A stretch of 64,000 bases of DNA, taken from contig JAHDWP010000006.1 in NCBI GenBank assembly GCA_023382715.1, positions 1 through 64,000 on the forward strand, in the 5' to 3' direction. The notes beneath the pieces are model-generated. The model did no database searches, was not told where the DNA came from, and saw nothing but the letters and a program-made list of their open reading frames with translations. Below, one piece after another: positions 1-64,000 of this stretch. This DNA is from Anaerolineae bacterium. GTDB taxonomy: Bacteria > Chloroflexota > Anaerolineae > Aggregatilineales > Aggregatilineaceae. How positions within the stretch are numbered: the stretch's first letter is position 1; every line of letters begins with the position of its first letter. The translations under genes were made by a program, and so were the position numbers.

Positions 1-91
1 GCTCCCCTTCTCCCCCTGGAGGGAGAAGGGGTTGGGGGATGAGGGGGAGCTGACCAGACACCCTCTCAAGCCCGGCTGGAGAGGGGAGGAG
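1..91. repeat. C/T-rich and A/G-rich intergenic repeat
   Basis: A stretch of alternating pyrimidine-rich and purine-rich runs in which a CCCCTTCTCCCCC run faces a GGGAGAAGGGG run, so the region can fold on itself. The same style of sequence recurs between genes near 8868, 16795, 20173, 31710, 41130 and 45261. It has no coding potential of its own and is treated as a member of a dispersed intergenic repeat family. Confidence 0.6.
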
Positions 92-220
92 GCGCGGGCG
101 CTCAATGACAGACGGCCGAAGGTTAGGGCAGCGCCAGGCTCCTGGCCCTGGCCCTCTGCCCGGTAGTGTATGGGGCAGCGCGCGCTACCGACAACCAATA
201 ACCCGCCACCCACAACCCGC

Positions 221-249
221 TTGACAGCGGGCGCGTTGTATGCTACACT
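221..249 (+). promoter_or_regulatory. sigma-70 type promoter
   Basis: A perfect TTGACA at 221-226 is separated by 17 bases from TACACT at 244-249. The expected transcription start lies near 256, about 45 bases before the start codon at 303. Confidence 0.8.
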
Positions 250-258
250 ATTCATGTA

Positions 259-284
259 ATTGCGCAATCGTGCAATAAAGCAAT
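259..284 (+). promoter_or_regulatory. three GCAAT repeats in the 5' leader, possible operator
   Basis: GCAAT occurs at 264-268, 272-276 and 280-284, an exact 8-base period. The first copy belongs to the 10-base palindrome ATTGCGCAAT at 259-268. The block lies directly downstream of the predicted transcription start, where a bound repressor could act. The regulatory role is an inference. Confidence 0.35.
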
Positions 285-302
285 TCAGTAATGGAGTGAC
301 CG

Positions 303-746
303 ATGCGCGCCCAGACCTCCCTCTCAGCACTGTCCTATCGTCTCGCTCCCGCTATCGCCTGCCCGCCCCAGGTGCTGGTCATTGACCGTCCCGATGGTCC
401 GGCCAGCGTTCTCCTGGATACGCTCAGCCTGCTGCTCGACGGCGCGATTTCTGTGACGGCTGTTGAGGATCATGACGACGCATTGCGCGCGCTGGATTAC
501 TATGACTTTGGCCTGATCGCCGTCGGCGTGGACCAGCGACGTCCGACGCAAATCGCCCTGCTGCCGCACCTGGCGACGCGCGCCGCCGGTCGCCTGATCG
601 TCGTGATAGGCCGCGACATGCCGTCCAGCGCGCTGCAACGCGCGCGGCGCTTCGGCGCGCAGGACGTCCTCTTCCTGCCGGATCGCGCGGCGGACTTGCG
701 GGCGCTGCTGGCGCGTCTCAACGAGAGCTATCTATGCGCGGCCTGA
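303..746 (+). CDS. receiver-like (CheY-fold) protein lacking phosphorylation residues
   Basis: A 147-residue protein that follows the response-regulator receiver pattern from about residue 22 (QVLVIDR) to 142, with alternating hydrophobic strands and helices and a GAQDVLFLPDR segment resembling the beta5 region. The usual phospho-acceptor Asp appears to be Gly (in LIAVGVD), and the conserved Lys of a K-P motif appears to be Leu (FLPD), so phosphorylation is unlikely. The start is ATG 303 with GGAG at 293-296. The gene has its own promoter and no kinase nearby. It may be a pseudo-receiver that works by protein contact. The fold assignment is by pattern only. Confidence 0.6.
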   Translation: MRAQTSLSALSYRLAPAIACPPQVLVIDRPDGPASVLLDTLSLLLDGAISVTAVEDHDDALRALDYYDFGLIAVGVDQRRPTQIALLPHLATRAAGRLIVVIGRDMPSSALQRARRFGAQDVLFLPDRAADLRALLARLNESYLCAA

Positions 747-783
747 AGCGCCGCCGGCGTGGGGTCGGGGAGTGTGCCAGGGT

Positions 784-822
784 CTCGTAGGGGCGCGCTC
801 CTACAGAGGTGCGGCAGAGCGG
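784..822. repeat. GTAGGGGCGC palindromic intergenic repeat
   Basis: A near-palindrome (GTAGGGGCGCGCTCCTAC) followed by GTGCGGCAGAGC. Related sequence with CGCCCCTAC and GCAGCAGAGCAG words occurs at 18098-18118, 39591-39652, 61449-61481 and as a perfect palindrome at 32282-32311. Confidence 0.5.
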
Positions 823-828
823 CATCCC

Positions 829-857
829 TTGACAGTCCCCGCCAACGCCCGTACCAT
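829..857 (+). promoter_or_regulatory. sigma-70 type promoter
   Basis: TTGACA at 829-834, a 17-base spacer, and TACCAT at 852-857. It faces the ArsR-type gene that starts at 916. Confidence 0.75.
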
Positions 858-915
858 GATGCACAAACAGTCACGCGGCGGCTTGCACTGACCCGCCCAA
901 AAAAGGTGCCCATCC

Positions 916-1977
916 ATGCCTCTCGAAGTCATTGAATTCACCGACCCGCTCACCAGCCTGATCCGCTTTGAGACCTCGCCGGTCTTCGAGATGCTGCTCA
1001 GCCTGCGCGCCCTGCTCACGCCCGACGTGCGGACGGAGTGGAGCGCCCAGACGCGCGCGGCGCTCTCGCCCAGGCTGCTGCAGGAGCTGGAGGCGGTGTG
1101 CGGGCCGTACTGGAACGGGTTCTTCTTCCTCGAGCTGGCGGTGGACTGCCCCGATCACCAGGATGTCCCCGGCTTCATCCGTTATGTGCGCACCATGACG
1201 CCCGACCGTTTCGTGTTCTACCTGGTTGGGCGCATGATCCCGCCAGAGGCCATTGCCGCGATTGGCGATGATGCGGACGCGCTGGATGCGCTGCTGGAAA
1301 CGACGCAGTTCGAGCCAGGCTGCATGTACCGCGAGGTGCCCATGCGCAATATCCTGGCCGATGTGCCCGCTTTTCAGCGGCGGCTGACCGACCTGTGGCA
1401 AGGGTTTTGGGACGAGTTCTTCCACACGCAGCCGCCGCTGCTGCGCCCGCACTGGGAACACGGCCTCGACGACAAGCGCGCCGTGCTGGATCGCCAGGGA
1501 GGCACGGCGCTCTACGAGTATGTCACCGGGCGTAGCGAGCAGGTGCCCACCCTGCCGCCCGATTACCCGGTGCGCGATATTGTCTTCATCCCGATCTACC
1601 TGACCGGGACGCCGGTGCTCGTGTTTTATGGCTATGGCAATGTGACGATTCTCTTCGACAGCGAGCGCACCGGTCCGCGCGCGGCGCAGATCGAGGAGAG
1701 CAAGGCGCGCGCGCTGAGTGTCCTGAAGGCGTTGGGCGATGGCTCGCGCCTGGATATTCTGCGCCAGATCGCGGGGCACGAGGGCCGGATGAACGGCAAG
1801 CGCATCGCCGAGAAGCTCAATCTGTCGGCGTCCGCCGTGTCGCGCCACCTGACCCAGCTCAAGGAAGCCGGGCTGATCCTCGAAGAAACCCAGGACAACC
1901 GCGCCATCACCTACCGGCTCCAGCGCGAGGCGATCACGGGCCTGCCCGACCGCGTGCTGGATTATCTGCTGCACTGA
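916..1977 (+). CDS. ArsR-family transcriptional regulator with long N-terminal domain
   Basis: A 353-residue protein. The last ~85 residues form a winged helix-turn-helix of ArsR/SmtB type: VLKALGDGSRLDILRQI, then IAEKLNLSASAVSRHLTQLK as recognition helix and an ITYRL wing. The preceding ~270 residues are not a metal-binding ArsR core. They resemble the long N-terminal regions (DUF5937-like) found fused to ArsR helix-turn-helix domains in Actinobacteria and Chloroflexota, but that label is from memory. No obvious metal-site cysteines precede the HTH. ATG 916 lies behind AAGGTG. The gene is monocistronic with a promoter at 829 and a terminator at 2004, and converges on the thiamine operon. Its target is unknown. 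Confidence 0.8.
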   Translation: MPLEVIEFTDPLTSLIRFETSPVFEMLLSLRALLTPDVRTEWSAQTRAALSPRLLQELEAVCGPYWNGFFFLELAVDCPDHQDVPGFIRYVRTMTPDRFVFYLVGRMIPPEAIAAIGDDADALDALLETTQFEPGCMYREVPMRNILADVPAFQRRLTDLWQGFWDEFFHTQPPLLRPHWEHGLDDKRAVLDRQGGTALYEYVTGRSEQVPTLPPDYPVRDIVFIPIYLTGTPVLVFYGYGNVTILFDSERTGPRAAQIEESKARALSVLKALGDGSRLDILRQIAGHEGRMNGKRIAEKLNLSASAVSRHLTQLKEAGLILEETQDNRAITYRLQREAITGLPDRVLDYLLH

Positions 1978-2003
1978 GCCAGGCGAAGCTCGATCCCACA
2001 TCG

Positions 2004-2036
2004 GCCCGCGCGCGTCCCCCTTACGCGGGCATTTTG
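2004..2036 (+). terminator. rho-independent terminator of the ArsR-type gene
   Basis: A 7-bp stem (GCCCGCG 2004-2010 with CGCGGGC 2024-2030) is followed by ATTTTG. It lies 27 bases after the stop codon. Confidence 0.6.
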
Positions 2037-2116
2037 CTTCTCGTCCCATGCCGGGCGCGCAGTATTGTGGCGCGGGCGGCGATGCGGATTCTCAGGCGCG
2101 CTGTGCTGAAGGAGAC

Positions 2117-2141
2117 TTCCCAAGTTTCCGAAACTTGGGAA
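2117..2141. repeat. perfect 25-base palindrome between convergent genes
   Basis: TTCCCAAGTTTC (2117-2128) and GAAACTTGGGAA (2130-2141) are exact reverse complements around one C. A shorter related palindrome (AGACTTC, C, GAAGTCT) lies near 34697. It may act as a bidirectional terminator stem or be a small dispersed element. Confidence 0.6.
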
Positions 2142-2170
2142 ATCTGGCGGGGGCGTATGGCGATGCGCTC

Positions 2171-2959
2171 CTAGCGCGCGCCACCGCTGGCCGCTTCCAG
2201 CGCGATCATCAGCTCCGCTTCCAGGCGGCGCAGGTCTTCCGAGAGCAGCGAGATCGTCTGGCGCGGGCGCGGCAGGTCTACGCGCAGTTCCTTGACGATG
2301 CGCCCCGGTCGCGCGCTGAAGACCAGCACGCGGTCGGCCAGGTAGACCGCCTCCTCTACGTCGTGGGTGATGAACAGGATCGTCTTGCGGAAGCGTTCCC
2401 ACACGCCGAGCAGCCAGCGCTGAAGCTCGCGGCGGGTCAGCGCGTCCAGCGCGCCGAACGGCTCGTCGAGCAGCAGCACCTCGCGGTCGGTCAGGAAAGT
2501 GCGCAGCAGGGCCGCCCGCTGGCGCATCCCGCCGGAGAGCGCATCCGGGAAAGCGTCAGCGAATCCGTCCAGGCCGAAGAGCGGCAGCAGCTCGCGGGCG
2601 CGGCGGCGCGCTTCGCGGCGCGAGCGCCCGTCCAGTTCCGGGCCGAGGATGACGTTGTTGAGCACGGTGCGCCAGGGCAGCAGCAGGTCGCGCTGGGGCA
2701 TGTAGCCGACGCGCCCAGCCCGGTCGCGCGCGACATCGCAGGCCAGGACGATCTCGCCGGCGTCCGGCTCGGCCAGGCCGGTGATCACGTTGAACAGCGT
2801 GCTCTTGCCGCTGCCGCTCGGCCCGATGATGGTGATGAACTCGCCCGGCCAGGCGGCGAAACTGACGTCTTCCAGCGCGCGCACGGTCTGCCCGCCATCG
2901 CGAAAGGTCTTGCTGATCCCGCGCACTTCCAGGCAGGGAGTGCCCGCCGGGGCGCTCAC
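2171..2959 (-). CDS. thiZ: ABC transporter ATP-binding protein, ThiZ/SsuB-like
   Basis: A 262-residue ATPase that would power import of a thiamine precursor. Walker A is GPSGSGKST, the Q-loop lies in GYMPQRDLLLPW, the signature is LSGGMRQRAALLR, Walker B is VLLLDEPFGALD, and a switch His lies in FITHDVEEA. The sequence resembles the nitrate/sulfonate/taurine/HMP subfamily. The ATG overlaps the end of the substrate-binding protein gene by 4 bases, which implies translational coupling. The TPP riboswitch at the head of the gene run supports hydroxymethylpyrimidine-type cargo over sulfonates. Family assignment is firm; the thiZ name rests on context. Confidence 0.85.
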   Translation of the reverse strand: MSAPAGTPCLEVRGISKTFRDGGQTVRALEDVSFAAWPGEFITIIGPSGSGKSTLFNVITGLAEPDAGEIVLACDVARDRAGRVGYMPQRDLLLPWRTVLNNVILGPELDGRSRREARRRARELLPLFGLDGFADAFPDALSGGMRQRAALLRTFLTDREVLLLDEPFGALDALTRRELQRWLLGVWERFRKTILFITHDVEEAVYLADRVLVFSARPGRIVKELRVDLPRPRQTISLLSEDLRRLEAELMIALEAASGGAR

Positions 2960-4014
2960 TCACTCACCTCGCCCGGCAGAAAAGCGTTGCTGAAGGCCGC
3001 CTCTGCGTCAATGCCTTCGGCCAGGATGCCGTGCGCCACCAGGAAGTCGCTGAAGCCCTGCCACGTCGCGCGCGACTGCTGCCCCCAGCGCGGCGCGTCG
3101 GCCTGGTAGTGCGGGGCGAGCCACTCGGCGCTGGCGCGGATCAGATTGGCGTCCACTTCGGGCGCTGCCGCGCTGAGGATGTCCGCCGCCTGCGCCGGGC
3201 TGCTGATGGCGTAGGCGAAGCCGCGCGCCGTCGCCTGGACAAACGCTGCGACCACGTCCGGCTGTTCCTCGATCATCGCCCGGCTGGTGATCAGGATCGG
3301 CGTGTAGTAGTCGGGAAGGCAGTCGAAGTGATCCATGAGCATGAGCGTGTCCAGGTCCAGGCCGCGCAGCTCGCCTTCGATACCTGCCCAGCCGTAATAC
3401 ATCCAGGCGAAGTCAATGCGCTCGCGGGCCATCAGCTCGAAGGGGTCTACATAGCCCACGTCCAGGTACTCGAAGGTGTCCGGCTCGGCGCCGTCGCAGA
3501 TCAGCAGCGTGTTGATGATCGCCGTCTCCAGGTCCGACTGGCCGAAGCCGCCATAGCGCAGTCCGCTCAGGTCAGCGGGGCGGCTGATCGGGTCCTGCTC
3601 GTGCAGGGTGACAAAGCCCGACGTGTTGTGCTGGATGATGGCCGCCACCGACACCAGCGGCAGCCCGTCGGCCAGGGCGTAGGTGAAAAACTCCTGGTAC
3701 CCGACACCGAACTGCGCCGCCCCGCTGTTCACCACCGCCTCGACCAACAGATCGGTTGGCTCCTGGATGGTCACGTCCAGATTGGCCTCGTCGAAGTAGC
3801 CGAGCGCCTGGGCCACGTAGAAGCCGGTGTGGTTGGTGTTCGGCGTCCAGTCGAGCATCAGCGTGACGGCGGCCCGCTCGCCGGCGCGGGCGAACTCGCT
3901 CGCCCCGCCGAGCGGATCGGGCGTGGGGGTGCTGTCCTGAGCCAACGCGGGCGGCAGCAGCAGGGCCAGCGCCCACACGAGACTCAGCGTGATAAGCGTG
4001 TATTTACGGTTCAT
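2956..4014 (-). CDS. thiY: ABC transporter substrate-binding protein, NMT1/THI5-like (ThiY)
   Basis: A 352-residue exported protein. Residues 1-25 are a Sec signal peptide (MNRKYTLITLSLVWALALLL...ALAQ) with no lipobox Cys. The mature part carries LMLDWTPNTNHTGFYVAQALGYF, here given in parts as LMLDWTPNTN and HTGFYVAQALGYF, which is typical of NMT1/THI5-like binding proteins for the thiamine pyrimidine precursor HMP or its formylamino relative. It lies between the permease and ATPase genes, 4 bases overlapping the latter. The 107-base gap to the permease gene holds short CTGACGGCTGAC-like direct repeats. Confidence 0.85.
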   Translation of the reverse strand: MNRKYTLITLSLVWALALLLPPALAQDSTPTPDPLGGASEFARAGERAAVTLMLDWTPNTNHTGFYVAQALGYFDEANLDVTIQEPTDLLVEAVVNSGAAQFGVGYQEFFTYALADGLPLVSVAAIIQHNTSGFVTLHEQDPISRPADLSGLRYGGFGQSDLETAIINTLLICDGAEPDTFEYLDVGYVDPFELMARERIDFAWMYYGWAGIEGELRGLDLDTLMLMDHFDCLPDYYTPILITSRAMIEEQPDVVAAFVQATARGFAYAISSPAQAADILSAAAPEVDANLIRASAEWLAPHYQADAPRWGQQSRATWQGFSDFLVAHGILAEGIDAEAAFSNAFLPGEVSE

Positions 4015-4121
4015 CGTGTCACTCTCCCTACTGTGCTAGCGATCAGCTTTCAGCGGTCGGCGAGAGCACAAGCATCTGCGTCACCGTCCTTGCTGATTGC
4101 TGACGGCTGACGGCTGACCGC

Positions 4122-4982
4122 TCAGTAAATCCCCGGCCCGCGCCACGACGCCCGCCGCGATGTGTAGTACCAGCGCAGCGCCAGCCGCTCCACCAGGTTG
4201 ACCAGCAGCACCAGCAGCAGGCTCAGCGCGGCGGTGAGCAGGATGGCCAGGTACGCCTGGTCGAGCCGGAAGCTGCTGTACGACCGTTTGAGAAAGACGC
4301 CCAGCCCGCGCTGCGCGGTGATGTACTCGCCGAAAATGGCCCCCACCACGCTGTACGTCGCCGCGATGCGCAGCCCGGCGAAGAACGACGGCATGGCCGC
4401 CGGCAGCCGCGCTTTTGTCCATACCTGGCGGGCGCTGGCACCCATCGCCCGCAGCAGCGAGAGCAGCTCCGGGTCGGCGGATTGCAGACCGCTGAAGGTG
4501 TTGAGCGCCACCGGGAAGAAGCAGAACAGCACCACGACCGTGATCTTGGGGCCGCTGCCGAAGCCGAAGATCAGGATGAGCAGGATGGCGATCGCGAAGA
4601 TGGGAATCGTCTGCGAGACGACCAGCAGCGGGTAAAGCAGCCAGCGCAGCACCCGCGAGAAGTCCATCAGCGCGGCGATGGTCACGCCGAGCACGGTCGC
4701 CATCGCCAGGCCAGCCAGCGTCTCCCACAGCGTTTCGGGGATGTGCTCCTCCAGCAGACGATCCCGATGCGCCTCCCACGCGCCGCGCACCGCGCTCACC
4801 GAAGGGAAGATCGTGTCCAGCGCCAGGTTCTCCTGGGCGCGCACTTCAATGGCCAGTTGCAGCACGCCGGATGCGAAAAAGGCCAGCACAACAACGGCGA
4901 CGGCGGTGAGGATCACGGCCCGCGCCACGTCTGTGAGGAGTCGCGCGCTGGCGCGGCGCGGGCGTGCGTTTGCCTGTCCCAC
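4122..4982 (-). CDS. thiX: ABC transporter permease, ThiX-like
   Basis: A 286-residue inner-membrane permease with about six hydrophobic segments. The EAA loop (RAMGASARQVWTKARLPAAM) that contacts the ATPase is clear. The gene starts at GTG 4982 with AGGAG six bases upstream. It is followed by the binding protein and ATPase genes, completing a ThiXYZ importer. It sits about 120 bases downstream of the thiamine pyrophosphokinase gene, and that gap carries CTGA/GCTGA-type imperfect repeats. Regulation is probably through the riboswitch upstream of the kinase gene if transcription reads through. Confidence 0.85.
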   Translation of the reverse strand: MGQANARPRRASARLLTDVARAVILTAVAVVVLAFFASGVLQLAIEVRAQENLALDTIFPSVSAVRGAWEAHRDRLLEEHIPETLWETLAGLAMATVLGVTIAALMDFSRVLRWLLYPLLVVSQTIPIFAIAILLILIFGFGSGPKITVVVLFCFFPVALNTFSGLQSADPELLSLLRAMGASARQVWTKARLPAAMPSFFAGLRIAATYSVVGAIFGEYITAQRGLGVFLKRSYSSFRLDQAYLAILLTAALSLLLVLLVNLVERLALRWYYTSRRASWRGPGIY

Positions 4983-5099
4983 GATTAGCTCCTGGTGATC
5001 GGTGTCTGTCTTTAGCGAGCGATGGTCAGTTTTCAGCGAGAACTGCTACAAGGGGCTGCGCCCTCGCTGAGAGCTGATTGCCGACAACTGATCGCTCCC

Positions 5100-5774
5100 T
5101 CACGCTCTGCCCGGCGTGTGCACCACGACCAGCATCCCCGCGACGAGGGCCACTCGCGCCCCCGCCGCCGCGATGACGTTGCTGACGCCGCGCGCCGGGC
5201 CGAAGCGCAGCGCCTCATCGCGCAGGGGGTAGCGCAGCCCCTCCGTGCGCACGCCGCGCGCGTCGCCGCCCAGGGGGATGAGCGAGATCGTGTCGCCCGG
5301 CTCCCCGTCCAGGGCGTGCTCGCCGGGGCCGATCAGCCACAGCGTCTGCCACCCGGCGACCAGGCGCACGTCGCGCCCGGCCAGCGCGCCAAGCGTCAGC
5401 AGCAGGACGTTGGCCAACGCCTGGTCGAGCCGCCCGCCCGCCGCGCCCAGCACGCGCACCCAGCTCGCGCCGCGCTGCGCCGCCGCCAGCAGCGCCAGCT
5501 CGAGGTCGGTCTCGTCCTTTTCCGCCGCCACGCGCCGAAGGGTTGCCCCGCGCGCGCGCAGATCGGCCAATTCCTCTCCGCTCAGGGAGTCCATATCGCC
5601 GACGACCAGGTGCGGAATCAGGTCGCAGGCCAGGGCCAGCCGCGCCCCGCCATCTGCCGCAATGACCAGCGCACCGGCCCCCTCGCGCAGCGCCCGCCGC
5701 ACAGCGGGGCCGTCGTACAGGTCGCCATTGGCGAAGACCAGCGCCCGCGCCGGCGCAGACCCGTGCTCGCCCAT
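5100..5774 (-). CDS. thiN: thiamine pyrophosphokinase
   Basis: A 224-residue enzyme that converts thiamine and ATP to thiamine pyrophosphate in the cytoplasm. Family marks are LVFANGDLYDG near the N-terminus, ADGGARLALAC, PHLVVGDMDSLS, EKDETDLELAL and LGAAGGRLDQALAN, the usual Asp-rich substrate and magnesium sites. A longer open frame reaches 5852, but its first codons lie inside the TPP riboswitch and terminator, so ATG 5774 (MGEHGSAPARALVFANG) is the real start. The ribosome binding site AAGGAG is part of the terminator stem just upstream. It is the first gene of the thiamine locus. Confidence 0.88.
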   Translation of the reverse strand: MGEHGSAPARALVFANGDLYDGPAVRRALREGAGALVIAADGGARLALACDLIPHLVVGDMDSLSGEELADLRARGATLRRVAAEKDETDLELALLAAAQRGASWVRVLGAAGGRLDQALANVLLLTLGALAGRDVRLVAGWQTLWLIGPGEHALDGEPGDTISLIPLGGDARGVRTEGLRYPLRDEALRFGPARGVSNVIAAAGARVALVAGMLVVVHTPGRA

Positions 5775-5810
5775 CAAAAAAAGCCGCTCCTTCGGCGGGA
5801 AGGGAGCGGC
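5775..5810 (-). terminator. intrinsic terminator hairpin of the TPP riboswitch, overlapping the thiN ribosome binding site
   Basis: On the minus strand GCCGCTCC (5810-5803) pairs with GGAGCGGC (5790-5783) around CTTCCCGCCGAA, followed directly by seven T (5782-5776) and then GATG of thiN. The 3' arm holds the AAGGAG ribosome binding site (5792-5787), 12 bases before the start codon. The same hairpin could therefore terminate transcription and hide the ribosome binding site when TPP is bound. Confidence 0.85.
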
Positions 5811-5835
5811 CTGGCAGCGCCTTGAGTCGTGCGTG

Positions 5836-5930
5836 GCTCCCTCCGCCGGCATTACCCGGATCAGGTTCGTAGGGTCGGCGTCGCAGAACGGACGCGCCTC
5901 TCAGCCTGGCTGCCCCAGGCTCCCCCGGCA
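5836..5930 (-). promoter_or_regulatory. TPP riboswitch (THI element)
   Basis: Read on the minus strand, the region contains the conserved blocks in the right order: GGGGGAGCC, GGCTGAGAGG, GACCCTACGAACCTGATC, GGGTAATGCCGGC and GGAGGGAG. The closing P1 helix pairs the GGGGGAGCC side with the GGAGGGAGCC end region. This is the thiamine pyrophosphate aptamer, placed directly upstream of a terminator and thiN. Ligand binding is expected to shut expression. Confidence 0.95.
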
Positions 5931-6020
5931 GAAAATGGGCTTGGTAAGCTTATCTCGACTATAGCAGGAAGACGCCGCGCTGCCAATGGGCGCAGGTGCG
6001 GCCCAGGTGTGAGACAGAAT

Positions 6021-6106
6021 TCCTGAACCGCAGAGACGCAGAGGGCGCGGAGAAGGATCAGGAGTGTTTCTTGCTTTTCCTCTGCGATCCCTGCGCCCCG
6101 GCGGTG
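6021..6106. repeat. dispersed CGCAGAGACGCAGAG inverted-repeat element
   Basis: The left half (AACCGCAGAGACGCAGAG) and right half (CTCTGCGATCCCTGCGCC) are imperfect reverse complements around a purine-rich then T-rich centre. Related copies lie at 29350-29446 and 56884-56972, with a half copy at 39955-40014. All are intergenic. Confidence 0.7.
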
Positions 6107-6126
6107 TTGCTTTCCAGTCCCGGCGC

Positions 6127-6609
6127 TCATTGCAGCGCGAGCGCCAGTTCCAGCTCGTCGCGCAGGGGGATGCCCTCCAGCCCCGTCGCCGGTATCTCCG
6201 GCTTGAGGCGGCGCGCCTCGTCCACCGCGCCCGCGTGAACCGCCACCAGCCGGAAGCCGCGCTTCTGCCAGAAGCGCAGCGCGGGCAGGTTGTCGTTGGT
6301 CGTGACCAGCCATAATCGCCGGCACCCCGCCGCCCGCGCCGCCTCTTGCGCCGCTGCGGCCAGCGCCGACCCCACGCCGACGCCCTCAACCAGGCTGTCG
6401 AGCGAGACGATCTCGCAGGAATCTCCCGCCAGGTGGTAGGTCAGCAGGCCGGCGCGCTCGCCCGCGCGCCAGGCGACCAGCCCCGGCAGGCGCGTCAGGT
6501 CGTGCAGCACCCCCCGCGTGACCATCCGCGTGGAACCCCATCGCCCGGCGAGCAGGCGATAGGCCCAGGCGCGATCCGCTTCTTCCAGCGGGCGAACCTG
6601 CGCCCCCAT
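6127..6609 (-). CDS. GNAT-family N-acetyltransferase
   Basis: A 160-residue acetyltransferase. The acetyl-CoA binding region is seen in SLDSLVEGVGVGSALAAAA, matching the Q/R-x-x-G-x-G/A loop, followed by CRRLWLVTTNDNLPALRFWQ and the KRGFRLVAVHAG strand typical of GNATs. The substrate cannot be told from sequence. ATG 6609 (MGAQVRPLEEADRAW) is preferred over the TTG 18 bases earlier. It lies 31 bases downstream of the cytochrome gene on the same strand. Confidence 0.85.
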   Translation of the reverse strand: MGAQVRPLEEADRAWAYRLLAGRWGSTRMVTRGVLHDLTRLPGLVAWRAGERAGLLTYHLAGDSCEIVSLDSLVEGVGVGSALAAAAQEAARAAGCRRLWLVTTNDNLPALRFWQKRGFRLVAVHAGAVDEARRLKPEIPATGLEGIPLRDELELALALQ

Positions 6610-6640
6610 CCCCGCGCTCACGGCCAATCCCTCGCTGCTG

Positions 6641-7456
6641 CTACGCCTCTTCCTTGACGACGACGCGGGCCATGTACGTCACGCCGAGGAGCAGGATGGC
6701 GACCGCGCCGGCCACCACGATCAGCAGGCTGTAACCCCGGCTGTCGTCCGGCTCCTGAGAAGTCTCGTTTTGCGCCCAGGTAGCCAGGTACGCTTCCAGA
6801 TCGGTGAGCTGCGCGTCGCTCAGCGGGCCGCCCTGCGCCGCGCCGAAAGCGGGCATGAAGGGGCTTTCGTGACCCTGGCGCGCCACGCTGGCGATCTGCG
6901 CCGCCTCGCCTGCTAGCTTGGGGAAGGCGGGCGCTCCACGCCCTGCGCCGCTCGCACCATGACAGCCAGCGCAAAACCGGGCATACACCGCCGCGCCCGC
7001 CGCCGGATCGCCGGCGAAGCCTTCGACGGACTCCGGCAGAGGCCCGATGTTCGGCTCTGGCAGCGGGGGAGTCTCGCCAGTCGTCCAGGTGCCGAGATAG
7101 GCGAGCAGATCGTCCACCTGCGCGCCGCTCAGCACGTCGCCGTAGGGCGGCATCGCCGCGCCGGAGTCGGCAGAACCGGCTCCTTCGAGAATCGCCTGGC
7201 GCGCGCCGCCCCCTGCCAGCGCTGCCGCGTCAATGGCCGCGAACGCTGCGCCTGTCCCCAACGCTTCGCCCTGCGGCCCGTGACACGCCTGGCAGAACTC
7301 GGCGTAGACCGCCGCCCCGCGCAGTGGCGCGAGATCCGCGTCGCCGGAATCGCCCTCATGACCGTCCTGCGCCAGGATGGGCGGTGCCGCTCCCAGCGCC
7401 AGCAGCGCCAGCAGTGTGCCAAGCGCCAGAGTCAGGATCGCCATCCACCGTTTCAT
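6641..7456 (-). CDS. di-heme cytochrome c, membrane-anchored
   Basis: A 271-residue exported electron carrier. Residues 1-30 form a signal peptide (MKRWMAILTLALGTLLALLA...). Two class I cytochrome domains follow, with heme motifs CQACH (55-59) and CAGCH (about 166-170), and likely axial Met ligands in AAMPPYGD and PFMPAFG. A single membrane segment near residues 240-262 and a short basic tail anchor it. ATG 7456 sits 8 bases after GAGGAGG and is preferred to the GTG at 7465. It could shuttle electrons to the caa3 oxidase encoded at 22926, but that is inference. Confidence 0.88.
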   Translation of the reverse strand: MKRWMAILTLALGTLLALLALGAAPPILAQDGHEGDSGDADLAPLRGAAVYAEFCQACHGPQGEALGTGAAFAAIDAAALAGGGARQAILEGAGSADSGAAMPPYGDVLSGAQVDDLLAYLGTWTTGETPPLPEPNIGPLPESVEGFAGDPAAGAAVYARFCAGCHGASGAGRGAPAFPKLAGEAAQIASVARQGHESPFMPAFGAAQGGPLSDAQLTDLEAYLATWAQNETSQEPDDSRGYSLLIVVAGAVAILLLGVTYMARVVVKEEA

Positions 7457-7617
7457 GCCCATCACCTCCTCAACGGTCCGTCCGGCTTGCTATTATACAG
7501 CGGACGCGCCACCAATGTAACCGTGTGGAAGCAGAGACGGGGAGTTCGGATTGTGGATTGGGGAAGCGCGACTGCGCGGGGCGATGGCTCCGCCCCTGTT
7601 GGTTGCGCGCCAGGGCG

Positions 7618-8106
7618 CTATTCGCCCGGCGGGATGGCGTCGAAGGGGGCGGCGCGAGCGATCACCAGGCGTTGCAGCACGTCCAGGGCATGCCGCGCCG
7701 CCGTGCGCGTCGCCTCGTCGAGCGGCAGCACGGCGAACTCGTCCTCGTCCAGCACGGTGATCGCCCCGTCCGGCGCGACGAACACATCGAGCGCCAGGTC
7801 GTCGGCGTAGATAGCGTCCCTCTCCAGGCGGGCCGGGCGCGTGATGTTGCAGTACCAGCCGGTGAAGTGATCGTCGTCCACGTCGTACATGGCGAAGATG
7901 TTGTACCAGCGATCGGCGAAGAACCATTCCACGAAGCGGTCGCCGCGCCGGAAGGTGTGGTAGGGCGTCGGCACGTCGTGCGGGCGGTTGAAGCGCGCTT
8001 CCAACTGCACCCATGTCGCGCCGCGCGCCAGGACGCGGCCCGTGTAGCGCCACACCTCGCGGCCCGCGTGGTCGTTCTTGACCACGGTGATCGCGGTCTC
8101 ACTCAC
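7618..8106 (-). CDS. DUF402 domain protein
   Basis: A 162-residue protein matching the DUF402 family: FNRPHDVPTPYHTFRRGD, VEWFFADRWYNIFAMYD, then FTGWYCNITRPARLE and DDLALDVFVAPDG. The family includes nucleoside/nucleotide phosphatases and RNA-linked proteins with a compact beta fold. The acidic residues in the DDLALDVFV stretch match the family's metal-binding region. Its ATG overlaps the stop of the upstream gene by 4 bases, so the two are probably translated together. The substrate is unknown. Confidence 0.85.
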   Translation of the reverse strand: MSETAITVVKNDHAGREVWRYTGRVLARGATWVQLEARFNRPHDVPTPYHTFRRGDRFVEWFFADRWYNIFAMYDVDDDHFTGWYCNITRPARLERDAIYADDLALDVFVAPDGAITVLDEDEFAVLPLDEATRTAARHALDVLQRLVIARAAPFDAIPPGE

Positions 8107-8786
8107 CGATCTGCTCTCCCGCCCGGCGGCAGCGCGACCATCGCCCCAAGCGCCTGGAACTCGGCGCAGGCCGGAGTCGGGAAAGGGGCTGCGCCCAGAT
8201 CGAAGTAGATGCCTCCCGCCGGGCCTGACATCTCATCGCCATCTGCTGCCAGGACTTCCAGCCGCAGCCGCAGCGTCCCTTCCTGAAGGGGCGTCACGCG
8301 GAAGCGCACGGGGCCGCCCGGCGCGTCCGGGGGGATGGTGACGGGCTGCTCGGCGGGGGATATGTCGCAGTCGGGCGCGCGCAGGCGCAGGATGACCGGC
8401 ACTGCCTCGCCGAATGGCGGCTGGCCGCGATCGGGCGGGTCGAAGCCAGCGCGCAGCAAAGCGGGCGCGCCCACCGCCAGCTCGCACGGCGCGAAGACCG
8501 ACAGCCGCCGGGCATAGCCGGGCGCGGGCGCAGCTTCAGCGGGCCGCAACGCCTGCGCTGCCTCCTGGCCGAGCACCGTCAGCGCGTAGATGCCCGGCGC
8601 GGTCATGACCACGTAGCGCACCGTGACCAGCCGCCGAAGGCCCTTGCCCAGGCCAATCGCGCTCAGCCCGACGCCGTCCATGATCGCGTCGGCAGAAGCG
8701 GTGCCTTCCTCGCGCGCCGCCAGAAAGCGCAACACGTCGAGCGCCTGTGGCGGCAGTCTTTGCAGATCGGGCGGAATGGACATCAT
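8103..8786 (-). CDS. hypothetical protein with N-terminal winged-helix-like region
   Basis: A 227-residue protein not assigned to a family. Residues 1-75 (PPDLQRLPPQALDVLRFLAA...GLRRLVTVRYVVMTAPGIYALT) look like a helix-turn-helix unit. The rest is beta-rich, with strand-like stretches such as VRFRVTPLQEGTLRLRLEVLA resembling an immunoglobulin-like or effector-binding fold. ATG 8786 has GAGAGG 10 bases upstream. It overlaps the DUF402 gene by 4 bases, so the pair forms an operon and may share a task. Confidence 0.6.
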   Translation of the reverse strand: MMSIPPDLQRLPPQALDVLRFLAAREEGTASADAIMDGVGLSAIGLGKGLRRLVTVRYVVMTAPGIYALTVLGQEAAQALRPAEAAPAPGYARRLSVFAPCELAVGAPALLRAGFDPPDRGQPPFGEAVPVILRLRAPDCDISPAEQPVTIPPDAPGGPVRFRVTPLQEGTLRLRLEVLAADGDEMSGPAGGIYFDLGAAPFPTPACAEFQALGAMVALPPGGRADR

Positions 8787-8834
8787 GGCACGCACCTCTC
8801 CACGCTACAGCATCCGCTATCTCGCCTAGTGCAT

Positions 8835-8978
8835 ATTGGCGGAAGTCCGCCAGTAGTTGCCCGCTGTTTCCCCCCACCCCAGACCCCTCCCCCGCAAGGA
8901 GGGAGGGGCATAGTGGGTGTGCTCTGCTCCCTTCCCCTCTGGTGGGGGAAGGGCCGGGGACGGGGGGCTGGACCAGGC
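8835..8978. repeat. C-rich intergenic repeat with GGCGGAAGTCCGCC palindrome
   Basis: The block begins with GGCGGAAGTCCGCC (8838-8851), then AGTTGC, a CCCCCCACCCC run and a facing GGTGGGGGAAGGGCCGGGGA run. An arrangement with the same order and very similar wording recurs at 45229-45330, showing that these are copies of one longer element. Confidence 0.65.
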
Positions 8979-9051
8979 CAAACCGTATCCCTATTTCCGC
9001 CTCGATGCACTAGTGTACACCACACCGGGCCGCGCCCGCAGAGGAAAAAGG

Positions 9052-9534
9052 TCACGGGGTGGGCGGCAGGTAGACCACGCGGAAACGCTCGCAGACCAGC
9101 GGCATATCCTCGGCAGGCGTCCGTCCGAGATCGGCACATTCGCGCGTGAAGAAGCGCCAGTGTGCTGTGCGCCAGTAGGCCAGCGAGCGATCACCTTCGC
9201 CCTCGTCATAGGCGAACCGGGCGTCTACCTTGTCGTAGGGCCGGATCGTCACCTCGGTCGTCTCGATGATGCACAGCGGGCGGCCTTCCCAGTCGGTGAT
9301 GATGCTCCGGTCGCCGGGTTCGGGCACGCGCTCGTTCTCGGCTTCGTAGAGCCACAGCAGGCTGCACGTCGCCGTCTTGATCCCCCGCCGCACCAGATCG
9401 CCCAACTCGTCGGCGTCCGCCTGATTATCGCAGAAATACCACGCTGCGGGCGGCATCGCGGGCGGGCGCGCCTCTGGCGGGAGCGTAGCGCGATAGGCAT
9501 CCCAAAAAGCGAGCACTGCGGCTGGATCGCTCAT
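9052..9534 (-). CDS. ASCH domain protein
   Basis: A 160-residue cytoplasmic protein of the ASCH (PUA-like) superfamily. Marks are RRGIKTATCSLLWLYE, EPGDRSIITDWEGRPLCIIE and the family-typical VDARFAYDEGEGDRSLAYWR followed by HWRFF. ASCH proteins bind or process RNA or modified nucleosides, for example N4-acetylcytidine amidohydrolase YqfB; which applies here is unknown. It lies just downstream of the RodZ-like gene on the same strand. Confidence 0.87.
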   Translation of the reverse strand: MSDPAAVLAFWDAYRATLPPEARPPAMPPAAWYFCDNQADADELGDLVRRGIKTATCSLLWLYEAENERVPEPGDRSIITDWEGRPLCIIETTEVTIRPYDKVDARFAYDEGEGDRSLAYWRTAHWRFFTRECADLGRTPAEDMPLVCERFRVVYLPPTP

Positions 9535-9576
9535 TGGTGATCTTCCTCTTCTCCGATATCGTTCCGGGATGATCCC

Positions 9577-11211
9577 TCACTTGAGCGCCGGGGTGGGCGT
9601 GCGCGTATAGCGCGGCGGCAGGAAAGGTGTCGCCGTCGGGGTGAAGGTGGGCGTCAGCGACCAGGTGGGCGAGGGCGTCGGCGTCGGCGTGAGCGTCCTG
9701 GTTGGCGACGCAGTCCATGTCGGCGACGGCGTCCGGGTCAGCGTGAACGTGGGAGTCGCCGTCGCGCTGGGCGATGGCGTGCGCGTCGCGGTGGCGCTGG
9801 CTGTCGCTGTCGGCGTCGCGGTGGCACTGGGCGTAGGCGTCGCTGTCGCGCTGGCGGTCGCAGTGGGCGTGACGGTGAAGGTCGGCGTGTGCGTCATCGT
9901 CGGCGAAGCCGTCACGCTGGGCGCGGGAGTCTGCGTCAGAGTCGGCGTGGGCGTCCACGTTGGCGTGAGGGTGGCGCTGGGCAGCGGCGTGACTGTCGGC
10001 GTGAGCGTCGGCGGCAGCGGCGTGGGGGTGAGCGTGAACAGCGGCGGCTGCGGTGTATTTGTCGGCTGCGGAGAGGCGTCGGGCAGCGGCGTGAGCGTGA
10101 TCGAGTCGAGCACGCTGAAGTCGCCGGGGTCGAGCGGCAGCGTCGGCGTAGGAGCGGGCGGAGCGCCCGGCGTATCCGTAAACAAGAGCGTCGCCACAGG
10201 GGGCGACGCGGTCAGCAGGGCGGCGAGGGCATCGGGCGTGGGCGAGAGGCCGCTGACCGCGTCATCGCCGCTGTTGTCCGGCGGCGCGGGCGGCTCGGCG
10301 CCGGCCAGGGTGAACGTGTACTCAAATAACTCGCCGCGCGCGCCCAGCACCCCCTGCGGCTGATTATTGACCGTCAGCCGCAGCCCGGCAGCGTTGTTGG
10401 CGCGCACGCCAACGCTCTGCTGCCCGGTGAAATTGAGAATCTCGCCGGCGCGCGCCAACCCCTCGTACCGCACGACGCCATCCGTGGTGATGCTCACCCA
10501 ACCGGGCTGGACAACCTCGATGAGCACGGTGATGCTCGTGCCGATGAGCGTGGGCGGGGTGAATGGCTCTGCGAGCGCGAGGGCCGGCGTGGCCTCTTCC
10601 GGCGTGGCTTCGCTCTCAGCGCCGGGGGTAGTCGCGTTCTCCGGCGCAGATGTCTCGCCCGGCGATGGGGTGGGCGGCGCGGGCAGCGGCTCAGTGTCTG
10701 CCGGGGCGGACTGCGTCTGCGATTCCACCAGGCTGTCAATCAGGCGGGTGATGCCCAGCACGCCTCCCGCGACGATAATCCCGGAGACCACCACGATCAG
10801 CGCGTTGCTGAGGAAGCCCCGTCGCGCGCGGTGCGGACGCACCCGGGACGGCGTGGCAGGCGCCGGCGTGAGAGTCCCGCTGAGCGAGCGCAGCACGGGC
10901 GCGACGGCGGTGCCCTCGCCAGGAGAGGCGGCCTGGCGACCTGGCAGGCGCAGCCCTTTGCGCGCCCGGCGAGGAGCTTGCCCGCTCTCCATCTCGCGCA
11001 GCAACAGCTCCAGATCCAGCCCCAGGAAGCGCGCGTAGTTGCGCAGGAAGCCCTGCGCCTGGACGGGCGTCATGCTGGCGTAGTCGCCCTGTTCCAGCGC
11101 CTCCAGGTACTTGAGGCGAATGCGAGTCCCCTGCTCGACATCAGCCAGGGACAGTTCTTTGGCTTCGCGGGCCTCGCGCAGATGCCGACCCAGAGCTTGT
11201 GCGTCGCTCAC
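9577..11211 (-). CDS. RodZ-like helix-turn-helix membrane protein with long Thr/Pro-rich tail
   Basis: About 544 residues. The N-terminal ~70 form a RodZ-type helix-turn-helix ([43 protein letters not shown]). A basic stretch and one membrane helix ([18 protein letters not shown]) follow, then a DUF4115-like beta domain ([19 protein letters not shown] through [16 protein letters not shown]). The last ~160 residues are low complexity, dominated by TP, TPT and SAT repeats. RodZ couples MreB to cell-wall synthesis; the exported tail may span or decorate the cell wall. The frame opens at GTG 11247, but that base is near the predicted transcription start, so GTG 11211 is preferred; ATG 11223 is an alternative. 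Confidence 0.75.
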
Positions 11212-11252
11212 GCCTGCACACATCCAGACACATGAGAAAAATCGCACCGCCG

Positions 11253-11280
11253 ACTATAACAAAAAGCGGGTGATCGTCAA
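11253..11280 (-). promoter_or_regulatory. promoter of the RodZ-like gene
   Basis: On the minus strand TTGACG (11280-11275) is followed by a 16-base spacer and TATAGT (11258-11253). The start point would fall near 11246. Confidence 0.6.
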
Positions 11281-11317
11281 ATTCACCCGCCCGTGTTTTT
11301 CTCTGAAAACAGCGCGC

Positions 11318-11647
11318 TCAGCTCCCGGCCAGCAGATCGATCATGTCCCCTCCGAACTGCTTGAGGAACGCCCGCCACTCGATCATATCTCGTGCTGAGA
11401 GCGGCGGCAGGGACGGGCCATGCGGGCCGTCCAGCCGGCGGTAAGGTGGCTCGTCGTAGGCGGTGATCACGCGCTGCGCGCTGCACGACGGGCAGGTCGC
11501 CACCAGCGACCATTCGTCGTGCTCATGCTGGGTCACCTGCACATCAGGGGGCGCGTAGGCAGAATGGCATTGTGCACAGGCCAGATGGCGTGTCACAAAA
11601 CCGATCAGATCGATGGCAGTGTCAGCACTTGATTCGTCAGCGCGCAT
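11318..11647 (-). CDS. small zinc-ribbon-like hypothetical protein
   Basis: A 109-residue protein with two CXXC knuckles, CAQC and CPSC, spaced about 27 residues apart, a typical zinc-ribbon arrangement. The C-terminal part (LSARDMIEWRAFLKQFGGDM) is helical. The gene lies between bL9 and the RodZ-like gene on the same strand, about 24 bases after bL9, and may be cotranscribed. No function can be assigned. Confidence 0.65.
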   Translation of the reverse strand: MRADESSADTAIDLIGFVTRHLACAQCHSAYAPPDVQVTQHEHDEWSLVATCPSCSAQRVITAYDEPPYRRLDGPHGPSLPPLSARDMIEWRAFLKQFGGDMIDLLAGS

Positions 11648-11671
11648 TCAATGCGACCGTACAGACACGGT

Positions 11672-12298
11672 CTACTCAGCCGACTCGCCCGGTTGCTCAA
11701 CCTCACCTGCTGGCTCGAGCGCGGCAGCCTGGGCCGGCGGCTCAGGCTCGCCCATCTTGTCCGCTTCGACGGTTTCTTCCTCTTCGACCGCCGCGAAGGC
11801 CTGTTCCCCGGCCAGGGTGGGGACCTGCTGGCCCGCCTGGTACGCAGGGACTTCTTCTTCGCGGATGACGACGATGCGCAGCATCGGCGAGACATGAGCG
11901 GCGATGCGCACCGGGACTTCGTGCACGCCAAGCTCGCGCAGCGGGCGCTCGCTGATGCGCCGGCGGTTGATGTCCACACCGGTCTTGTCCAGCAAAGCCT
12001 GGGCGATGTCACGGGTCGTGATCGAGCCATACAGCTTACGGTTCTTGCCCGCCTTGACGCCGAAGACCAGCTCCACGCCGTGAATCTTCTGCGCGGCTTC
12101 GTGTTCCATACTGCGCAGTTCTTCGCGGCGCTGAGCCGACTGCTTGATCAGATGCTGGTTGGCGCGCAGCGCGCCCGGCGTCGCTTTGATCGCCAGGCCA
12201 CGGGGGATCAGGTAGTTGCGGGCGAATCCATCGGCCACAGTCACCACGTCGCCGGCGACCCCGTGCTTGTAGACGTACTCTTTGAGTATGACTTTCAT
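11672..12298 (-). CDS. rplI: 50S ribosomal protein bL9 with acidic C-terminal extension
   Basis: Residues 1-148 match bL9: MKVILKEYVYKHGVAGDVV, the 23S-binding signature GFARNYLIPRGLA, a long connecting helix, and the C-terminal domain with KLYGSITTRDIAQAL and KTGVDINRRRI. A further ~60 residues, Glu/Pro/Ala-rich and acidic, extend past the usual end, giving 208 residues in place of about 150. ATG 12298 follows AGGAAG; upstream codons in the same frame are not real. The gene is not beside rpsF, ssb or rpsR, its frequent partners. Confidence 0.93.
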   Translation of the reverse strand: MKVILKEYVYKHGVAGDVVTVADGFARNYLIPRGLAIKATPGALRANQHLIKQSAQRREELRSMEHEAAQKIHGVELVFGVKAGKNRKLYGSITTRDIAQALLDKTGVDINRRRISERPLRELGVHEVPVRIAAHVSPMLRIVVIREEEVPAYQAGQQVPTLAGEQAFAAVEEEETVEADKMGEPEPPAQAAALEPAGEVEQPGESAE

Positions 12299-12472
12299 CG
12301 TCTGCTTCCTCGAACGCTCAATGGTTGCAGGGGGGCGCGTCCTGAGTCTCAGGCGGGCTTCGGTTTGGCAGAGGCGGGTTTCGAGGCCCGTCCCTACGAA
12401 ATCTCTATACTCCGCAATCCGGCGTGCGCCCTGGTGCAAGGCGGTTATGATACCGCAATCGCGCAGCGAAAT

Positions 12473-13513
12473 CTAGGGTCTGTTGGCCGCCGTCATCCTG
12501 CCAGAGCGCCCGTTCTTCACCGCGATGATCTCGGCCATGATGCTCAGCGCGATCTCTTCCGCCGACTTGCCGCCCAGGTCCAGCCCCACCGGCGTGTGAA
12601 TGGGGGGGAGCTGCGCCAGGTCCAGCCCGGCGGCCTGGGCGCGCTCGGCGCGCTCGGTGGCGCGCTGCGGCTTGCCAATGGCTCCCAGATAGGCGAGCGG
12701 GTGCCCGGCCAGCGCGCGCAGCATGGCGTCCTCAAAGCGCGGCTCGTGGTTGAGCGAGACGGCATACGTCCGCCGGTTCACGCCGACACGCGCCACGACT
12801 TCTTCCGGCCAGAGGGCCAGCACTTCGTCCGCGTCGGGGTGCTTTGCGCGGGTGGCGAAGGCCGGGCGCGCGTCCGTCACCACCGTGCGCAAGCCCATCA
12901 GCCGGGCGAAACGCACCAGCGGCACGGCCACATGATCGCCGCCGAAGATGAGCAGCGTGGGCGGCGGCAGCACCGGCTCCAGCAGGGCGATGCGCCCTTC
13001 CGCGTAAGCAGCGGTCTGCGGCAGGTCGGACTCCAGCGCGGCCAGCGCGTCGCGCAGCACCGGCTCTGGCAGAGGGACGGAGGCGGTGCCATCCGGCAGG
13101 ACGTGGGCATGAGCAGGGCGCGGATGCAGCGGCTCGTTGGGCGTGCACAGGGTGACGAGAGTGCGCGTCGGCGGCGCGCTGAGCAGGTCGAACAGGGGGC
13201 GATCCAGCCGTTCGACCAGCACATCAATCTGCCCGTCGCAGTTCAGCCCGATCTCGACCAGCGAATTCTCCACGCGCTTGTAGTGCAGCATCAGCGGGCC
13301 GTCGCCGTCCAGCACGGCACAGGCGGCTTCGTACACGTCGGTTTCCACGCAGCCGCCGCTGACCGCCCCGACGAAACGGTTATCGCCGGTCATGATCATA
13401 CGCGCACCGAGCGGTTGCGCCGACGATCCGCGAATGCGCACGATGGTCGCCAGGGCGACCGCTTCGCCGGCGTCTAGCCAGGCGGCTGCTTGCTGGGTGA
13501 GGTCGTTGTCCAT
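12473..13513 (-). CDS. XdhC/CoxI family protein
   Basis: A 346-residue protein of the family that matures molybdenum hydroxylases by handling or sulfurating the cofactor. The N-terminal XdhC_CoxI domain shows ATIVRIRGSSAQPLGARM and AVSGGCVETDV with the conserved Cys. The C-terminal Rossmann-like domain includes LLIFGGDHVAVPLVRFA, AVSLNHEPRFEDAML, YLGAIGKPQRA, IHTPVGLDLGGKSAEEIA and IMAEIIAVKNGR. No hydroxylase subunits occur in the window. The start at ATG 13513 has no clear ribosome binding site. Confidence 0.9.
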   Translation of the reverse strand: MDNDLTQQAAAWLDAGEAVALATIVRIRGSSAQPLGARMIMTGDNRFVGAVSGGCVETDVYEAACAVLDGDGPLMLHYKRVENSLVEIGLNCDGQIDVLVERLDRPLFDLLSAPPTRTLVTLCTPNEPLHPRPAHAHVLPDGTASVPLPEPVLRDALAALESDLPQTAAYAEGRIALLEPVLPPPTLLIFGGDHVAVPLVRFARLMGLRTVVTDARPAFATRAKHPDADEVLALWPEEVVARVGVNRRTYAVSLNHEPRFEDAMLRALAGHPLAYLGAIGKPQRATERAERAQAAGLDLAQLPPIHTPVGLDLGGKSAEEIALSIMAEIIAVKNGRSGRMTAANRP

Positions 13514-13712
13514 AGGTGGTTGGTGGTTGGTGGTTGGTGGCGGTTGGTTAACTGGTTATTGGCGGTTGGTGGCTGGGCGCGATCGCTTGCCCGTTTAGCG
13601 GGCGATCAGGCCGGGCGCTTCCCTCGCTTGGCGGTGCGCAGCATCGCTGGCGGCCATGACTGACAACCGACCACCAATCACCAACAACTACATCAATTAA
13701 CCAATAACCCTC
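13514..13712. repeat. GGTTGGT / ACCAACC inverted-repeat spacer
   Basis: Tandem GGTTGGTGGTTGGTGG words at 13514-13575 face the roughly complementary ACCGACCACCAATCACC and ATTAACCAATAACCC words at 13664-13711. The two arms can pair across about 90 bases. A similar arrangement occurs at 33500-33640 and a single arm near 191-220. No gene is seen in it. Confidence 0.65.
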
Positions 13713-16619
13713 TCATTGCTCCAGGTTAAATTGCACGCGCTCGCTCGCCGTCAGATCGCGGACGCGGCAGCAGGCGTTGGCATAAGCGACCAGATCGGCG
13801 GTCGTCTGCCAGGCCATCCAGATGCGCGCGCTGCGATCGCTGCTGGCGGTGACGCTGTGCGTCCCGTCCGGCGACCAGGCGACGCCGCGCAGACCGTCGC
13901 CATGCCCGCCCAGCACCAGCAGCTCGTTGCCGGTTGTCGCGTCCCACAGGCGCGCCGTGCGATCCTCGCTGGCGGTGAGGATGCGCGATCCATCCGGCGA
14001 CCAGGCCCCCGCGGTGACGGCATCGGTGTGCCCGGCCAGCGTCACCCGCAGCGCGCCCGTCGCCGCGTCCCAGACTTTCGCTGTGCCGTCCTCGCCGACG
14101 GTCAGCAGGGCCGCCCCGTCCGGCGAAGAGAAGACGCCCGTCACCGCGCCGTCGTGCGCCGCCAGCACCATGATCTCGCCGCCCGTCGCCGCATCCCACA
14201 GGCGCACGGTGCCGTCGCGCGCGGCGGTGATCAGGCGTGCCCCGTCCGCTGCCCAGGCCGCGAACTCGACTGTGCCGGTGTGCCCGCTCAGCAACAGCAC
14301 CTCTTCCGGCACGGCGCCGCTGATGTTCCACAGGCGGGCCGAGCGGCGCGCAGCGATGAGCAGATGCGTCTCGTCCGGCGACCAGGCGGCGCTGGTGATG
14401 TCGGTGACCAGGTCGGTCACGGCCAACACCTGCGCCCCGCTCGCCGCATCCCAGACGCGCGCCTGGCTGTCGCTCGCCCAGGTGAGCACGCGCGTCCCGC
14501 TGGCGTTCCAGCGCGCGCCGTTAACCCGCCCCTGGTGCGTCAGGGTGAACAGGAGCGCGCCGCTCTGCGCGTCCCACAGGCGCGCGGTGTTGTCCCACGA
14601 CCAGGTGAGCAGGCGCGTCTCGTCAGGACTCCACGCCGCGCCGCTGACCCAGCCGCTGTGCCCGCTCAGCGTCAGCAGGAGCGCGCCGCTCTGTGCGTCC
14701 CACAGGCGCGCCGTGCCGTCGCGCGACCAGGTGAGGACGCGCGCTCCGTTCGCGCTCCACGCCGCGCCGTTGACCCAGTCCCCATGAGGCAGTGTGTGCA
14801 GCGCCGCGCCGGGCGAGGCATCCCACAGGCGGGCAGTTGCGTCAGCGGCGGCGGTGAGCAGGCGCGCACCGTCCGGCGCCCAGGCGACATCGTTCACATC
14901 GTCGGCGTGCCCGCTGACAGCATACAGGCGCTCGCCGCTGGCGGCGTCCCACACGTAGACCGCGCGGTCGCGCCCGGCGGTGGCCACCCGCGTTCCGTCC
15001 GGCGACCAGGCCACCGCCATCACCGCGCTGATGTGCCCGGTCAGCACAGCGATCGGCGCGCCCGCCGTCGGATCCCAGACGATGGCTGTCTCATCGTTGC
15101 TCGCGCTGGCCAGGCGCGTCCCATCCGGCGACCAGGCCACGCGGTTGATGGCGTCGCTGTGCCCTTCCAGCACGGCCAGCGCCTCGCCGCTGGCGGCATC
15201 CCACAGGCGCACGGCTCCGTCGTGGCTCCCGCTGGCGATCTGCGTCCCGTCCGGCGACCAGGCGATGCCATTGACCCAGGCCGTGTGCCCGCTCAGGATG
15301 CGCAGCAGCGCGCCGCTGGCCGCGTCCCATACGCGCACGGAGTTGTCGGCGCTGGCGGTGGCGATCTGCGCCCCATCCGGCGACCAGGCGACGTCAATCA
15401 CCCAGTCGGTGTGCCCCACCAGCACGAGCAGCGGGTTGCCGGTCGCGGCGTCCCAGACGCGGGCCGTGCGATCCCAACTGCCTGTGGCGAGGCGCGCCCC
15501 GTCCGGCGACCAGGCGACGCTGGAGACGGACCCCGTGTGCCCGACCAGCCGCCTGATGGGCTGCGGACTGCTCGCCGCTTCCCACAGGGCGACGCTGTTA
15601 TCGGCGCTGGCGGTGGCGATCTGCGCCCCGTCCGGCGACCAGGCCGCGCGCAGCACCGCCCCGTTGTGCGCCGTCAGGATGCGCCGCGCCCGGCTGGCCT
15701 GCACCGCCGTGCCCAGCGCGCGGTCGGCCTGCCACACATACGGCAGCCGGTTCAGCGCTTCGAGGGCCAGCAGCACGCCGCGCTCTGGAAAGGCCCCGAA
15801 CAGCTCAAGCTGAGCCTGCGCGGCCAGGCCGATGGCCTGCGACCTGTTGCGCGCTTCCTCGGCGGACAGGCGAGCCTGAACGGCTGCCTCAGCGTTGGCG
15901 CTGGCCTGCTGGCGGGCGTCCTCGGCGCGCACGAACAGGATCAGCGAGAGCACCAGCAGGGCGACGATCACGCTGACCACGGCGGTGATGATGGCGTTGC
16001 GCTGCTGGCGGCGCTTGTGGACGTGGCGGCTGCGCGCGATGTACTCGATGTGCAGGGGGGTGGGTTTGTTGCGCTCTTTGGCCAGGCCCTGGGTCAGCCA
16101 CGCCTCGGCTTCCTTCAGGTCGTTGCCGCCCAGCAGCAGGCTGCGATCGTGCTGGCGATCTTCCCAGTTGCGGGCGCGCACCAGCAGACGGGTGTGCTCG
16201 CGCGTGTAGGCCAGGTCGGTGTCCAGCGCGTCGAGCAGTGCGCCAAAAGCCGTGTCGAAGTCGTCTTCATCGCGGATGAAGATCCAGTTATGGGCGTTGA
16301 CTGTGGGATGCAGCCGCTTCTCGTCGGCCTCGTCGGTGATCTCGCGGCGCAGCACCGGCATGATGCGCTTGTGGTGCTCGGTGGCGTAGTCAATTTCCTT
16401 GAAGCAGGTCACCGAGCGCGCCGAATCCGGGCTGATGGCGAAGACGAAGGCGTTGGCCCCTTCGATGCCGCTGCAAATCTCGCGCCACCAGTCCGCCGAG
16501 AGGGGGATGTCTTCCCAGTCCACCCAGGCGTCGCGTCCGTGCGCAGCCAACGCCTGGTGCAGCCGGCGCACGAACGCCCTATCCTCGCGTGCGTAGGAAA
16601 TGAACACGTCGCCCGGCAT
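13713..16619 (-). CDS. TIR domain - membrane segment - WD40 repeat protein
   Basis: A 968-residue protein. Residues 3-135 are a TIR domain (DVFISYAREDRAFVRRLHQAL, here DVFISYAREDRAF; WVDWEDIPL; FVFAISPDSARS). CFKE at 72-75 matches the position of the catalytic Glu of TIR NADases. A linker (RNWEDRQHDRSLLLGGNDL, AEAWL) leads to one membrane helix at 209-230, a coiled-coil-like helix, then about 15 WD40 units from residue 315 to 945, enough for two propellers. No NTPase (NACHT/STAND) domain is present. ATG 16619 has AAGGAGG upstream; earlier codons are intergenic. Membership of the TIR-WD40 conflict and signalling class is known; an antiviral role here is inference. Confidence 0.88.
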   Translation of the reverse strand: MPGDVFISYAREDRAFVRRLHQALAAHGRDAWVDWEDIPLSADWWREICSGIEGANAFVFAISPDSARSVTCFKEIDYATEHHKRIMPVLRREITDEADEKRLHPTVNAHNWIFIRDEDDFDTAFGALLDALDTDLAYTREHTRLLVRARNWEDRQHDRSLLLGGNDLKEAEAWLTQGLAKERNKPTPLHIEYIARSRHVHKRRQQRNAIITAVVSVIVALLVLSLILFVRAEDARQQASANAEAAVQARLSAEEARNRSQAIGLAAQAQLELFGAFPERGVLLALEALNRLPYVWQADRALGTAVQASRARRILTAHNGAVLRAAWSPDGAQIATASADNSVALWEAASSPQPIRRLVGHTGSVSSVAWSPDGARLATGSWDRTARVWDAATGNPLLVLVGHTDWVIDVAWSPDGAQIATASADNSVRVWDAASGALLRILSGHTAWVNGIAWSPDGTQIASGSHDGAVRLWDAASGEALAVLEGHSDAINRVAWSPDGTRLASASNDETAIVWDPTAGAPIAVLTGHISAVMAVAWSPDGTRVATAGRDRAVYVWDAASGERLYAVSGHADDVNDVAWAPDGARLLTAAADATARLWDASPGAALHTLPHGDWVNGAAWSANGARVLTWSRDGTARLWDAQSGALLLTLSGHSGWVSGAAWSPDETRLLTWSWDNTARLWDAQSGALLFTLTHQGRVNGARWNASGTRVLTWASDSQARVWDAASGAQVLAVTDLVTDITSAAWSPDETHLLIAARRSARLWNISGAVPEEVLLLSGHTGTVEFAAWAADGARLITAARDGTVRLWDAATGGEIMVLAAHDGAVTGVFSSPDGAALLTVGEDGTAKVWDAATGALRVTLAGHTDAVTAGAWSPDGSRILTASEDRTARLWDATTGNELLVLGGHGDGLRGVAWSPDGTHSVTASSDRSARIWMAWQTTADLVAYANACCRVRDLTASERVQFNLEQ

Positions 16620-16794
16620 GGCCGCCTCCTTCCCTGCGCCGCTCGCAAGCGGGCGGCGGGGTGTGCGCCGCATCACGGCGTACCCTATATTTTGCCCGCT
16701 GCGGGCACCTGGCTGCAAATATGCGCCAAGAGGCACAAGGGGCACAAGGGGCATAGGCAGCAAGAGGCCCTTTGAGAAGTCGGGCGCCTGTCTT

Positions 16795-16852
16795 TGCCCC
16801 CCATCCCCGACCCTTCCCCCACGCGGGGGGCAGGGAGAAGATGCCGCGCCCG
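16795..16852. repeat. C-rich intergenic repeat
   Basis: CCCCCCATCCCCGACCC faces CGGGGGGCAGGGAGAAG. It belongs to the same family as the blocks at 8868 and 20173. A TATAAT at 16873-16878, just beyond it, is a candidate -10 box for the gene at 16949, with no convincing -35. Confidence 0.55.
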
Positions 16853-16948
16853 GAGTTCCCGCGCAGAGCGTGTATAATAGGCGCAGAAAGTCTTCTGAGC
16901 TTAGGGTAAGCGCATGCTGATCGCGCTCTCGCACACAGTTGAGGCTTC

Positions 16949-18094
16949 ATGAGACTCCTCTTCGTCGCTGCGCTGCACCACCCCGCCGAGCTTGAGAGAG
17001 CCAGGCGTGACGCCCCGCCCGGCCAGGACCCGCTCTTCCCGCCGTCGCAGGCGCAGCACTTCTGGGTGCGCGCCCTGCGCAGGCTCGGCCACGAGTGCGC
17101 CGTGTTCTGGCGATCGGAGAGCGCGTGGCCCTGGGCGCGGAGCGGCCAGCTACGCATGACGCAGCGCCTGACGGCGAGCCGGGCGCTGGGCGCGCTGGCG
17201 GCCCGCTTCCCCTATGCCAACCCCGACTTCCGCCTGCGCAACCGCCGCCTGCTCCGCTTCGCTGCGCGCTTCGGGCCGGACGCGATCATCCTGCCCGGCG
17301 ACAACGGCGTGATCCTGCCGGAGACGCTGGCCCGGCTGCGGCGCGAGCACGGCGCGACGCTGGTCTACGGCTGCGGCACGTCGCCGGTGGTCTTCTCGCG
17401 CCCGGTGGAGCGGGCCGCCGCGCCGCTGTACGACCTGGTGGTGGCCAACGACTTCTACCACGCGGTGCAGTGGCGCGAGCTTGGCGCGCCGCGCGCCGAA
17501 GTGCTGCCGATGGCGGCCATTGACCCGGCCTTCCACTATCCGTATGATCTCAGCGACGACGAGCGCGCGCGCTACGCCTGCGAGGTGGCCGTCGTGGGGA
17601 CGCTCGTCCCGGCGCGGCTGTACAGCGAGCGCGTGGCTGCCCTGGAAGCGCTGCGCGACTTCGAGCTGGGCATCTGGAGCGTGCACGAAGTGCCGCCATC
17701 GCTGCGCCCGTTCTACCGGGGGCCGGCACTCGGCGAGCAGATGCTGCGCATCACCCGCGCGGCGAAGATCACGGTCAACCCGCACGGCGATTTCATGCGC
17801 TGGGGTGGCAACATGCGCCTCTTCGAGGCGTGCGGCGTGGGCGCGTTCCAGATCGCCGACGACCGGCCCGGCATTCGCGAGTGGTTCAGCGTGGGCGAGC
17901 ACCTGGTCACCTACCGCGACCCCGCGCACCTGCGCGAGCTGGTCGCCCACTACCTGGCCCACGACGATGAGCGCGCGCGCATCGCCGAGGCGGGCTGGGC
18001 GCACGCCCACGCTCACCACACCTACGAGCAGCGCATGGCGCGCCTGCTGGCGCTGGTAAGGGAGATTCGAGCGGGCGGGAAGGGGAGCGCGTAG
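16949..18094 (+). CDS. CgeB-like glycosyltransferase
   Basis: A 381-residue protein with a two-Rossmann GT-B layout. The N-terminal half starts MRLLFVAALHHPAELE, and the C-terminal half carries ITVNPHGDFMRWGGNMRLFE, then ACGVGAFQIADDRPGIREWF and GEHLVTYRDPAHLRELV, which is the glycosyl transferases group 1 (CgeB/spore maturation type) nucleotide-sugar region. Sugar and acceptor are unknown. GAGG lies five bases before ATG 16949. It is followed after 64 bases by a methyltransferase, and the two may act on the same glycan. Confidence 0.8.
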   Translation: MRLLFVAALHHPAELERARRDAPPGQDPLFPPSQAQHFWVRALRRLGHECAVFWRSESAWPWARSGQLRMTQRLTASRALGALAARFPYANPDFRLRNRRLLRFAARFGPDAIILPGDNGVILPETLARLRREHGATLVYGCGTSPVVFSRPVERAAAPLYDLVVANDFYHAVQWRELGAPRAEVLPMAAIDPAFHYPYDLSDDERARYACEVAVVGTLVPARLYSERVAALEALRDFELGIWSVHEVPPSLRPFYRGPALGEQMLRITRAAKITVNPHGDFMRWGGNMRLFEACGVGAFQIADDRPGIREWFSVGEHLVTYRDPAHLRELVAHYLAHDDERARIAEAGWAHAHAHHTYEQRMARLLALVREIRAGGKGSA

Positions 18095-18158
18095 GATCGC
18101 TGCTCTGCCGCCCCTACACACACGCGCACACGTCCAATCCGCAGCGAAATGAGCCGCT

Positions 18159-18929
18159 ATGAGCGACGATCTGTACGACCGCACGCGCCAATCGTGGGAA
18201 GACATCTGGGCCGGGGCCAGCGTTCAGGCCGAGCTGGAGGTGATGAGCCAGCGCCGCACCTGGGAGACGCTCGGCCTGTACCCGCGCTACCTGCCCCGCG
18301 AGGGGATCATCCTGGAAGCGGGCTGCGGGCTGGGTACGGTGATCATGAAGCTGCGCGAGATGGGCTTCCGCACCATCGGCCTGGACTACGCCGAGCGCGC
18401 CCTGCGCACTGCCCGCGCCTATGACCCGGCGCTCAGCTTGCAGGCGGGCGACGTGCACGCTCTGCCCTACCGCGCCAGCTCGCTGGGCGGCTACCTGTCT
18501 TTCGGCGTGCTGGAGCACTTCGCGCACGGCGTCGGCCCGGCCCTGCGCGAGGCGAATCGCGTGCTGATGCCCGGCGGGACGCTTGTGCTGACCATCCCCT
18601 ACCCAAACGTGGTGCATCGCCTGGTGCGCGGCAAACGCCGCCTGCTGCGCCAGCCCGCCCTGACCGACGCCGACTTCTACGAGAGCGCCTACACCCAGCA
18701 CCAGTTGAGCGCGGCGCTGCAAGAGGCGGGCTTCGAGATCGTGCTGGTGCGGCCCACCAGCCACAGCTTCACCCTGTGGGGGCTGGGCTGGCCGTTCCGG
18801 GGCAAGGGCTACTACCGCACCACGCGCCTGGCCGATGCCCTCGGCGCGCTGCTGCGCCGCGTCGCGCCCTGGCCGTTCAACTTCACCACGCTGCTGATCG
18901 CCCGCAAGGCGCGCGACCTGGGCGAATGA
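18159..18929 (+). CDS. class I SAM-dependent methyltransferase
   Basis: A 256-residue enzyme. Motif I is ILEAGCGLGTV, the SAM-ribose acid lies in TIGLDYAERAL, motif II is QAGDVHALPY, then LSFGVLEHFAHG and the MPGGTLVLTIPYPN strand, all typical of Methyltransf_11/23. It follows the CgeB-like glycosyltransferase, suggesting glycan or lipid modification. The acceptor is unknown. Confidence 0.88.
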   Translation: MSDDLYDRTRQSWEDIWAGASVQAELEVMSQRRTWETLGLYPRYLPREGIILEAGCGLGTVIMKLREMGFRTIGLDYAERALRTARAYDPALSLQAGDVHALPYRASSLGGYLSFGVLEHFAHGVGPALREANRVLMPGGTLVLTIPYPNVVHRLVRGKRRLLRQPALTDADFYESAYTQHQLSAALQEAGFEIVLVRPTSHSFTLWGLGWPFRGKGYYRTTRLADALGALLRRVAPWPFNFTTLLIARKARDLGE

Positions 18930-19102
18930 GCGCAGCGCGGCTGGGGGTGAGGTCAATCGGCGCGTCGCTGCTAACCTTTGCTGCACCCAGGTTGCCCCAA
19001 AACAAGGGAGAAGGGCAAGAGCCTGGTATAATCGGGGCTGGCGTTGGCGGCACGAAAGCGCTCTGCGCCGCGCTGTATCGCTGAGAACAGGGAGGAATGC
19101 TC

Positions 19103-20149
19103 ATGATCATCCTGATACTCAATGTGCTGGCGATCGCCGGGCTGGCGATTGCTGGCTTCGGCGTATTCATGATTGCGCAGGCGGTCTCGCGCAACGATCC
19201 CGCGCGCGCCGGCGTCACGCTGACGATTGTCGGCGTGGTGATTGCCGCTGTATTCTTCATTCTGGGGTCGGGCGTGGTGGAGATTCAGCCACAGGAAGTC
19301 GGCGTGGTTTTCAACGTGCTCAGCGGTAATCTGGCCGATACGCCGCTGGGGCCGGGCTTGCACATCGTCATCCCCGGCATCCAGCAGGTGACCATCTACT
19401 CGACCGCCCAGCAGGAATACACGGTGGCCGGGCTGATCAGCGAAGGCACAGCGCGCGGCGATGAAGCCGTCGTCGCCCTGACACAGGACGGCCAGGAAGT
19501 CAGCCTGGACGTGACGATGCTCTTCAGCATTGACCCGGCTAAAGCCAACATCATTCATCGCCGCTGGCAGGAACGGTACATCGGCGGACTCATTCGCCCC
19601 ACGCTGCGCAGCGAGGCGCGTGCTTCGCTCACCGAGTTCCGCGTGGAGGAGATTTACGGCGGTGACCGCACGTTGCTCGTTCAGTCTATCGAAGACAGCA
19701 TTCGCGCGCTGCTCGAGCCGGAAGGTTTCCAGCTCACCAACATCCTCATCCGTTACATCCGCTTCTCGCCGGAATACGTGGCCTCCATCGAGCGCAAACA
19801 GGTCGCCCAGCAGGAAGCGCTGGAGGCTGAGTTCCGCGTGCAGCAGAGGCGTCAGGAAGCCGAGCAGGTGCGCGAGCTGGCGCGCGGTGATGCCGATGCC
19901 GCCGTGACGCGCGCGACGGGCGAGGCCGAGGCGCTGCGCCTGATTAACGAGCAGCTTGCTCAGAATCCGCTGCTGCTGCAATGGCGCTATGTGGACAAGC
20001 TTGGCGACGACATCCAGATCATCGTCATCCCATCCAACAGCCCGTTTCTCTTCGACCTGGAGTCCATGATCGCGGCGGCGAGCACGTCAGGAGCAGCCTC
20101 GCCATCCGCGCCGACCATGAGGACTGAGTCGGACACGAGCGGCGACTAG
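19103..20149 (+). CDS. SPFH/Band 7 (prohibitin-like) membrane protein
   Basis: A 348-residue protein. Two N-terminal hydrophobic helices (IILILNVLAIAGLAIAGFGV and VTLTIVGVVIAAVFFILG) precede an SPFH domain (QPQEVGVVFNVLSG, PGLHIVIPGIQQVTIY, TQDGQEVSLDVTMLFSID, SLTEFRVEEIYGGDR). A long charged coiled coil (about residues 225-275, rich in E/Q/R/A) follows. Such proteins form membrane microdomain cages that often regulate proteases. GGGAGG is seven bases from ATG 19103, so this start is preferred over ATG 19097. A TATAAT at 19032-19037 region is a possible promoter element. No NfeD or FtsH partner is adjacent. Confidence 0.87.
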   Translation: MIILILNVLAIAGLAIAGFGVFMIAQAVSRNDPARAGVTLTIVGVVIAAVFFILGSGVVEIQPQEVGVVFNVLSGNLADTPLGPGLHIVIPGIQQVTIYSTAQQEYTVAGLISEGTARGDEAVVALTQDGQEVSLDVTMLFSIDPAKANIIHRRWQERYIGGLIRPTLRSEARASLTEFRVEEIYGGDRTLLVQSIEDSIRALLEPEGFQLTNILIRYIRFSPEYVASIERKQVAQQEALEAEFRVQQRRQEAEQVRELARGDADAAVTRATGEAEALRLINEQLAQNPLLLQWRYVDKLGDDIQIIVIPSNSPFLFDLESMIAAASTSGAASPSAPTMRTESDTSGD

Positions 20150-20172
20150 CGCGCGGCCTGAGGGGCCGCGCC

Positions 20173-20335
20173 GGCCTTTGCTCCCCATCCCCGGCCCTTC
20201 CTCTACGAGAGGGGAAGGGAGAAATGCGCACTCGCTAAGCCCCTCCCTCCTTGTGGGGAGGGGTTTGGGGTGGGGGGTGGGTCAGCGCGCGCCGGCCTTT
20301 GCTCCCTATCCCCGGCTGACCTTCCCCTACGTGTG
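20173..20335. repeat. tandem C-rich intergenic repeat
   Basis: Two to three copies of CCTTTGCTCCCNATCCCCGG-type units, separated by AAGCCCCTCCCTCCTTG and facing GGGGAGGGGTTTGGGG. Members of the same dispersed family are at 1, 8868, 16795 and 45261. Confidence 0.6.
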
Positions 20336-20370
20336 GAGTGAGCGCCTCTCAACCTGCAATCTCTCACCCC

Positions 20371-21111
20371 CTAGCCGCGCTCGTAAGTGGCCCGCAGGTA
20401 GGTATCCAACAGGTATTCCGGGTAGCCGATTGTGCGCAGGTTTTCGTTGCACTCTTCCAGCGTGGCGCCGTGGTCGCGCCAGTGGGGGACGCGCTTGATC
20501 AGCGTTTCCACGCGCTCGCGGGGGGTGATGATCCAGGTGTCTTTGGGCACGTGCCCGAAGAAAATCACGTCCATTTCCTCGATCACGTTCTTGGTCTTGA
20601 GGAACGGCGCGATCAGCACAATCTTGCGCGCCTTGCGCTCCTCTACCAGGTATTGCCCGACAAAGCGCGCCGTGCCGCCCAGGTCCACCAGGTCTTCGAC
20701 GACGCCGACGACGCGCCCCTCAACCTCGATGGACAGCGGGTGAATGATGCGCGGCTGGTCGAGCGGCTGGCCCGGCCCGGCGTAGTAGCGCACGCCGAGC
20801 GTGCCGAACTCGATCGGCGGGATGTTCTTGTTGAGCGTCCAGGCCAGGTGATCGTGCAGCATCACGCCGGGCAGCAGGCCGCCCATCGTGATCATCACCG
20901 CGTGGGTGATCTGCTCTTTGGTGCGGATGTTGTCTATCTGATAGCGATAGACCTTGTGGGCCAGCACCGAGGTGATGTAGGCCGACACGTGATCGGGGAT
21001 GAACAGGAACTTCAGCGTGTCGTGGGAAACCTCGACCCCGTAGGGGTCCTTCCAGAAATCCGGGTCAATGCGGTAATCGTGACACTTGATCTGCTCGTCG
21101 TAGGCAGACAT
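20371..21111 (-). CDS. phosphoribosyltransferase-like protein
   Basis: A 246-residue protein. VVGVVEDLVDLGGTARFV matches the PRPP-binding loop of type I phosphoribosyltransferases, and a long N-terminal region (DPYGVEVSHDTLKFLFIPDH, VMITMGGLLPGVMLHDHLAW) includes a GGLLPG stretch that fits the pyrophosphate-binding loop. A purine or xanthine substrate is plausible but not proven. ATG 21111 lies six bases after AGGAAG; ATG 21171 in the same frame, after AAAGGCG, would add 20 residues. It is transcribed in the same direction as dnaN, 221 bases downstream. Confidence 0.7.
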   Translation of the reverse strand: MSAYDEQIKCHDYRIDPDFWKDPYGVEVSHDTLKFLFIPDHVSAYITSVLAHKVYRYQIDNIRTKEQITHAVMITMGGLLPGVMLHDHLAWTLNKNIPPIEFGTLGVRYYAGPGQPLDQPRIIHPLSIEVEGRVVGVVEDLVDLGGTARFVGQYLVEERKARKIVLIAPFLKTKNVIEEMDVIFFGHVPKDTWIITPRERVETLIKRVPHWRDHGATLEECNENLRTIGYPEYLLDTYLRATYERG

Positions 21112-21332
21112 GCGCTTCTTCCTGACAGAACTGGACCCCGACTGCGCTGCTTTCGCTGACCTGGTGGACATCGCACGCCTTTGCAGTGGATGGGCGGGCC
21201 GATGCAGGCTTGGAAAGGCCGGTCGGGAGTCCATCCTGCACGCATGGCCCAGGACCCCTGACTCACGACTCCCCACTCAGCCGCAGCGCTGATGCCGCGC
21301 CCCTCGGACGGTTGCCGGCCACCGCAAGCACG

Positions 21333-22475
21333 TTAGCGGCTGGTGGACATGGGCATGATCACGTGCACGAAGTCATCGCGCCCGGCGGGGCGCACCACGC
21401 CCGGCGATGTCGGCCCGCTCGTCTCCAGTACGACCTGGTCTTCGCGGATCACGCCCAGCACGTCAATCAGGTAGCGGATGTTGAACGAGATCTCGACCGC
21501 CTGCCCGTCAATGCTGGCATCCAGCGGAGCCTCAGCGTCACCCTTCTCCTGCGAGCGCCCGGCGACGGTCACGCGGCCCGGCACGCCAGCCATGCCGCTC
21601 GGCTCGACCAGCACGCGGGCGGTGTTCGCCGAATCCTTGGCGAAGACCTCAGAGCTGCGACAGGCCGCCAGCAGCTCGTCGGTATAAGCGAGCACCTGCG
21701 TCTGGAAGCCGCGCGGGATGATCGCCTCGTAGTCGGGGAACTTGCCCTCGATAAGTTGCGAGACGACGACCACGTTCTTCAGGCTGAACATAATCTGTCC
21801 GCGCCCTTCGGGCAAGCCGATCAGCACTTCGTCGTCCTCGTCGCTGATGATGCGCGCCAGCTCGGACAGCGTGCGCGCCGGGACGATCAGCGGTTCGGGC
21901 GCGCGGTCGCCCGCGCTGAATTCCAGCGTCGTGGTGCGCACGGCCAGCCGGTACCCATCCGCCGCCGCCAGCGTGAGCTGGTCGTCATCGAGGCGCATCT
22001 GCACCCCGGTCAGGATGGGGCGATTGTCCTCTTTGGCGGTGGCGAAGGCGACCTGCTCGATCATCTCGCGGAAGACGCCGGCCTTGATCGGGATGGCCCG
22101 TGTCGGGTCGAACTCCGGCATGAGCGGATATTCGGCGGCGTCCATGCCCTTGATGTTGGCCGATTTGGCCCCACAGCGCAGGTGCAGCGTCAGCGTGCGC
22201 GGGTCCAGCTCCATATCCACACGCTCCGGGGGAAGCGTGCTCACCAGCTCTTGCAGCGTGCGGGCGGGCACGGTGATCGAGCCGGGATGTTCCACTTTGG
22301 CGCCGATCCAGTGCGTGATGCCCAGCTCCAGATTGGTGGCGGAAAGCTGCAAGCGCGCATCGTCCGTCGCGATCATCACATTGGACAGAATGGGCAGCGT
22401 GGGCCGGCTTTGAATGGCGCGGCCTACAATGGACAACCCTTTGTGCAGGTTCTCTTGCAGGATAGAAACACGCAT
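21333..22475 (-). CDS. dnaN: DNA polymerase III sliding clamp beta subunit
   Basis: A 380-residue clamp with three repeated clamp folds. Family marks include MRVSILQENLHKGLSIVGRA, RPTLPILSNVMI, EYPLMPEF, FATAKEDNRPILTGVQM, AADGYRLAVRT, LIVPARTLSELARII, IEGKFPDYEAIIP and the C-terminal VHVIMPMS clamp end. ATG 22475 has AGGAGAGG upstream; the 10 codons before it in frame are not used. dnaA and recF are not next to it, and no oriC-like DnaA-box cluster was seen. A TATAAT at 22532-22527 (minus) is a likely -10 box. Confidence 0.96.
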   Translation of the reverse strand: MRVSILQENLHKGLSIVGRAIQSRPTLPILSNVMIATDDARLQLSATNLELGITHWIGAKVEHPGSITVPARTLQELVSTLPPERVDMELDPRTLTLHLRCGAKSANIKGMDAAEYPLMPEFDPTRAIPIKAGVFREMIEQVAFATAKEDNRPILTGVQMRLDDDQLTLAAADGYRLAVRTTTLEFSAGDRAPEPLIVPARTLSELARIISDEDDEVLIGLPEGRGQIMFSLKNVVVVSQLIEGKFPDYEAIIPRGFQTQVLAYTDELLAACRSSEVFAKDSANTARVLVEPSGMAGVPGRVTVAGRSQEKGDAEAPLDASIDGQAVEISFNIRYLIDVLGVIREDQVVLETSGPTSPGVVRPAGRDDFVHVIMPMSTSR

Positions 22476-22526
22476 ACAACCTCTCCTACAGATCGGCGCA
22501 GCCAAGTCGGTACGGTGATTGGCCCC

Positions 22527-22532
22527 ATTATA
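22527..22532 (-). promoter_or_regulatory. -10 box of dnaN
   Basis: TATAAT on the minus strand, about 50 bases before the dnaN start codon. No good -35 hexamer stands at the standard spacing. Confidence 0.5.
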
Positions 22533-22704
22533 CCCTATTCCGTCGTGCCAAGCTGATCGCGCATCGCGGGTGCGCGCGGGGTGCGCGCGGGGGGGCGGCG
22601 TCGCGTTTGGCGGGCCAGGCTCCCCTCTCTGGCTCGGCTGAAGAGGCGGGGAGGGGCGATTGGCCAGGTTGGAGGCGGGGGAACACGAATTAACAAAGAA
22701 AATC
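22533..22704. other. intergenic region between divergent dnaN and cox operon
   Basis: GC-rich with GGGGCG and GCGCGCGGGG runs, no gene. The remaining part up to 22925 carries the candidate cox promoter and a long leader of about 190 bases without recognisable structure. Confidence 0.5.
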
Positions 22705-22733
22705 TGTTATTTATGGGCAATATTGCGTATAAT
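22705..22733 (+). promoter_or_regulatory. candidate promoter of the cox operon
   Basis: A perfect TATAAT at 22728-22733 lies 17 bases after a weak TGTTAT at 22705-22710, within a short AT-rich island (22687-22735) that stands out from the GC-rich surroundings. Confidence 0.5.
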
Positions 22734-22925
22734 AAGCGGCAGGGGGCTTTGGCACTGCCCGCGCGTGATAATACGTCACCCCCGCACTCTTCGCGCCACT
22801 CTGGTGACGGCTCCACAAGACTTGCCTGTGCGGGTTTCCGGCGGACGGATCGTGCGCGCGCCCCAATCAGACAGGGTGTTGGCGAGTCCGGTTGCTTCAT
22901 GGCGTTTGCGCCAGGATAGGCAGGC

Positions 22926-23999
22926 ATGAAACGAAACATTCATCTTCATTGGCTGGGGCTGGCCCTGGTTGCTGCCACGCTGTGGCTGGCGCTGGCCCTC
23001 CCCGCCCAGGTCGGCGCGCATGGCCCCGCCGATGGCGGCGCGTCGCGCTCCGACATCAACGACCTGTTCTCTGTCATTTTCTGGATCTCTGTCCCCATCT
23101 TTCTGCTGGTCGAAGGGCTGATCCTCTTCGCGATCGTCCGCTATCGGCGGCGACACCGCCACGAAATGCCGGATCAGGTGGAGGGCAACCACACCCTGGA
23201 AGTCACCTGGACGGTGCTCTCGTTCGTCATCATCGGTGTGGTCTTCGCCCTGACCACCCGCTTCATGATGACTCGCTACGAGGCGGAAGCCAACAACGGC
23301 AGCACCACGCCCGACCTGACCGTCCACGTCACCGGCTACATGTTCAACTGGGATTACGAGTATTTCCTGGGCGCGGGCGAGGAAACCGGCATCAAAACAA
23401 CGCGCAAGCTGACCGTCCCGGCCAACCGCAACGTGCTGCTGGAGATCACCTCGACCGACGTCCAGCACAGCTTCTGGCTGCCTTCGCTGGCCGGCAAGAT
23501 AGACGCTGTCCCCGGCTACACCAACACCATGTGGCTGAACATCAAAGAGCCGGGGCAGTACACCGGCAACTGCGCTGAATACTGCGGCACGCTGCATTAC
23601 GACATGCTGATCGAGGTCGAGGCGCTCGAACCCGCCACCTTCGACACCTGGCTGGCCGGGCGCATGACTTCTACTGAGCAGTTCGTATCCATCGGCACCG
23701 ATCTGGACACGCCGCTGCCCCAGGGCGACGCGGCGCGCGGCGCGCAGGTCTTCAGCGAGCTGGGCTGCGCCGGCTGTCACGGGGCCGCGCCGGGCGCCGG
23801 GCCTGCCCTGGCGCAGATAGCCAGCGATGCGACCAGCCACGCAGGAGCTTCGGCAGAAGCCTTCCTCCGCGAGTCAATCTTGCTGCCGTGCGCCGAGCAG
23901 GCGTCCGGCTACAACTGCCAGATCATGCCGTCCAACTACGGTGAGAAGCTGGATGCACAGGGCCTGGCCGATATCATCGCTTACCTGCTAGCCAACTAG
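22926..23999 (+). CDS. coxB: cytochrome c oxidase subunit II with fused cytochrome c (caa3 type)
   Basis: A 357-residue subunit that takes electrons to the oxidase. A signal peptide and two membrane helices (VIFWISVPIFLLVEGLILFA; VLSFVIIGVVFALTTRF) precede the cupredoxin domain. The CuA site is CAEYCGTLHYDM, together with the upstream His in STDVQHSFW. The C-terminal ~100 residues form a cytochrome c domain with heme motif CAGCH and probable Met ligand in CQIMPSNYG. This fusion defines caa3 oxidases. It is the first gene of the operon, followed by coxA after 39 bases. Confidence 0.95.
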   Translation: MKRNIHLHWLGLALVAATLWLALALPAQVGAHGPADGGASRSDINDLFSVIFWISVPIFLLVEGLILFAIVRYRRRHRHEMPDQVEGNHTLEVTWTVLSFVIIGVVFALTTRFMMTRYEAEANNGSTTPDLTVHVTGYMFNWDYEYFLGAGEETGIKTTRKLTVPANRNVLLEITSTDVQHSFWLPSLAGKIDAVPGYTNTMWLNIKEPGQYTGNCAEYCGTLHYDMLIEVEALEPATFDTWLAGRMTSTEQFVSIGTDLDTPLPQGDAARGAQVFSELGCAGCHGAAPGAGPALAQIASDATSHAGASAEAFLRESILLPCAEQASGYNCQIMPSNYGEKLDAQGLADIIAYLLAN

Positions 24000-24038
24000 C
24001 GGCGACCTGGTGCACGGGACGAGTAGGAGTTAGCACAC

Positions 24039-25679
24039 ATGGCGACCATCGCAAGCGTACATCCCACAGGCTATCAGCCGCGCGGGCTGATGGCCTGGCT
24101 GACCACAGTTGATCACAAGAAGATCGGCATCATGTACGTCCTGACCACGTTCACCTTCTTCGTGATCGGGGTCATTCTGGCGCAGGTCATCCGCGCCGAG
24201 CTGACGGTGCCCGGCGGGCAGTTTGTCTCCGCCGAGGAGTACAGCCAGCTCTTCTCCATTCACGGCTCGACGATGATCTTCCTCTTCGTCATCCCCATGC
24301 TGGCCGGGCTGGGCAACTACTTCGTGCCGCTGATGATCGGCGCGCGCGACATGGCCTTCCCGCGCCTCAATGCGCTGAGCTTCTGGCTGCTGTTCTTCGG
24401 CGGGCTGACCATGTACGGCGGCTTTCTGGCTCCGGGTGGGGCGGCGTCCAACGGCTGGACATCCTACGTCCCGCTGGCGGGCAGGGACTACTCGCCGGGG
24501 CGCGGCACCGACCTGTGGCTGATGGCGGTGGCTCTGGTGGGCACCTCGTCGCTCATCGGCGGTTTCAACTTTATCGTGACCATCCTCAAGCTGCGCGCGC
24601 CGGGCATGACGCTGATGAAGATGCCGCTCTTCGTCTGGACGGTGCTGGTCATGGCCTTCATGATCGTGGCTGCCACGCCCGTGCTGACGGTGAACGGCCT
24701 GCTGCTGCTGCTCGACCGCAACCTGGGCACGCAGTTCTTCAACCCGGCGGCGGGCGGTGATGCCGTTTTGTGGCAGCAGTTGTTCTGGTTCTACTCGCAC
24801 CCGGCGGTGTACATCATCGTCCTGCCAGCGATGGGCGTCATCTCCGAGGTGATCCCCGTCTTCTCGCGCAAGCCGATCTTCGGTTATACGGCCATGGTCA
24901 TTTCGACGATGCTGATCGGCTTCCAGGGTTTCTGGACGTGGGCGCACCATATGTATACCGTCGGCCTGCCGCCGAAGATCGAGGTCTTCTTCGTGCTGAT
25001 GACCATGATCATCGCTGTGCCGACCGGGGTGAAGATGTTCAACTGGGTTTTCACCATGATTGGCGGCTCGCTGCGCTTCGACACGCCCATGCTCTACAGC
25101 ATTGGCTTCCTCACCACCTTTCTGATCGGCGGTATCACCGGCGTCATGCAGGCCGTGCTGCCCATTGACGAGGTGGTGGCCGACTCGATGTGGCTGGTCG
25201 CCCACCTGCACTACACGGTCTTTGGCGGGGGCGGCTTCGGCATCTTCGCCGGGCTGTACTACTGGTGGCCGAAGATGTTTGGCTACAAGCTGGACGAGCG
25301 GCTGGGCAAGATTCAGTTCTGGACGCTCTACATCGGCTTCCACATCACCTACTTCCCGCTGCACATCCTGGGCCTGATGGGTATGCCGCGCCGTGTCTAC
25401 GACTACCCGGAGGAGCGCGGCTGGGCGGCGCTCAACCATCTCTCGACCGTCGGCGGGGTGATCATGGGTATCTCGGTGGCCATCCTGGTCTACAACATGA
25501 TTCGCAGCGCCCGTCATCACCAGCCGGCGGGCAACGATCCCTGGGAGGGCGACACGCTGGAGTGGACGACGACATCGCCCCCGCCGGAATACAACTTCGA
25601 GCAGACGCCGGTGGTGCACAGCCGTCGCCCGGCGCGTGACCTGCGCCTGGGCCTGACCGCGAAGGGGGAAGAAGCATGA
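24039..25679 (+). CDS. coxA: cytochrome c oxidase subunit I, A2-type
   Basis: A 546-residue, 12-helix heme-copper oxidase core. Heme and CuB ligands are visible: His in [33 protein letters not shown] and [14 protein letters not shown]. The K-channel Lys is in [10 protein letters not shown]. In place of the GHPEV glutamate of A1-type oxidases it has YSHPAV, the Tyr-Ser motif described for A2-type enzymes such as Rhodothermus caa3. The protein reduces O2 to water and pumps protons. Its stop codon overlaps the coxC start by 4 bases. Confidence 0.96.
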
Positions 25680-26500
25680 GCACCGCGCAACTGACCGCGC
25701 CTGAGACAATGCACGAAGTAGAAGACTCGCTCGCTGAGGGGCGCGCGCCCGGCTCCAACGGGCACGAACGCGACGAGATTCACCTGCCGCCGCCCAGCAT
25801 CGCCCCGCTGATCGTGGGTGTGGGGGCGACGCTGTCCGTCCTCGGCCTGATCGCGCCCGTCTCGCTGATCGCGGGCATTCCGCTGGTGCTGTTCGGGCTG
25901 CTGCGCATGGCGCACTTCCCGGAGATCGAGATGCACGGGCGGTTCCTGGCGTATCTCGATCCGCGCAAGCTGGGCATGTGGGCGTTCCTGGCCTCGGAGA
26001 TCATGTTCTTCGGCGCGCTGATCGGCACCTTCATTGCCTTCAAGGTCGATCACCCCGAAGCGTTCAGGGCGGCGCACGAAGTGCTCAGCCTGCCGCTGGC
26101 GACGCTCGGCACGTCGGTGCTGATCGTCAGCAGCTTCGCCGTGGTGATGGGCCTGGAAGCCATGCAGTCCGACGACCGCCGCGTGTTCTTCAACTGGATG
26201 CGGCTGACGCTGCTCTTCGGCGTGACTTTTCTGAGCATTCAGGCGTTCGAGTGGTACGAGTTGATGCACGAGGGCATCAAGGCTGGTAATATCTTCGGCA
26301 CGGTGTTCTTCGTGACAACGGGCTTTCACGGGCTGCACGTGCTCATCGGCGTGGCCTGGCTCGGCCTGCTGGTGCTGCGCGCAACGCGCGGCGTCTATTC
26401 GTCATCCAATAACCTGGGCATCGAGCTGTTCGGGCTGTACTGGCACTTCGTGGACGTGGTGTGGATCGTGCTGTTCACGGTCATCTACCTGATCGAGTAA
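25676..26500 (+). CDS. coxC: cytochrome c oxidase subunit III
   Basis: A 274-residue membrane protein. Typical subunit III marks are [38 protein letters not shown]-like sequence ([18 protein letters not shown]), [19 protein letters not shown] and the end [20 protein letters not shown]. An N-terminal region of about 80 residues adds two extra hydrophobic segments ([30 protein letters not shown]) before the classic core. ATGA overlap with coxA implies coupled translation. Confidence 0.94.
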
Positions 26501-26519
26501 GGGAGAACGAGGAGCGACG

Positions 26520-27107
26520 ATGGACTCCGACACTGTCTTGCTGGCGACCCTCTGGGTGACCGCCGGGGTGTTTGTGGGCGGCGTGGTGACGCCGCTGATC
26601 GTCGCGCGCAAGCGCGTCAACGAGTGGCTGGCGACGCTCGCCGGCGTCGTGCTGGGCGGCGTGGGGGGCGTGTTCCTGCTCGTGCCGCTGTGGTTATTGC
26701 TGCGCCTGCGCCCCGACCGCGAAGACAGCGGCCCGGCCTGGCAGCGCGATGCGATCTCTCTGGGAGAGGCGCTGGCGGAGACGGGCAGCGGCAGCCCGGC
26801 GGGCGCGCTGGCCGCGCTGCGCGCCAATTTCTGGCCGCGCGCGCGCAGCAAAGGCCATTCGCACCGCCTGACCTATCTCGGCGTCTTCCTGGCCCTGGCC
26901 GTCATCACCGGGGTCGAGGTGCTGCTGACGGTGGTGGACGTCCCCTTCGCCGTGACGGGGCCGCTGGTCGGGCTGTCAACGGGCAAGGTGATGCTGGTGG
27001 CGCTGTACTTCATGCATCTGCGCTACGACAGCCGCTGGTACGCGGCGGTGTTCGCCTCGGCGCTGCCCTTCGCCCTGCTGGCCTCGGTGATCCTGGCCCT
27101 GTCCTGA
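26520..27107 (+). CDS. coxD: cytochrome c oxidase subunit IV-like protein with N-terminal membrane domain
   Basis: A 195-residue protein. The C-terminal ~80 residues resemble prokaryotic oxidase subunit IV with three helices, including the diagnostic KVMLVALYFMHLRYDSRWY. The first ~65 residues form two further membrane helices (ATLWVTAGVFVGGVVTPLIV; GVVLGGVGGVFLLVPLWLLL) joined by an Arg-rich loop, not part of the usual ~100-residue subunit IV. It begins 20 bases after coxC and ends the operon. Confidence 0.82.
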   Translation: MDSDTVLLATLWVTAGVFVGGVVTPLIVARKRVNEWLATLAGVVLGGVGGVFLLVPLWLLLRLRPDREDSGPAWQRDAISLGEALAETGSGSPAGALAALRANFWPRARSKGHSHRLTYLGVFLALAVITGVEVLLTVVDVPFAVTGPLVGLSTGKVMLVALYFMHLRYDSRWYAAVFASALPFALLASVILALS

Positions 27108-27141
27108 TCGCGCCGCGCGCGCTATACTCCCGATGACCTTT

Positions 27142-27170
27142 GCGCCCCTCGCCGTCTCAGTGAGGGGCGC
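27142..27170 (+). terminator. hairpin after the cox operon
   Basis: GCGCCCCTC (27142-27150) pairs perfectly with GAGGGGCGC (27162-27170). It is followed by TGTGTT, so the U-tract is poor. It separates the cox operon from the phosphatase-like gene and could also lie in that gene's leader, because TATACT at 27123-27128 precedes it. Confidence 0.5.
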
Positions 27171-27197
27171 TGTGTTCAGAGCAGAAAGCGCAGCGCC

Positions 27198-27707
27198 ATG
27201 AGCCAGCCTTCCGATCCGCCCGTTCCCCGTGCTGTGTGGGTGCGCCCCGGCGCGCTGCTCGCCGGGCCTTACCCCGCCCCTCGCGACGACGCAAGGGCGC
27301 GCACCTGGCTGCGCGCCCTGCTGGCCGCCGGCATCATCATCTTCGTGGACCTGACCGAAGAGGGCGAGCGCCCGCCCTACCTGGAGATGCTGCGCGACGA
27401 GGCCGCGCGCGGCGGCTGGGGGGCGACCCACTACCGGCTGGCCATCCCCGACTTCGGCGTGCCAGACGAGGCGCACATGGTGGCCATCCTGGATACGATT
27501 GACGGGGCTGTTGCGGCGGGTCAGCCGGTCTACGTGCACTGTCTGGGCGGCGTGGGGCGGACGGGCACCGTCGTCGGCTGCCACCTGGCGCGGCATGGTG
27601 CGGACGGCGAAGAGGCGCTGCGCCGGGTCGCGGCGCTGCTCGGCGAGGGATCGCCCGAGACAGAAGCGCAGCGGCTGTTCGTGCGCCGCTGGGCGAAAGG
27701 GCGTTAG
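27198..27707 (+). CDS. protein tyrosine / dual-specificity phosphatase-like enzyme
   Basis: A 169-residue protein with the CX5R phosphatase loop HCLGGVGRTGT (Cys115) followed by a helix. FVDLTEEGE and ITHY-type segments, and a possible general-acid Asp in AIPDFGVPD, fit the cysteine-phosphatase fold of dual-specificity enzymes. It may act on phosphoproteins or phosphoinositol-like small molecules. It converges with the HAD hydrolase gene, whose end is 12 bases away. Confidence 0.85.
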   Translation: MSQPSDPPVPRAVWVRPGALLAGPYPAPRDDARARTWLRALLAAGIIIFVDLTEEGERPPYLEMLRDEAARGGWGATHYRLAIPDFGVPDEAHMVAILDTIDGAVAAGQPVYVHCLGGVGRTGTVVGCHLARHGADGEEALRRVAALLGEGSPETEAQRLFVRRWAKGR

Positions 27708-27719
27708 CACGACCGCCCG

Positions 27720-28913
27720 TCAGCCATCCAGCACGAGCGCCAGGCCCTCGTTCACATCGTCCACCAGGTGATCGGCGACGGCAGACAGGGCCGCGCGCTT
27801 GTCCGCGTTGGGCGAGACGCCAACGCCCACGACGCTCACTTCCAGCCCGGCGCGCTGGAGCAGGCTCGCCGCGCCGCGCACCGCCCGGATGCCGCCCGCC
27901 GCGTCCTCGCAGACGATCACGCGCGTCGAGCCTTCGCGCAGCCCGGTCAGCGGCCCACTGATCTCGCCATGCTCGACCAGCGCCGCCGCCGCGTGCAGCG
28001 CATCCGTCTCGGCCCCGGTCAGCGCGGCCCCCATCGCCGTCAGCGCCTGCACCGGCGACGGCTTGAGGTAGTCGGCGGCGGCGCGCCCGTTGCGCCAGGC
28101 CAGCCAGCCGACGCGCCCCTGCCCGATCAGCGGCAGCTTCCCCGCCAGCCCGACCAGCTCGACGGCCAGCTCTGCTTCGGGGGGGAAGCCGCTGGGCGGA
28201 TCGCCTGACGGCTCGCCGGGCGGCAGGTCGGCGGGCGGGCCGCTGGGTCGCGCGGTGAAGATGGTCGCGCCGTGTCCGGGCAGAGAGGCCCAGCCTAGCA
28301 GCCGCTCTCGTGTTGGCGCGTTGAGCAGGGCGATGTCGTAAGTGGCCAGGTAGCTTTCGCAGGCGAAGGCGGCGGGCTGGTTGTAGGTTGCGCTGAAGCG
28401 CGCGCTGCCCAGCGCGAGCGTCTGGAAGGCGCGCGTGGTCAGCGTCTCGCGCACGGCGTAGACGTTGCCCAGCAGCGCGCGCAGCAGCGGCAGATTGGCG
28501 GGGTCGGTGCGCGCGGACAGCAGCTCCAGGTAGCGCACGGCGGGATAGCGCCCATCGGTCTCGTGGCGAGCGATAGCGCGCGCCTCGGCGGTGAAATCCG
28601 GGCGCGCCAGGACGAGGCCCGCCGCGCCGATGGCGTCGAAGGTCGCTTCCAGCGTGTCGCGGCGCAGCGCGGGCGCGCGTTCGAGCGCAGCCAGCAGCAG
28701 CGCGCCCACGCACATCGCGCCGGAGTCCCACTCGTTGGTGAGGCCGCACGCCTCAAAGACGGCGATCTCATCTTCAGTGGGGCCGAGCGGCGGCTGGCCC
28801 AGGCGGGCCGCCAGGCGATTGACCAGCGTGCGCAGCGCGGTTTTGTAGCCGGCGGGATGGACGAGCACACCATCCACGTCGAGCAGGATCAGAGTGCGCG
28901 AGGGGATGTTCAC
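27720..28913 (-). CDS. HAD-superfamily hydrolase
   Basis: A 397-residue protein. The N-terminus has HAD motif I, LILLDVDGVLVHPAG, with the nucleophile and general acid as DVD. Motif II is IFTARPSG, and motif III/IV are near VIVCEDAAGGIRAVRGA and VVGVGVSPNADKRAAL, which resembles phosphoglycolate-phosphatase-like HADs. A long helical cap lies between. The start is GTG 28913, 9 bases after the stop of the small upstream gene on the same strand. The substrate is unknown. Confidence 0.8.
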   Translation of the reverse strand: MNIPSRTLILLDVDGVLVHPAGYKTALRTLVNRLAARLGQPPLGPTEDEIAVFEACGLTNEWDSGAMCVGALLLAALERAPALRRDTLEATFDAIGAAGLVLARPDFTAEARAIARHETDGRYPAVRYLELLSARTDPANLPLLRALLGNVYAVRETLTTRAFQTLALGSARFSATYNQPAAFACESYLATYDIALLNAPTRERLLGWASLPGHGATIFTARPSGPPADLPPGEPSGDPPSGFPPEAELAVELVGLAGKLPLIGQGRVGWLAWRNGRAAADYLKPSPVQALTAMGAALTGAETDALHAAAALVEHGEISGPLTGLREGSTRVIVCEDAAGGIRAVRGAASLLQRAGLEVSVVGVGVSPNADKRAALSAVADHLVDDVNEGLALVLDG

Positions 28914-28922
28914 CTGCGTCGC

Positions 28923-29252
28923 TCAGCTTTGATCCGTGCGCGGAGCCTGCGCAGCCAGATACGCCTCGTAGTCCTCGCGCTCGACCAGCTCGCCGCCGGT
29001 CACGTCGGCGCTGACGAAATGCCGGTTCTTATCGAAGTGAAAATGGGTCTCGATGCGCTCAAAACTCTTCTGGCCGACGATCACCTTGCGCGCGAAATAG
29101 CCGCCCAGATCCTCGGTCAGCGACAGATCATTGCTGCGGTTCAGGCGCACGCGGATCACTTCGCCAGTCTTGGCGGCGCGAACGTAGAAGTACAGCCCTT
29201 CCGGGTCGCCCGACTTGCCGCCACCACCCAATAGCCTTTTCAGAAAACTCAC
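28923..29252 (-). CDS. conserved small protein of unknown function
   Basis: A 109-residue protein not recognised. It begins VSFLKRLLGGGGKSGDPEG, a short amphipathic helix and Gly-rich hinge, followed by an alternating beta pattern (LYFYVRAAKTGEVIRVRLNR, ARKVIVGQKSFERIETHFHF). GTG 29252 lies behind a strong GAGGAGGGG, so the longer frame to 29339 is rejected. It is cotranscribed with the HAD hydrolase (9-base gap). Confidence 0.65.
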   Translation of the reverse strand: MSFLKRLLGGGGKSGDPEGLYFYVRAAKTGEVIRVRLNRSNDLSLTEDLGGYFARKVIVGQKSFERIETHFHFDKNRHFVSADVTGGELVEREDYEAYLAAQAPRTDQS

Positions 29253-29349
29253 GGGACACCCCTCCTCGGTACGTGTGGCCGTTAGCATACCACAGACTCG
29301 CCCCAGAGACGATGGGCGCGCGCAGCGGGAGCGTTTCATTGCCGGGGCA

Positions 29350-29446
29350 AAGGATCACCGCTGAGACGCAGAGAGCGCAGAGAAAAGAGAGTAAGGAGAG
29401 GATTCCAGTTTCTCTCTGCATCCTCTGCGCCTCGGTGGTTCAGGAC
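29350..29446. repeat. dispersed CGCAGAGACGCAGAG inverted-repeat element
   Basis: The left arm AAAGGATCACCGCTGAGACG and the right arm CTCTGCGCCTCGGTGGTTC flank an A/G-rich then C/T-rich centre. It shares wording with the copies at 6021, 39955 and 56884. The rest of 29253-29583 holds no gene; an isolated TATAAT lies at 29510-29515. Confidence 0.7.
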
Positions 29447-29543
29447 TCCGTCCCTATTGTGAGTACATCTTTCGTGCCGGATCGCCAACCCGCCGCCGCA
29501 GCTTTCGGGTATAATGACAGCAGGCGGAATCCGAACGTCAATC

Positions 29544-29572
29544 TTGTCAGCGTGCCTCAACGATGCTATAAT
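29544..29572 (+). promoter_or_regulatory. promoter of tRNA-Val
   Basis: TTGTCA (29544-29549), 17 bases, TATAAT (29567-29572). The tRNA begins 12 bases downstream. Confidence 0.8.
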
Positions 29573-29583
29573 GCGCGCATCAT

Positions 29584-29657
<74 letters not shown>

Positions 29658-29670
29658 CTCGCATACAGAT

Positions 29671-29699
29671 GCCGCCGGACTGATTCGGCGGCGTTTTGA
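29671..29699 (+). terminator. rho-independent terminator after tRNA-Val
   Basis: GCCGCCG (29671-29677) pairs with CGGCGGC (29686-29692) and is followed by GTTTTGATTT. Confidence 0.85.
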
Positions 29700-29719
29700 T
29701 TTCTCGGTGACACGATCCA

Positions 29720-31711
29720 GTGAACAATCCTTCTCGTCCTTCATTGTTGGCGCGCCGCCTGGACAAAGCCCTGTTCTGGCTGCGCTGGCCCCTGCTGATC
29801 GGCGTGGCGCTGCTCGGCCCGCTGGCCGGCGACGCTCTGCCCGCTACGCCCGCCTATCGCGCCGAGGGCGTGCTGGCCGGGCTGCTCGCCGGGGCCGCAG
29901 CGACTATGCTGCTGGGGCTGCTGGCGCTCAGCCGGCTTGCGGGAAATCGCCCGCTGGGCGTGCTGAGCGCGCTGCTGGACAGCGTAGTGACAGCGATCTT
30001 CCTCTGGGCCTATGGTGGTGCAACACCGCCGCTGCTCGTCCTGGGCGCGCTGACCGTTCTGGCGGCATCCTTGCGCTTCGGCTGGCAGGGGACGGCGCTC
30101 AGCGTGATTCTGCTGGCGCTGACCGGCCTGCCGGCCCTCGCCCTGCTCGATACGCTCTCAAGCGCTCTGCTGATCAACTGGGCGCTCAGCCTGGCTCTAC
30201 TGGCCGTCCTGGGCGCGCTGGGCGCTGCTGTGCGCGGGCGCGGCGAGGCCCCCTGGAAGGAACGGCTGGACGAAGCTCAGCGCCTGCGCGCCGCCCGCGA
30301 GCGCGCGCGCGCCATCTATGAGATGGCCAACGCCCTCAGCGCCACGCTCGACCATCGCCGCGTGCTCGAAGCGGCCCAGGGTATCGGCACGCTGGCTCTT
30401 CGCGAAGAGCTGGGGCCAGAGGTGCGCCTGATCAGCGCCGTGCTGCTCTTCCAGGGCGAAGATAACCTGCTGCGCGTGATCACCGCGCGCGGCCTGACGC
30501 GCGCCGACGAAGCGGTCGCCGTGCCGGGGCGACAGGGCGTGCTCGGCCTGGCGCTCAAGAGCAGCGGGCCGATCTTCGCCAATGAAGGCAACCTTGACCC
30601 GGAGCTGCGCTACTTTGTCGCCTTCCAGGGCGCTAAATCCATCCTGGCCATTCCGCTGCGCGCGGGATTTGACGTGTATGGAGCGGTGGTCTTTGGCGCG
30701 GATCAGGCCAACGCCTTCTCCGATGAGCACGTCGAACTGATGACGGCCATCGGCACGCAGTCCACGCTGGCGCTGCAAAACGCCGTGCTGTACCAGAATC
30801 TGCTGGGCGAGAAAGAGCGCATTGTGGAGGTGGAAGAAGACGCCCGCAAGAAGCTCTCGCGCGATCTGCACGACGGCCCCACGCAGACGGTGGCAGCCAT
30901 CGCCATGCGTGTCAACTACATCCGTCGCCTGGTGCAGCAGCAGCCCCAGCAAGCCCTCGAAGAGCTGTGGCGTATCGAAGACCTGGCGCGCCGCACGACG
31001 AAAGAGATCCGTCACATGCTCTTCACGCTGCGCCCGCTCGTGCTCGAAAGCCGGGGTTTGCTGGCCGCGCTGGAACAACTCGCCGAGAAGATGCGCGACA
31101 CCTACGACACCGCCGTGCTGGTCGAGGGCGCGCCCGATGTCGAGCGGCTGCTCGACCCGAACGCGCAGGGCGTGCTGTTCTACATCGTCGAGGAAGCGGT
31201 CAACAATGCGCGCAAGCACGCCAGGTCCAGCGCCATCTGGGTGCGCCTCTTCACCCAGAACGGGCTGGTGATCGTAGAGATCGAGGACAACGGCGTGGGC
31301 TTCGATGTGGAGGCGGTCGGCGCGGGCTACGAACAGCGCGGCAGCCTGGGCATGATCAACATGCGCGAGCGGGCAGAACTCATTGAAGGCACGCTGCGCA
31401 TTGACAGCGCGCCCGGCCAGGGCGCGCGCATCCGCGTGCTGATCCCGCTGCGCGCGGCGGCTGACTCGGCGGCACAAGAGGGGGAGCCTGCGCCGCCGTT
31501 GCACCTGCAGAGCCAGCGGGCGACTTCGCGCCCGCCGGACTCGGCGCAGAGCGCACCGCCAGCGCCGCCTGAGGCCAGGACGCCGACAGGCTCGCTCAAG
31601 CCCTCCCCTGTGCAGCGCACCCCCACCGGCCCGCTCAAGCCGCTGCCCGCGCGCTCGCGGGCGAAGCGGGCGTCTCCGCCCCCCTCTGACGAGTTGGACG
31701 CCAGGCATTGA
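29720..31711 (+). CDS. sensor histidine kinase (membrane, GAF, HisKA_3, HATPase)
   Basis: A 663-residue NarL/DegS-class kinase. Residues 20-180 are hydrophobic (about six membrane helices). A GAF domain spans about 205-365 (EMANALSATLDHRRVLEAAQ, AIPLRAGFDVYGAVVFG). The dimerisation/phosphorylation site is SRDLHDGPTQTVAAIAMR with His384, and the ATPase has N-box EEAVNNARKHA, G1 IEDNGVGFD and G2 RGSLGMINMRERAEL. A Pro-rich tail of about 80 residues (KPSPVQRTPTGPLKP-like) ends the protein. It starts at GTG 29720. No LuxR-type response regulator is adjacent, so the partner is elsewhere. Confidence 0.93.
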   Translation: MNNPSRPSLLARRLDKALFWLRWPLLIGVALLGPLAGDALPATPAYRAEGVLAGLLAGAAATMLLGLLALSRLAGNRPLGVLSALLDSVVTAIFLWAYGGATPPLLVLGALTVLAASLRFGWQGTALSVILLALTGLPALALLDTLSSALLINWALSLALLAVLGALGAAVRGRGEAPWKERLDEAQRLRAARERARAIYEMANALSATLDHRRVLEAAQGIGTLALREELGPEVRLISAVLLFQGEDNLLRVITARGLTRADEAVAVPGRQGVLGLALKSSGPIFANEGNLDPELRYFVAFQGAKSILAIPLRAGFDVYGAVVFGADQANAFSDEHVELMTAIGTQSTLALQNAVLYQNLLGEKERIVEVEEDARKKLSRDLHDGPTQTVAAIAMRVNYIRRLVQQQPQQALEELWRIEDLARRTTKEIRHMLFTLRPLVLESRGLLAALEQLAEKMRDTYDTAVLVEGAPDVERLLDPNAQGVLFYIVEEAVNNARKHARSSAIWVRLFTQNGLVIVEIEDNGVGFDVEAVGAGYEQRGSLGMINMRERAELIEGTLRIDSAPGQGARIRVLIPLRAAADSAAQEGEPAPPLHLQSQRATSRPPDSAQSAPPAPPEARTPTGSLKPSPVQRTPTGPLKPLPARSRAKRASPPPSDELDARH

Positions 31712-31806
31712 TCTCATCCCCCAACTCTCTCCGTAAACGAAGAGAGGAAGTCGCTATGCGGTCAAGTCCTCTCTCCACACGCGGAGAGGGAGCTTAGGGG
31801 TGAGAT
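31710..31806. repeat. CTCTCTCC inverted-repeat intergenic element
   Basis: CTCATCCCCCAACTCTCTCC and GGAGAGGGAGCTTAGGGGTG are imperfect reverse complements around GAAGAGAGGAAGTC. Similar CCTCACCCC...GGGGTGAGG ends occur at 41130-41226. Confidence 0.65.
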
Positions 31807-31907
31807 AAATCTGTCAGTCAGGGTTTCTCAAGCGGCCCCTGAGCATAGTCCCCGTTGCGGTCAGGCCACAGAAGCATGGCAATATACCATTGCGGGGCGC
31901 AGGCGGC

Positions 31908-32186
31908 TCAGATGAAGAAGGACAGCACGATCAGCACGGCCATGAACGCAGCGGCGAGCATCCCCATGTGCTTCAGGTCAGAGACCACGTAGGCATATTC
32001 GCGGCGCAGGTCAACCGGGCCGCGCGCCTTGCTGGCCGGGGCCGCCTGGACGACGGGGGAGGGGGCACTGGGCGCTTCGCTGCGCAGCGCGGGCTGCTCC
32101 GGCAGTTCGCCGCTGTGCTGCAATTCGCGGCGGGCACGTTCCAGCGTTTCGCTCGGCAGGTTGGGTCTGCGGATTTTCTTAGCCAT
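31908..32186 (-). CDS. small tail-anchored hypothetical protein
   Basis: A 92-residue protein. A basic N-terminus (MAKKIRRPNLPSETLERARR) leads into a Pro/Ala/Ser-rich disordered stretch and a single C-terminal membrane helix (MGMLAAAFMAVLIVLSFFI) ending within one residue of the stop. The topology suggests a tail anchor with the bulk in the cytoplasm. No family recognised. It is alone between repeats. Confidence 0.6.
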   Translation of the reverse strand: MAKKIRRPNLPSETLERARRELQHSGELPEQPALRSEAPSAPSPVVQAAPASKARGPVDLRREYAYVVSDLKHMGMLAAAFMAVLIVLSFFI

Positions 32187-32281
32187 CGGCGTTGTCCGGT
32201 CTCCTCACAGGAAAGTCTCATCTCAGCGAGCGTGTACAAAGCTCGTCAGCGACTCGCTTGACGCAACGCGAAGCAAGTTCC

Positions 32282-32311
32282 CGTAGGGGCGTATTGCAAT
32301 ACGCCCCTACG
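32282..32311. repeat. perfect 30-base palindrome
   Basis: CGTAGGGGCGTATTG (32282-32296) and CAATACGCCCCTACG (32297-32311) are exact reverse complements with no spacer. Near copies lie at 39591-39620 and 44225-44249. Confidence 0.8.
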
Positions 32312-32378
32312 AAGAGCGCTCTACCTGACACGTTTGCACGCCCCTTCTTGCAGCGCCCAAGTGTACCACATCCTGGCG

Positions 32379-33491
32379 CTAACGTCCGCTGCTGACCAGC
32401 TTGCCGAAGACGATCATGCGCTGGGTGTCCACGCGGTAGGGGTGGCAGGTGATCAGCGTGACGACGGGGGTGCTGCCCGGCTCCAGCACCCAGACATCGG
32501 TCGGCGCAACCACCTGCTTGTCGAAGACGACGTAGGTGTGCCAGCGCCCGTTGTTGGCCTGCACGCGAATCTCGTCGCCCGGTTCCAGGTACTGGATGTC
32601 GCGGAAGATCTCGCCGTAGATGTCGTTGTGCGCGGTGAGCACCATGTTGGCGTCTTCGCCGGGGTTGGCGCTGCCCAGGTAGTGTCCGACGCCCTTGACC
32701 AGGTTGTACCAGTCATCGCCGCCGTAGATCGAAGCGTCTACCTGCACCTGGGCCGTCTCAATGGCGATGCGCACCGGGCTGCTGGCCTGCGGCGCGAAAC
32801 GTTCGGCCTGTGGCGCGACCAACTGGGCCATCGCCACCGGGCGGATGCTGGACGGCAGCTCGTCCAGATTAAAGGCGCCCTCGCCGCCGGTTACTTCCGG
32901 CGAGTAGTGACCGCCGGGCAGCACGTAGTCGGCCAGGCGGACGCTCAGCTCTGGCAGGGGTGTCGGCGTGGCGCGCATGGCGTCGGCCTCGCGCTGCACT
33001 TCCGCCGACTTCTGCTCCAGCGCCTCGATCCGGTCCTGCTCGATGATCAACTGGTAAGCGCCCACGACCAGCACCGTGAGCACGCCGATCACCGCTGCAA
33101 CCTCGATCAGCAGCAGCGGCTTGTCCCAGGCAGCGCGCCGACGCGAGACGTGGCGCGCGGGCGCGCCTGTCGCCGGTTCTGGGGCGGGCGGCGGACGGCG
33201 GGCGGGCGCGCGCTCCTCTTCCAGCTCGTCTTCGAAGCGCGGCACATCGTCGGTGAGGTCGTAGGTGACGGGTGGCTCTGGCGGCGAGAGATCTTCCGCC
33301 GCTTCGTGCTGTTGGGGAGGCGGCGCGGGCAGTTCTGGCGGCGCATCGAGGGGGGCGGCCAGCGGCGCCACGCGGCGGCCCTGCGCCTGCAAGCGCTGCA
33401 GGCGTTCCTGGCGCGCCTCGCGCTTGCGGACGGCGAGGATGCGCTCCAATTCCTCGATGGATAGCTCGTCAACGGCTCGCTTGTCGCGCAT
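32379..33491 (-). CDS. sortase-family transpeptidase
   Basis: A 370-residue membrane-bound cysteine transpeptidase. The N-terminal ~125 residues are charged and Pro-rich, followed by one membrane helix (LLLIEVAAVIGVLTVLVVGA) and a short linker with an ATPTPLPEL stretch. The sortase beta-barrel carries the catalytic triad His288 (VLTAHNDIYGEIF), Cys349 (TLITCHPY) and Arg358 (DTQRMIVFGKL). The long cytoplasmic N-terminal region is unusual for housekeeping sortases. No LPXTG-type substrate gene is evident nearby. Orientation is N-in, C-out. Confidence 0.9.
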   Translation of the reverse strand: MRDKRAVDELSIEELERILAVRKREARQERLQRLQAQGRRVAPLAAPLDAPPELPAPPPQQHEAAEDLSPPEPPVTYDLTDDVPRFEDELEEERAPARRPPPAPEPATGAPARHVSRRRAAWDKPLLLIEVAAVIGVLTVLVVGAYQLIIEQDRIEALEQKSAEVQREADAMRATPTPLPELSVRLADYVLPGGHYSPEVTGGEGAFNLDELPSSIRPVAMAQLVAPQAERFAPQASSPVRIAIETAQVQVDASIYGGDDWYNLVKGVGHYLGSANPGEDANMVLTAHNDIYGEIFRDIQYLEPGDEIRVQANNGRWHTYVVFDKQVVAPTDVWVLEPGSTPVVTLITCHPYRVDTQRMIVFGKLVSSGR

Positions 33492-33499
33492 ACCGCTAA

Positions 33500-33640
33500 A
33501 TCCTGGGTTGGTGATTGGTTGATGACTGCCGGTGATCGCTCAGACCGATCTGCGATCGTGCTATCCCAGACAGCACAGCCACCCAAAACCCACCCTCAGA
33601 AACCGATCCCTGATCACCAACCACCAATAACCCGTATCGC
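33500..33640. repeat. GGTTGGT / ACCAACC inverted-repeat spacer
   Basis: TGGGTTGGTGATTGGTTGAT at 33502-33525 faces GATCACCAACCACCAATAAC at 33613-33635. The arms can pair over the intervening ~90 bases. Same design as 13514-13712. Confidence 0.6.
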
Positions 33641-33678
33641 CAAATCTGCGCCCCAGAGTATAGCACGACTCGACGCGG

Positions 33679-34488
33679 CTAACGCCGCTTGCCGGCGACG
33701 GCGAAGACCTCGCGCTCGAAGAACCAGCGGAAGGGGGGCCAGTGGAACAGGACGTGACGCAGCGCGGCCAGCACGATGAATTCCTGGCGGCGCTGGGGCG
33801 GGGAAGCCAGCCATACGCGCCCGGCAAACCCGGCCTGGCGCAGCGCCCGGCGCAGGCTGAGCAGCGACTGCTCGTTGACGTGCACATCGCGGTTGTGCTC
33901 GACGAGGAACTGGCGCGGGTCGGCGGGATAAGACGCGCCCTGCCCGATCAGCCGCCGGAAGAGGCGCACGACCGGGTAAGCGTAACGGTCGTACCAGGCG
34001 TTGGGCGCAGTGTGGATGATCAGCACCCCGCCGTCTTTGAGGACGCGGTACGCCTCTAGCAAGGCTGCGTGCAGCTCCCAGGGATGCAAGTGCTCCACGA
34101 TGTCGAACATCAGCACGCGGTCGAAGGCGTGCGCCGGGTAGGGGAAGTGCTTGGCGTCGGCCTGAGCCAGCCCCATCCTGCCCGGCGTGTCGCCGGCGTC
34201 GCGGGCGATCACCCCGCGCGCCAGCTTGATCGCGGCGCGGGCGTAGTCGAAGCCGCAGGCGTCCGCGCCCAGCCGCGCGCAATGGCGCACGATCTCGCCG
34301 CGCCCACAGGCCACGTCGAGCACCGTCATGCCCGGCGCGACCGCCGCCAGGGCAAAGGCCGCCTCCAATCGCCGCGAGAGATTCTCGCCGTCGCTGGTCA
34401 GAAAGTCCTCATAGCCTTCGCAGGCGGTCAGGAAATACTCTTCGGTATAACGCTCTGGCGCGATGGGGGCCGGACGCTGGTCGGTCAA
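33679..34488 (-). CDS. class I SAM-dependent methyltransferase
   Basis: A 269-residue enzyme. Motif I is TVLDVACGRGEIVRHCA, the acidic residue lies in ACGFDYARAAI, motif II in LAQADAKHFPYPAHAF, followed by DRVLMFDIVEHLHPWEL and a KDGGVLIIHTAPN strand. The N-terminal ~80 residues are an added helical cap (YTEEYFLTACEGYEDFLT). It starts at TTG 34488, 9 bases after GAGG. The substrate is unknown; a polysaccharide or lipid role is possible. Confidence 0.85.
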   Translation of the reverse strand: MTDQRPAPIAPERYTEEYFLTACEGYEDFLTSDGENLSRRLEAAFALAAVAPGMTVLDVACGRGEIVRHCARLGADACGFDYARAAIKLARGVIARDAGDTPGRMGLAQADAKHFPYPAHAFDRVLMFDIVEHLHPWELHAALLEAYRVLKDGGVLIIHTAPNAWYDRYAYPVVRLFRRLIGQGASYPADPRQFLVEHNRDVHVNEQSLLSLRRALRQAGFAGRVWLASPPQRRQEFIVLAALRHVLFHWPPFRWFFEREVFAVAGKRR

Positions 34489-34599
34489 CGCATGATCCTC
34501 AGGTGGTGGAGGTGGCGGGCTGATCCGCCGCGATTATACAAAGCGCGGAGAGGGCGTGCCATTGGATGCAAACGGTGGGTGCGTGCCAAGGTTGACAGC

Positions 34600-34715
34600 G
34601 AGTCGCCGGGCACAGCGAGGCTGGGGGTGAGGTCAACCAGGGTGCAGCAGAGCAGCACCCACCCTGACAGGTTTTGCACGTACCCCAAACGGTCAGACTT
34701 CCGAAGTCTTGCGGC
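34600..34715. repeat. repeat-rich intergenic region
   Basis: Contains GGGTGCAGCAGAGCAGCACC (a copy of the GCAGCAGAGCAG word), GAGGCTGGGGGTGAGGTCAA (also at 18941) and the palindrome AGACTTCCGAAGTCT. No gene in 34489-34762. A TATAAT at 34538-34533 on the minus strand may serve the methyltransferase gene. Confidence 0.5.
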
Positions 34716-34762
34716 GGCGTACACCGTCGCCAGCCATCGCCGGCAGCGCGGGCAGCGGCCCG

Positions 34763-35233
34763 CTACTGCTCGTCGTGATGGTAGAGCGTCTTGAGCACGA
34801 CGCCCTGGACTGTGCGCAGCCGCTGGCTGATCACCCCGGCGATGCGGCGCATGATCGTGAAGCCCAGCGCGCGATCCTCTTCCAGCAGGCGGTTGAAAGC
34901 GATGCCGTCGAAGGCCAGCAGGTGACTGTCCTCCTGGCAGATGGCCGAGGCGGTGTAGTAATTGGGCGGCATGAAGCCCGACCAGCCGACCAACTGCCCA
35001 ACCGTGCTCAGCGAGACGATAGTCAGCGTGTCGGTGAGCGCCGTCGGCTGCACCTGCACGTTCACCTTGCCGCTGAGCAGGATATACAGGCGGCTGGCTT
35101 CTTCGCCTTCGCGGAAGAGCGCGTCCCCTGCCGCGCAAGTGACTTCATGAGCCAGGGCGGCGAACCGGGCCAGGTACTCGTCCGGCAGATCGGTGAAGAG
35201 AGGGCTTTGGGCGAGCAGTTGAGGGGTGATCAT
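34763..35233 (-). CDS. cyclic-nucleotide-binding domain protein (Crp/Fnr sensor domain only)
   Basis: A 156-residue protein made of the Crp-type sensory beta-barrel: LAQSPLFTDLPDEYLARFAA, AAGDALFREGEEASRLYILL, GKVNVQV, and VGQLVGWSGFMPPNYYTASA where the phosphate-binding cassette lies, then a C-helix. The DNA-binding winged helix is absent, since the frame stops at KTLYHHDEQ. The cassette lacks the classic RxS, so cAMP binding is uncertain. ATG 35233 follows AGGAG. It lies just after murJ on the same strand. Confidence 0.82.
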   Translation of the reverse strand: MITPQLLAQSPLFTDLPDEYLARFAALAHEVTCAAGDALFREGEEASRLYILLSGKVNVQVQPTALTDTLTIVSLSTVGQLVGWSGFMPPNYYTASAICQEDSHLLAFDGIAFNRLLEEDRALGFTIMRRIAGVISQRLRTVQGVVLKTLYHHDEQ

Positions 35234-35326
35234 GGGGTATCTCCTGGCTTTGCGCTGCTCACGATGGACAAAATGGCGCCGCGCGCTGCGCTGTGCCCGC
35301 AGCATAGCACAAGCCGCCACGCGAGT

Positions 35327-36958
35327 CTACCCGCGCAGCCGCCGGCGCAGCAGATCGCCCAGCCAGCGCCATTCGTCCAGGCGCAGCCACGACGCGAACG
35401 CGCCGAAGGCTGCCACACCGATCCCGCCCGCGACCATGACCAGCATCGCCCGCCCCAGCACATTGTCCGGCAGCCCGGTGCTCAGCAGGGCCAGCGCCGC
35501 CCAGGTCAGCGCGCCCATGCCCGCCGCAGCCAGCGCCGTCCGCCCGATGGTCGCCGCCAGGCGCTGCCCGCCGTAGCCGCCCATGCTCCGCCCCAGCAGG
35601 TAAGCCGACACCCCCGTGTGGATCAGGTGCTTGACCGAATCGGCGATCATCAGCGCGAAGAACGAGTACCAGGGCAGCAGGCCGAGCGCGACGACCATGT
35701 ACGCGACCAGGCTGATCAGCCCGACGATGGCAGGGGTGAGCGTGTTCTGCCGCGCGTAGAAGGCGAAGACCAGCAGCAAATCTACGGCGGCGAACGGCAG
35801 CCCCAGCAGATACAGGCGCAGCGCCAACGCCGTGTGCGCCGTATCCACCGCGCCGAACTTGCCGTGCTGGAAGATCAGGGCAACCACCGGCCCGGCCAGC
35901 ACGAACAGGCCCACCGTCGCCGGGATGATCAGCACAATCGCCAGGCGCAGCCCCTGGCCCAGCGTCGTCTTGAACTGGCGCAGCCCCAGGTCGGCGCGGT
36001 CAACGGCCTGGCGCGAGAGCGTGGGCAGGATGGCGACCGAGATGGCCAGTGCGACCAATCCCTGCGGGAACTGGATCAGCGTGGTGGCCCAGGTCATGTA
36101 GGAGATGCTGCCCTCGCCCGTGCCGGACGCCAGGTTGTAGGAAAACGGGCGGTTGACCAGCACATCCAGCGCCAGCGAAGCCATCACCGGCAGGTAGAGC
36201 AGGCCAATGCGCCGCACGCCGGGGTGATCCCACGCCCCGCGCACGCGCACGCGCAGATGAGCATCGCGCAGGCCGGGCGCTTGCAGCGCAAGCTGCACCG
36301 CCGCGCCGACCAGCCAGCCGACCGCCGCCGCCGTGATCCCCAGTTGGCTGTAGAGCAGCACCGTCACCAGCAGGATCGTGCCGTTGAAGACGGTCGAGGC
36401 GAAGGCGGGCCAGGTGAAGCGGCGCAGCGCATAGAGCAGCCCGGACAGCACGGCGAACAGGCTGAGGAACATCAGCGCCGGGGCGGTGACGCGCAGCAGA
36501 TCGGTCGCCTGGGCGATCACCTCTGGCGGGGCATCGCCACTGGCGACAACGCCGATCACCTGCGGCGCGAGCAGCTCCAGCGCCAGGACGAGGGCGCTCA
36601 GCGTGACGACGACGATGCCCAGCAGCGCGCTGACCAGCGCCCACAGGTCGCGCCGGTCGTCGTCTTTGGCGGCGTACTCGCTGAGCACGGGCACCAGCGC
36701 CGAGTTGACGTGCCCGCCGATGAGCAGGTCGTACAGGCTGCGCGGGACGATGATCGCCAGGTTGAAGGCGTCCACCGCCGCGCCCGCGCCGAAGAGCGTC
36801 GAGAGCATGGTCTCGCGGGCCAGTCCCAGCACGCGGCTGGCGACGTTGCCCAGGGCGATCACGCCGGTGGCGCGGGCCATGCTCTCCGGCGGCGTGCCGT
36901 CGGTGATGACCTGCGCGGGCGTCTCGAGGGGGGCAGTGTCGCTGAGGGTGGCGCTCAT
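35327..36958 (-). CDS. murJ: lipid II flippase MurJ
   Basis: A 543-residue membrane protein with about 14 helices of the MviN/MurJ family. Marks are ALGNVASRVLGLARETMLST near the N-terminus, AFNLAIIVPRSLYDLL, NSALVPVLSEY, and repeated hydrophobic pairs such as LLRVTAPALMFLSLFAVLSG. It moves lipid II across the cytoplasmic membrane for peptidoglycan synthesis. It stands 94 bases upstream of the Crp-like gene on the same strand. Confidence 0.92.
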   Translation of the reverse strand: MSATLSDTAPLETPAQVITDGTPPESMARATGVIALGNVASRVLGLARETMLSTLFGAGAAVDAFNLAIIVPRSLYDLLIGGHVNSALVPVLSEYAAKDDDRRDLWALVSALLGIVVVTLSALVLALELLAPQVIGVVASGDAPPEVIAQATDLLRVTAPALMFLSLFAVLSGLLYALRRFTWPAFASTVFNGTILLVTVLLYSQLGITAAAVGWLVGAAVQLALQAPGLRDAHLRVRVRGAWDHPGVRRIGLLYLPVMASLALDVLVNRPFSYNLASGTGEGSISYMTWATTLIQFPQGLVALAISVAILPTLSRQAVDRADLGLRQFKTTLGQGLRLAIVLIIPATVGLFVLAGPVVALIFQHGKFGAVDTAHTALALRLYLLGLPFAAVDLLLVFAFYARQNTLTPAIVGLISLVAYMVVALGLLPWYSFFALMIADSVKHLIHTGVSAYLLGRSMGGYGGQRLAATIGRTALAAAGMGALTWAALALLSTGLPDNVLGRAMLVMVAGGIGVAAFGAFASWLRLDEWRWLGDLLRRRLRG

Positions 36959-37272
36959 GCTGTGTCCTGGCGGATTGTTGCGGGGCGCGCTGGCCCCGGA
37001 CCGGCGTTGACTTTACCGGACTCGCGCCCAACACGCTACAACGCCCGCACAGGGCAGGGCTATCGCTCGCCGCGATGGTCATTGTGCGGCGCATCTGATA
37101 TAGTCAGGTGTGTAGAAACGGGGCGGAAGCAGCTCAGAACGGGGCCAACACGGCCTTGCGCCGGCCTGTTCCTGCGGTTTTGCAGGCGATGCGGCGCGCG
37201 TTTCTCCGCTCGCTGCGCGTTCAGCCGCTTGGTTGGGCTGTGACCACCTGAGTTTTTGAGGGAGGTCATAAC
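36959..37272. other. intergenic region between divergent murJ and hydrolase genes
   Basis: No gene. A TATAGT is present on each side of GATATAGTCAGG near 37096-37108, and GGGAGG at 37259-37264 is the ribosome binding site of the leader ORF at 37273. Confidence 0.4.
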
Positions 37273-37308
37273 ATGAAGACAAACATGCCCCTTGCTCACT
37301 TCTTATGA
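37273..37308 (+). CDS. short leader ORF overlapping the hydrolase start
   Basis: ATG 37273 follows GGGAGG at a good distance and encodes MKTNMPLAHFL before TGA 37306-37308. That stop overlaps ATG 37305 of the next gene in the arrangement ATGA. The downstream gene has no ribosome binding site of its own, so translation may depend on this leader by coupling. An alternative is a frameshift that has split the true N-terminus. Confidence 0.4.
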   Translation: MKTNMPLAHFL

Positions 37309-39578
37309 CCTATACGCAGCCGGTTACTCCTGCTATGACGAATAAACTGTACGCTCTCCTCTTGATCACAATCGGTGTGCTGGCGGCCTTTATAAGGCCA
37401 CCCGTATCGCTGAGCGGAACGCCGGAACCCGCTGGCGTTCCAATGACGGTGGCAGCGGTTTTTACCGCCATGCCGCCAACTGCAACGCCGGAGCAACGTA
37501 TAAGCGAATTGCCCGGCGGTGGCTTCACCTACATTTTGCCCGACGGTTATTCGCTCAATCCATCCGTCGGTCCAGCGGGAGAAGAGGCGGGTGACGGGCG
37601 CTCGATTTTGTTGGGCAGGGAAGGTGCGACCGACTTCGGCCCGCTGGTGCGTGTCGGGGGCGGAGTGTTACAGGAGCCGTTTTCGTCCGAAGCTCTGCTC
37701 AACATCTACCGCGACTTCTACGGCAACCAGTACGACCTCAAGCTCAGTGAAACGGAATCGCTGCTCACAGCCAATGGCCTGAGCGGCACACAGTTCACCT
37801 TTGCTGTGACGCTCGGCATTGAAGGGGATGGCACGGGCCAGGTGACGATTTTGTCTGGCGATGATCAATTTGTGACGCTGGTAGCGATCGCCAATAACGA
37901 GGTATGGGCGGGGTCGTTTTCGACCGAAGTCGCCGCCCTGATCGACTCCATCGCCCTGATCGAAGTTCAGCCCATTCTCCCCGATGTGGCTGCCACTGCG
38001 TTGGTGGGCGAAACTTCCATCATCCCCCAGGCTTACTCGCTGGGCTGGGCGACCTTGACCCTGCCCGATGAGATCGCGGCTAGGGTCAGCGCCACGCTGC
38101 GGAGTCGTCCGGCAAAGGTCGAGGGCATCATCGCCATACCGGAGAATGACGGTGCACACCCTGTCGCGCTGGTGCTGCACGGACGATTTGGGCAGGAAAT
38201 TTGTCGCCCGATGCCGGGTTCCATCAGTTCGCCCGCCCAGGCCAATGCAACGTTTTGTCTCCCCGGCGGGGCAGAGTCACGCTTTGATGTTGGCCACGCC
38301 AATCTCGTCGGCGCGCTGGCTGAGGAAGGATATGTCGCCCTCGCTATCAATCTCAACGATAGTTACGACATTTTCAGCGTTCAGGGCACCGTTGACGGGA
38401 TCGATCTCAACAACATTGGCGACTACTTTATTCCGCAACTCGTCCAGATGCATCTTGACGCCTTGGCAAACAACGAGCTATCCATCGATCTGGCAGGGCG
38501 CGTCGATCTGAGTCAGCCACCATTGCTGCTCGGCCACTCACGCGGCGGCGAGCTGATCATCAATCTCGCGCAGATGATGCCTGTCTCTGGGTTGGTGCTG
38601 TTTGGCGCCCCTGGGGATGGTGGCCTGTCTGCGCCAGCCGATGTGCCGCTAGGCGTTGTGTATGGGGAGTGTGACGGCGACGTCTACTATTGGGACAGCC
38701 AGCGATACTTTGAAGAGGCAGAAAACGATCCCGATCGCACGACATTCGCGTCGGCAATCATGCTGGTCAAGGCAAACCACAACTTCTTCAATGGACTGCC
38801 CGGCATAAGTGACGATGGCGGCAGCAAGATCAGCAACCCCGATTGTTTCACGGAAGGTAGTGGGTTGTCGCAAGAAGCGCAACAGGCGTTTATGGTCGCC
38901 TACGTGCGCGATTTTGTGGCGATGCTACGCGGCTCTCTCCCCTTTTCAGTTAGGCAACCTGCCCTCACGCACTTATACGGCCTGCCCGTTGTCGCTAATT
39001 TGACGACAGCCGGCAAACAGATTTTGCTGAACGATGCGGGGACAGCCAGCGAGGGGCTGTCCGTCACCCTGTGTGAAGCCGGAGAGATCTGCCATCCAAC
39101 CTTCGTCACGCTCGATCAATTTGGGGTGCCAGGTGAGCCAAGCGTGCAGCGGCTGACCTGGGAGCAGCCCGCCGTAAGCTATACGCTGACCTTTTCGCCA
39201 ATTGACGCGACGGTTTACGACGCGCTCAATGTCCGCGCCGTCCTTGATCCAACCAGCGACCTGAACAATGGCGCAGCAGCCATCCGCTACACGGTTCGCC
39301 TTGTGGATGCGGCGGGCCACAGTGGAACGTTTGCTGCCAGCACCACCCCCTTGCTTTACACCGAACCAGATGAGCGGTTTGGGTTTAGCGACATGCCGAT
39401 TTTGGCGGGCGCAAACCGCTTTCAGCTCGGGGGTTTGGATGGTATCGATCTAACGCAACTGGCGAAGGTGGTGCTACAGTTTCCGCAGGAAAGCGGTGAT
39501 TTGTTGCTGCTCGACGTGTCGTTGCTGAGCGACCCGCGCTCACAGTTGTTGACAGAGAGCGGGCCAGGCGGGGAATAG
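37305..39578 (+). CDS. secreted alpha/beta hydrolase
   Basis: A 757-residue protein (747 if ATG 37335 is used). A signal-like helix (KLYALLLITIGVLAAFI) starts the protein. A ~200-residue N-terminal region of unknown fold (GFTYILPDGYSLNPSVG) precedes an alpha/beta-hydrolase core with oxyanion strand PVALVLHGRFGQE, a wide lid, and nucleophile LLLGHSRGGELII. A likely catalytic His is in KANHNFFNG. The C-terminal ~200 residues are beta-rich. The gene is visibly lower in GC than its neighbours (one 60-base row at 38341 is 48% GC; a row in murJ at 36841 is 77%), which suggests transfer or a different selective history. The substrate, possibly an ester or polymer, is unknown. Confidence 0.75.
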   Translation: MTYTQPVTPAMTNKLYALLLITIGVLAAFIRPPVSLSGTPEPAGVPMTVAAVFTAMPPTATPEQRISELPGGGFTYILPDGYSLNPSVGPAGEEAGDGRSILLGREGATDFGPLVRVGGGVLQEPFSSEALLNIYRDFYGNQYDLKLSETESLLTANGLSGTQFTFAVTLGIEGDGTGQVTILSGDDQFVTLVAIANNEVWAGSFSTEVAALIDSIALIEVQPILPDVAATALVGETSIIPQAYSLGWATLTLPDEIAARVSATLRSRPAKVEGIIAIPENDGAHPVALVLHGRFGQEICRPMPGSISSPAQANATFCLPGGAESRFDVGHANLVGALAEEGYVALAINLNDSYDIFSVQGTVDGIDLNNIGDYFIPQLVQMHLDALANNELSIDLAGRVDLSQPPLLLGHSRGGELIINLAQMMPVSGLVLFGAPGDGGLSAPADVPLGVVYGECDGDVYYWDSQRYFEEAENDPDRTTFASAIMLVKANHNFFNGLPGISDDGGSKISNPDCFTEGSGLSQEAQQAFMVAYVRDFVAMLRGSLPFSVRQPALTHLYGLPVVANLTTAGKQILLNDAGTASEGLSVTLCEAGEICHPTFVTLDQFGVPGEPSVQRLTWEQPAVSYTLTFSPIDATVYDALNVRAVLDPTSDLNNGAAAIRYTVRLVDAAGHSGTFAASTTPLLYTEPDERFGFSDMPILAGANRFQLGGLDGIDLTQLAKVVLQFPQESGDLLLLDVSLLSDPRSQLLTESGPGGE

Positions 39579-39590
39579 GCGAAACACTTC

Positions 39591-39652
39591 CGTAGGGCGT
39601 ATTGCAAATACGCCCCTACGGGGTCGCAGCAGAGCAGCGCCCCTACGAAACT
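39591..39652. repeat. CGTAGGGCGTATTG palindrome and GCAGCAGAGCAG unit
   Basis: A near copy of the 30-base palindrome at 32282 (one base lost on the left arm, one added in the centre), followed by GTCGCAGCAGAGCAGCGCCC. Both words recur elsewhere in the window. Confidence 0.65.
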
Positions 39653-39954
39653 GGCACGTTCGTTCGCTAAAGTATCATACGGGGGGAGGAGAGGAAAGCG
39701 GCAGACCTGCTCCCCTTCCCTCGCGCTACGCGGAAGGAAGAAGCTGGGACAGGGCTACTTGTGGGTAATGTATGGCCGCGCGTGGAGAGGAGACTGAGAG
39801 GGTGGGGTGAACCCGCCAGCCCGGGCTTCGCAAACGGCCTCTCACCGCTCACCCGCGATGATCGCCGGTCTCGCTGACCACGTTTGACCGATCGAAGAAC
39901 TGCTATCCTATCACCCGGTCTCTAACAGCGCTTGATCGAGAGACTGCCCACAAT
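39653..39954. other. intergenic region without a gene
   Basis: GC-rich, with TCCCCTTCCCTCGCGCTACG and a GGAGAGGAGACTGAGAGGG stretch like the C-rich repeat family, and no convincing reading frame or promoter. Confidence 0.4.
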
Positions 39955-40014
39955 TGATTTTCCTCTGCGCTCTCTGCGCCCCGGCGATGATCCTTTGCTC
40001 CAGAGTCCGAGTCT
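39955..40014. repeat. half copy of the CGCAGAGACGCAGAG element
   Basis: CTCTGCGCTCTCTGCGCCCC and GGCGATGATCCTTTGCTCC, then AGAGTCC, are the reverse complement of the left arm of the copy at 56884. Only one arm is present. Confidence 0.6.
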
Positions 40015-40089
40015 CCCCAGCGCCGCCCATGACAGAAGCCCCCCGGCCCGGTACAATGAGGGTTGGTCTGGTGTTGAGAGGAATAGACA

Positions 40090-41085
40090 GTGTCACAACA
40101 GTTCGTCAGCCGGGCCGATGGCTATGTCAAGTGGCTGCGCGAGCGCGTCGGCCCCCGACTCATCTACCTGGTCTACGCCACCAACCTGGTCTTCGACGAG
40201 GCCGGGCGCATCCTCGTCCAGCGCCGCTATGACTTCGACTGGCTGGGCGTGCCCGGCGGCGCGCTGGAACTGGGCGAGAGCATCCGCGCCTGCGCCGTGC
40301 GCGAGACTCTCGAAGAGACCGGCCTGCGCGTCGAGGTCGAGCGGCTGGTCGGCGTCTTCAGCCACCCCGACTACAACCTGCGCTATCCCAACGGGGACTA
40401 CGTCCAGCAGTGGACAGCCTGCGTCGTCTCGCGTCCGATCGGGGGACAGATTCGCGCCGACGGCAGCGAGACGCTGGCCGTCTCCTGGCTGGCGGTGGAC
40501 GAAGCCCTGCCGCTCTTCCCGCCCGCTTACCGGGCGATGGTTCGCGCGGCCCTGGAGTCGCCGGGCGAGGCTGTGCTGGAGCCAATCTACGCCGAGCCAG
40601 TGTTGACGCCCTACTATCCGCTGCTGCGTGCGGCGATCGGGCACGCGCCGGTGATTCTGCCGGGGGCGATGGGCCTGGTGCCCAATGAGCGCGGAGACCT
40701 GCTGTGCACGCAGCGCACCGACGATGGGCTGTGGCACCCGCCAAGCGGCTACGCCGACCTGGGCGAGACGACCACTGCCACCGTCGTGCGCGAGGTGCGC
40801 GAGGAGACGGGACTGATCGTGGAGCCGACCCGCGTGGTAGGTCTTTACAGCGAGACGCCGCTGATGCTGGCCCGCTTTCCCAACGGCGACCTGGCGCACA
40901 ACCTGGGCCTGGCCATCGAGTGCCGCGTCGCCGGCGGGGCGCTCCACGCGGACGGCCTGGAAGCCAGCGCTGTGGCCTTCAAGCCTATCGAGGAGCTGCT
41001 GGCTCAGCCGTTCGCAGACCAGAGCGACACGCCGCAGATTCTGCGCGACTATCTGCACCACGAGATGTGGCCGGTGCTGCGCTGA
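40090..41085 (+). CDS. tandem Nudix hydrolase (two Nudix domains)
   Basis: A 331-residue protein with two complete Nudix boxes. The first is GALELGESIRACAVRETLEE followed by TGL (residues ~57-79). The second is GYADLGETTTATVVREVREE followed by TGL (~218-240). Both keep the REXXEE catalytic metal ligands, so both may hydrolyse nucleoside-diphosphate-linked compounds. Each domain is about 150 residues. The start is GTG 40090; TACAAT near 40051-40056 may be a -10 box. It most likely arose by duplication and fusion. Confidence 0.9.
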   Translation: MSQQFVSRADGYVKWLRERVGPRLIYLVYATNLVFDEAGRILVQRRYDFDWLGVPGGALELGESIRACAVRETLEETGLRVEVERLVGVFSHPDYNLRYPNGDYVQQWTACVVSRPIGGQIRADGSETLAVSWLAVDEALPLFPPAYRAMVRAALESPGEAVLEPIYAEPVLTPYYPLLRAAIGHAPVILPGAMGLVPNERGDLLCTQRTDDGLWHPPSGYADLGETTTATVVREVREETGLIVEPTRVVGLYSETPLMLARFPNGDLAHNLGLAIECRVAGGALHADGLEASAVAFKPIEELLAQPFADQSDTPQILRDYLHHEMWPVLR

Positions 41086-41129
41086 GGCTCTTTGTTTTTT
41101 GGACAGGCGGTATTATCGCGCCAGACGTT

Positions 41130-41226
41130 TACCTCACCCCCGCTCAGCGCTAACGCGCCTCACCTCCCCCTCGCCGTTCACGGAGAGGGGGGAAAGCCGA
41201 GCGTAGCGAGGCTAGGGGGTGAGGTA
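41130..41226. repeat. CCTCACCCCC ... GGGGGTGAGG inverted-repeat element
   Basis: ACCTCACCCCCGCTCAGCGC (41131 on) and GCGAGGCTAGGGGGTGAGGT (to 41225) are reverse-complementary ends about 95 bases apart. The centre holds a CCTCCCCCTCGCC / GGAGAGGGGGGAAAG pair. Related to 31710-31806. Confidence 0.65.
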
Positions 41227-41314
41227 AACCGGCGGCAAGCGACCTGATGGCCAGCTCATCTCGCTAATCCACCGGAGCACGGTGAAATTCGCACAACAAG
41301 GGAACGGGTCAGCT

Positions 41315-43243
41315 ATGGACTGGGGCACAGAAGCAACCATCACCCTGGAGCGGCTGCTGCCGCGCGTGCTGCCCCTGCTGCCAGAAGGCGAAGCGCAGGA
41401 GGAATTCAGCGCGCGGCTGGCGCGGCACTTTCCGACAGCCTTCCGCCTGCTGCACGCCCTCTATGGGGCGCGCTACGATTTCTTCTACCACCTGGAGCAG
41501 ATTCTGCTGACGGCGGCCCGTCTCTGTGCCGAGCGCCTCCCTGCCCTCAAGGCGCTCGACCGGGCGCGCGAAGCCGATCCGCGCTGGTTCCACAGCGAGC
41601 AGATGGTCGGCGGGGTGTGCTACGTGGACCTGTTCGCCGGGAGCCTGGCCGGCGTGCGCGCCAAAATCCCCTACTTCAAGGAACTGGGCCTGACCTACCT
41701 GCACCTGATGCCGCTCTTTCGCTGCCCCACAGACAACAGCGACGGCGGCTATGCCATCAGCAGCTACCGCGAGGTAGACCCGCGCCTGGGCACAATCGCC
41801 GAGCTGCGCGAGCTGGCCGCCGCCCTGCGCGCCGAGGGGATCAGCCTGGTGCTCGATTTCGTCTTCAACCACACCTCTGACGAGCACGACTGGGCACGGA
41901 AGGCCCTGGCCGGCGACCCGACCTGCCAGGCGTATTACCTGATGTTCCCCGACCGGGCGCTGCCCGACCAGTACGAGCAGCACCTGCGCGAAATCTTCCC
42001 AGAGCAGGCGCCGGGCAGCTTCACCTACCGCCCGGAGATGGATCGCTGGGTGTGGACGACCTTCCACAACTTTCAGTGGGACCTCAACTACGCCAACCCG
42101 GACGTGTTCCGCGCCATGCTCGGTGAGCTGCTGTTCATCGCCAACCTGGGCGTGGAGGTGCTGCGCCTGGACGCGGTGGCCTTCATCTGGAAGGAGATGG
42201 GCACGCCCTGCGAGGGGTTGCCCCAGGTGCACACGGTCATCCAGGCGTTCAACGCCCTGGCACGCATCGTCGCCCCGGCGCTGCTCTTCAAGTCCGAGGC
42301 CATCGTCCACCCCGCCGAAGTCGCCCGCTACATCAGCCCTGGCGAAGCGCCCATCTCGTACAATCCGACGCTGATGGCCCTGCTGTGGGAGTCGCTGGCG
42401 ACGCGGCGCGTGGCCCTGCTGCACCACTCGATGCAGAAGCGCTTCGCCCTGCCGGAAGGGTGCACGTGGGTCAACTACGTGCGCTGCCACGACGACATCG
42501 GCTGGACGTTCGCCGACGAGGACGCCTGGGAGTTGGGCATCAACGGCTTCGATCACCGCCAGTTCCTCAACGCCTTCTACACTGGCAGGTTCCCCGGCAG
42601 CTTTGCGCGCGGGGTGCCCTTCAACTACAACCCGCGCACGCAGGATATGCGCATCTCCGGCATGTGCGCGTCGCTGGCCGGGCTGGAGCACGCTCACGAG
42701 GCGGGCAACGACCGCTACCGCGAGCTGGCCCTGCGCCGTATCGCGCTGATCCACGCGGTGATCCTGAGCGCGGGCGGCATCCCGCTGATCTACCTGGGCG
42801 ACGAGATCGCCATGCTCAACGATTACGGCTACGCGGACGATCTCAACAAGGCGGGGGACAGTCGCTGGGTGCATCGCCGCGCCTTCGAGTGGGAACGGGC
42901 CGCCGAGCGCAACGATCCCGACACCGACGCCGGGCGCATTTTTCAAGCCTTGCGCAGGCTGATCGATCTCAGACGGCATATGCCCGCCCTGGCCAACGGC
43001 GACACGCGCTTCTTCGACACGCATAACGCGCACGTGTTCGGCTATGTGCGCGGCGGACAGGTGCTCGTCCTGGCCAACTTCTCCGAGGAGGAGCAGACCG
43101 TCCGGCTGGGTTGGACGCCGCCGGAGCCAACCGACCTGATCACCGGCACAACCTATCCGCGCCACAAGCCGCTGACGCTGGACGCCTACCAGGTCGTCTG
43201 GCTGGCGGCGGGGGCTGGCAAGGCAGAAAGCCCAGACCGGTGA
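41315..43243 (+). CDS. amylosucrase-like GH13 enzyme
   Basis: A 642-residue glucansucrase-type enzyme that would use sucrose to build alpha-1,4-glucan. An N-terminal helical domain precedes the (beta/alpha)8 barrel, with GH13 regions VLDFVFNHTSDEH, EVLRLDAVAF (nucleophile Asp286), LLFKSEAIV (acid/base Glu328) and YVRCHDDIGW (Asp393). With the start at ATG 41315 these positions equal those known for Neisseria amylosucrase, which favours this start over GTG 41282. The barrel is followed by a beta domain C. Hydrolysis of sucrose alone is possible. No sucrose transporter is nearby. Confidence 0.88.
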   Translation: MDWGTEATITLERLLPRVLPLLPEGEAQEEFSARLARHFPTAFRLLHALYGARYDFFYHLEQILLTAARLCAERLPALKALDRAREADPRWFHSEQMVGGVCYVDLFAGSLAGVRAKIPYFKELGLTYLHLMPLFRCPTDNSDGGYAISSYREVDPRLGTIAELRELAAALRAEGISLVLDFVFNHTSDEHDWARKALAGDPTCQAYYLMFPDRALPDQYEQHLREIFPEQAPGSFTYRPEMDRWVWTTFHNFQWDLNYANPDVFRAMLGELLFIANLGVEVLRLDAVAFIWKEMGTPCEGLPQVHTVIQAFNALARIVAPALLFKSEAIVHPAEVARYISPGEAPISYNPTLMALLWESLATRRVALLHHSMQKRFALPEGCTWVNYVRCHDDIGWTFADEDAWELGINGFDHRQFLNAFYTGRFPGSFARGVPFNYNPRTQDMRISGMCASLAGLEHAHEAGNDRYRELALRRIALIHAVILSAGGIPLIYLGDEIAMLNDYGYADDLNKAGDSRWVHRRAFEWERAAERNDPDTDAGRIFQALRRLIDLRRHMPALANGDTRFFDTHNAHVFGYVRGGQVLVLANFSEEEQTVRLGWTPPEPTDLITGTTYPRHKPLTLDAYQVVWLAAGAGKAESPDR

Positions 43244-43397
43244 AAAATTCCGGCTCTGGAAGCCGAGACGCCGGGCAGCGCGGCGCGCCTGGGAGCCGTA
43301 TTGGGCGGATCGCCGCGTGACACAGAACAGCGCCTCTGCGAGGGCGAAGTGACAGGCAGGTACCTGATGAGAAGAGAACATAGAGAGGAGTTATCGC

Positions 43398-43784
43398 ATG
43401 TCCCGTGAAGTGATCGCCACCCCCCGCGCGCCTGCCGCAGTAGGGGCCTATTCGCAGGCCATCACCGCCAACGGCTTCGTCTTCGTCTCCGGGCAGCTTG
43501 GCCTGGTGCCGGAGACCAAGCAGCTTGCCGGCAGCACCGTCGCCGCGCAGACGGAGCAGGCGCTGCTGAACATGGCCGCCATTCTCCAGGCAGCAGGCAC
43601 GGACATGGCCCAGGTAGTCAAGGTCACGGTATACCTGGCCGACATCGCCGCCTTCAAGGAGATGAACGACGTGTACAGCGCGTTCTTCCCCACGCAGCCG
43701 CCGGCGCGCGCCGCTTTTGCCGTGCGCGACCTGCCGCTGGGCGCGCTGGTCGAGATCGAAGCCGTCGCCGTCCTGCCCGCCTGA
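43398..43784 (+). CDS. ridA: RidA family protein, copy 1
   Basis: A 128-residue Rid/YER057c protein. Marks are PRAPAAVGAYSQAI, FVSGQLGLVPET, QTEQALLNMAAILQAAGTDM, VVKVTVYLADI and the active-site Arg in PPARAAFAVRDLPLGALVEI, then EAVAVLPA. Rid proteins deaminate reactive enamine/imine intermediates from pyridoxal enzymes. ATG 43398 follows GAGAGGAG. The second copy starts 23 bases after it. Confidence 0.93.
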   Translation: MSREVIATPRAPAAVGAYSQAITANGFVFVSGQLGLVPETKQLAGSTVAAQTEQALLNMAAILQAAGTDMAQVVKVTVYLADIAAFKEMNDVYSAFFPTQPPARAAFAVRDLPLGALVEIEAVAVLPA

Positions 43785-43806
43785 TGAAGAGAGAGAGCTG
43801 AGTCTC

Positions 43807-44193
43807 ATGCCGCGCGAAGTGATCCGCACCGACAAAGCGCCCGCCGCCATCGGCCCCTACTCGCAGGCGATCCGGACGGGCGACACTGTGTATGTGGCCG
43901 GCCAGGGCGGGCTGGTGCCGGAGACGATGCAGATCATCGGGCCGACCGTCGCCGAGCAGACCGCTCAGGTGCTGCGCAACATCGCCGCCATCCTGGAGGC
44001 GGCGGGCACCGACCTGGCCCACGTGGTCAAAGTCAACGTGCTGTTGACCGACATCAGCGCTTTTGCCGAGATGAACGAGGTCTACCGCACGTTCTTCCCG
44101 GCAGACCCGCCGGCGCGCATGACCTATGCTGTGCGCGCCCTGCCGGTGGGCGTGCGGGTTGAGATTGACGCCATCGCCGTCCTGCCGGACTGA
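43807..44193 (+). CDS. RidA family protein, copy 2
   Basis: A 128-residue paralogue of the preceding gene, with the same length and motif order: APAAIGPYSQAI, VAGQGGLVPETMQI, QTAQVLRNIAAILEAAGTDL, VVKVNVLLTDISAFAEMNEV, and the Arg-containing PPARMTYAVRALPVGVRVEI. ATG 43807 has GAGAGAG upstream; the longer frame to 43717 is rejected since it runs into copy 1. A tandem duplication is the simplest explanation. Confidence 0.92.
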   Translation: MPREVIRTDKAPAAIGPYSQAIRTGDTVYVAGQGGLVPETMQIIGPTVAEQTAQVLRNIAAILEAAGTDLAHVVKVNVLLTDISAFAEMNEVYRTFFPADPPARMTYAVRALPVGVRVEIDAIAVLPD

Positions 44194-44224
44194 GCGAAGC
44201 AATAAAATCATCACGAGCGAGCAA

Positions 44225-44249
44225 AGGGGCGTATCGCCTGTACGCCCCG
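44225..44249. repeat. AGGGGCGTAT palindromic repeat
   Basis: A near-palindrome, AGGGGCGTATCGCCTGTACGCCCC, related to the copies at 32282 and 39591. Confidence 0.5.
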
Positions 44250-44295
44250 CATTGCCTGAATCTGTGCGGACCATATCCCCAAGCGAGAGAATCTC

Positions 44296-45150
44296 ATGCG
44301 CATCGAGTTTCTAGGCTCCGGCGGCGCGATCACCACGCCGCGACCAGGGTGTACCTGCCGCATCTGCGCGGAAGCGCGCGCCAGAGGCGTGCCCTACAGC
44401 CGCAGCGGGCCGAGCGTCTTCGTGCACGGGCCGAACATGCTGATAGACACGCCGGAAGAGAGCAAGTTCCAGCTCGACCGCGCCGGAATCGCTCACGTCC
44501 CGGCCTGCCTGTACTCGCACTGGCACCCCGATCACGTGGCCGGCTTGCGCGTGTGGGAGACGATGAACGGCGACTGGCTGAACTGGCCGCCCCAGCATCG
44601 CCGCAGCACGGTCTACCTGCCGCAGCAGGTCGCGGAAGACTTTCACCACCGGCTGGGCGCGTGGGAGCAACTGATGTATTTGCAGCGTCTCGGCGTGGTG
44701 GAGGTGATCGTGCTGCGCGACGGCGAGACCGTCGCCCGCAACGGCGTGACCATCCGCCCCTTTCGCGTCGCCCAGGACTATGTCTACGCCTTCCTGTTCG
44801 AGGAAGGGGCGACGCGCGTCCTGATCGCGCCCGATGAGCTATTCGGCTGGGCGCCGCCCGCCGAGGTGCGCGGCGTAGACCTGGCTGTGCTGCCGATGGG
44901 CCTGCCGGTGTTCGACCCGCTCAGCGGAGCGCGGATCATCTCCGCCGAGCACCCCGTCCTGCGCGCCGAGGCGACCTTTGAGCAGACGCTCGACATGGTG
45001 CGCGCGCTGGACGCCCGCCGCGTGATCCTGACGCACATCGAGGAGCCGGTTGGTCTGGGCCATGATGACCTGGAACAAGTGGCTGCGCGCCTGCAGGGCG
45101 AGGGATTGCCGGTCACCTTCGCCTACGATACGCTGGTGGTGGAGGTTTAG
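44296..45150 (+). CDS. metallo-beta-lactamase-fold hydrolase (PhnP-like)
   Basis: A 284-residue metal hydrolase. It begins MRIEFLGSGGAITTPRPGCTC, where the Cys-rich CTCRIC resembles the zinc-binding insert of PhnP-type cyclic phosphodiesterases. The metal ligands are YSHWHPDHVAG (HXHXDH), a later Asp/His in VDLAVLPMG and LTHIEEP. It may cleave a phosphodiester or lactone; the substrate is unknown. ATG 44296 has GAGAG upstream. Confidence 0.87.
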   Translation: MRIEFLGSGGAITTPRPGCTCRICAEARARGVPYSRSGPSVFVHGPNMLIDTPEESKFQLDRAGIAHVPACLYSHWHPDHVAGLRVWETMNGDWLNWPPQHRRSTVYLPQQVAEDFHHRLGAWEQLMYLQRLGVVEVIVLRDGETVARNGVTIRPFRVAQDYVYAFLFEEGATRVLIAPDELFGWAPPAEVRGVDLAVLPMGLPVFDPLSGARIISAEHPVLRAEATFEQTLDMVRALDARRVILTHIEEPVGLGHDDLEQVAARLQGEGLPVTFAYDTLVVEV

Positions 45151-45228
45151 GGGGTTGGCCTATGAAGCTGCCCAACTGGTCACGGGCGGCAGCTTTAGGG
45201 GCCAAAGGTACGGGGCATCTACTACAGG

Positions 45229-45330
45229 CTGGCGGAAGTCCGTCGGCAGTTGCTCGCTGTCCCCCCCACCCCAAACCCCTCCCCTCGTGGGGGAAGGGCC
45301 GGGGATGGGGGGCCGGGCCAGGCGCAGTAT
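45229..45330. repeat. C-rich intergenic repeat with GGCGGAAGTCCG word
   Basis: GGCGGAAGTCCGTCGGCAGT, TGCTCGCTGT, then CCCCCCCACCCC and GGGGGAAGGGCCGGGGATGG. It parallels 8835-8978 along its length, and differs by scattered substitutions. Confidence 0.65.
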
Positions 45331-45401
45331 TCTCAATAAAAATGCGACTCCGTGATAGAGTTGGGGTTGCGAAGCACCAACCGGATCACAGGAGCCGCAG
45401 G

Positions 45402-45583
45402 ATGGACACTGTAACACAGCTTTACGCTGTATAGGGGCGATTGTTCTGGTGCATAGGCAGGGCGAGGGCTACGAAATGGAGATATTCACCGTGAGCGGGA
45501 CCTATGGCGCGATCGCTGCCGTTCCGGCCAGGCTCGCCCCTGTGGGACAGCTTGAGATCGCCCATGCCTACCCTGTGAAGTGA
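45402..45583 (+). pseudogene. remnant of a DUF4926-like gene
   Basis: ATG 45402, behind AGGAG, opens MDTVTQLYAV and stops at 45432-45434. In another frame the following bases read GAIVLVHRQGEGYEMEIFTV (from 45434), then SGTYGAIAAVPARLAPVGQL and EIAHAYPVK to TGA 45581-45583. This second part matches the C-terminal half of DUF4926 proteins as I remember them (usual pattern G-x-I-V-x-V-Y...YEVEF...VAVVT), and MDTV fits their N-terminus. About ten residues of the middle are missing and a frameshift separates the two pieces. The gene is judged broken. Confidence 0.55.
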
Positions 45584-45591
45584 GGCGACCC

Positions 45592-46275
45592 ATGCCCCAC
45601 GATCTGATCCTGCTGGTGGACGACGAGCCGCACATCATTGAGCTGGCCAGCCTGTATCTCAAGCAGGACGGCTTCCGGGTGATCAGCGCCGGCGACGGCC
45701 TGGCCGCCCTGGAGCGCATCGCCCAGGACAGCCCGGCGCTGATGGTGCTCGACCTGATGCTGCCCCGGCTGGATGGCTGGGAAGTCTGCAAGCGCGTCCG
45801 CGCCGAGTCCGATCTGCCGATCCTCATGCTCACCGCCCGTGATGACGACATTGACAAGATCGTGGGCCTGGAGCTGGGCGCGGACGACTACCTGACCAAG
45901 CCATTCAACCCGCGCGAGCTGGTCGCGCGCATCAAGGCGATTCTGCGCCGGGCCGAGCCGCGCCACCCCCGCGAAGGAGAAGCGCCCTTGCGCGCCGGCA
46001 ACCTGGCAGTTGATCCGGCGCGGCGCGAGGTGCGCGTGGCCGGGCGGCTGGTGGACCTGCGCGCCAAGGAGTTCGACCTGCTGCTGGCCCTGCTCGAAAA
46101 CCGGGGCCTGGTGCTCAGCCGCGAGAAGCTGCTTGATCTGGTGTGGGGCTTCGACTTCTACGGGCAGACGCGCACGGTGGACGTGCATATCGCCCACCTG
46201 CGGGCCAAGCTGGCTGGCAGCACCGCCGAGATCGAGACGGTGTGGGGCGTCGGCTACAAGCTCAGCGCGGGCTAA
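45592..46275 (+). CDS. OmpR/PhoB-family response regulator
   Basis: A 227-residue regulator. The receiver domain (residues 3-118) keeps acidic pocket VDDEPH, phospho-acceptor Asp in LMVLDLMLPRLDG, Thr in LTARDDD and Lys in DDYLTKPF. The C-terminal DNA-binding domain spans about 135-227, with AKEFDLLLALLENRGLVLSR, LLDLVWGFDF, RTVDVHIAHLRAKL and VWGVGYKL. No histidine kinase gene is next to it. ATG 45592 has GAGG upstream. It lies just before the formate dehydrogenase gene, with a terminator between. Confidence 0.94.
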   Translation: MPHDLILLVDDEPHIIELASLYLKQDGFRVISAGDGLAALERIAQDSPALMVLDLMLPRLDGWEVCKRVRAESDLPILMLTARDDDIDKIVGLELGADDYLTKPFNPRELVARIKAILRRAEPRHPREGEAPLRAGNLAVDPARREVRVAGRLVDLRAKEFDLLLALLENRGLVLSREKLLDLVWGFDFYGQTRTVDVHIAHLRAKLAGSTAEIETVWGVGYKLSAG

Positions 46276-46308
46276 ACGGGCCGCTCCAGAGGCCGGCTGA
46301 AGACCTGC

Positions 46309-46345
46309 GCGCCCCGTTCCCCGCGTTTTTGCGGCGGGCGTTTTG
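46309..46345 (+). terminator. rho-independent terminator after the response regulator gene
   Basis: CGCCCCGTTCCCCGC and GCGGCGGGCG form a stem around GTTTTT, followed by TTTTG. Confidence 0.6.
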
Positions 46346-46410
46346 TGCTACTATGAGGGTGCGCGAGCCTGCTCCGCCTCTCGCTCGTCTTCAGCTCACA
46401 GGTGAAGCTC

Positions 46411-48489
46411 ATGATCCAATCCGACCGCATCGTGCGCACCGTCTGCCCGTACTGCGGCGTGGGGTGCAAGATTGACCTGCATGTCAAGGATCGCCGCGTC
46501 TACCGTGTCACCGCGCCCTTCGCCGCGCCGCCCAACTTCGGCAAGCTGTGCGTCAAGGGGCGCTTCGGCCACGACTTCCTGTGGCACCCCGACCGCCTGA
46601 CCACGCCGCTGATCCGCCGCGAGGGGACGCTGCAACCGGCCCCCTGGGACGAGGCGCTCGATCTGGTCGCCGCGCGGCTGAGCGCGATCAAGGCCGAGAG
46701 CGGTCCGGATGCCATCGCCCTGCTGTGCAGCGCCAAATGCACCAACGAAGAGAACTACCTGATGCAAAAGCTGGCGCGGCAGGTGATCGGCACGCACAAC
46801 ATAGACCACTGCGCCCGCCTTTGACACAGCAGCACCGTGACAGGCCTCGTGCAGGCCTTCGGCAGCGGCGCGATGACCAACTCCATCGCCGATATTCCCC
46901 AGGCGCGGGCTATCCTCGCCATTGGCACCAACACGACCGAGCAGCACCCGGTCCTCAGCCTGCAAATCAAGAAGGCGGTGCGGCAGCACGGCGCGCAGCT
47001 CATCGTCGCCGATCCGCGCCGCATCGAATTGGCCGACTTCGCGACGCTGTACCTGCGCGTCCGTCCGGGGACGAATCCCGCCCTGCTCAACGGGCTGGCT
47101 CACGTCATCCTGGCCGAGAACCTGCACGATCAGGCGTTCATTGAGGCGCGCACCGAGAACTTCGACGCCTGGCGCGCGATCGTGGATAAGTATCCGCCGG
47201 AGCGCGTCAGCCGGATCACCGGCGTGCCCGCCGACGACATCATCCGCGCGGCGCGCCTCTACGCTGAGAACAAGCCCGCCGCCATCTTCTACGCGATGGG
47301 CATCACCCAGCACGTGGACGGTCACCAGAACGTGCTGACTGTGGCCAACCTGGCCCTGCTCACCGGCAACCCGGGTGTGCCCGGCGGCGGCGTCAACCCG
47401 CTGCGCGGGCAGAACAACGTACAGGGATCGTGCGACGTGGGCGGCCTGCCCAACGTCTACCCCGGCTACCAGCGCGTCAATGACGAGGCCGTGCGCGCGA
47501 AATTCGCCGCTTTTCACGGCGTGGAACAGCCGCCCCCGCGTCCCGGCCTGACGCTGAGCGAGATGCTGCCCGCTGCCAAACGCGGCGACGTGCGCGCCAT
47601 GCTGATCATGGGCGAGAACCCGGTCATGAGCGACCCGAACTCGGCCCATGTCCGCGAATGCCTGGCCGCGCTGAGCTTCCTGGTCGTGCAGGATATTTTT
47701 CTCAACGAGACGGCTGAGTACGCCGACGTGGTGCTGCCCGCCGCCGCCTACGCTGAGAAGGACGGCACCTTCACCAACACTGAGCGCCGCGTCCAGCGCG
47801 TGCGCCAGGCGTTCGCCCCGCCCGGCGACGCCCGCCCGGACTGGCAGATCACCCGCGACCTGGCCCGGCGCATGGGCGCGCCCGGCTGGGACTACGCCGA
47901 TCCCGCCAGCATCCTGGCCGAGATCGCCGCGCTGACCCCGATCTACGGCGGCATCACCTTCGACCGGCTGGACGGCGACGGTTTGCAGTGGCCGTGTCCC
48001 GACGCCGCGCATCCCGGCACGCCGATCCTGCACACGATGGCGTTCCCGCGCGGGCGCGGGCTGTTCAGCCCCGTGCAGCACCAGCCGCCGCCCGAACTGC
48101 CCGATGACGAATATCCCTTCATCCTGACGACCGGGCGCGTGCTCCAGCACTGGCACACGCGGACGATGACCGGGCGCGTGGGCGGGCTGGAGTTCCTGGC
48201 CCCCGATGAGCGCGTCGAGGTGCACACGCAGGACGCGGCGCGACTGGGCATTGCCGATGGGGACTGGATTCGCGTTACGTCGCGGCGCGGCTCGGTGACG
48301 GCGCGGGCGCGCGTGTTCAACCGGCCTCAGCGGGGCGTCATCTTCATGACTTTCCACTACGCGGAGGCCCTGGCCAACGAGCTGACGCTGAATGTCTTCG
48401 ACCCCGTCTCCAAGATTCCGGAGCTTAAGGTGTGCGCCGTGCGCGTGGAGCGAGTCCCCGCGCCGGAAGGGGTGAGCCTGGAGTCCTGA
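46411..48489 (+). CDS. fdhF: formate dehydrogenase alpha subunit, selenocysteine-containing (UGA at 46822)
   Basis: A 692-residue molybdenum/tungsten enzyme that oxidises formate to CO2 if read through one TGA. Cys12, Cys15, Cys19 and Cys47 (CPYCGVGC...LCVKG) bind a 4Fe-4S cluster. TGA 46822-46824 stands at codon 138, exactly where the family has Sec or Cys: NIDHCARL-TGA-HSSTVTGLV, with the conserved His next. Downstream motifs continue unbroken, including GAMTNSIADI, GTNTTEQHPVL, NPGVPGGGVNPLRGQNNVQG and the C-terminal cofactor-binding domain. Two separate frames (stop at 46824; restart at 46837) would each lack the active site. ATG 46411 follows AGGTGA. No fdhE, fdhD or electron-transfer partner is adjacent. 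Confidence 0.9.
46825..46870 (+). promoter_or_regulatory. candidate bacterial SECIS element
   Basis: Directly after the UGA, AGGCCT (46842-46847) can pair with AGGCCT (46853-46858) around CGTGC. Flanking CCG and CGG extend the stem. Distance (17 bases from UGA to the inner stem) and shape resemble the fdhF SECIS of E. coli, which recruits SelB. Confidence 0.55.
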
Positions 48490-48558
48490 GCGGTCGTTCG
48501 ACAATACTGCCTTGGCCTCGCTGTGCCCGGTCTGCTTCGCCTCTGCACCCGGAGGGGT

Positions 48559-48650
48559 GGATCGGTAAGGACAAGTTTGGAGACCCTTCTCGACAAGGGC
48601 GCAGCAGCGCAACACCCCTTCGAGCGGGTTTGCACGCTTGTCCCCGATCC
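48559..48650. repeat. 92-base imperfect inverted repeat
   Basis: The left arm from GGATCGGTAAGGACAAG (48559) and the right arm ending CTTGTCCCCGATCC (48650) are reverse complements with small gaps; the inner part pairs ACCCTTCTCGACAAGGG with CCCCTTCGAGCGGGT. The whole could fold as one long stem. Not a gene. Confidence 0.65.
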
Positions 48651-48977
48651 TTGGCTTCTTCTCCCGCGGTGTCGCTGCTCCTGCGCAGTTTCAGAAGAAG
48701 TCCCTGGAAAGATGAGCGACGCAGCGCGCGAAGGGCGACTTGTCGGGGAGGTTATCGCTGAGGATGACGCTGTACATGGGCGCTGACATAAGACATCGGC
48801 AGGTGGTGGCCAGGACTCGGTCAGCAGGTATCAAGCGACGGCGATCAGGCGTGCATCTGCCCCTGTAAGATGCCGCATCCCTGCCACCCCTGTCAGCCAG
48901 GCACGCGCCCAGGTGCATTCCGCCAACCTTTGCTAGAATGCTCACTGCATCGCACTCACCCGGCAAGGGGTATCCGC
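48651..48977. other. intergenic region before the polysaccharide cluster
   Basis: No gene seen in 48651-48977 beyond weak frames. AAGGGG at 48965-48970 is the ribosome binding site for the flippase gene. Confidence 0.4.
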
Positions 48978-50336
48978 TTGAGAGAATATCGCCAGATAGC
49001 GGCCCGGCTTCATGATTTCCAGGCGCGTAACCCCGGTTCGCGCCGGATCGTGGAGAACATCGGCTGGCTCTTTGCCGACAACGTGCTGCGCCTGTTCAGC
49101 GTGATGCTTGTCAACGCCTGGGTGGTGCGCTACCTGGGGCCGCAGCAGTACGGCACGCTGGCCTTTGCGCTGGCTTTCGTCTCCCTGTTCACGCCGCTGG
49201 CCTTGCTGGGCCTGCCCAACCTGGTCATGCGCGACCTGGTTGAGAAGCCGCAGGACGAGAACGCCACGCTGGGCAGCGCCTTTGTGCTGATGCTCGGCGG
49301 CGCGGCGGCGGGGATGGCTTTGGCGGCGGTGGCGGTGCTCTGGTTGCGCCCTCATCAGCCGGAGACCCAGCGGCTGGTCTGGGTGATCGCCTGCGGGATG
49401 ATCTTCCAGGCGTTCACCGTCATCGAGCAGTGGTTCAACGCCCAGGTGCGCGCCAAGTACGTGGTCTACGCGCGCAACGCGGCCCTGCTGGTCGCCAGCG
49501 CGGTGCGCGTGGGGGCAGTCCTGGCCGGGGCGTCGCTGCTGGTTTTCGCCGTGATCACAGTGGTCGAAAGCGGGCTGTTCGCCCTGGGGCTGGTGATCGT
49601 CTTCCAGCGCACGCGCGGCACGCTGCCCGCCTGGCGCGCGCAGTTGGCCCGCGCACGGGGCCTGCTCTCCGACAGTTGGCCGCTGCTGATCGAGAGCCTG
49701 GCGGTCATGGTCTATATGCGCATTGACCAGACGATGCTGGGCCAGATGATCTCCGGCGAAGAAGGCGCACGCGAGGTTGGCCTGTACGCCTCTGCCGTCA
49801 AGCTGTCCGAGATATGGCTGTTTGTGCCGATGGCCATCCGCACCACCTTTTTCCCGACGATTGTCCGCTCCAAGACTCTAGCGCCCGCCGAGTACCGCCA
49901 GCGCATCCAGCGCCTGTTCAACCTGGTGGTGTTGATCTCCTACGGCGTGGCGATCCCCACCACTATCCTGGCACCCTTCATCATCAGGTTCTTCTACGGC
50001 GGGGATTTCCGCGACGCCGCGCCGATGCTAACGATCCTGATTTGGTCAGGGGTATGGAGTAGCATGAGCTTATTGCGCAGCGCCGTCGTCCAGTCTGAGA
50101 ACCGCCAGATTCTGACCCTAAGAGCCAGCATCCTGGGGGCCGTGGCGAACGTGCTGCTGAATCTGGTGCTGATCCCGCCCTTAGGCGGGATTGGCTCGGC
50201 GATTGCGACCACTGTATCATATGGCGTGCAGGCCTATCTTAGCTCGTTCCTGTTCCCGGCTCTGGTTCCTTTGGGGAAAATGCAGACGCGCGCTTTGGTC
50301 TATCCTAATCCTTTTGAGACCAGCCATGATCACTAA
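48978..50336 (+). CDS. polysaccharide flippase (Wzx/MATE-like)
   Basis: A 452-residue protein with about 12-14 membrane helices. Near the start it has NIGWLFADNVLRLFSVMLVN and WVVRYLGPQQYGTLAFALAF, typical of Wzx O-antigen/teichoic-acid flippases, and later DQTMLGQMISGEEGAREVGL with LYASAVKLSEIW. It would move lipid-linked oligosaccharide across the membrane. The start is TTG 48978, six bases after AAGGGG; earlier codons in the frame lie upstream of that site. It heads the glycan cluster, and its end overlaps the truncated FkbM gene by 11 bases. Confidence 0.88.
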   Translation: MREYRQIAARLHDFQARNPGSRRIVENIGWLFADNVLRLFSVMLVNAWVVRYLGPQQYGTLAFALAFVSLFTPLALLGLPNLVMRDLVEKPQDENATLGSAFVLMLGGAAAGMALAAVAVLWLRPHQPETQRLVWVIACGMIFQAFTVIEQWFNAQVRAKYVVYARNAALLVASAVRVGAVLAGASLLVFAVITVVESGLFALGLVIVFQRTRGTLPAWRAQLARARGLLSDSWPLLIESLAVMVYMRIDQTMLGQMISGEEGAREVGLYASAVKLSEIWLFVPMAIRTTFFPTIVRSKTLAPAEYRQRIQRLFNLVVLISYGVAIPTTILAPFIIRFFYGGDFRDAAPMLTILIWSGVWSSMSLLRSAVVQSENRQILTLRASILGAVANVLLNLVLIPPLGGIGSAIATTVSYGVQAYLSSFLFPALVPLGKMQTRALVYPNPFETSHDH

Positions 50337-50667
50337 CGCGCTCGCTGTGAAGCGCCAACTGGTGCACCTGCGGCGGATGCTGTTTGAGCGATTGGGGAGC
50401 GACCGCTATTCCTGGCTGGCCCTCAACGCCCTGGATCGCAAGCTCTTGCCCTATCTGTCCTATCAAGCGGGCTTTTTCGTCGAGCTTGGGGCCAATGATG
50501 GCCTGAGCCAGAGCAACACATACTATTATGAGCGCTGGCAGGGCTGGCGGGGCATCCTGATCGAGCCGGTTCCAGAGCTATGCCAGCGGGCGGCGCGCCC
50601 GGCGAATGGTACGCTCGTCGGGTTCTATTTCCCAGAGGTGATGGCGTATGCGTGTGGTACAGCTTAG
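50326..50667 (+). pseudogene. truncated FkbM-type methyltransferase
   Basis: A 113-residue frame. Residues ~45-88 match the FkbM family start: GFFVELGANDGLSQSNTYYY, ERWQGWRGILIEP, PELCQRA. FkbM enzymes are usually 220-280 residues and the remaining SAM-binding and catalytic part is missing, replaced by ~20 unrelated residues up to TGA. The end overlaps the following glycosyltransferase start by 20 bases. A deletion between this gene and the next is likely, so it is treated as a broken gene. Confidence 0.65.
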
Positions 50668-51940
50668 CGCAGAGGACACCAGCGGCGGGGCAGCGCGCGC
50701 CGCCCAACGCCTTCACCTGGGACTGCGCGCCATCGGCATCGATTCGCGGATGATCGTCCGGCGCAAGGGCGGGGACGATCCACACACCTACCCCGCCTTC
50801 GCCGTTCCCGCTGCCGATGGACGCCCTGCGCCAACCGGTCTACGCCAGGATATGCGCAAAGTGGTGTTCAAGGCGTGCGGCTATCTGGATCAGCTTCCCC
50901 TGCGCCGCTATCCCCGCCGCCAGCCGCTCACCTGGAGCGTGGGCTGGGTGCCCACCGGCATCGCCCCGATCGTCGCCCGCCTGCAGCCGGACGTGATTCA
51001 CCTGCACTGGATCGGGGCGGGATTCCTCCCTATCCGGACGCTGCCCGCTTTCAAGCGCCCGCTGGTCTGGACGCTGCACGATATGTGGGCGTTCACCGGC
51101 GGCTGCCATCAGGCCATGGACTGCGCGCGCTACCAGCAGTCGTGCGGGGACTGCCCGCAGCTTGACTCAGATCGCGAGCGCGACCTCAGCCGCCGGGTCT
51201 GGGGGCAGAAGCGCAAACACTGGGCGGGGCTAGACCTGACTTTGGTCGCTCTAAGTCGCTGGCTGGCCGACTGCGCGAGGCAGAGCGCGCTGTTTGGCGA
51301 CAGGCGGATTGAGGTGATCCCCAACGGCATTGATACGTCTCGCTACAGACCGCACGAGCAGGCGTTGGCGCGGCGGGTGCTGGGACTCCCCGCCAACCGC
51401 CGCCTGATCCTCTTCGGCGCGATGCACAGCACCAGCGACCCCCTGAAGGGCTTCAATCACCTGCAGGGCGCGCTGCGCTCGCTGGCCCAGTCTGTGGAGA
51501 AGGATCGCCTGCATCTGGTCGTCTTCGGCGCGTCCGCACCGGCAGACCGGCCCGACCTCGGCCTTCCGGCTACCTATGTGGGCAGCCTGCGCGACGATCT
51601 CAGTCTGGCTCTGCTGTACTCGGCGGCGGATGTCTTCGTCGCCCCTTCCCGGCAGGACAACTTCCCCAACACGGTGCTGGAAGCGCTGGCCTGCGGCGTG
51701 CCGTGTGCCGCCTTCGAGATCGGCGGGATGCCCGACCTGATCGCGCAGCAGCAGACCGGTTACCTGGCCCGCCCTTTCGACGAGGATGACCTGGCGCGGG
51801 GAATCGCGTGGGTGCTCGAAGACGAGCCGCGCCGCCGGGCGTTGGCCGAGGCAGCGCGGCGCAAAGTGGAGCGCGAATACGAGCTGACACTGGTTGCCCG
51901 CCGCTATGAGACGCTCTATCATGAAGTGCTCAGGAAGTGA
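50648..51940 (+). CDS. GT4 family glycosyltransferase
   Basis: A 430-residue GT-B enzyme. N-terminal VVQLSAEDTSGGAARAAQRL, acceptor-side WTLHDMWAFTGGCH and CARYQQSCGDCPQL, and donor-side VAPSRQDNFPNTVLEALACG, then VPCAAFEIGGMPDLI, are typical of colanic-acid/capsule GT4 enzymes. It should transfer a sugar from a nucleotide donor to the growing repeat unit. AGAGGTG lies seven bases before ATG 50648. Confidence 0.92.
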   Translation: MRVVQLSAEDTSGGAARAAQRLHLGLRAIGIDSRMIVRRKGGDDPHTYPAFAVPAADGRPAPTGLRQDMRKVVFKACGYLDQLPLRRYPRRQPLTWSVGWVPTGIAPIVARLQPDVIHLHWIGAGFLPIRTLPAFKRPLVWTLHDMWAFTGGCHQAMDCARYQQSCGDCPQLDSDRERDLSRRVWGQKRKHWAGLDLTLVALSRWLADCARQSALFGDRRIEVIPNGIDTSRYRPHEQALARRVLGLPANRRLILFGAMHSTSDPLKGFNHLQGALRSLAQSVEKDRLHLVVFGASAPADRPDLGLPATYVGSLRDDLSLALLYSAADVFVAPSRQDNFPNTVLEALACGVPCAAFEIGGMPDLIAQQQTGYLARPFDEDDLARGIAWVLEDEPRRRALAEAARRKVEREYELTLVARRYETLYHEVLRK

Positions 51941-51965
51941 TGCCTGGACGAGGAGACCCCGGCAC

Positions 51966-52793
51966 ATGGACACCTTTCCCCACATCAGTATCGTGATCCC
52001 CTCCTTCAACCAGGGCCGCTTCATCGAGGCGACGCTGCGCAGCCTGCTCGACCAGGGCTACCCCAACCTGGAGGTGCTGGTCATTGACGGCGGCTCGACC
52101 GATAGCACCGTTGAGATCGTCGAACGCTACGCCGACCGCCTGGCCTACTGGGTCAGCGAGCCGGACGAAGGCCAGACGCACGCGCTGATCAAGGGCTTCG
52201 ACCGCGCGACGGGCGAGATCGGCGGCTGGCTGTGCTCCGACGACCTGCACGAACCCTGGACGCTGCGCGAAGTCGCGCAGTTCTTCACCGCGCACTCGCA
52301 GGCGCAGGTCGTCTACGGCGATAGCTCGTGGATTGACATTGACGGTCGTCCGATCCGGCCCAAGCGCGAGCATGCCTTCAGCCGCTTCATCTGGACGTAT
52401 GACTACAACTTCATCCCCCAGCCGTCCACCTTCTGGCGCATGAGTCTCTACCGGCAGGTGGGCGGGCTGGATAAGGCGTTCGACCTGGCGATGGACGCCG
52501 ACCTGTGGATTCGCTTCGCCGACGTGACGCGCCTGCATCACGTCCGCCGCTACTGGTCGCGGATGCGCTTTTACCCCCAGCAGAAGAACCAGGCTCGCCG
52601 CGCCGAGAGCAACGCCGAAGACCGCATCATGCGCCGTCGCTATAGCGGCGACGCATCGCTCTATTCGCTGCGCGCCAGGAAGGTGATCGCCAAAGGGACG
52701 CGCATTGCCTGGAAGCTGGCGACTGGCTGTTACTGGTGGGGCCGCGACAATCCTTTCGCCGGGCAGCGCGATGAAGACCCTACTCGTCCATAA
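51966..52793 (+). CDS. GT2 family glycosyltransferase
   Basis: A 275-residue GT-A enzyme. It begins HISIVIPSFNQGRFIEATLR with VLVIDGGSTDSTVEIV, and has SEPDEGQTHALIKGFD and a DXD-like SDDLH in GGWLCSDDLHEPWT, then STFWRMSLYRQVGG and DLAMDADLWIRFA. ATG 51966 is preceded by GAGGAG. Its end overlaps the next glycosyltransferase start by 23 bases, which implies an operon. Confidence 0.92.
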   Translation: MDTFPHISIVIPSFNQGRFIEATLRSLLDQGYPNLEVLVIDGGSTDSTVEIVERYADRLAYWVSEPDEGQTHALIKGFDRATGEIGGWLCSDDLHEPWTLREVAQFFTAHSQAQVVYGDSSWIDIDGRPIRPKREHAFSRFIWTYDYNFIPQPSTFWRMSLYRQVGGLDKAFDLAMDADLWIRFADVTRLHHVRRYWSRMRFYPQQKNQARRAESNAEDRIMRRRYSGDASLYSLRARKVIAKGTRIAWKLATGCYWWGRDNPFAGQRDEDPTRP

Positions 52794-53949
52794 CACCTAC
52801 CAGCAGCCCGGCGGCGAGGATACCGTCTTCGCGCGCGAGGCGGCCCTGCTGCGCGAGCACGGGCACACCGTCGTCACCTACACCCGCTCCAACGCCGAAG
52901 TGCGCGCCCTCTCCCCCGCCGCCAGAGCTTTGCTCCCCCTGCGCATGATCTGGGCGCGCGACGCCGTGCGCGACCTGCGCGCGCTGATCGCGGCGGAAAA
53001 GCCGGACGTGGCGCACTTCCACAACACGCACTTCATGATCTCCCCGGCGGCGTACATCGCCTGCCGCCAGGCGGGCGTGCCAGTGGTGCAAACGCTGCAC
53101 AACTACCGTCTGAGTTGTCCGGCAGCGACCTTCTTCCGCGACGGGCGGGTGTGCGAAGATTGTCTGGGCAAAGAGATTGCCTGGCCGGGGGTGGTTCATG
53201 CTTGCTATCACAACAGCCGGGTGCTCACAGGCGCAGTCGCTGCGCTTCTCGCCTTTCACCGGCTGCGACGCACCTGGTCACAGGCAGTGGATGTCTACAT
53301 TGCCCTGACGGAATTCGGGCGGCAGAAGTTCGTCCAGGCAGGCCTGCCCGCCCACAAAATTACCGTCAAGCCGAACTTCGTGTCTCCCGATCCGGGTTGG
53401 CGTGAACCGGCAGGTGACTATGCCCTGTACATAGGGCGGCTCTCGCCGGAAAAAGGCTGTCGAGAACTGCTGCAAGCCTGGCGCGATCTGGCAGGAATTT
53501 CGCTGAAAGTGGTGGGGGCTGGCCCGCTCCGTGACGAATTAATGGACTACACTGGCCGGCAAAGAGTGGCGCAGGTCGAGTTTGTGGATTGGCTGCCCCA
53601 TGAGGCGGCGCTCGCTGTGCTCGGCCAGTCGCGAGTGATGGTCTGGCCGTCGCTGAGCTACTATGAAACATTCGGCCTCGTCGCAATCGAAGCCTTCGCC
53701 TGCGGCGTGCCGGTCATCGCCTCGCGCACGGGCGCGATGGCCGAGATTGTGACCGACGGCGTGACGGGGCTGCACTTCGTCCCCGGCGACGCGGCAGACC
53801 TGGCCGCCAAAGTGCGCTGGGCGTGGGATCATCCGGCGGAGATGGCCGAGATGGGGCGCGCTGCCCGCCGCGAGTACGAGCAGAAGTACACCGCCGCGCA
53901 CAATTACGCGCAACTGCTGCGCATCTACGAGACAGTGCGGAGCGGCTGA
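52771..53949 (+). CDS. GT4 family glycosyltransferase
   Basis: A 392-residue GT-B enzyme. It starts MKTLLVHNTYQQPGGEDTVF, has VAHFHNTHFMISPAAYIAC and TLHNYRLSCPAATFFRDG in the acceptor domain, and YETFGLVAIEAFACGVPVIA with SRTGAMAEIVTDGVTGLHF in the donor domain. The 22 codons before ATG 52771 belong to the previous gene's sequence. It is the last of the three clustered glycosyltransferases. Confidence 0.92.
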   Translation: MKTLLVHNTYQQPGGEDTVFAREAALLREHGHTVVTYTRSNAEVRALSPAARALLPLRMIWARDAVRDLRALIAAEKPDVAHFHNTHFMISPAAYIACRQAGVPVVQTLHNYRLSCPAATFFRDGRVCEDCLGKEIAWPGVVHACYHNSRVLTGAVAALLAFHRLRRTWSQAVDVYIALTEFGRQKFVQAGLPAHKITVKPNFVSPDPGWREPAGDYALYIGRLSPEKGCRELLQAWRDLAGISLKVVGAGPLRDELMDYTGRQRVAQVEFVDWLPHEAALAVLGQSRVMVWPSLSYYETFGLVAIEAFACGVPVIASRTGAMAEIVTDGVTGLHFVPGDAADLAAKVRWAWDHPAEMAEMGRAARREYEQKYTAAHNYAQLLRIYETVRSG

Positions 53950-53956
53950 GCAGGCC

Positions 53957-54155
53957 ATGCGAATCGCTCACCCTGTCCGCATTCTCAGTGCAGGGCCGGG
54001 TGGGATGAAGCTGCACACTTCAGCAGCCAGTAGTGAGGCAATCAGTGATATCGCGTCTGTGGCCTCAATAGACTGCAGGGGAACTGCGACGCCTCCGCTA
54101 TTTCACAGGGAACTCACGGCGCCGGACCCCCTTATAGCCTGCCGCCGGCGATGTC
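53957..54155 (+). pseudogene. possible glycosyltransferase start fragment in the spacer
   Basis: The first ~20 codons from ATG 53957 (MRIAHPVRILSAGPGGMKLH) resemble the start of a GT4 enzyme, but the reading frame then loses all family character. The rest of the 205-base spacer up to the convergent ligase gene shows nothing. Weak evidence. Confidence 0.2.
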
Positions 54156-56630
54156 TCAGGGTCCCGCCAGCTTCGCATAAGGGTCTGCCCGCAGGATGGC
54201 CTCGTGGATAGCGGCGACGTTGTCCCAGTTGCCGCGCTCTCCCTCGCGGGCGGCCAGCCGCAGCCACGGCTCATAGGCGATCGGACTCATGACCGGCACG
54301 CGCGCCTGCGGCAGAACGTCAAGCGCCCCTGCCATGCGGTAGAAGGCAGCGAAAGCATGACGATAGTCGGGGGGGAAGCGGACCGCTCGAACCAGATACG
54401 AGTCAACGTCGCTGGCCCCGCGCCCGCCTTCCAGGCGAGCCAGGATATACCAGGCCCAGTAGTCCTGAGCGCTGTGCAGAAAGAGCGCTCTGCGCGCCAG
54501 CTTCTCCGCGGACGCGACTGCGGCGGCATCTGGTGCCTCCGCGTGCAGAAGGCGCTCCGCCTCAAACAGATCGCGGTTGGCACGGACATGATAGCAGTAG
54601 ATGCACGGCAGCTCGGCTCCTGCGGGCCACAGCGCCGCCAATCTCTGCTGCACGGCGGGCGAAACGGTGCCCTCTCCGGAAGACGCAGCCAAGTCGCCCA
54701 GCCGCTCGAAGTCAGCGGAGTAGAGCAGCAGGTCAATTTCTGTAGCTGTTCCGCTGAAGTGGTCGAGAGCCTCTAGGGGGAAGTTCGCGAGCGGCTCGTG
54801 CTCTGCCCAGAGGCCGGAAGCGATGAGCCAGGGACGGCTGGAGAGCGCTTTCAGCAAGATGTCGCGCCCGGAGGCGGAGTCGCCTGACAGCACCAGATAC
54901 TCGCCCAATTTGAAACGATAGTCCCAGATTTGGGGGTCCCGGGCCAGGGCTTCCCGCTGCGCTTCAACGGCCTCCTGGTAGCGCCCGGCCTGCGCGTAGA
55001 GGGCGGCGAGATTGTACCAACCCAGGTCCCAGGCCGGCATGAGGGTCACGCTGGTCTCGAAGGCGGCAATGGCCTTTGCCAGATACCTCTCCGGGTTCTC
55101 ATTGGCCAGCTGGCCCAGGACCATCGCTTCTTCAAACTGGTAGAGGTCAAGCCACGGATCCGCTTCTCGCGCCTGGTGCACCGCCTCCAGAGCTTCGGTG
55201 TAACGCTCCTGGGCATCGAGCTGGATGAAGCGGAGCTGGCTGAGCGCACCCCGGTGGATGGGCAGAAAGGCGATCTGGCAGGCTACGAGCGCAATCGCAG
55301 TGCCGGCGTATTCCAGGCGCGCCCGTGACACGGCCAGACGCGAAGGCCGCGCCGGGCGCGCTGACTCTGGATCATGGGCGGCTGTATATGCCAGGATGAT
55401 CAGAATCGGGATCAGCAATTGTGTCTGAAGAAACGCATCCACCATATTATGGACGCCGAACGCCAGCAGCGCGGCCAGCCCCGCCTCGAGTCGGCGGCGC
55501 GTCGGTGGTGGAGCGCTGATCCAGGCCGACCGCCAGACCCGGCCAAAACGCACCAACAGGGCGATTGACAGCGCCAGCAGAACAATGCCCCCTTCGGCGA
55601 TGAGGCTGAAGAACAGATTATGGGCATGGTTCAGGGATATGTAGCCATAGGACCCCGGCCAGTTACTATAGTACAGCCGGATTCCCTTGAACTGATACGG
55701 GCCAACCCCCAGCCACGGTTGATCCTGAAACATGCGAACCGCGCTGTACCACAGGTCCATCCGCGTGACATCATTAGGATTTGGGCGGCTGGGATTGATG
55801 ATGATCTGATATAGCACGGCGATGGCGATAACTCCGCCGACCGCCGCCGCCGCCAGAATGATGCGCCGCTGAAGGACTATCTGCAGGCGTTTTGGGAAGC
55901 GCGCGCGCGTATCAGCCCGCAACAGCCAGATCACCGCGCTGAATCCAGCCAGCGCGACCAATGCCAGGTACGCACCGCGCGATTGCGTCAGCAGCACTAC
56001 GCCAATCAGCCCGCCAGCGAGGGCGCGCAACCCCCAGCGTAAATCGCGCTGCGGCGTGGTGTTGCTCCAGGCCAGAGCCAGCGGGATCAGGACGACCGCA
56101 TATGCGCCGGTAGGGTTGTTATGGGCAAGCGGCAGGCTCAGCTCATTGAGACGTGGCGGGAGAGTGTAACCGCCAATATCCGGCCAACCTTGCACGAATT
56201 GCGGCAGCAACAGCGAGATGCCGAAGTACCACATGATCATCTCAGCGACACCAAGCAGGACGATGGCGCCTCCAACCACGAACAAGGCTTCCATCAGCCA
56301 GCGTTGGTGACCGTTCCGTATCAGGTCTACACAGGCGAAGAACAGGACAAGGTGCCCGAAGGTCATCCAGACGAATTCGAAGCTGACGCGCGGATTCTCT
56401 CCCAACAGGGCGGACAACAGCCATCCCGCGGTGAGCGCCCACAGCGGGCCGTTCAGACGGGTGACCGGAAATGGGCGCCGGCGCAGGCTGAACAGCCAGC
56501 CGGCGATGAGCACGGCACTGCCAACCTGGTGAAGAATCTTGGCGAGAGGGTGAATCTCGACATCAGCGCCCGCAAAGGTGGCGTAGACAATGAGGAAAAT
56601 GACCAGAAATCGCATGAGTCGGGAAGTCAC
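54156..56630 (-). CDS. O-antigen ligase-like membrane protein with TPR region
   Basis: An 824-residue protein. The first ~420 residues have about 11-12 membrane helices and the ligase signature: LPLAHNNPTGAYAVVLIPLA, VLLTQSRGAYLALVALAGF, and the periplasmic loop PWLGVGPYQFKG followed by ISLNHAHNLFFSLIAEGG. After the last helices comes a soluble region of about 380 residues with TPR units (FETSVTLMPAWDLGWYNLAA, LYAQAGRYQEAVEAQREALA). It would join or polymerise glycan chains on the outer face. Start GTG 56630; ATG 56615 is an alternative. It is convergent with the glycosyltransferases. Confidence 0.87.
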   Translation of the reverse strand: MTSRLMRFLVIFLIVYATFAGADVEIHPLAKILHQVGSAVLIAGWLFSLRRRPFPVTRLNGPLWALTAGWLLSALLGENPRVSFEFVWMTFGHLVLFFACVDLIRNGHQRWLMEALFVVGGAIVLLGVAEMIMWYFGISLLLPQFVQGWPDIGGYTLPPRLNELSLPLAHNNPTGAYAVVLIPLALAWSNTTPQRDLRWGLRALAGGLIGVVLLTQSRGAYLALVALAGFSAVIWLLRADTRARFPKRLQIVLQRRIILAAAAVGGVIAIAVLYQIIINPSRPNPNDVTRMDLWYSAVRMFQDQPWLGVGPYQFKGIRLYYSNWPGSYGYISLNHAHNLFFSLIAEGGIVLLALSIALLVRFGRVWRSAWISAPPPTRRRLEAGLAALLAFGVHNMVDAFLQTQLLIPILIILAYTAAHDPESARPARPSRLAVSRARLEYAGTAIALVACQIAFLPIHRGALSQLRFIQLDAQERYTEALEAVHQAREADPWLDLYQFEEAMVLGQLANENPERYLAKAIAAFETSVTLMPAWDLGWYNLAALYAQAGRYQEAVEAQREALARDPQIWDYRFKLGEYLVLSGDSASGRDILLKALSSRPWLIASGLWAEHEPLANFPLEALDHFSGTATEIDLLLYSADFERLGDLAASSGEGTVSPAVQQRLAALWPAGAELPCIYCYHVRANRDLFEAERLLHAEAPDAAAVASAEKLARRALFLHSAQDYWAWYILARLEGGRGASDVDSYLVRAVRFPPDYRHAFAAFYRMAGALDVLPQARVPVMSPIAYEPWLRLAAREGERGNWDNVAAIHEAILRADPYAKLAGP

Positions 56631-56883
56631 GATGTATCACCGCCTAGTAGCCCGGTTGGGTATTGTGGCATAGAGGTTATCCCCACACAAGTCCGCCAAT
56701 AGGGCGAAGGACGAACGGAGGGCGATATTCCGGGCGCATACACGGACGACGGCGACTCGCTGGAGTTCTGTCCCCTTTCCGCGTGTGGTAGGGGTGAGGT
56801 AAATCAGCCCGCTTCCCGCGCCGGCCCGGTATAACCTACGGTGGATGACACGGAGCAGCGTCTCTACGCACCCCGGCGCCGGA
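56631..56883. other. intergenic region without a gene
   Basis: Contains a GGGGTGAGGTAAATCAG word shared with the repeat at 41130, and otherwise no gene or promoter that can be supported. Confidence 0.4.
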
Positions 56884-56972
56884 CTCTGGAGCAAAGGCTC
56901 ACCGCAGAGAACGCAGAGAAAAGTAAAGCATACGTTCTTCTCTGTGTCCTCTGCGTCTCTGCGGTTCCAGAA
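56884..56972. repeat. dispersed CGCAGAGACGCAGAG inverted-repeat element
   Basis: The most symmetric copy: CACCGCAGAGAACGCAGAG, an AAAAGTAAAGCATACGTTCTT centre given as AAAAGTAAAG then TTCTTCTC, and CTCTGCGTCTCTGCGGTTC. The arms could form a long stem. Confidence 0.75.
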
Positions 56973-57020
56973 CTCTGCTTCTCAGGCCGGGAGATGTCCC
57001 CGTGCCCGCCTTGCTCAACC

Positions 57021-57049
57021 TTGACACTGCCGGGGCGCGCTGCTACAAT
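57021..57049 (+). promoter_or_regulatory. promoter of tRNA-Ala
   Basis: TTGACA (57021-57026), 17 bases, TACAAT (57044-57049). The tRNA begins 45 bases later. Confidence 0.85.
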
Positions 57050-57093
57050 TTCGACATACTGGGGCGAGTACCCCCTGCTTGTCCCGGTGTCCA

Positions 57094-57166
<73 letters not shown>

Positions 57167-57170
57167 CTCC

Positions 57171-57200
57171 CGCCCGCCCGGATCGGCGGGCGTTTTATTT
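57171..57200 (+). terminator. rho-independent terminator after tRNA-Ala
   Basis: CGCCCGCC (57171-57178) pairs with GGCGGGCG (57185-57192), followed by TTTTATTT. Confidence 0.85.
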
Positions 57201-57271
57201 GGGCGAGTCGCCAGCGCCGAATGAAGGCGGGCGCAGGCGCTCTCTCAACTGCTCGGCAGGGAGGGATGGCC

Positions 57272-57748
57272 ATGCGCGCTGTGTTGCAGCGAGTGCAGAG
57301 TGGGGCTGTGCGCGTTGACGGAGAGATCGTTGGCGCGATCGATCGCGGCTTCGTGATCCTGGTCGGGGTGGGGCATGGCGATGGCGACGCGCAGGCCCAA
57401 TGGCTGGCGCGCAAGATCGCCGGGCTGCGCGTCTTCGAGGATGCCGACGGCAAGTTCAACCTGTCGCTGCTGGACGTGGGCGGCGGCTGCCTGGTCGTCT
57501 CGCAGTTCACGCTCTACGCCGACGCGCGCAAGGGCCGCCGCCCCAGCTTCACCGACGCCGCCCCGCCGCAGGTCGCCGAGCCGCTGATCGCGCGCTTCGC
57601 CGACATGCTGCGCCAGGCGGGGGTGCCGCGCGTGGCGACAGGCGTCTTCGGCGCGCGGATGCAGGTCGAGATTCACAACGACGGCCCGGTGACCATCTGG
57701 CTGGACACCGACGCGCTGCCAGCGGACGAGGATCGGAGCGCCCGCTGA
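57272..57748 (+). CDS. dtd: D-aminoacyl-tRNA deacylase
   Basis: A 158-residue DTD enzyme that hydrolyses D-amino acids wrongly attached to tRNA. It starts [13 protein letters not shown], has the active-site [17 protein letters not shown] and the second motif [15 protein letters not shown] (NXGPVT). ATG 57272 lies seven bases after GGGAGGG and is preferred over ATG 57266. It lies between two tRNA genes. Confidence 0.95.
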
Positions 57749-57812
57749 TCGGCGTCTGATCCCGCCCGCCCGATCGCAGTTGGAGAAAGCGTACAAACAG
57801 GCGGTTTTCGTC

Positions 57813-57841
57813 TTGACAGCCCCCGGCGACTCTGGTAAGCT
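57813..57841 (+). promoter_or_regulatory. promoter of tRNA-Asn
   Basis: TTGACA (57813-57818), 17 bases, TAAGCT (57836-57841), ending 12 bases before the tRNA. Confidence 0.75.
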
Positions 57842-57852
57842 TTCAGGCGCAT

Positions 57853-57924
57853 TCCTCAGTAGCTCAACGGCAGAGCATCCGGCTGTTAACCGGAGGGTTG
57901 TAGGTTCAAATCCTACCTGAGGAG
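57853..57924 (+). tRNA. tRNA-Asn (GTT)
   Basis: A 72-base cloverleaf. Acceptor TCCTCAG pairs with CTGAGGA, anticodon loop CTGTTAA gives GTT, T-loop is GGTTCAAATCC, discriminator G. CCA is not encoded. Confidence 0.95.
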
Positions 57925-57930
57925 CACGCA

Positions 57931-57958
57931 AAACCCCGGCCAGCCGCCGGGGTTTTTG
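57931..57958 (+). terminator. rho-independent terminator after tRNA-Asn
   Basis: AAACCCCGG (57931-57939) pairs with CCGGGGTTT (57947-57955), followed by TTG. Confidence 0.85.
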
Positions 57959-57983
57959 TATGTCGCAGCAAGCCAGGCGACGC

Positions 57984-59093
57984 TCAGCCGACCATGAACT
58001 GCCCGTCCTTGTAGAACAGCGCCCCGTCAATGACGATCTCGCCGCCCTGCCGCATGTCGCAGATCATGTCCCAGTGCACGTCGGAGTTGTTGACGCTGCC
58101 CGTCTCGCCATAGCCCTGGCCGACGGCCATGTGCACCGTCCCGCCGATCTTCTCGTCGAAGAGGATTGAGCCGGTGAACTGCTGGATGTCCCAGTTGGTG
58201 CCGATGGCAAACTCACCCAGGCGACGCGCGCCGGGGTCGGTATCCAGCGTGGCGATCAGGAAATCCTGGTTCGTCTCGGCGCGGGCATTGACCACCAGCC
58301 CGTCGCGGAACTCCAGCTCGACGCCCTTGACTTCGTTGCCGCGGAAGTAGGCCGGGTAGGTGAAGCGCACCCAGCCGTTGACGCTGTCCTCGACCGGGCC
58401 GGTGAAGATCTCGCCGTCCGGGAAGTTTTCCCTGCCGCCGGCGTTCTTGAACAACCGCCCGGCGATGCTCATCTGCAGGTCAATGTGGTCGCCGCGCACG
58501 TGCAGGTGCCTGCGCCCTTCCAGCCAGGCGATCAGGCGATCCTGCGCCTCGTAGAAGGCTTTCCAGGCGGCGACCGGGTCGTCCAGGTCGAGCTTGCACG
58601 CGCCGAAGACGAAGTTCTCGTACTGGCGTAGCGACATGCCCGCGTTCTGCGCGTAGCCGAAGGTGGGGAACTGTGTCGAGCAGCGGCGTAGTTCTCCGGC
58701 TGCCTCGCGCCGCATCTGAATGTTGATCAGCGCCGAGCGCGCTTTGGCCCGCGCGACCTGCATCTCGACCGGGTAGGCGCTGCGGTCGCGCGAGTTCTCC
58801 TCGGCGTCAATGCGGATGATGATTGGCGCTTCCTCGTACATCATCTGGAGCATCGGGTTGACATCGGCCAGCAGGTCGGGGTCAGCGGTCGCTTCCAGGC
58901 CGAGCACCTCTTCCTCGCTCATGTGGATGTAGACGGCGGGGCGCGCGCCCATGCGCAGCGCTTCCTCGTAGAGCGCCTGGCAGAGCGGCTGACCGGCAGG
59001 GCTGGTGCTGCGGATCAGCACGCGCTCGCCCGGCTGCGCCCTCGTCGAGTAGTGGAGCAGAACGTGGGCCATCTTGGTTATACGGGAGTCCAT
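57984..59093 (-). CDS. M29 family aminopeptidase
   Basis: A 369-residue leucyl-type metallo-aminopeptidase (AmpS/T family). Marks are LLHYSTRAQPGERVLIR near the start, and a C-terminal metal-binding region with GPVEDSVNGWVRF, FDEKIGGTVHMAVGQGYGET and NNSDVHWDMICDMR, including the typical Glu, His and Asp ligands. It clears peptides in the cytoplasm. ATG 59093 follows AGGAA. Downstream end faces the tRNA-Asn terminator. Confidence 0.92.
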   Translation of the reverse strand: MDSRITKMAHVLLHYSTRAQPGERVLIRSTSPAGQPLCQALYEEALRMGARPAVYIHMSEEEVLGLEATADPDLLADVNPMLQMMYEEAPIIIRIDAEENSRDRSAYPVEMQVARAKARSALINIQMRREAAGELRRCSTQFPTFGYAQNAGMSLRQYENFVFGACKLDLDDPVAAWKAFYEAQDRLIAWLEGRRHLHVRGDHIDLQMSIAGRLFKNAGGRENFPDGEIFTGPVEDSVNGWVRFTYPAYFRGNEVKGVELEFRDGLVVNARAETNQDFLIATLDTDPGARRLGEFAIGTNWDIQQFTGSILFDEKIGGTVHMAVGQGYGETGSVNNSDVHWDMICDMRQGGEIVIDGALFYKDGQFMVG

Positions 59094-59180
59094 AGGTTCT
59101 TCAAATTCCTTTCTCGAAATCTAACAGGCATCGCTGAGCCTGTGAATGACGCCCGATTGTAGCACGCTGTGCGCGGGCGG

Positions 59181-60104
59181 CTAGAGCAACCCCACTCGCG
59201 TCCGCGTCTGCACCAGCGCCAGCAAGCCCTGCCAGTAGGGGAACGCCCGCGCCAGGAAGCGCTCACGCTGCTCGGCGCGCAGCGTGGACAGGCTGCGCCC
59301 CACCCGCGCCAGCAGGCGCAGCGCGCTGAACACTTCCCAGAAGACCAGGTCGGGCACCACGCTCGCCACTGCCTGATACGCTTCCTGGAACTGGTCGCTG
59401 AGGGTGACGCCGTAAGCGCCGAGCATGGCGCTGGCAAAGCCAACATCGAAGCGCGGGTCGGCCAGGACGGCGTGCTCCCACCCTTCGATGGCGACGATGC
59501 GCGGCGGCTGGGCGACGGCCCGCTCCAGCGTGTACTCGCCGTGCGTGATGGTGCGCGGCAGCTCCGTGACTGTGTCCACGCGCCGGATCAGCCAGTCGAG
59601 AATCTCTTGCAGCTCCCAGGTTTCCAGGCGGCGCACCAGCCGGGCCAGCTCGCCGAAGGCGTAGCGCAGCGGCGTCACGGGCAGGTCTGGCAGCGAGTCC
59701 CAGGGCAGGGCGTGCAGCCGGGCCAGCGTGCGGGCGAAGTCGGCGCCAACGCGGGCGAAGAAGGCGTGCGGCTGCCCGGCGACGCGCCAGCCCGCCACCC
59801 GCTCGGCCAGCAGCAGGGTGTGATCGTCGTGCTGGCTCCAGCCCAGGTAGTATACCGCCGGCACAGGGAAGCGCAGCGCGCCCAGCGCGCGCAGCACGCG
59901 GAAGGCGCGCAGGGCCTGCGCCTGTTGGGCGGGCGGATAGCGGCGCAGCAGCACGTGAGGCGGGACGCCCGGCGCGTCCAGGGCAAAGGCCAGCCCGTGC
60001 TCGCTCTCGCCCGGCGCAACCGGCGCGGGCGTCGCCGCGACGCTCTGCCCGAAGGCCAGGCGCAGCACGTGGGCGGCGGGATCGTCTGGCGGGAGCGCGC
60101 TCAC
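59181..60104 (-). CDS. aminoglycoside-phosphotransferase-like protein with altered active site
   Basis: A 307-residue protein with the APH/choline kinase fold: an N-lobe strand set (HVLLRRYPPAQQAQALRAFR), VPAVYYLGWSQHDDHTLLLA as the hinge, and an helical C-lobe. The catalytic HGDXXXXN reads HGEYTLER (188-195), so Asp becomes Glu and Asn becomes Arg. The metal-binding DWE-type segment reads IEGWE (206-210). Both replacements argue against normal kinase activity. Its start overlaps the upstream TPR gene by 4 bases. Confidence 0.72.
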   Translation of the reverse strand: MSALPPDDPAAHVLRLAFGQSVAATPAPVAPGESEHGLAFALDAPGVPPHVLLRRYPPAQQAQALRAFRVLRALGALRFPVPAVYYLGWSQHDDHTLLLAERVAGWRVAGQPHAFFARVGADFARTLARLHALPWDSLPDLPVTPLRYAFGELARLVRRLETWELQEILDWLIRRVDTVTELPRTITHGEYTLERAVAQPPRIVAIEGWEHAVLADPRFDVGFASAMLGAYGVTLSDQFQEAYQAVASVVPDLVFWEVFSALRLLARVGRSLSTLRAEQRERFLARAFPYWQGLLALVQTRTRVGLL

Positions 60105-61336
60105 GGGGCGGCGCCCTGCGGCACGCGAGCCAGCGCCTCGTCAATGCGCGCGATCAGCTCCTCCAGGCGCAGGATGGGCGTCGGCGCCTCGCTGAGGAAG
60201 GCCAGCCCGCTGCGCACCGTCTCCAACATGCCCGGCTCGGCTCCCTGGTCGAGCACGCGGGCGAAGTGCTGGAAGGCCGCGTCCGGCTGGCCGAGCACCA
60301 GGTAAGCCTGGGCCAGGTCGCAGCGCGTCCAGTTGTCGCGCGGGTCGTCGTCAAGCTGCCACTGGGCGCGCTGCACCACGTGGCGAAAGGCTCGCTCGGC
60401 CTCTGCCTCGTTGCCCAGTCGCTTGTGCAGCGAGGCCAGGTTGATCAGTGGGTATGACGAGTGCGGCGTGACCTGGTGCGCGCGCTCGTAAGCGTCCAGC
60501 GCGGCATAAAGTCGCCCTTGCCGCCGATACAGCCCGCCCAGTGAGCCGTAGTAGGACTCGCCTTCGGCGTCGGTCAGGCGCGGATCGCGGGCCAGCGCCT
60601 CTTTCAGCCGGGTCTCGGCCTGTTCCCAGGCGCGCTGGCGCTCGGCTTCCTGGCCGGGCGCGCCCAGCCCATCCCCCTGGCGGCGCACGGCCAGCCCCAG
60701 CGCGGCAATCGCCGGCGTGAACTCCGGCTCTTTTTCCAGCGCGCGCTCCAGGTGGGCGATGGCCTGCGCGATCTCCTTGCGCTGGGTGTAGAGATAGCCC
60801 AGCAGATAGTTGGTGGCGTGATCGGTCTCGTCAATGATCAGAGCGCGCTGCAGCGTGGCGATAGCCGTATCGTAGTTGTGGGCGCGGACCTGCTGCTCGG
60901 CCAGCAGTTGCAGCGACAGCACGCCGACCTCATTCTCAACCGTCCCCTGCAACGTGATGAAACGCTCCTCATACGCGTTGAGCGCTGCTTCCATGCGGGC
61001 GCTGAGCGCGCGCGACTCCTCCACCTGGTCGAGAATCATGCTGCGCAGCATCCACGCGCCGAGCACAAGGGCGATGCTGATCGCCGCCATCGAGACTTCC
61101 AGGAAGCTGAGCAGGCTGCCGGTGAAGGCCGTCGCGTCGTTCGCCCGCTCCAGAATAGCCAGCGCCTCGGCTTCGCTGATCCCGTCGCTGAGGTCTACGC
61201 TGGGGGCCAGGCCGGAATCGTCGCGGTGCGCCGCGTAGAGCGCGTAGAGCGCGATGAGCAGCGCGGCCAGGGCCAGCAGCGCGGTCAGGCTGCCGGAGAG
61301 CCGACGGATTCTGTGGCTTGCGTTTTGTGAGGACAC
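60101..61336 (-). CDS. TPR-repeat membrane protein
   Basis: A 411-residue protein. Two membrane helices (SLTALLALAALLIALYALYA and FLEVSMAAISIALVLGAWML) lie in the first ~100 residues, with a coiled coil after (SMILDQVEESRALSARMEAA). The remaining ~270 residues are TPR units, such as YDTAIATLQRALIIDETDHA and AIAHLERALEKEPEF. TPR domains bind proteins. GTG 61336 follows AAGGGA. ATGA overlap with the APH-like gene suggests coupled translation. Confidence 0.83.
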   Translation of the reverse strand: MSSQNASHRIRRLSGSLTALLALAALLIALYALYAAHRDDSGLAPSVDLSDGISEAEALAILERANDATAFTGSLLSFLEVSMAAISIALVLGAWMLRSMILDQVEESRALSARMEAALNAYEERFITLQGTVENEVGVLSLQLLAEQQVRAHNYDTAIATLQRALIIDETDHATNYLLGYLYTQRKEIAQAIAHLERALEKEPEFTPAIAALGLAVRRQGDGLGAPGQEAERQRAWEQAETRLKEALARDPRLTDAEGESYYGSLGGLYRRQGRLYAALDAYERAHQVTPHSSYPLINLASLHKRLGNEAEAERAFRHVVQRAQWQLDDDPRDNWTRCDLAQAYLVLGQPDAAFQHFARVLDQGAEPGMLETVRSGLAFLSEAPTPILRLEELIARIDEALARVPQGAAP

Positions 61337-61448
61337 AGCCTTTCCCTTTCGCACGCTGCGGACGGTCTGCTATTACCATACGTCAAATGCTGTGTTCTGG
61401 AAAGTCCGGTTAGGAAATGGTTTGGAAGCCGCTGTGCTCTGCCGGCAG

Positions 61449-61472
61449 GCCGGGTGCAGCAGGGCAGCGCCC
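61449..61472. repeat. GCAGCAGGGCAGCGCCCCTAC intergenic repeat
   Basis: GGGTGCAGCAGGGCAGCGCC is another member of the word family at 39624 and 34641. It lies just past the end of the large membrane gene at 61473. Confidence 0.5.
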
Positions 61473-63701
61473 CTACCCACCGGGCGCAGCGGCGAAGCGC
61501 ACCCAGTCGCAGGCCAGCGTCAGCGGGCGCGCGTCGGCAGAGAGGTTCGCTTCCTTCGCCGAGATCGCGCCGTCGGTGGCCAGCGAGATCACCAGGTCGC
61601 CGTCCAGCGCCGTCAGCAGGTCGGCGGGGAGGGTCAGCGTGTGCTCCGACCAGTCGCCCGGCGCGACGATGAAGCGGCCCAGCCGCGCCACGACCAGCTC
61701 GCCATTGACCAGGTTGCCCACCACGACTCGCACCGTGCGCGGCTCGTGAAAAGCCACCGCGCGCAGAGTCATCGTGTAAGCGCTGCCGGGCGGCAGGCTG
61801 ATGTAGAGCAGCGCCTCTTCCCCGTCGCCGGCCCAGCGTGCGCGCTCGCCGCCGATGTCCTCTGGCGGATACCAGCCGTGCCCGACGAAGGGCGCATCGG
61901 GCAGCAGTGCGGCGGGGGCTGACTCGCCCAGGGCCAGGGTGTACTCGCCGGGCGCGGCCTGCGGCGGGATGCGCGGCGGGCAGCCTTTGGGGTGACTGAC
62001 CGTGCGGTAGAGCACGGCGTCGCGCTCGACCGTCACCGGGCAGACGCTGTCCTGCGCGTTGAAGAAGGCGAGCGCTTCCTGCGCCCGCGCCGGCTCCAGC
62101 CAACCCAGGTGAACGACCACGTAGCCCAGCGGCCACTCGCCGACAAACCGCCTGAGACTGCTCGCGGCGGCGCCGGCATCCAGCGGGCGCGAGTCCGTCA
62201 GCCAGCCGAGCAGCGGGTCGGTTTCGTAGAACAGATGCTGCTCAAGCGGGACCCGCGCGAGCATCCCGCTCACCTGGCGCTTGCCGTGCGTGATGCCGTA
62301 GACCATCGCCTCCGGGTGCGTTCCCACGTTGCGCCAGCCGCTCCAGGGGCCGGAAGGCACGTCGAGCACCACGTAATCGTAGTCGTCGTAGTGCTCCTGG
62401 CCCATCATGCGGTGGAAGTCATAGGGCTTCAGCGCGGGCAGCGTGCGCAGGGGGACGAACGCGCCGAAGTCCACCAGCAGCAGGAACAGGACGCCGCTGA
62501 TCAGCGCCCGCCCCGGCAGGCGCGGATGAGCGCGCAGCCAGGCGTGGTAGCTATGCGCCAGGAAGATGATCAGCGCGACCATCGCCGGCGGCAGAAAGCG
62601 GATCGGCGTGCGCATTTGCCCGCCGAACAGCTCATGGATCAGGCGGAAAGGCAGCGGCAGGCGCAGGCCGAGCACCTCCACATCCGGCCCCATCGCCAGG
62701 ATCAGCGGGGGCAGCGCCACCCACAGCCAGACCCAACGCTCGCGCGAGCGGGTGCGGATGGCCAGCGCGAGGACGATCAGGACGACCAGCGTCAGGCCGA
62801 GCGTCTCATCGTGCTCGCCGCCGACCTGCTGGGCGCGGCCCAGGCTGGGCAGCAGCAGCGACCTGGGCGCGAGCGAGTAGAAGCGCAGCGTGTACAGATC
62901 GGCGGGGGGCAGTTGTTCCGTCTCGAAGTCGAGCGCCGGGCGCAGCGGCCCGCACAACCAGGACAGGCCGAGCGTGATCAGCAGCGCCAGCGCCCCCAGC
63001 GCGACCAGGTGCAGCCGGGCGCGCCGGTCTGGGCCGCGCCACAGCGCGATCGCCCCCAGCGGGCCGAGCAGCAGCCCGCCCCACAGGGCATCCACCGTGT
63101 CGGTGAACCACATGCCCCACAGCACCAGCCCGATGAGAGCGGCCCAGCGGATGCGCCGCGTCCGCGCGGTCTGCTCCCAGGTCAGGAGGACGAGCGGCAT
63201 CCACCAGACGGGGAGCAGGTTGTAGTGCCCGCTGGCGGCGCGGTCGAGCATGTAGGGGGACACGCTCAGCGCCACCCCGCCCACCAGCGCAATGCCCCAG
63301 CGGATGCCGCGCCAGCGCAGATACGCCGCCATCAGGATGCCGGCCAGCGCCATGTTGAGCCAGGTGATGGCGTTGGCGGCGCGCAGATGGCCCAGCGGTG
63401 GCTCCAGCACGACGTAGAAAGGCAGCATAGAGGCGGCGAGCGAGTGGTAACTCAGGTTGTGGGTGAAAGGGGCCAGCGCCATATCCGTGTACCAGATGTT
63501 TTGCCCGGTCTGCACGGCGTGACGCAGCCACCACAGGTTCCAGTGGAAGTGGTAGTAATCCAGCGGGCGCCCCCAATCTGGCGCGGCGATTGAGACGCGC
63601 GAGTTGAGGGCGACGCTCAGCGGCGCGATGGCGATCCCCGTCACCAGCACGAAGAACAGCGCGACTGCCAGCGCGCGGCCCAGTCTCTTGTTGCCGGCCA
63701 C
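61473..63701 (-). CDS. large multi-pass membrane protein, GT-C-like
   Basis: A 742-residue protein with about ten membrane helices in the first ~420 residues and a soluble C-terminal domain of about 300 residues. PDWGRPLDYYHFHWNLWWLR after the first helix resembles the acidic first loop of GT-C glycosyltransferases or YfhO-like proteins. The C-terminal part (LLYISLPPGSAYTMTLRAVA, VRVVVGNLVNGELVVARLGR) is beta-rich, like a carbohydrate-binding module. GTG 63701 has AGGAGG seven bases upstream; TTG 63746 falls inside a TATAAT box and is rejected. The sugar and acceptor are unknown. Confidence 0.75.
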   Translation of the reverse strand: MAGNKRLGRALAVALFFVLVTGIAIAPLSVALNSRVSIAAPDWGRPLDYYHFHWNLWWLRHAVQTGQNIWYTDMALAPFTHNLSYHSLAASMLPFYVVLEPPLGHLRAANAITWLNMALAGILMAAYLRWRGIRWGIALVGGVALSVSPYMLDRAASGHYNLLPVWWMPLVLLTWEQTARTRRIRWAALIGLVLWGMWFTDTVDALWGGLLLGPLGAIALWRGPDRRARLHLVALGALALLITLGLSWLCGPLRPALDFETEQLPPADLYTLRFYSLAPRSLLLPSLGRAQQVGGEHDETLGLTLVVLIVLALAIRTRSRERWVWLWVALPPLILAMGPDVEVLGLRLPLPFRLIHELFGGQMRTPIRFLPPAMVALIIFLAHSYHAWLRAHPRLPGRALISGVLFLLLVDFGAFVPLRTLPALKPYDFHRMMGQEHYDDYDYVVLDVPSGPWSGWRNVGTHPEAMVYGITHGKRQVSGMLARVPLEQHLFYETDPLLGWLTDSRPLDAGAAASSLRRFVGEWPLGYVVVHLGWLEPARAQEALAFFNAQDSVCPVTVERDAVLYRTVSHPKGCPPRIPPQAAPGEYTLALGESAPAALLPDAPFVGHGWYPPEDIGGERARWAGDGEEALLYISLPPGSAYTMTLRAVAFHEPRTVRVVVGNLVNGELVVARLGRFIVAPGDWSEHTLTLPADLLTALDGDLVISLATDGAISAKEANLSADARPLTLACDWVRFAAAPGG

Positions 63702-63745
63702 AAGCGTCCTCCTCGGCGTTCGTTCTCCTTTGGCCTGCTGGGGCA

Positions 63746-63751
63746 ATTATA
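63746..63751 (-). promoter_or_regulatory. -10 box of the GT-C-like gene
   Basis: TATAAT on the minus strand, 45 bases before GTG 63701. A CCCTGC...GCAGGG stem (63761-63779) lies just upstream. Confidence 0.5.
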
Positions 63752-63927
63752 ACGAAGAGTCCCTGCGCAAAAAGCAGGGCACGTGACACTTTGCTGTGCC
63801 TCTACCGCCTGACAGGTTTGGCGCGCACCCGAAACCAGGGCGGCGCGGCCCCGGATCGCGCGGTGGCTGCTGCGGATTTGCGCGCCCAAATCACCTCAGA
63901 GACAATCAGGGGCAGCATGGGCACACT

Positions 63928-63957
63928 TCGACAGAGTGGCCCCATTCTCGCTATAAT
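63928..63957 (+). promoter_or_regulatory. promoter at the right edge
   Basis: TCGACA (63928-63933), an 18-base spacer, TATAAT (63952-63957), facing an ATG at 63979. Confidence 0.65.
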
Positions 63958-63978
63958 GGCGCGCGGTCGGGGGAGACT

Positions 63979-64000
63979 ATGCGCCCTCCGCCCGCTGCCT
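63979..64000 (+). CDS. start of a gene cut by the window edge
   Basis: ATG 63979 follows GGGGGAG and the promoter at 63928-63957. Only the first seven codons (MRPPPAA) are present, too few to identify the product. Confidence 0.5.

Follow-up and report, generated by a model that had tools for sequence, protein, structure and literature searches.

A TPP riboswitch ahead of thiN in Anaerolineae with the ribosome site inside its terminator-like hairpin, a candidate dual gate on transcription and translation

In the 64,000 nucleotides of Anaerolineae DNA analysed here (the window), a TPP riboswitch aptamer on the minus strand is followed by a terminator-like hairpin that overlaps the ribosome site of thiN and whose 5' arm can pair, alternatively, with the 3' end of the aptamer; this arrangement recurs in relatives of the same order. 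We consider it likely that the leader is a TPP-responsive OFF-switch heading an operon for ThiN, a permease, a substrate-binding protein and an ATPase, and that it works as a dual gate on transcription and translation.

The Rfam covariance model of the TPP riboswitch (RF00059) matches positions 5936–5821 of the minus strand (cmscan: E = 2.5e-10; 64.3 bits, above the gathering score of 54.3 bits), with helices at 5931–5833, in line with the original prediction of a TPP aptamer at 5836–5930. Both conserved cores (CUGAGA and GAACCUGAU) and the aptamer helices are present in the cmscan alignment, canonical pairing being found at 22 of the 28 Rfam pairs and at three of the five pairs of the outermost helix. 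This is the single RF00059 match of the 3.88-Mb assembly, and it heads thiamine genes, i.e., thiN followed by an NMT1/THI5-like transporter; from its sequence, the aptamer is predicted to bind TPP. A consensus scan returned a promoter-like pair (TTGGCA/TATAGT, extended TG; 5986–5958, minus strand; 10/12 matches), which we treat as a lead only and which would place the start of the RNA near 5951. Just upstream of this promoter region lies a REP-like element (6028–6043, plus strand), with an opposite-sense partner arm at about 6085–6105. Its sequence, CCGCAGAGACGCAGAG, has 101 matches in the genome at ≤1 mismatch (43 forward, 58 reverse), compared to one for a reversed-pattern control, many of them in inverted pairs about 40–60 bases apart.

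On the minus strand, the hairpin (5810–5783; 11 pairs with one bulged C, −17.3 kcal/mol) is directly followed by a run of seven U (5782–5776), a G (5775) and the ATG of thiN (5774–5772). Two parts of the original prediction are thereby borne out: the terminator stops one base short of the thiN start, and the Shine-Dalgarno-like AAGGAG (5792–5787; best anti-SD duplex −9.2 kcal/mol) lies within its 3' arm. The U-run also makes up most of the spacer between AAGGAG and the ATG, which at 12 bases is long for such a distance, while 8 nt (5782–5775) separate the hairpin from the start codon. In the folding model, the completed hairpin has a pairing probability of 0.86–0.88; taken as a whole, the leader has an ordinary folding energy (z −0.40). 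The hairpin plus U-run were equalled in 5 of 2000 dinucleotide shuffles of 5835–5775, and the sequence GGAGCGGCTTTTTTTGATG occurs once in the window at ≤3 mismatches (chance mean 0.01). A simple terminator scan of the window left the hairpin 5810–5783 off its list, probably because the scan rule excludes the bulged C. This one hairpin is predicted to be able to block both transcription and translation of thiN, and both actual termination at this site and the share of translational control are likewise predictions from the sequence.

The position of the start codon bears directly on this interpretation, since thiN might begin at an ATG inside the aptamer (5852), in which case the hairpin would be coding sequence. 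According to the list of open reading frames, the thiN frame is indeed open upstream to that ATG, and the latter is still in frame in L017, a locus from the same genus. However, another locus of the genus (L024) has six U in its U-run, instead of the seven of L017 and the window, and 77 bases from the aptamer ATG to the thiN ATG, instead of 78, so that the frame from 5852 is lost; thiN therefore most likely starts at 5774. Moreover, most loci are devoid of an in-frame aptamer ATG, and the ATG at 5852 sits in conserved aptamer bases and has, by eye, no spaced Shine-Dalgarno sequence of its own. The original prediction had dismissed a start at 5852, and we likewise regard it as very unlikely, the coding reading of the hairpin having a practically negligible probability. 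A TTG at 5777 would offer a better spacing (9) from AAGGAG, but L017 carries TTC there, and the ATG at 5774 is thus the preferred candidate. Direct attenuation through the aptamer's own GGAGGGAG as a ribosome site was also considered and set aside, as no suitably spaced start codon lies downstream of it.

Modelling of a competing anti-terminator, proposed together with the original prediction, did yield a fold that frees AAGGAG: the 3' end of the aptamer (5847–5836, minus strand; GGCGGAGGGAGC) forms 12 pairs, with a two-base bulge, with bases from the terminator loop and 5' arm (5807–5794, minus strand; GCUCCCUUCCCGCC). Because this duplex takes bases of both the last aptamer helices and the terminator 5' arm, it is mutually exclusive with the two structures. 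The energies that follow leave out TPP and tertiary contacts. In an RNA ending at 5791, the anti-terminator fold is the unconstrained minimum (−62.4 kcal/mol), while enforcing the aptamer gives only −42.7 kcal/mol; even alone, the aptamer fold is not the minimum of the model (−37.6 vs. −43.4). Across partial transcripts with 3' ends at 5794–5786, the mean probability of the anti-terminator pairs ranges from 0.12 to 0.86, varying with the assumed ends. When the anti-terminator is enforced in a longer RNA, the six bases of AAGGAG are unpaired at 0.99, 0.97, 0.77, 0.68, 0.99 and 0.32. For the complete leader at equilibrium, the closed hairpin is preferred, with the ribosome site unpaired at 0.01–0.02, and the open fold of 5951–5740 reaches −91.0 kcal/mol vs. 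−96.6 kcal/mol for the closed one, which implies that an ON state has to be a kinetic trap, persisting only while refolding is slow. The window locus has only 2.3 expected anti-terminator pairs vs. 0.9 in its shuffles, and 2 of 30 shuffles equal it. Altogether, the folding model supports a competition between aptamer, anti-terminator and hairpin.

Four genes on the minus strand follow the leader: thiN itself, encoding thiamine pyrophosphokinase (5774–5100; PF04263, PF04265; TIGR01378 at 160.3 bits for a cut-off of 76.4), an ABC transporter permease in the same operon (4982–4122; PF00528), an NMT1/THI5-like substrate-binding protein (4014–2956; PF09084, 207 bits) and an ABC transporter ATPase (2959–2171; PF00005). 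The permease stands 3' of thiN in relatives too: of the 35 TPP loci of the order that are linked to thiN, 31 have a homologue there. The exceptions are L004, L015, L020 and L126, of which L015 lies at a contig end and L126 is explained by a thiN match below the cut-off. In a second set, of 80 thiN loci, 13 have the permease 3' of thiN (13 of the 27 that match a TPP pattern vs. none of the other 53), a count limited by some contigs that stop shortly past thiN. No mobile repeat was found between thiN and the permease in the window, and the segment 4995–5099 is single-copy in the genome.

The arrangement was then compared across 61 genomes, i.e., the window's own and 60 others of the same order. 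RF00059 is found in 49 of them, with 51 matches, 50 of which were read (a contig-edge match in G031 was left out): 35 lie ahead of thiN and 15 ahead of different genes, of which most encode a THDSF-type binding protein. With start codons in relatives picked by script, ATG being preferred, 27 of the 35 thiN loci show the merged layout, in which a terminator-like hairpin with a U-run carries the ribosome site in its 3' arm and ends 2–9 nt before the chosen start; the count becomes 28 if the hairpin of L018, clipped by the scan, is taken in full. Some other loci were also overlooked or cut short by the hairpin scan (L105 and L108 were mis-picked and L087 came without an aligned start), and these were read by eye. 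In five thiN loci (L019, L120, L122, L123 and L004), the ribosome site is distinct from the terminator and follows it, and L009 is without a U-run. In L020 (f5), a site-hiding hairpin without a U-run stands just before the thiN start at leader position 157, and this locus is probably a translation-only version of the platform, to judge by its sequence. Two genomes of the window's genus (G003 and G002) carry a second TPP riboswitch before another gene (L013 and L027, respectively), while the window genome has only the thiN one. At a binding-protein gene (L029, f4), a hairpin with a long loop, 8 nt from the ATG, contains a GGGAGG ribosome site (leader 160–210), and an additional terminator-like hairpin lies upstream.

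Beyond the order, 22 further TPP-thiN loci were obtained from named Chloroflexota contigs (27 found with a loose TPP pattern, minus 5 already covered), 13 of which we class as merged and 9 as split, with L087, L105 and L108 classed by eye. The merged layout thus extends to more distant Anaerolineae, among them Bellilinea caldifistulae GOMI-1 (L108) and an Anaerolinea thermophila assembly (L105), and five of the nine split loci (L065, L081, L082, L092, L098) are titled Dehalococcoidia or Dehalococcoidales. The aptamer is confirmed by cmscan in all 13 merged loci and in seven of the nine split ones (L065 and L082 fall below threshold), and cmscan returned no TPP aptamer in any of the five loci on which it was run among the 53 pattern-negative thiN loci. 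One thiN close to those of Anaerolineae (L036; 60% identity to the query) comes from a contig titled Pleurocapsa minor, a cyanobacterium, and this contig is perhaps mis-binned.

Several controls bear on how specific the layout is. Under a looser, mechanical rule accepting any start, 30 of the 35 thiN-linked TPP loci qualify vs. 4 of the 15 TPP loci at other genes. Applied to the background of 558 ORFs with 200 or more amino acids, the same rule retains 16 first ATGs, of which 10 are themselves TPP-thiN starts; it retains 2 of the 53 thiN loci without a TPP match and 17 of the 27 wider Chloroflexota TPP-thiN loci found by regular expression. Within the stem, four of five consensus pairs occur as two or three different standard pair types, while most loci still pair at these positions. 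When aptamer 3' ends were swapped between hairpins (24 distinct loci of 28), the anti-terminator duplex became weaker: its mean was −18.65 for own combinations and −16.62 (sd 0.50) for swapped ones, and none of 20,000 permutations was as low, a figure that is not a probability, as related loci are not independent and kinship inflates the result. The lowest of the 24 ranks, 22nd to 24th, fall to L116, L008 and L015. In the shuffle test, 24 of 28 loci lie above their own shuffle mean, but in only 10 of the 28 is at most one of 30 shuffles as good.

Under the dual-gate reading, the aptamer 3' end (5847–5836) would, without TPP, pair with the hairpin's loop and 5' arm (5807–5794); the RNA polymerase would read through and AAGGAG would be accessible to the ribosome. 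When TPP is present, the aptamer would keep 5847–5836 and the hairpin 5810–5783 would form, halting the polymerase in the U-run adjoining the thiN ATG. Any RNA extended beyond this point would have its thiN ribosome site hidden by that hairpin. As a corollary, the transporter genes would feel the transcriptional gate only, and thiN both.

One simpler reading is that the riboswitch controls transcription alone, the hairpin being a terminator that includes the ribosome site merely through compactness of the leader, and read-through transcripts being translated normally. The sequence has every feature expected of an intrinsic terminator, and the five thiN loci with a separate ribosome site indicate that a second gate is not required. 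Yet 27 merged loci out of 35 exceed what compactness predicts, given that the 15 TPP loci at other genes are mostly split, and in the folding model the closed hairpin keeps the ribosome site almost entirely paired, at the 0.01–0.02 unpaired given above; on balance, this explanation seems rather unlikely. Conversely, the hairpin might only hide the ribosome site, the U-run causing no termination in this organism, as could be suggested by the U-less sequestering hairpin of L020 and by the weak U-runs of L016 and L018. Against this, U-runs of seven (window and L017) or six (L024) stand directly 3' of a GC-rich stem, and, at transporter genes of this order, the terminators of TPP loci often lie far upstream of the start codon, for which reason termination appears to be used in these bacteria. 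We regard purely translational control as highly improbable, and the dual gate remains the reading that we favour.

Such a platform is of a known kind. In the passages concerned, Barrick and Breaker (2007; PMC2258182) describe “dual transcription and translation attenuation”, in which a terminator lies so near the gene (≤10 nt from hairpin to start codon) that the 3' side of its hairpin contains the ribosome site; they give credit for the platform to earlier comparative work on TPP (their ref. 48) and say of Chloroflexi only that transcription attenuation may be enriched in them. The window combines an intrinsic terminator, a distance of 8 nt, within the 10-nt rule, a ribosome site in the 3' side and an exclusive anti-terminator, the last in the sense that the pairing exists and overlaps the aptamer, its stability depending on the assumed RNA ends. 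It shows no mechanistic difference from the platform as those passages present it and, the latter having been described by 2007, the window locus belongs to a known kind of switch. A comparable hairpin, whose 3' half includes AGGAG at 12 nt from the start, is described in the relevant part of PMC5435934 for the pT181 repC attenuator, where repression in E. coli is 85% with transcriptional control only and 98% with dual control; that attenuator, as presented there, is switched by antisense RNA, whereas the window locus is predicted to use a metabolite. Closer by, TPP riboswitches at substrate-binding protein genes of the same order (e.g., L005, L030, L002) share the aptamer family and a thiamine-type target, but most loci of this type keep the ribosome site apart from the terminator, the two being merged in the window. 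Our literature search returned no report on a Chloroflexota thiN switch and none combining Anaerolineae with “TPP riboswitch”, and the passages of PMC13273304 on the subject name no Chloroflexota. The comparative pattern, merged at thiN and mostly split at transporter genes, is only a modestly new point.

Tentatively, and with less confidence than for the switch itself, the merged hairpin might be a feature of thiN kept in Anaerolineae, and no accident. The ligand-making gene would then be gated twice and the transporters once, and the merged hairpin would form an evolutionary link, within one order, from the terminator-only loci L004 and L123 to the sequestor-only locus L020. For the organism, the analysis moves the probable start of thiN from 5852 to 5774 and places a four-gene thiamine operon under predicted TPP control in the poorly studied Chloroflexota. 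For the family, merged, split and U-less platforms form a natural series on one gene, which could separate the worth of each gate.

What the first reader, a model, noticed from the sequence alone, without database searches (positions are those of the whole stretch)
13713..16619. TIR - membrane helix - 15 WD40 repeat protein without an NTPase domain
An apparently active-type TIR domain (CFKE glutamate) is joined to a membrane helix and a double WD40 propeller. Many immune STAND proteins place an NTPase between effector and sensor; here it is missing and a membrane anchor takes its place. The gene stands alone. This could be a membrane-bound NAD-depleting sensor or a signalling protein.
Basis: partly seen in the sequence, partly recalled or inferred. 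Interest (0 to 1): 0.75.

Follow-up and report, generated by a model that had tools for sequence, protein, structure and literature searches.

The report
Membrane-spanning TIR–WD40 receptor-like protein
This bacterial gene encodes a protein with an NAD-cutting-type TIR domain predicted to sit inside the cell, one membrane helix, and a large WD40 sensor predicted to sit outside; it belongs to an untested family built on the same frame as STAND immune receptors and laid out somewhat like an animal Toll-like receptor.

Summary
In detail: a 968-aa protein at 13713-16619 (-) has a TIR domain (5-129), one membrane helix (~209-230), 15 WD40 repeats and no NTPase. The reading that a membrane anchor "takes the NTPase's place" is wrong. 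NTPase-bearing (nSTAND1) WD40 proteins of related genomes carry the same linker and membrane helix (20 of 20). Of 30 loci with this linker, 23 have a TIR head, 6 an nSTAND1 head, 1 both. So this is one receptor frame with a TIR head instead of an NTPase head. The family occurs in Chloroflexota and Cyanobacteria. Glutamate E75 is invariant in 45 of 45 members; the Trp of WxxxE is absent in all, predicting NAD hydrolysis rather than cyclisation, if active. Positive charge before the helix (42/48) and even cysteine counts after it (36/42) predict TIR inside and WD40 outside, like a Toll-like receptor. In its genus the gene lies beside xdhC in all five genomes, under purifying selection. It is not in a defence island, but one related clade has a conserved operon with SLATT and TPR-S genes, a conflict-system context. 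NADase activity, topology and phage defence are untested.

The parts
13713..16619 (-). Whole gene: TIR - linker - TM - helical segment - 15 WD40 - C-tail, 968 aa
   Evidence: start codon shared with 91% identical congener
16233..16607 (-). TIR domain, residues 5-129
   Evidence: PF13676 E 1.3e-26; fold match Z ~18 to TIR structures
16395..16397 (-). E75, predicted catalytic glutamate (S-x-x-C-x-x-E)
   Evidence: invariant in 45/45 relatives; aligns with the AbTir glutamate (E208 per PMC11374754)
16017..16214 (-). Linker 136-201, shared with nSTAND1-WD40 proteins
   Evidence: linker-only HMM hits 20/20 nSTAND1 proteins, E 4e-14 to 8e-3, next background 0.87
15996..16019 (-). Basic patch HKRRQQRN before the helix (positive-inside signal)
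   Evidence: more K/R before than after the helix in 42/48 relatives
15930..15995 (-). Transmembrane helix, ~209-230
   Evidence: only strong hydrophobic stretch; TM-like in 48 relatives
15693..15929 (-). Juxtamembrane long helix and helical hairpin, 231-309
   Evidence: models; helix HMM also hits most nSTAND1 proteins
13809..15683 (-). 15 WD40 repeats (double propeller), residues 313-937
   Evidence: best PDB fold match 2ymu, Apaf-1 also among the top hits
13716..13808 (-). C-tail 938-968 (LVAYANACCRVRDLTASERVQF), Cys-containing, resembling the tail of the TIR-nSTAND1-WD40 relative

Best explanation
A single-pass membrane receptor. The N-terminal TIR is in the cytoplasm and the 15-repeat WD40 double propeller is on the outer face of the membrane. 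Binding of an unknown ligand by the propellers, or clustering, is passed through the membrane helix and the conserved helical linker and brings TIR domains together. The assembled TIRs then cleave NAD+, most likely to ADP-ribose and nicotinamide rather than to a cyclic product, giving growth arrest or death, or a nucleotide signal. Shown here: domain order, family, homology of linker/TM/helical segment to nSTAND1-WD40 receptors, invariant E75, purifying selection, stable genomic place. Inferred: topology, clustering as trigger, NADase activity, defence role.
For: TIR fold closest to SARM1 TIR, SPARTA TIR-APAZ and metazoan TRR-2 TIR; by profile the best PDB sequence match is the CRISPR TIR Cat1. 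E75, S8 and D34 invariant in 45/45; equivalent AbTir residues are needed for NADase activity (PMC11374754). WxxxE Trp absent in 45/45; in AbTir that Trp is needed for the cyclic product. Topology: basic patch before the helix in 42/48 TIR members and 20/20 nSTAND1 relatives; post-helix Cys count even in 36/42 complete members, with a frequent Cys pair in the tail, as expected for disulfides outside the cytoplasm. Shared frame. Selection: dN/dS 0.08 in TIR, 0.23-0.26 in WD40, 15 repeats kept. Conflict context in one clade: operon with SLATT_1 and TPR-S; SLATT 2TM proteins recur with TIR effectors in predicted conflict systems (PMC7159879).
Against: No activity data. TLR1 and TLR6 TIRs also keep the Glu (alignments) and act as adaptors (general knowledge). 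The Trp of WxxxE is absent and the AbTir V193 and R215 residues are not kept. Neighbours outside one clade are ordinary genes with no excess of PADLOC hits. No relatives found in phage records or by pattern scan in viral contigs. The even-Cys statistic is not corrected for relatedness, and in the window protein the two tail Cys are adjacent (C950, C951). Overall Cys content is equally low on both sides of the helix.
Confidence: 0.5

Rival explanations
1. Same receptor, but a house-keeping, envelope or social signalling role rather than anti-phage defence: a stable ligand is sensed outside and the TIR gives a modest NAD-derived signal.
For: Gene beside xdhC in 5/5 congeners; purifying selection and fixed repeat number, no sign of an arms race in the sensor; ordinary, varied neighbours.
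Against: SLATT_1 and TPR-S operon in one related clade; patchy family, absent from most sampled phylum genomes; bacterial TIR enzymes with known roles mostly act in immunity or virulence (general knowledge).
Confidence: 0.3
2. The TIR is a non-enzymatic adaptor or scaffold that only clusters partners, as in animal TLRs.
For: The Glu is also kept in TLR TIRs; WxxxE Trp missing in 45/45; the top fold match is a Toll-related receptor TIR.
Against: No conserved partner gene in its genus except xdhC; S8, D34 and E75 all invariant.
Confidence: 0.2
3. The helix is only an anchor and the WD40 domain faces the cytoplasm, sensing intracellular phage or stress products.
For: Classical STAND-WD40 sensors such as Apaf-1 are intracellular (general knowledge); Apaf-1 is among the top fold matches.
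Against: One strong hydrophobic helix only, clear positive-inside signal and even Cys counts.
Confidence: 0.15
4. A decayed STAND protein that has lost its NTPase and its function.
For: A TIR-nSTAND1-TM-WD40 relative exists.
Against: Open frame, dN/dS 0.08-0.26, kept in 5/5 congeners, some 45 relatives with the same short architecture.
Confidence: 0.02

Closest known systems
nSTAND1 (PF20703)-TM-WD40 proteins
   Same: Linker, TM, positive-inside patch, helical segment and WD40 sensor; the TIR-nSTAND1 relative also has a similar C-tail
   Different: No NTPase; the TIR sits directly on the linker, so no NTP-driven oligomerisation
Animal Toll-like receptors
   Same: Single-pass, predicted sensor outside, TIR inside
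   Different: Opposite order along the chain (TIR is N-terminal), WD40 instead of LRR, TIR expected to be an enzyme; an analogy of layout, no descent shown
Bacterial TIR NADases (AbTir, TcpC, SPARTA TIR-APAZ, Cat1)
   Same: Fold, catalytic Glu, Ser and Asp equivalents
   Different: Membrane-spanning, WD40 sensor, no Trp at WxxxE in any of 45 members
TEP1/NWD (DUF4062-STAND-WD40) and APAF-1 (CARD-STAND-WD40)
   Same: Effector or adaptor at one end, WD40 at the other (PMC13174449)
   Different: Those have a STAND NTPase between; a membrane helix is not mentioned there
Soluble TIR-WD40 protein of the same genome (L149:4841-6235)
   Same: TIR plus WD40, no NTPase
   Different: 465 aa, no such linker and no TM

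Membership tests
TIR domain (PF13676 TIR_2) | Profile match above curated cut-off and TIR fold | tested here: met
   93.9 bits against a cut-off of 28; structure Z ~18
TIR NADases | Catalytic Glu in alpha-C | tested here: met
   E75 invariant 45/45, aligned with the AbTir Glu
TIR NADases | WxxxE Trp (linked to the cyclic product) | tested here: not met
   Position 71 is T here, mainly V/I/T/Y in relatives, no Trp in 45; TcpC does not need it for NADase activity
TIR NADases | NAD+ cleavage | not testable with these tools
   Needs an assay
STAND NTPase / NLR-like proteins | STAND NTPase domain between effector and sensor | tested here: not met
   No NTPase family on residues 1-313 at E<=1; TIR (to 129) abuts the linker (from 136)
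nSTAND1-TM-WD40 frame (linker to WD40) | Homologous linker + TM + helical segment | tested here: met
   Linker-only, TM-only and helix-only HMMs each hit nSTAND1 proteins
Toll-like receptor layout | Sensor outside, single TM, TIR inside | tested here: inconclusive
   Predicted by charge and Cys parity only
Thoeris (ThsB) | ThsB family model above cut-off | tested here: not met
   PF08937 18.9 bits, below cut-off 21.2; immediate neighbours are xdhC, L9, a glycosyltransferase, a methyltransferase and a band-7 protein
Known anti-phage system in PADLOC | Full-length match to a system protein | tested here: not met
   Only TIR-part matches, best E 6e-9
Defence island gene | Enrichment of defence genes nearby | tested here: not met
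   PADLOC family hits: 5 among 64 near proteins, 9 among 60 far ones; exception: one clade with a SLATT_1/TPR-S operon, which was left out of that count

The most novel reading that the evidence does not exclude
A widespread class of bacterial receptors with Toll-like layout: an outside WD40 sensor signalling through one helix to an inside TIR NAD hydrolase, on a frame whose head can be swapped between a TIR and an nSTAND1 NTPase; that is, bacterial TIR receptors that sense something outside the cell.
Probability: 0.4. Interest if true: 0.8.

Novelty: new variant of a known kind. Interest (0 to 1): 0.55.

Why it matters
Bacterial TIR effectors studied so far are, to my knowledge, intracellular. 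If the predicted layout is right, bacteria have membrane receptors that couple an outside signal to NAD cleavage, and the same frame carries either a TIR or an NTPase head. That would allow direct tests of how sensor and effector parts of immune receptors are exchanged, and of whether STAND oligomerisation can be replaced by clustering in a membrane.

Tried and rejected
(1) Membrane anchor in place of the NTPase: rejected, NTPase-bearing kin have the same helix. (2) Defence-island location: not found for the family at large. (3) Mobile gene: no relatives in phage records or by pattern scan in viral contigs, four weaker ones in plasmids; stable place in the genus. (4) Arms race in the sensor: dN/dS at or below 0.31 in every part, repeat number fixed. 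(5) Cys depletion as a topology test: not informative, content equal on both sides of the helix; parity used instead, chosen after seeing the counts, so it deserves an independent repeat. (6) Promoter/terminator scan: no promoter-like site between 13400 and 17100, two weak terminator-like ones. (8) Literature: searches found no description of this architecture, but most subscription papers are not held, so the absence is weak. (9) Wrong coordinates, repeated or dropped. (10) The VIA structure comparison covered residues 1-136 only; the linker fold was not searched alone.

Full report
Observation. Pfam gives TIR_2 at residues 5-129 (E 1.3e-26) and WD40 families for the rest. There are 15 repeat-ending tryptophans and one strong hydrophobic helix, about 209-230. 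AlphaFold2 on a 45-member family alignment gives a confident TIR plus helical linker (mean pLDDT 91.5). The full-length model (mean pLDDT 83) is confident in the TIR and the propellers and poor in the membrane stretch (below 50 at 207-234). No NTPase is present.

Family. Homologues of the N-terminal 313 residues were found in genus, family, order and phylum, and in Cyanobacteria. In the phylum sample 27 of 400 genomes have a match, some to the TIR part only. Members are typically about 1000 aa, and almost all carry a hydrophobic helix at the same place. In an alignment of 45, twelve positions are invariant: S8, Y9, R11, W32, D34, I38, S69, C72, E75, K84 in the TIR, W152 and S197 in the linker.

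The linker tells what the frame is. A profile of residues 136-250 hits 20 of 20 nSTAND1-WD40 proteins from related genomes, just after their NTPase. Split into linker only, TM only and helical segment only, most still hit; linker only gives E 4e-14 to 8e-3 with the next background at 0.87. A linker search over 81 genomes of the order finds matches in 62. Of the 30 loci returned, 23 have a TIR head, 6 an nSTAND1 head, and one both. That one (L148) has a partial TIR, nSTAND1, linker, TM and WD40 in a 1780-aa frame, with the start of its TIR in another frame just upstream; its C-tail resembles that of the window protein. So the protein is the nSTAND1 receptor frame with a TIR in place of the NTPase; the membrane helix belongs to the frame. 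Which way the exchange went was not tested.

TIR pocket. Mapping by the alignment to AbTir and the AbTir/TcpC mutation table of PMC11374754: S140, D167 and E208 correspond to S8, D34 and E75, all invariant here; R151 corresponds to R18, the consensus residue but not invariant. W204 corresponds to T71, and no member has Trp there; V193 and R215 are not kept. In AbTir that Trp is needed for the cyclic product; in TcpC it is not needed for NADase activity. Prediction: hydrolase rather than cyclase, if active. TLR TIRs keep the same Glu, so the Glu alone proves nothing.

Topology. A basic patch precedes the helix (HKRRQQRN). There is more K/R before than after the helix in 42 of 48 TIR members with a TM-like helix and in 20 of 20 nSTAND1 relatives. 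Cysteine counts after the helix are even in 36 of 42 complete members (binomial P 1.4e-6, not corrected for relatedness), with a frequent Cys pair in the tail. Both point to TIR inside and WD40 outside. Total Cys content does not discriminate. This is prediction, not proof.

Context and selection. In all five genomes of the genus the gene, or the part not lost at a contig end, lies next to xdhC. Between window and congeners dN/dS is 0.08 for the TIR and 0.23-0.26 for WD40; the repeats align without loss or gain, apart from one 13-residue loop insertion in one congener. GC3 is like that of the neighbours. For the family at large, immediate neighbours are ordinary genes and PADLOC hits are not more frequent near than far. 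The exception is a clade of the same class: C39/SH3 - TIR-TM-WD40 - SLATT_1 - TPR-S, with the C39/SH3 gene in nine, SLATT_1 in nine and TPR-S in eight of ten loci (some contigs end), closely spaced. PMC7159879 reports SLATT 2TM proteins together with TIR effectors in predicted conflict systems. TPR-S was identified by Pfam only; no paper on it was found.

Own genome. Seven TIR matches. By eye on the translations: a soluble TIR-WD40 (L149), a TIR with TPR-like repeats (L150), a TIR with HEAT-like repeats (L151), and smaller ones, two ending in a hydrophobic stretch. So a TIR joined to repeats without an NTPase is usual in this genome.

Verdict. Real, correctly described, partly misread. A new variant of a known kind: a TIR effector on the nSTAND1-type membrane-spanning WD40 frame. 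The step from anatomy to function (NAD cleavage, outside sensing, defence) is inference. Interest 0.55.

Noticed in passing
L088, L089, L090, L091, L093, L094, L096, L097, L100, L112: Conserved operon in one Chloroflexota family: C39/SH3 protein, TIR-TM-WD40, SLATT_1, TPR-S protein, closely spaced or overlapping, followed by a conserved ~156-aa gene on the other strand. May be an undescribed conflict system.
   Followed up: partly
L148:1782-7124: TIR-nSTAND1-TM-WD40 relative whose TIR is split between two frames; real decay or assembly error not resolved.
   Followed up: partly
L149:4841-6235, L150:5407-7104, L151:7133-8617: The same genome has further NTPase-less TIR-repeat proteins: TIR-WD40 without TM, TIR-TPR-like, TIR-HEAT-like.
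   Followed up: partly
L203 / L204 (G000:C76:4433-4822): Single SLATT_1 domain in the window's own genome, on another contig than the TIR-WD40 gene; role not known. Part of L204 reads N.
   Followed up: no
window 12473-13513: xdhC-like gene next to the TIR gene in all five congeners; a functional link is unknown.
   Followed up: partly
window 13767-13772 (C950, C951): Two adjacent cysteines in the tail, where many relatives have a spaced Cys pair.
   Followed up: no
NZ_CP063798.1 and NZ_CP083584.1 (cyanobacterial plasmids): TIR-plus-linker relatives (38-49% identity) on plasmids of Tolypothrix and Kovacikia.
   Followed up: no

Follow-up and report, generated by a model that had tools for sequence, protein, structure and literature searches.

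The gene fdhA in the window (the whole 64,000-nucleotide stretch of DNA that was analysed) is best explained, taking all lines of evidence together, as encoding an FdhF-type formate dehydrogenase catalytic subunit with selenocysteine (Sec) at residue 138, a reading to which we assign a probability of about 0.94. The in-frame TGA that splits the gene in a plain ORF view almost certainly encodes Sec, as happens in numerous bacteria, and the two halves can now be read correctly as one Sec-encoding gene. The occurrence of this Sec-type formate dehydrogenase (FDH) is real and mostly ordinary; the interesting part is the hairpin downstream of the Sec codon. The features of the locus are as follows.

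46400..46405, + strand: AGGTGA, a putative ribosome-binding site read in the sequence, 5 nt upstream of the ATG at 46411
46411..48489, + strand: fdhA, predicted formate dehydrogenase catalytic subunit, from translation; 692 aa, with Sec as residue 138
46819..46877, + strand: match to Rfam SECIS_3 (RF01989), 25.3 bits, E 0.013, whole model matched, below the gathering score of 63
46822..46824, + strand: Sec codon TGA, codon 138 of fdhA, aligned with Sec140 of E. coli FdhF, the same codon being TGA in relatives
46842..46858, + strand: probable SECIS hairpin, AGGCCT (46842-46847), loop CGTGC (46848-46852), AGGCCT (46853-46858)
48487-48489, + strand: TGA, terminal stop of fdhA, from translation

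An earlier sequence-only reading had claimed that the catalytic subunit is split by a single TGA at codon 138, in the context NIDHCARL-U-HSSTV, with homology continuing on both sides in the same frame, and each of these points was borne out. The frame 46411-48489 (+) contains TGA 46822-46824 as its sole internal stop and is otherwise open to the terminal TGA. The translated protein belongs to TIGR01591 (formate dehydrogenase alpha subunit), with 874.9 bits against a cut-off of 666.25 over residues 10-679, and contains the Pfam domains PF04879, PF00384 and PF01568. FDH chains in the PDB align from about residue 5 to about residue 685, the best relatives being the FdhF/FdhA chains of 7qv7 (FdhF, hydrogen-dependent CO2 reductase) and 9t1s (F420-linked formate dehydrogenase), in which the residue aligned to U138 is written X. 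Alignment with E. coli FdhF gave 313 identities over 683 aligned residues and placed U138 opposite Sec140, with C12, C15, C19, C47, K49, U138, H139 and R332 all matching. We take C12, C15, C19 and C47 to be the 4Fe-4S cysteines, and Sec, H139 and R332 to be the FDH active site; in this alignment the protein thus carries the Sec, the cluster cysteines and the active-site His and Arg of a formate dehydrogenase alpha subunit. The product is probably cytoplasmic.

The same comparisons bear on whether the protein may be a molybdopterin selenoenzyme with a specificity other than formate. The NasC and NapA models also match, at lower scores than TIGR01591, and no electron-transfer subunit was found among the scanned neighbours of fdhA, which is preceded by a response regulator with a Trans_reg_C domain (45580-46275) and followed by a polysaccharide flippase; the scanned neighbours of the L048 homologue, with transport genes upstream and an FHA-domain gene downstream, likewise include none. 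Against this stand the TIGR01591 score above its cut-off, the scores of the other families, each below its own cut-off (among the matches listed, 25 of 28), and the conserved FDH active-site Sec, His and Arg, and we regard a different substrate as improbable. The genome has five molybdopterin oxidoreductase matches, with an internal stop in the window gene only. A second FdhA, on contig C1, has TGC at the Sec position and adjoins FdhD, a 2Fe-2S/4Fe-4S protein and a NuoEF-like protein; that the selenoenzyme might share these neighbours is a guess.

Elsewhere in the window, cytochrome c oxidase is represented at 22926-25679 (+) by subunit II, which carries a cytochrome c domain, and by subunit I; a capacity for aerobic respiration coexists here with a selenocysteine FDH. 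A tandem pair of Rid-family (TIGR00004) genes lies at 43398-44193 (+), and a 1073-aa protein with WD40 repeats (12 stretches) and a putative, by-eye TIR-like N-terminus is encoded at 13716-16934 (-).

Comparison of codon 138 with Sec- and Cys-type homologues, a check proposed in the sequence-only reading, gave a consistent picture. In eight further genomes of the order, FdhA is likewise split by TGA at this codon and shares 69-77% identity with the window protein; therefore, the TGA is not a sequencing error. Over all fetched loci, tblastn gave 114 hits, with some genomes counted twice; 74 of them have TGA at the homologous codon and 39 a Cys codon, and the single remaining hit, with TTT, is a spurious antisense alignment. 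The machinery for Sec insertion, on which the sequence-only reading had made its case depend, was sought in the genome (3.88 Mb in 82 contigs, 98.6% complete), and all of selA, selB, selC and selD were found above their cut-offs, the gene content of the bacterial Sec-decoding trait. The refuting condition named in that reading, a genome lacking selB and selC, does not apply here.

C18:62214-62308: tRNA-Sec (selC), 68.5 bits; called tRNA-SeC with anticodon tca by ARAGORN
C18:62479-64317: selB, 347.3 bits
C18:64333-65652: selA, 542.2 bits
C4:82168-83103, - strand: selD, 369.9 bits; one in-frame TGA, at CAG-U-ASK (CAGUASK)

The genes for tRNA-Sec, SelB and SelA adjoin one another on contig C18. 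A true stop, arising from a pseudogene, a nonsense mutation or an assembly error, would account for the split frame in a plain ORF view; set against it are the recurrence of the same TGA in eight other assemblies of the order and in the 74 hits overall, the otherwise intact frame and the complete Sec machinery. Given the conserved TGA and this machinery, it is very improbable that the TGA is a stop or marks a pseudogene or a sequencing error, and the Sec assignment, with a TGA opposite Sec and Cys of homologues and a conserved hairpin behind it, stands.

One statement of the sequence-only reading failed, namely that selenoproteins are uncommon in this kind of genome. At E 1e-60, 110 of the 154 genomes examined in the order (70 of the 90 good-quality ones) yielded a SelB match and 113 of the 154 a SelD match; 96 of the 113 SelD matches, counted from rows, contain one TGA, and three of the 17 without it miss the N-terminus. 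Sec-FdhA was found in only 18 of the 154 (E 1e-100), comprising nine genomes with a short form, eight with a long form and G148 with three genes, so the Sec trait is common in the order, and Sec decoding seems not to be maintained for FdhA only. A SelB match is present in 16 of these 18 genomes; the other two, G008 and G014, have an AGGCCT-type Sec-FdhA and no SelB match at E 1e-60, their assemblies being 75% and 92% complete. The FdhA matches of genus g46 are free of internal stops, yet this genus retains SelB and a mostly TGA-containing SelD. Sec-type FDHs of Chloroflexota have already been published, as stated in excerpts of PMC4959059, PMC4918011 and PMC5736913; of these, the excerpts on Okinawa Trough single cells (PMC4959059) and on Dehalogenimonas alkenigignens (PMC4918011) report a Sec-FDH together with Sec-specific factors, and an excerpt of PMC1794560 gives the phylum three selenoproteins.

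The sequence-only reading had also pointed to a SECIS-like AGGCCT hairpin at the right distance from the TGA. The hairpin is present and conserved, with its loop 23 nt from the TGA, but it is displaced and not of the usual fdhF type. It consists of a 6-bp stem and a 5-nt loop, with a folding energy of -8.1 kcal/mol for the 17-nt hairpin alone; numbering the T of TGA as 1, the two AGGCCT arms occupy nt 21-26 and 32-37 and the loop CGTGC nt 27-31, the stem starting after 17 nt. The bSECIS model in the Fig. 2 legend of PMC13188914 specifies a loop of 3-9 nt, an upper stem of 4-16 bp, a G in the first two loop positions, a UGA-to-loop distance of 16-37 nt and a minimum free energy of at most -7.5, and the hairpin lies within every one of these limits, with a 5-nt loop (CGUGC) that has G in second place, a 6-bp stem, a distance of 23 nt and an energy of -8.1 kcal/mol. 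This model is permissive, given that dropping the energy rule and asking for a stem of at least 6 bp with an early loop G lets 877 of 4475 background codons through.

Folding, which had been suggested as a check, gave a mixed outcome, with the hairpin inside the bSECIS limits, the Rfam score below threshold and the energy no better than that of shuffled sequences. At the gathering level of Rfam (63 for RF01989), no SECIS is called at fdhA. The folding energy of the hairpin region is not exceptional, and we rejected it as evidence for a SECIS (z 0.30 against shuffles and z 0.02 against synonymous recodings). When the fdhA peptide was recoded synonymously 20000 times, 3531 of the versions likewise formed a 6-bp hairpin with a GT pentaloop. 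Across homologues, the energy z-scores of 68 Sec rows and 38 Cys rows differ in favour of the Sec rows (means -0.36 vs 0.21, Mann-Whitney p 0.0003, the rows being related; L072, whose region contains an N, and duplicates over the 60 nt were set aside), and the window's own gene adds nothing to this difference.

What speaks for the hairpin is its conservation. Across nine genes, the window's own and those of eight relatives, codons +6 to +12 counted from the Sec codon show no variation at the third base, and these seven hairpin codons form the only run of at least three invariant third bases in 688 codon columns, 46 of which are invariant at the third base (Met and Trp columns left out). All six stem pairs are unchanged in 17 of 17 distinct AGGCCT-type genes, and in the same shifted register the 63 other Sec rows form 1 to 5 of the six pairs and the 40 Cys rows 2 to 5. 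No stem pair varies, so there is no covariation to examine, though the sequence constraint is strong. Within the genes of the window, just 8 of 4475 other codons have a fully paired 6-bp stem and a GT pentaloop behind them at an allowed distance. The pattern AGGCCTNGTNNAGGCCT occurs in 16 of 154 whole genomes, once in each, and all 16 occurrences lie just after the Sec codon of an FdhA, while its reversed control pattern occurs four times in the 154 genomes. The exact TGACAY..AGGCCT pattern was found in one of 400 genomes of the phylum, which is the genome studied here; only two of these 400 come from the order, and variants would escape this pattern. The loop of the G151 relative is CGGGC, without the U, an exception to the GU loop. 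This exceptional Sec-FdhA, at locus L049 (281-4636), is followed directly, on the same strand, by a Cys-FdhA (752-aa frame).

The usual element was compared over 81 Sec rows. In all 63 Sec-FdhA rows without the AGGCCT hairpin, GGTCT occupies nt 22-26 on a stem formed by nt 16-21 and 27-32, with six pairs in 55 rows and five in 8, and this stem varies with compensation (pair 18-30, for example, is GC, CG, AT or TA). The 18 AGGCCT rows, representing 17 distinct genes, have GGCCT at nt 22-26 and form 1-4 of the six canonical pairs, and hence do not carry an fdhF-type SECIS. Among the 40 Cys rows, GGTCT was found in 7 and six canonical pairs in 1. The usual GGTCT loop sits five bases nearer the TGA than the AGGCCT-type loop, and the peptide shifts with the RNA: each of the 18 AGGCCT rows encodes GLVQA, GLVKA or GLGQA, which none of the 63 GGTCT rows does. 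The 18 AGGCCT rows include L049_1, a copy of L022_1 that was left out of the 17-gene count and of the 120-row tree described below; the 40 Cys rows include L022_2 and L049_2, two copies of one gene; and the row set omits L033, L048, L050 and L051 (second copies of the same genes) as well as frames shorter than 380 aa.

It could be argued that Sec is inserted in response to a different signal, either the segment in the canonical register (nt 16-32, whose loop reads GGCCU where GGUCU is usual) or some other structure, given the permissiveness of SECIS models (the 877 background codons above), the null energy tests and the lack of covariation in the AGGCCT stem. Such a signal has only a small chance of being the true one, considering that the canonical stem reaches 1-4 of six pairs in the 18 AGGCCT rows where the shifted stem is complete in 18 of 18, that the invariant third-base run coincides with the shifted hairpin, and that the fdhA loop is identical to that of the hairpin in the genome's selD. 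The AGGCCT-CGTGC-AGGCCT hairpin is thus very probably the SECIS of fdhA, as indicated by its conservation.

The AGGCCT type was seen solely in this order, in two FdhA lineages separated in the tree. The short lineage is the clade of the window gene and adjoins Chloroflexota FdhAs with GGTCT, and the long lineage (G014, G034, G012, G010, G068, G153, G008 and G013) adjoins actinobacterial FdhAs; in G014 the N-terminus of the long FdhA is NuoG-like, and a NuoF-like gene is its neighbour. Trees were built from 120 rows, and from 63 rows with a mixture model, with 22 residues around Sec masked (6 before and 15 after). Both require two changes of SECIS type among the Sec rows, or three if Cys rows are counted. 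Constraining the AGGCCT type to one clade (17 AGGCCT rows and Cys row L141, a group named after the first tree was seen) cost 42 log units with an AU p of 0.0445. A single origin is therefore disfavoured by the trees, with a borderline AU test, and separate origins in the two lineages are suggested, not decisively, by these sequences. Tentatively, and at slightly less than even odds in our estimate, the two lineages may have independently swapped the GGUCU hairpin for AGGCCU-CGUGM-AGGCCU (17 nt, lying 5 nt further from the UGA), which then stayed the same at synonymous sites, giving a lineage-specific SECIS dialect that arose through convergence under a common SelB or through transfer between paralogues of a segment carrying the SECIS. 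No genome among the 154 has both a short and a long AGGCCT gene, as expected with nine and eight of 154. In the window's genus, L141 (G017:C73) is a long FdhA that has TGC for TGA and lacks the AGGCCT hairpin; its branch is nested within those of AGGCCT-type genes.

G148, of the same order, has three canonical Sec-FDHs, which are perhaps acquired or mis-binned. Its SelB was compared with those of 13 AGGCCT-type genomes, of which the fragment G035 was left out of the column count to give 12. The G148 SelB differs at nine of the columns on which 11 or all of the 12 are in agreement. Three of the nine are C-terminal (columns 523, 530 and 634 of 650), and of these three only the change at column 523, where G148 has E and 11 of the 12 have Q, is common to G147, a congener without an FdhA match at E 1e-100. 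No clear SelB signature of the AGGCCT type thus emerged from 12 genomes against one canonical genome.

By analogy with the known bacterial Sec system, SelD would make selenophosphate and SelA would convert Ser-tRNA-Sec to Sec-tRNA-Sec. SelB would then bring Sec-tRNA-Sec to the ribosome, docked on the AGGCCU-CGUGC-AGGCCU hairpin 17 nt after the UGA, and this docking would allow the UGA of fdhA to be decoded as Sec instead of stop. In the predicted enzyme, the selenolate of Sec138 would serve as a ligand to Mo or W in a bis-MGD cofactor, and the enzyme would be activated by the FdhD encoded elsewhere in the genome, and formate and CO2 would be interconverted, with electrons passing via the 4Fe-4S cluster to a partner absent from the scanned neighbours of fdhA.

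Among the papers listed on bacterial SECIS and SelB and on Chloroflexota selenoproteins and formate dehydrogenases, no title or abstract opening describes the displaced AGGCCT hairpin. Searches keyed to GGUCU would overlook AGGCCT-type genes. A displaced, invariant hairpin in two FDH lineages, its loop echoed in selD, offers a natural experiment on SelB recognition, in which stem sequence, loop GU and distance from the UGA are contrasted as possible cues.

Compared with known systems, the predicted protein resembles E. coli FdhF (PDB 1aa6) in having Sec at the aligned position followed by His, and in retaining Arg, Lys and all four cysteines of the cluster. At the RNA level the two differ, given that E. 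coli fdhF has GGTCT at nt 22-26, whereas fdhA here has GGCCT at these positions within the stem and the loop CGTGC at nt 27-31. Other Chloroflexota Sec-FdhAs (L052-L065 and others) are of the Sec type like the window gene but have the GGTCT hairpin in the fetched homologues. The long Sec-FdhAs of the order (L130-L137) are 53-55% identical to the window protein and lie elsewhere in the FdhA tree, and have an identical AGGCCT stem with the loop CGTGC or CGTGA. The genome's own selD (L015, C4:82168-83103, - strand) carries the hairpin GGCGCA-CGTGC-TGCGCC, which differs from that of fdhA in its stem and in its TGA-to-loop distance (32 nt vs 23 nt) and shares the pentaloop CGTGC; 3007 of 20000 synonymous recodings of selD form a comparable hairpin. 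SelD was sampled at 41 of its 113 matches, made up of the 30 top-scoring loci, 10 selected genomes and the genome itself; 39 of the 41 matched the motif, and L189 and L197, with no TGA and the motif unmatched, were left out. A six-pair stem is present in 33 of 34 Sec-SelD rows of the order, and all 34 have GU as the second and third loop bases, as against six pairs in none of five Cys-SelD rows and GU kept in four of the five. From comparison of the selD and fdhA hairpins, the common denominator thus appears to be a 6-bp stem with an nGUnn pentaloop, placed at three distances, with G151 as the exception.
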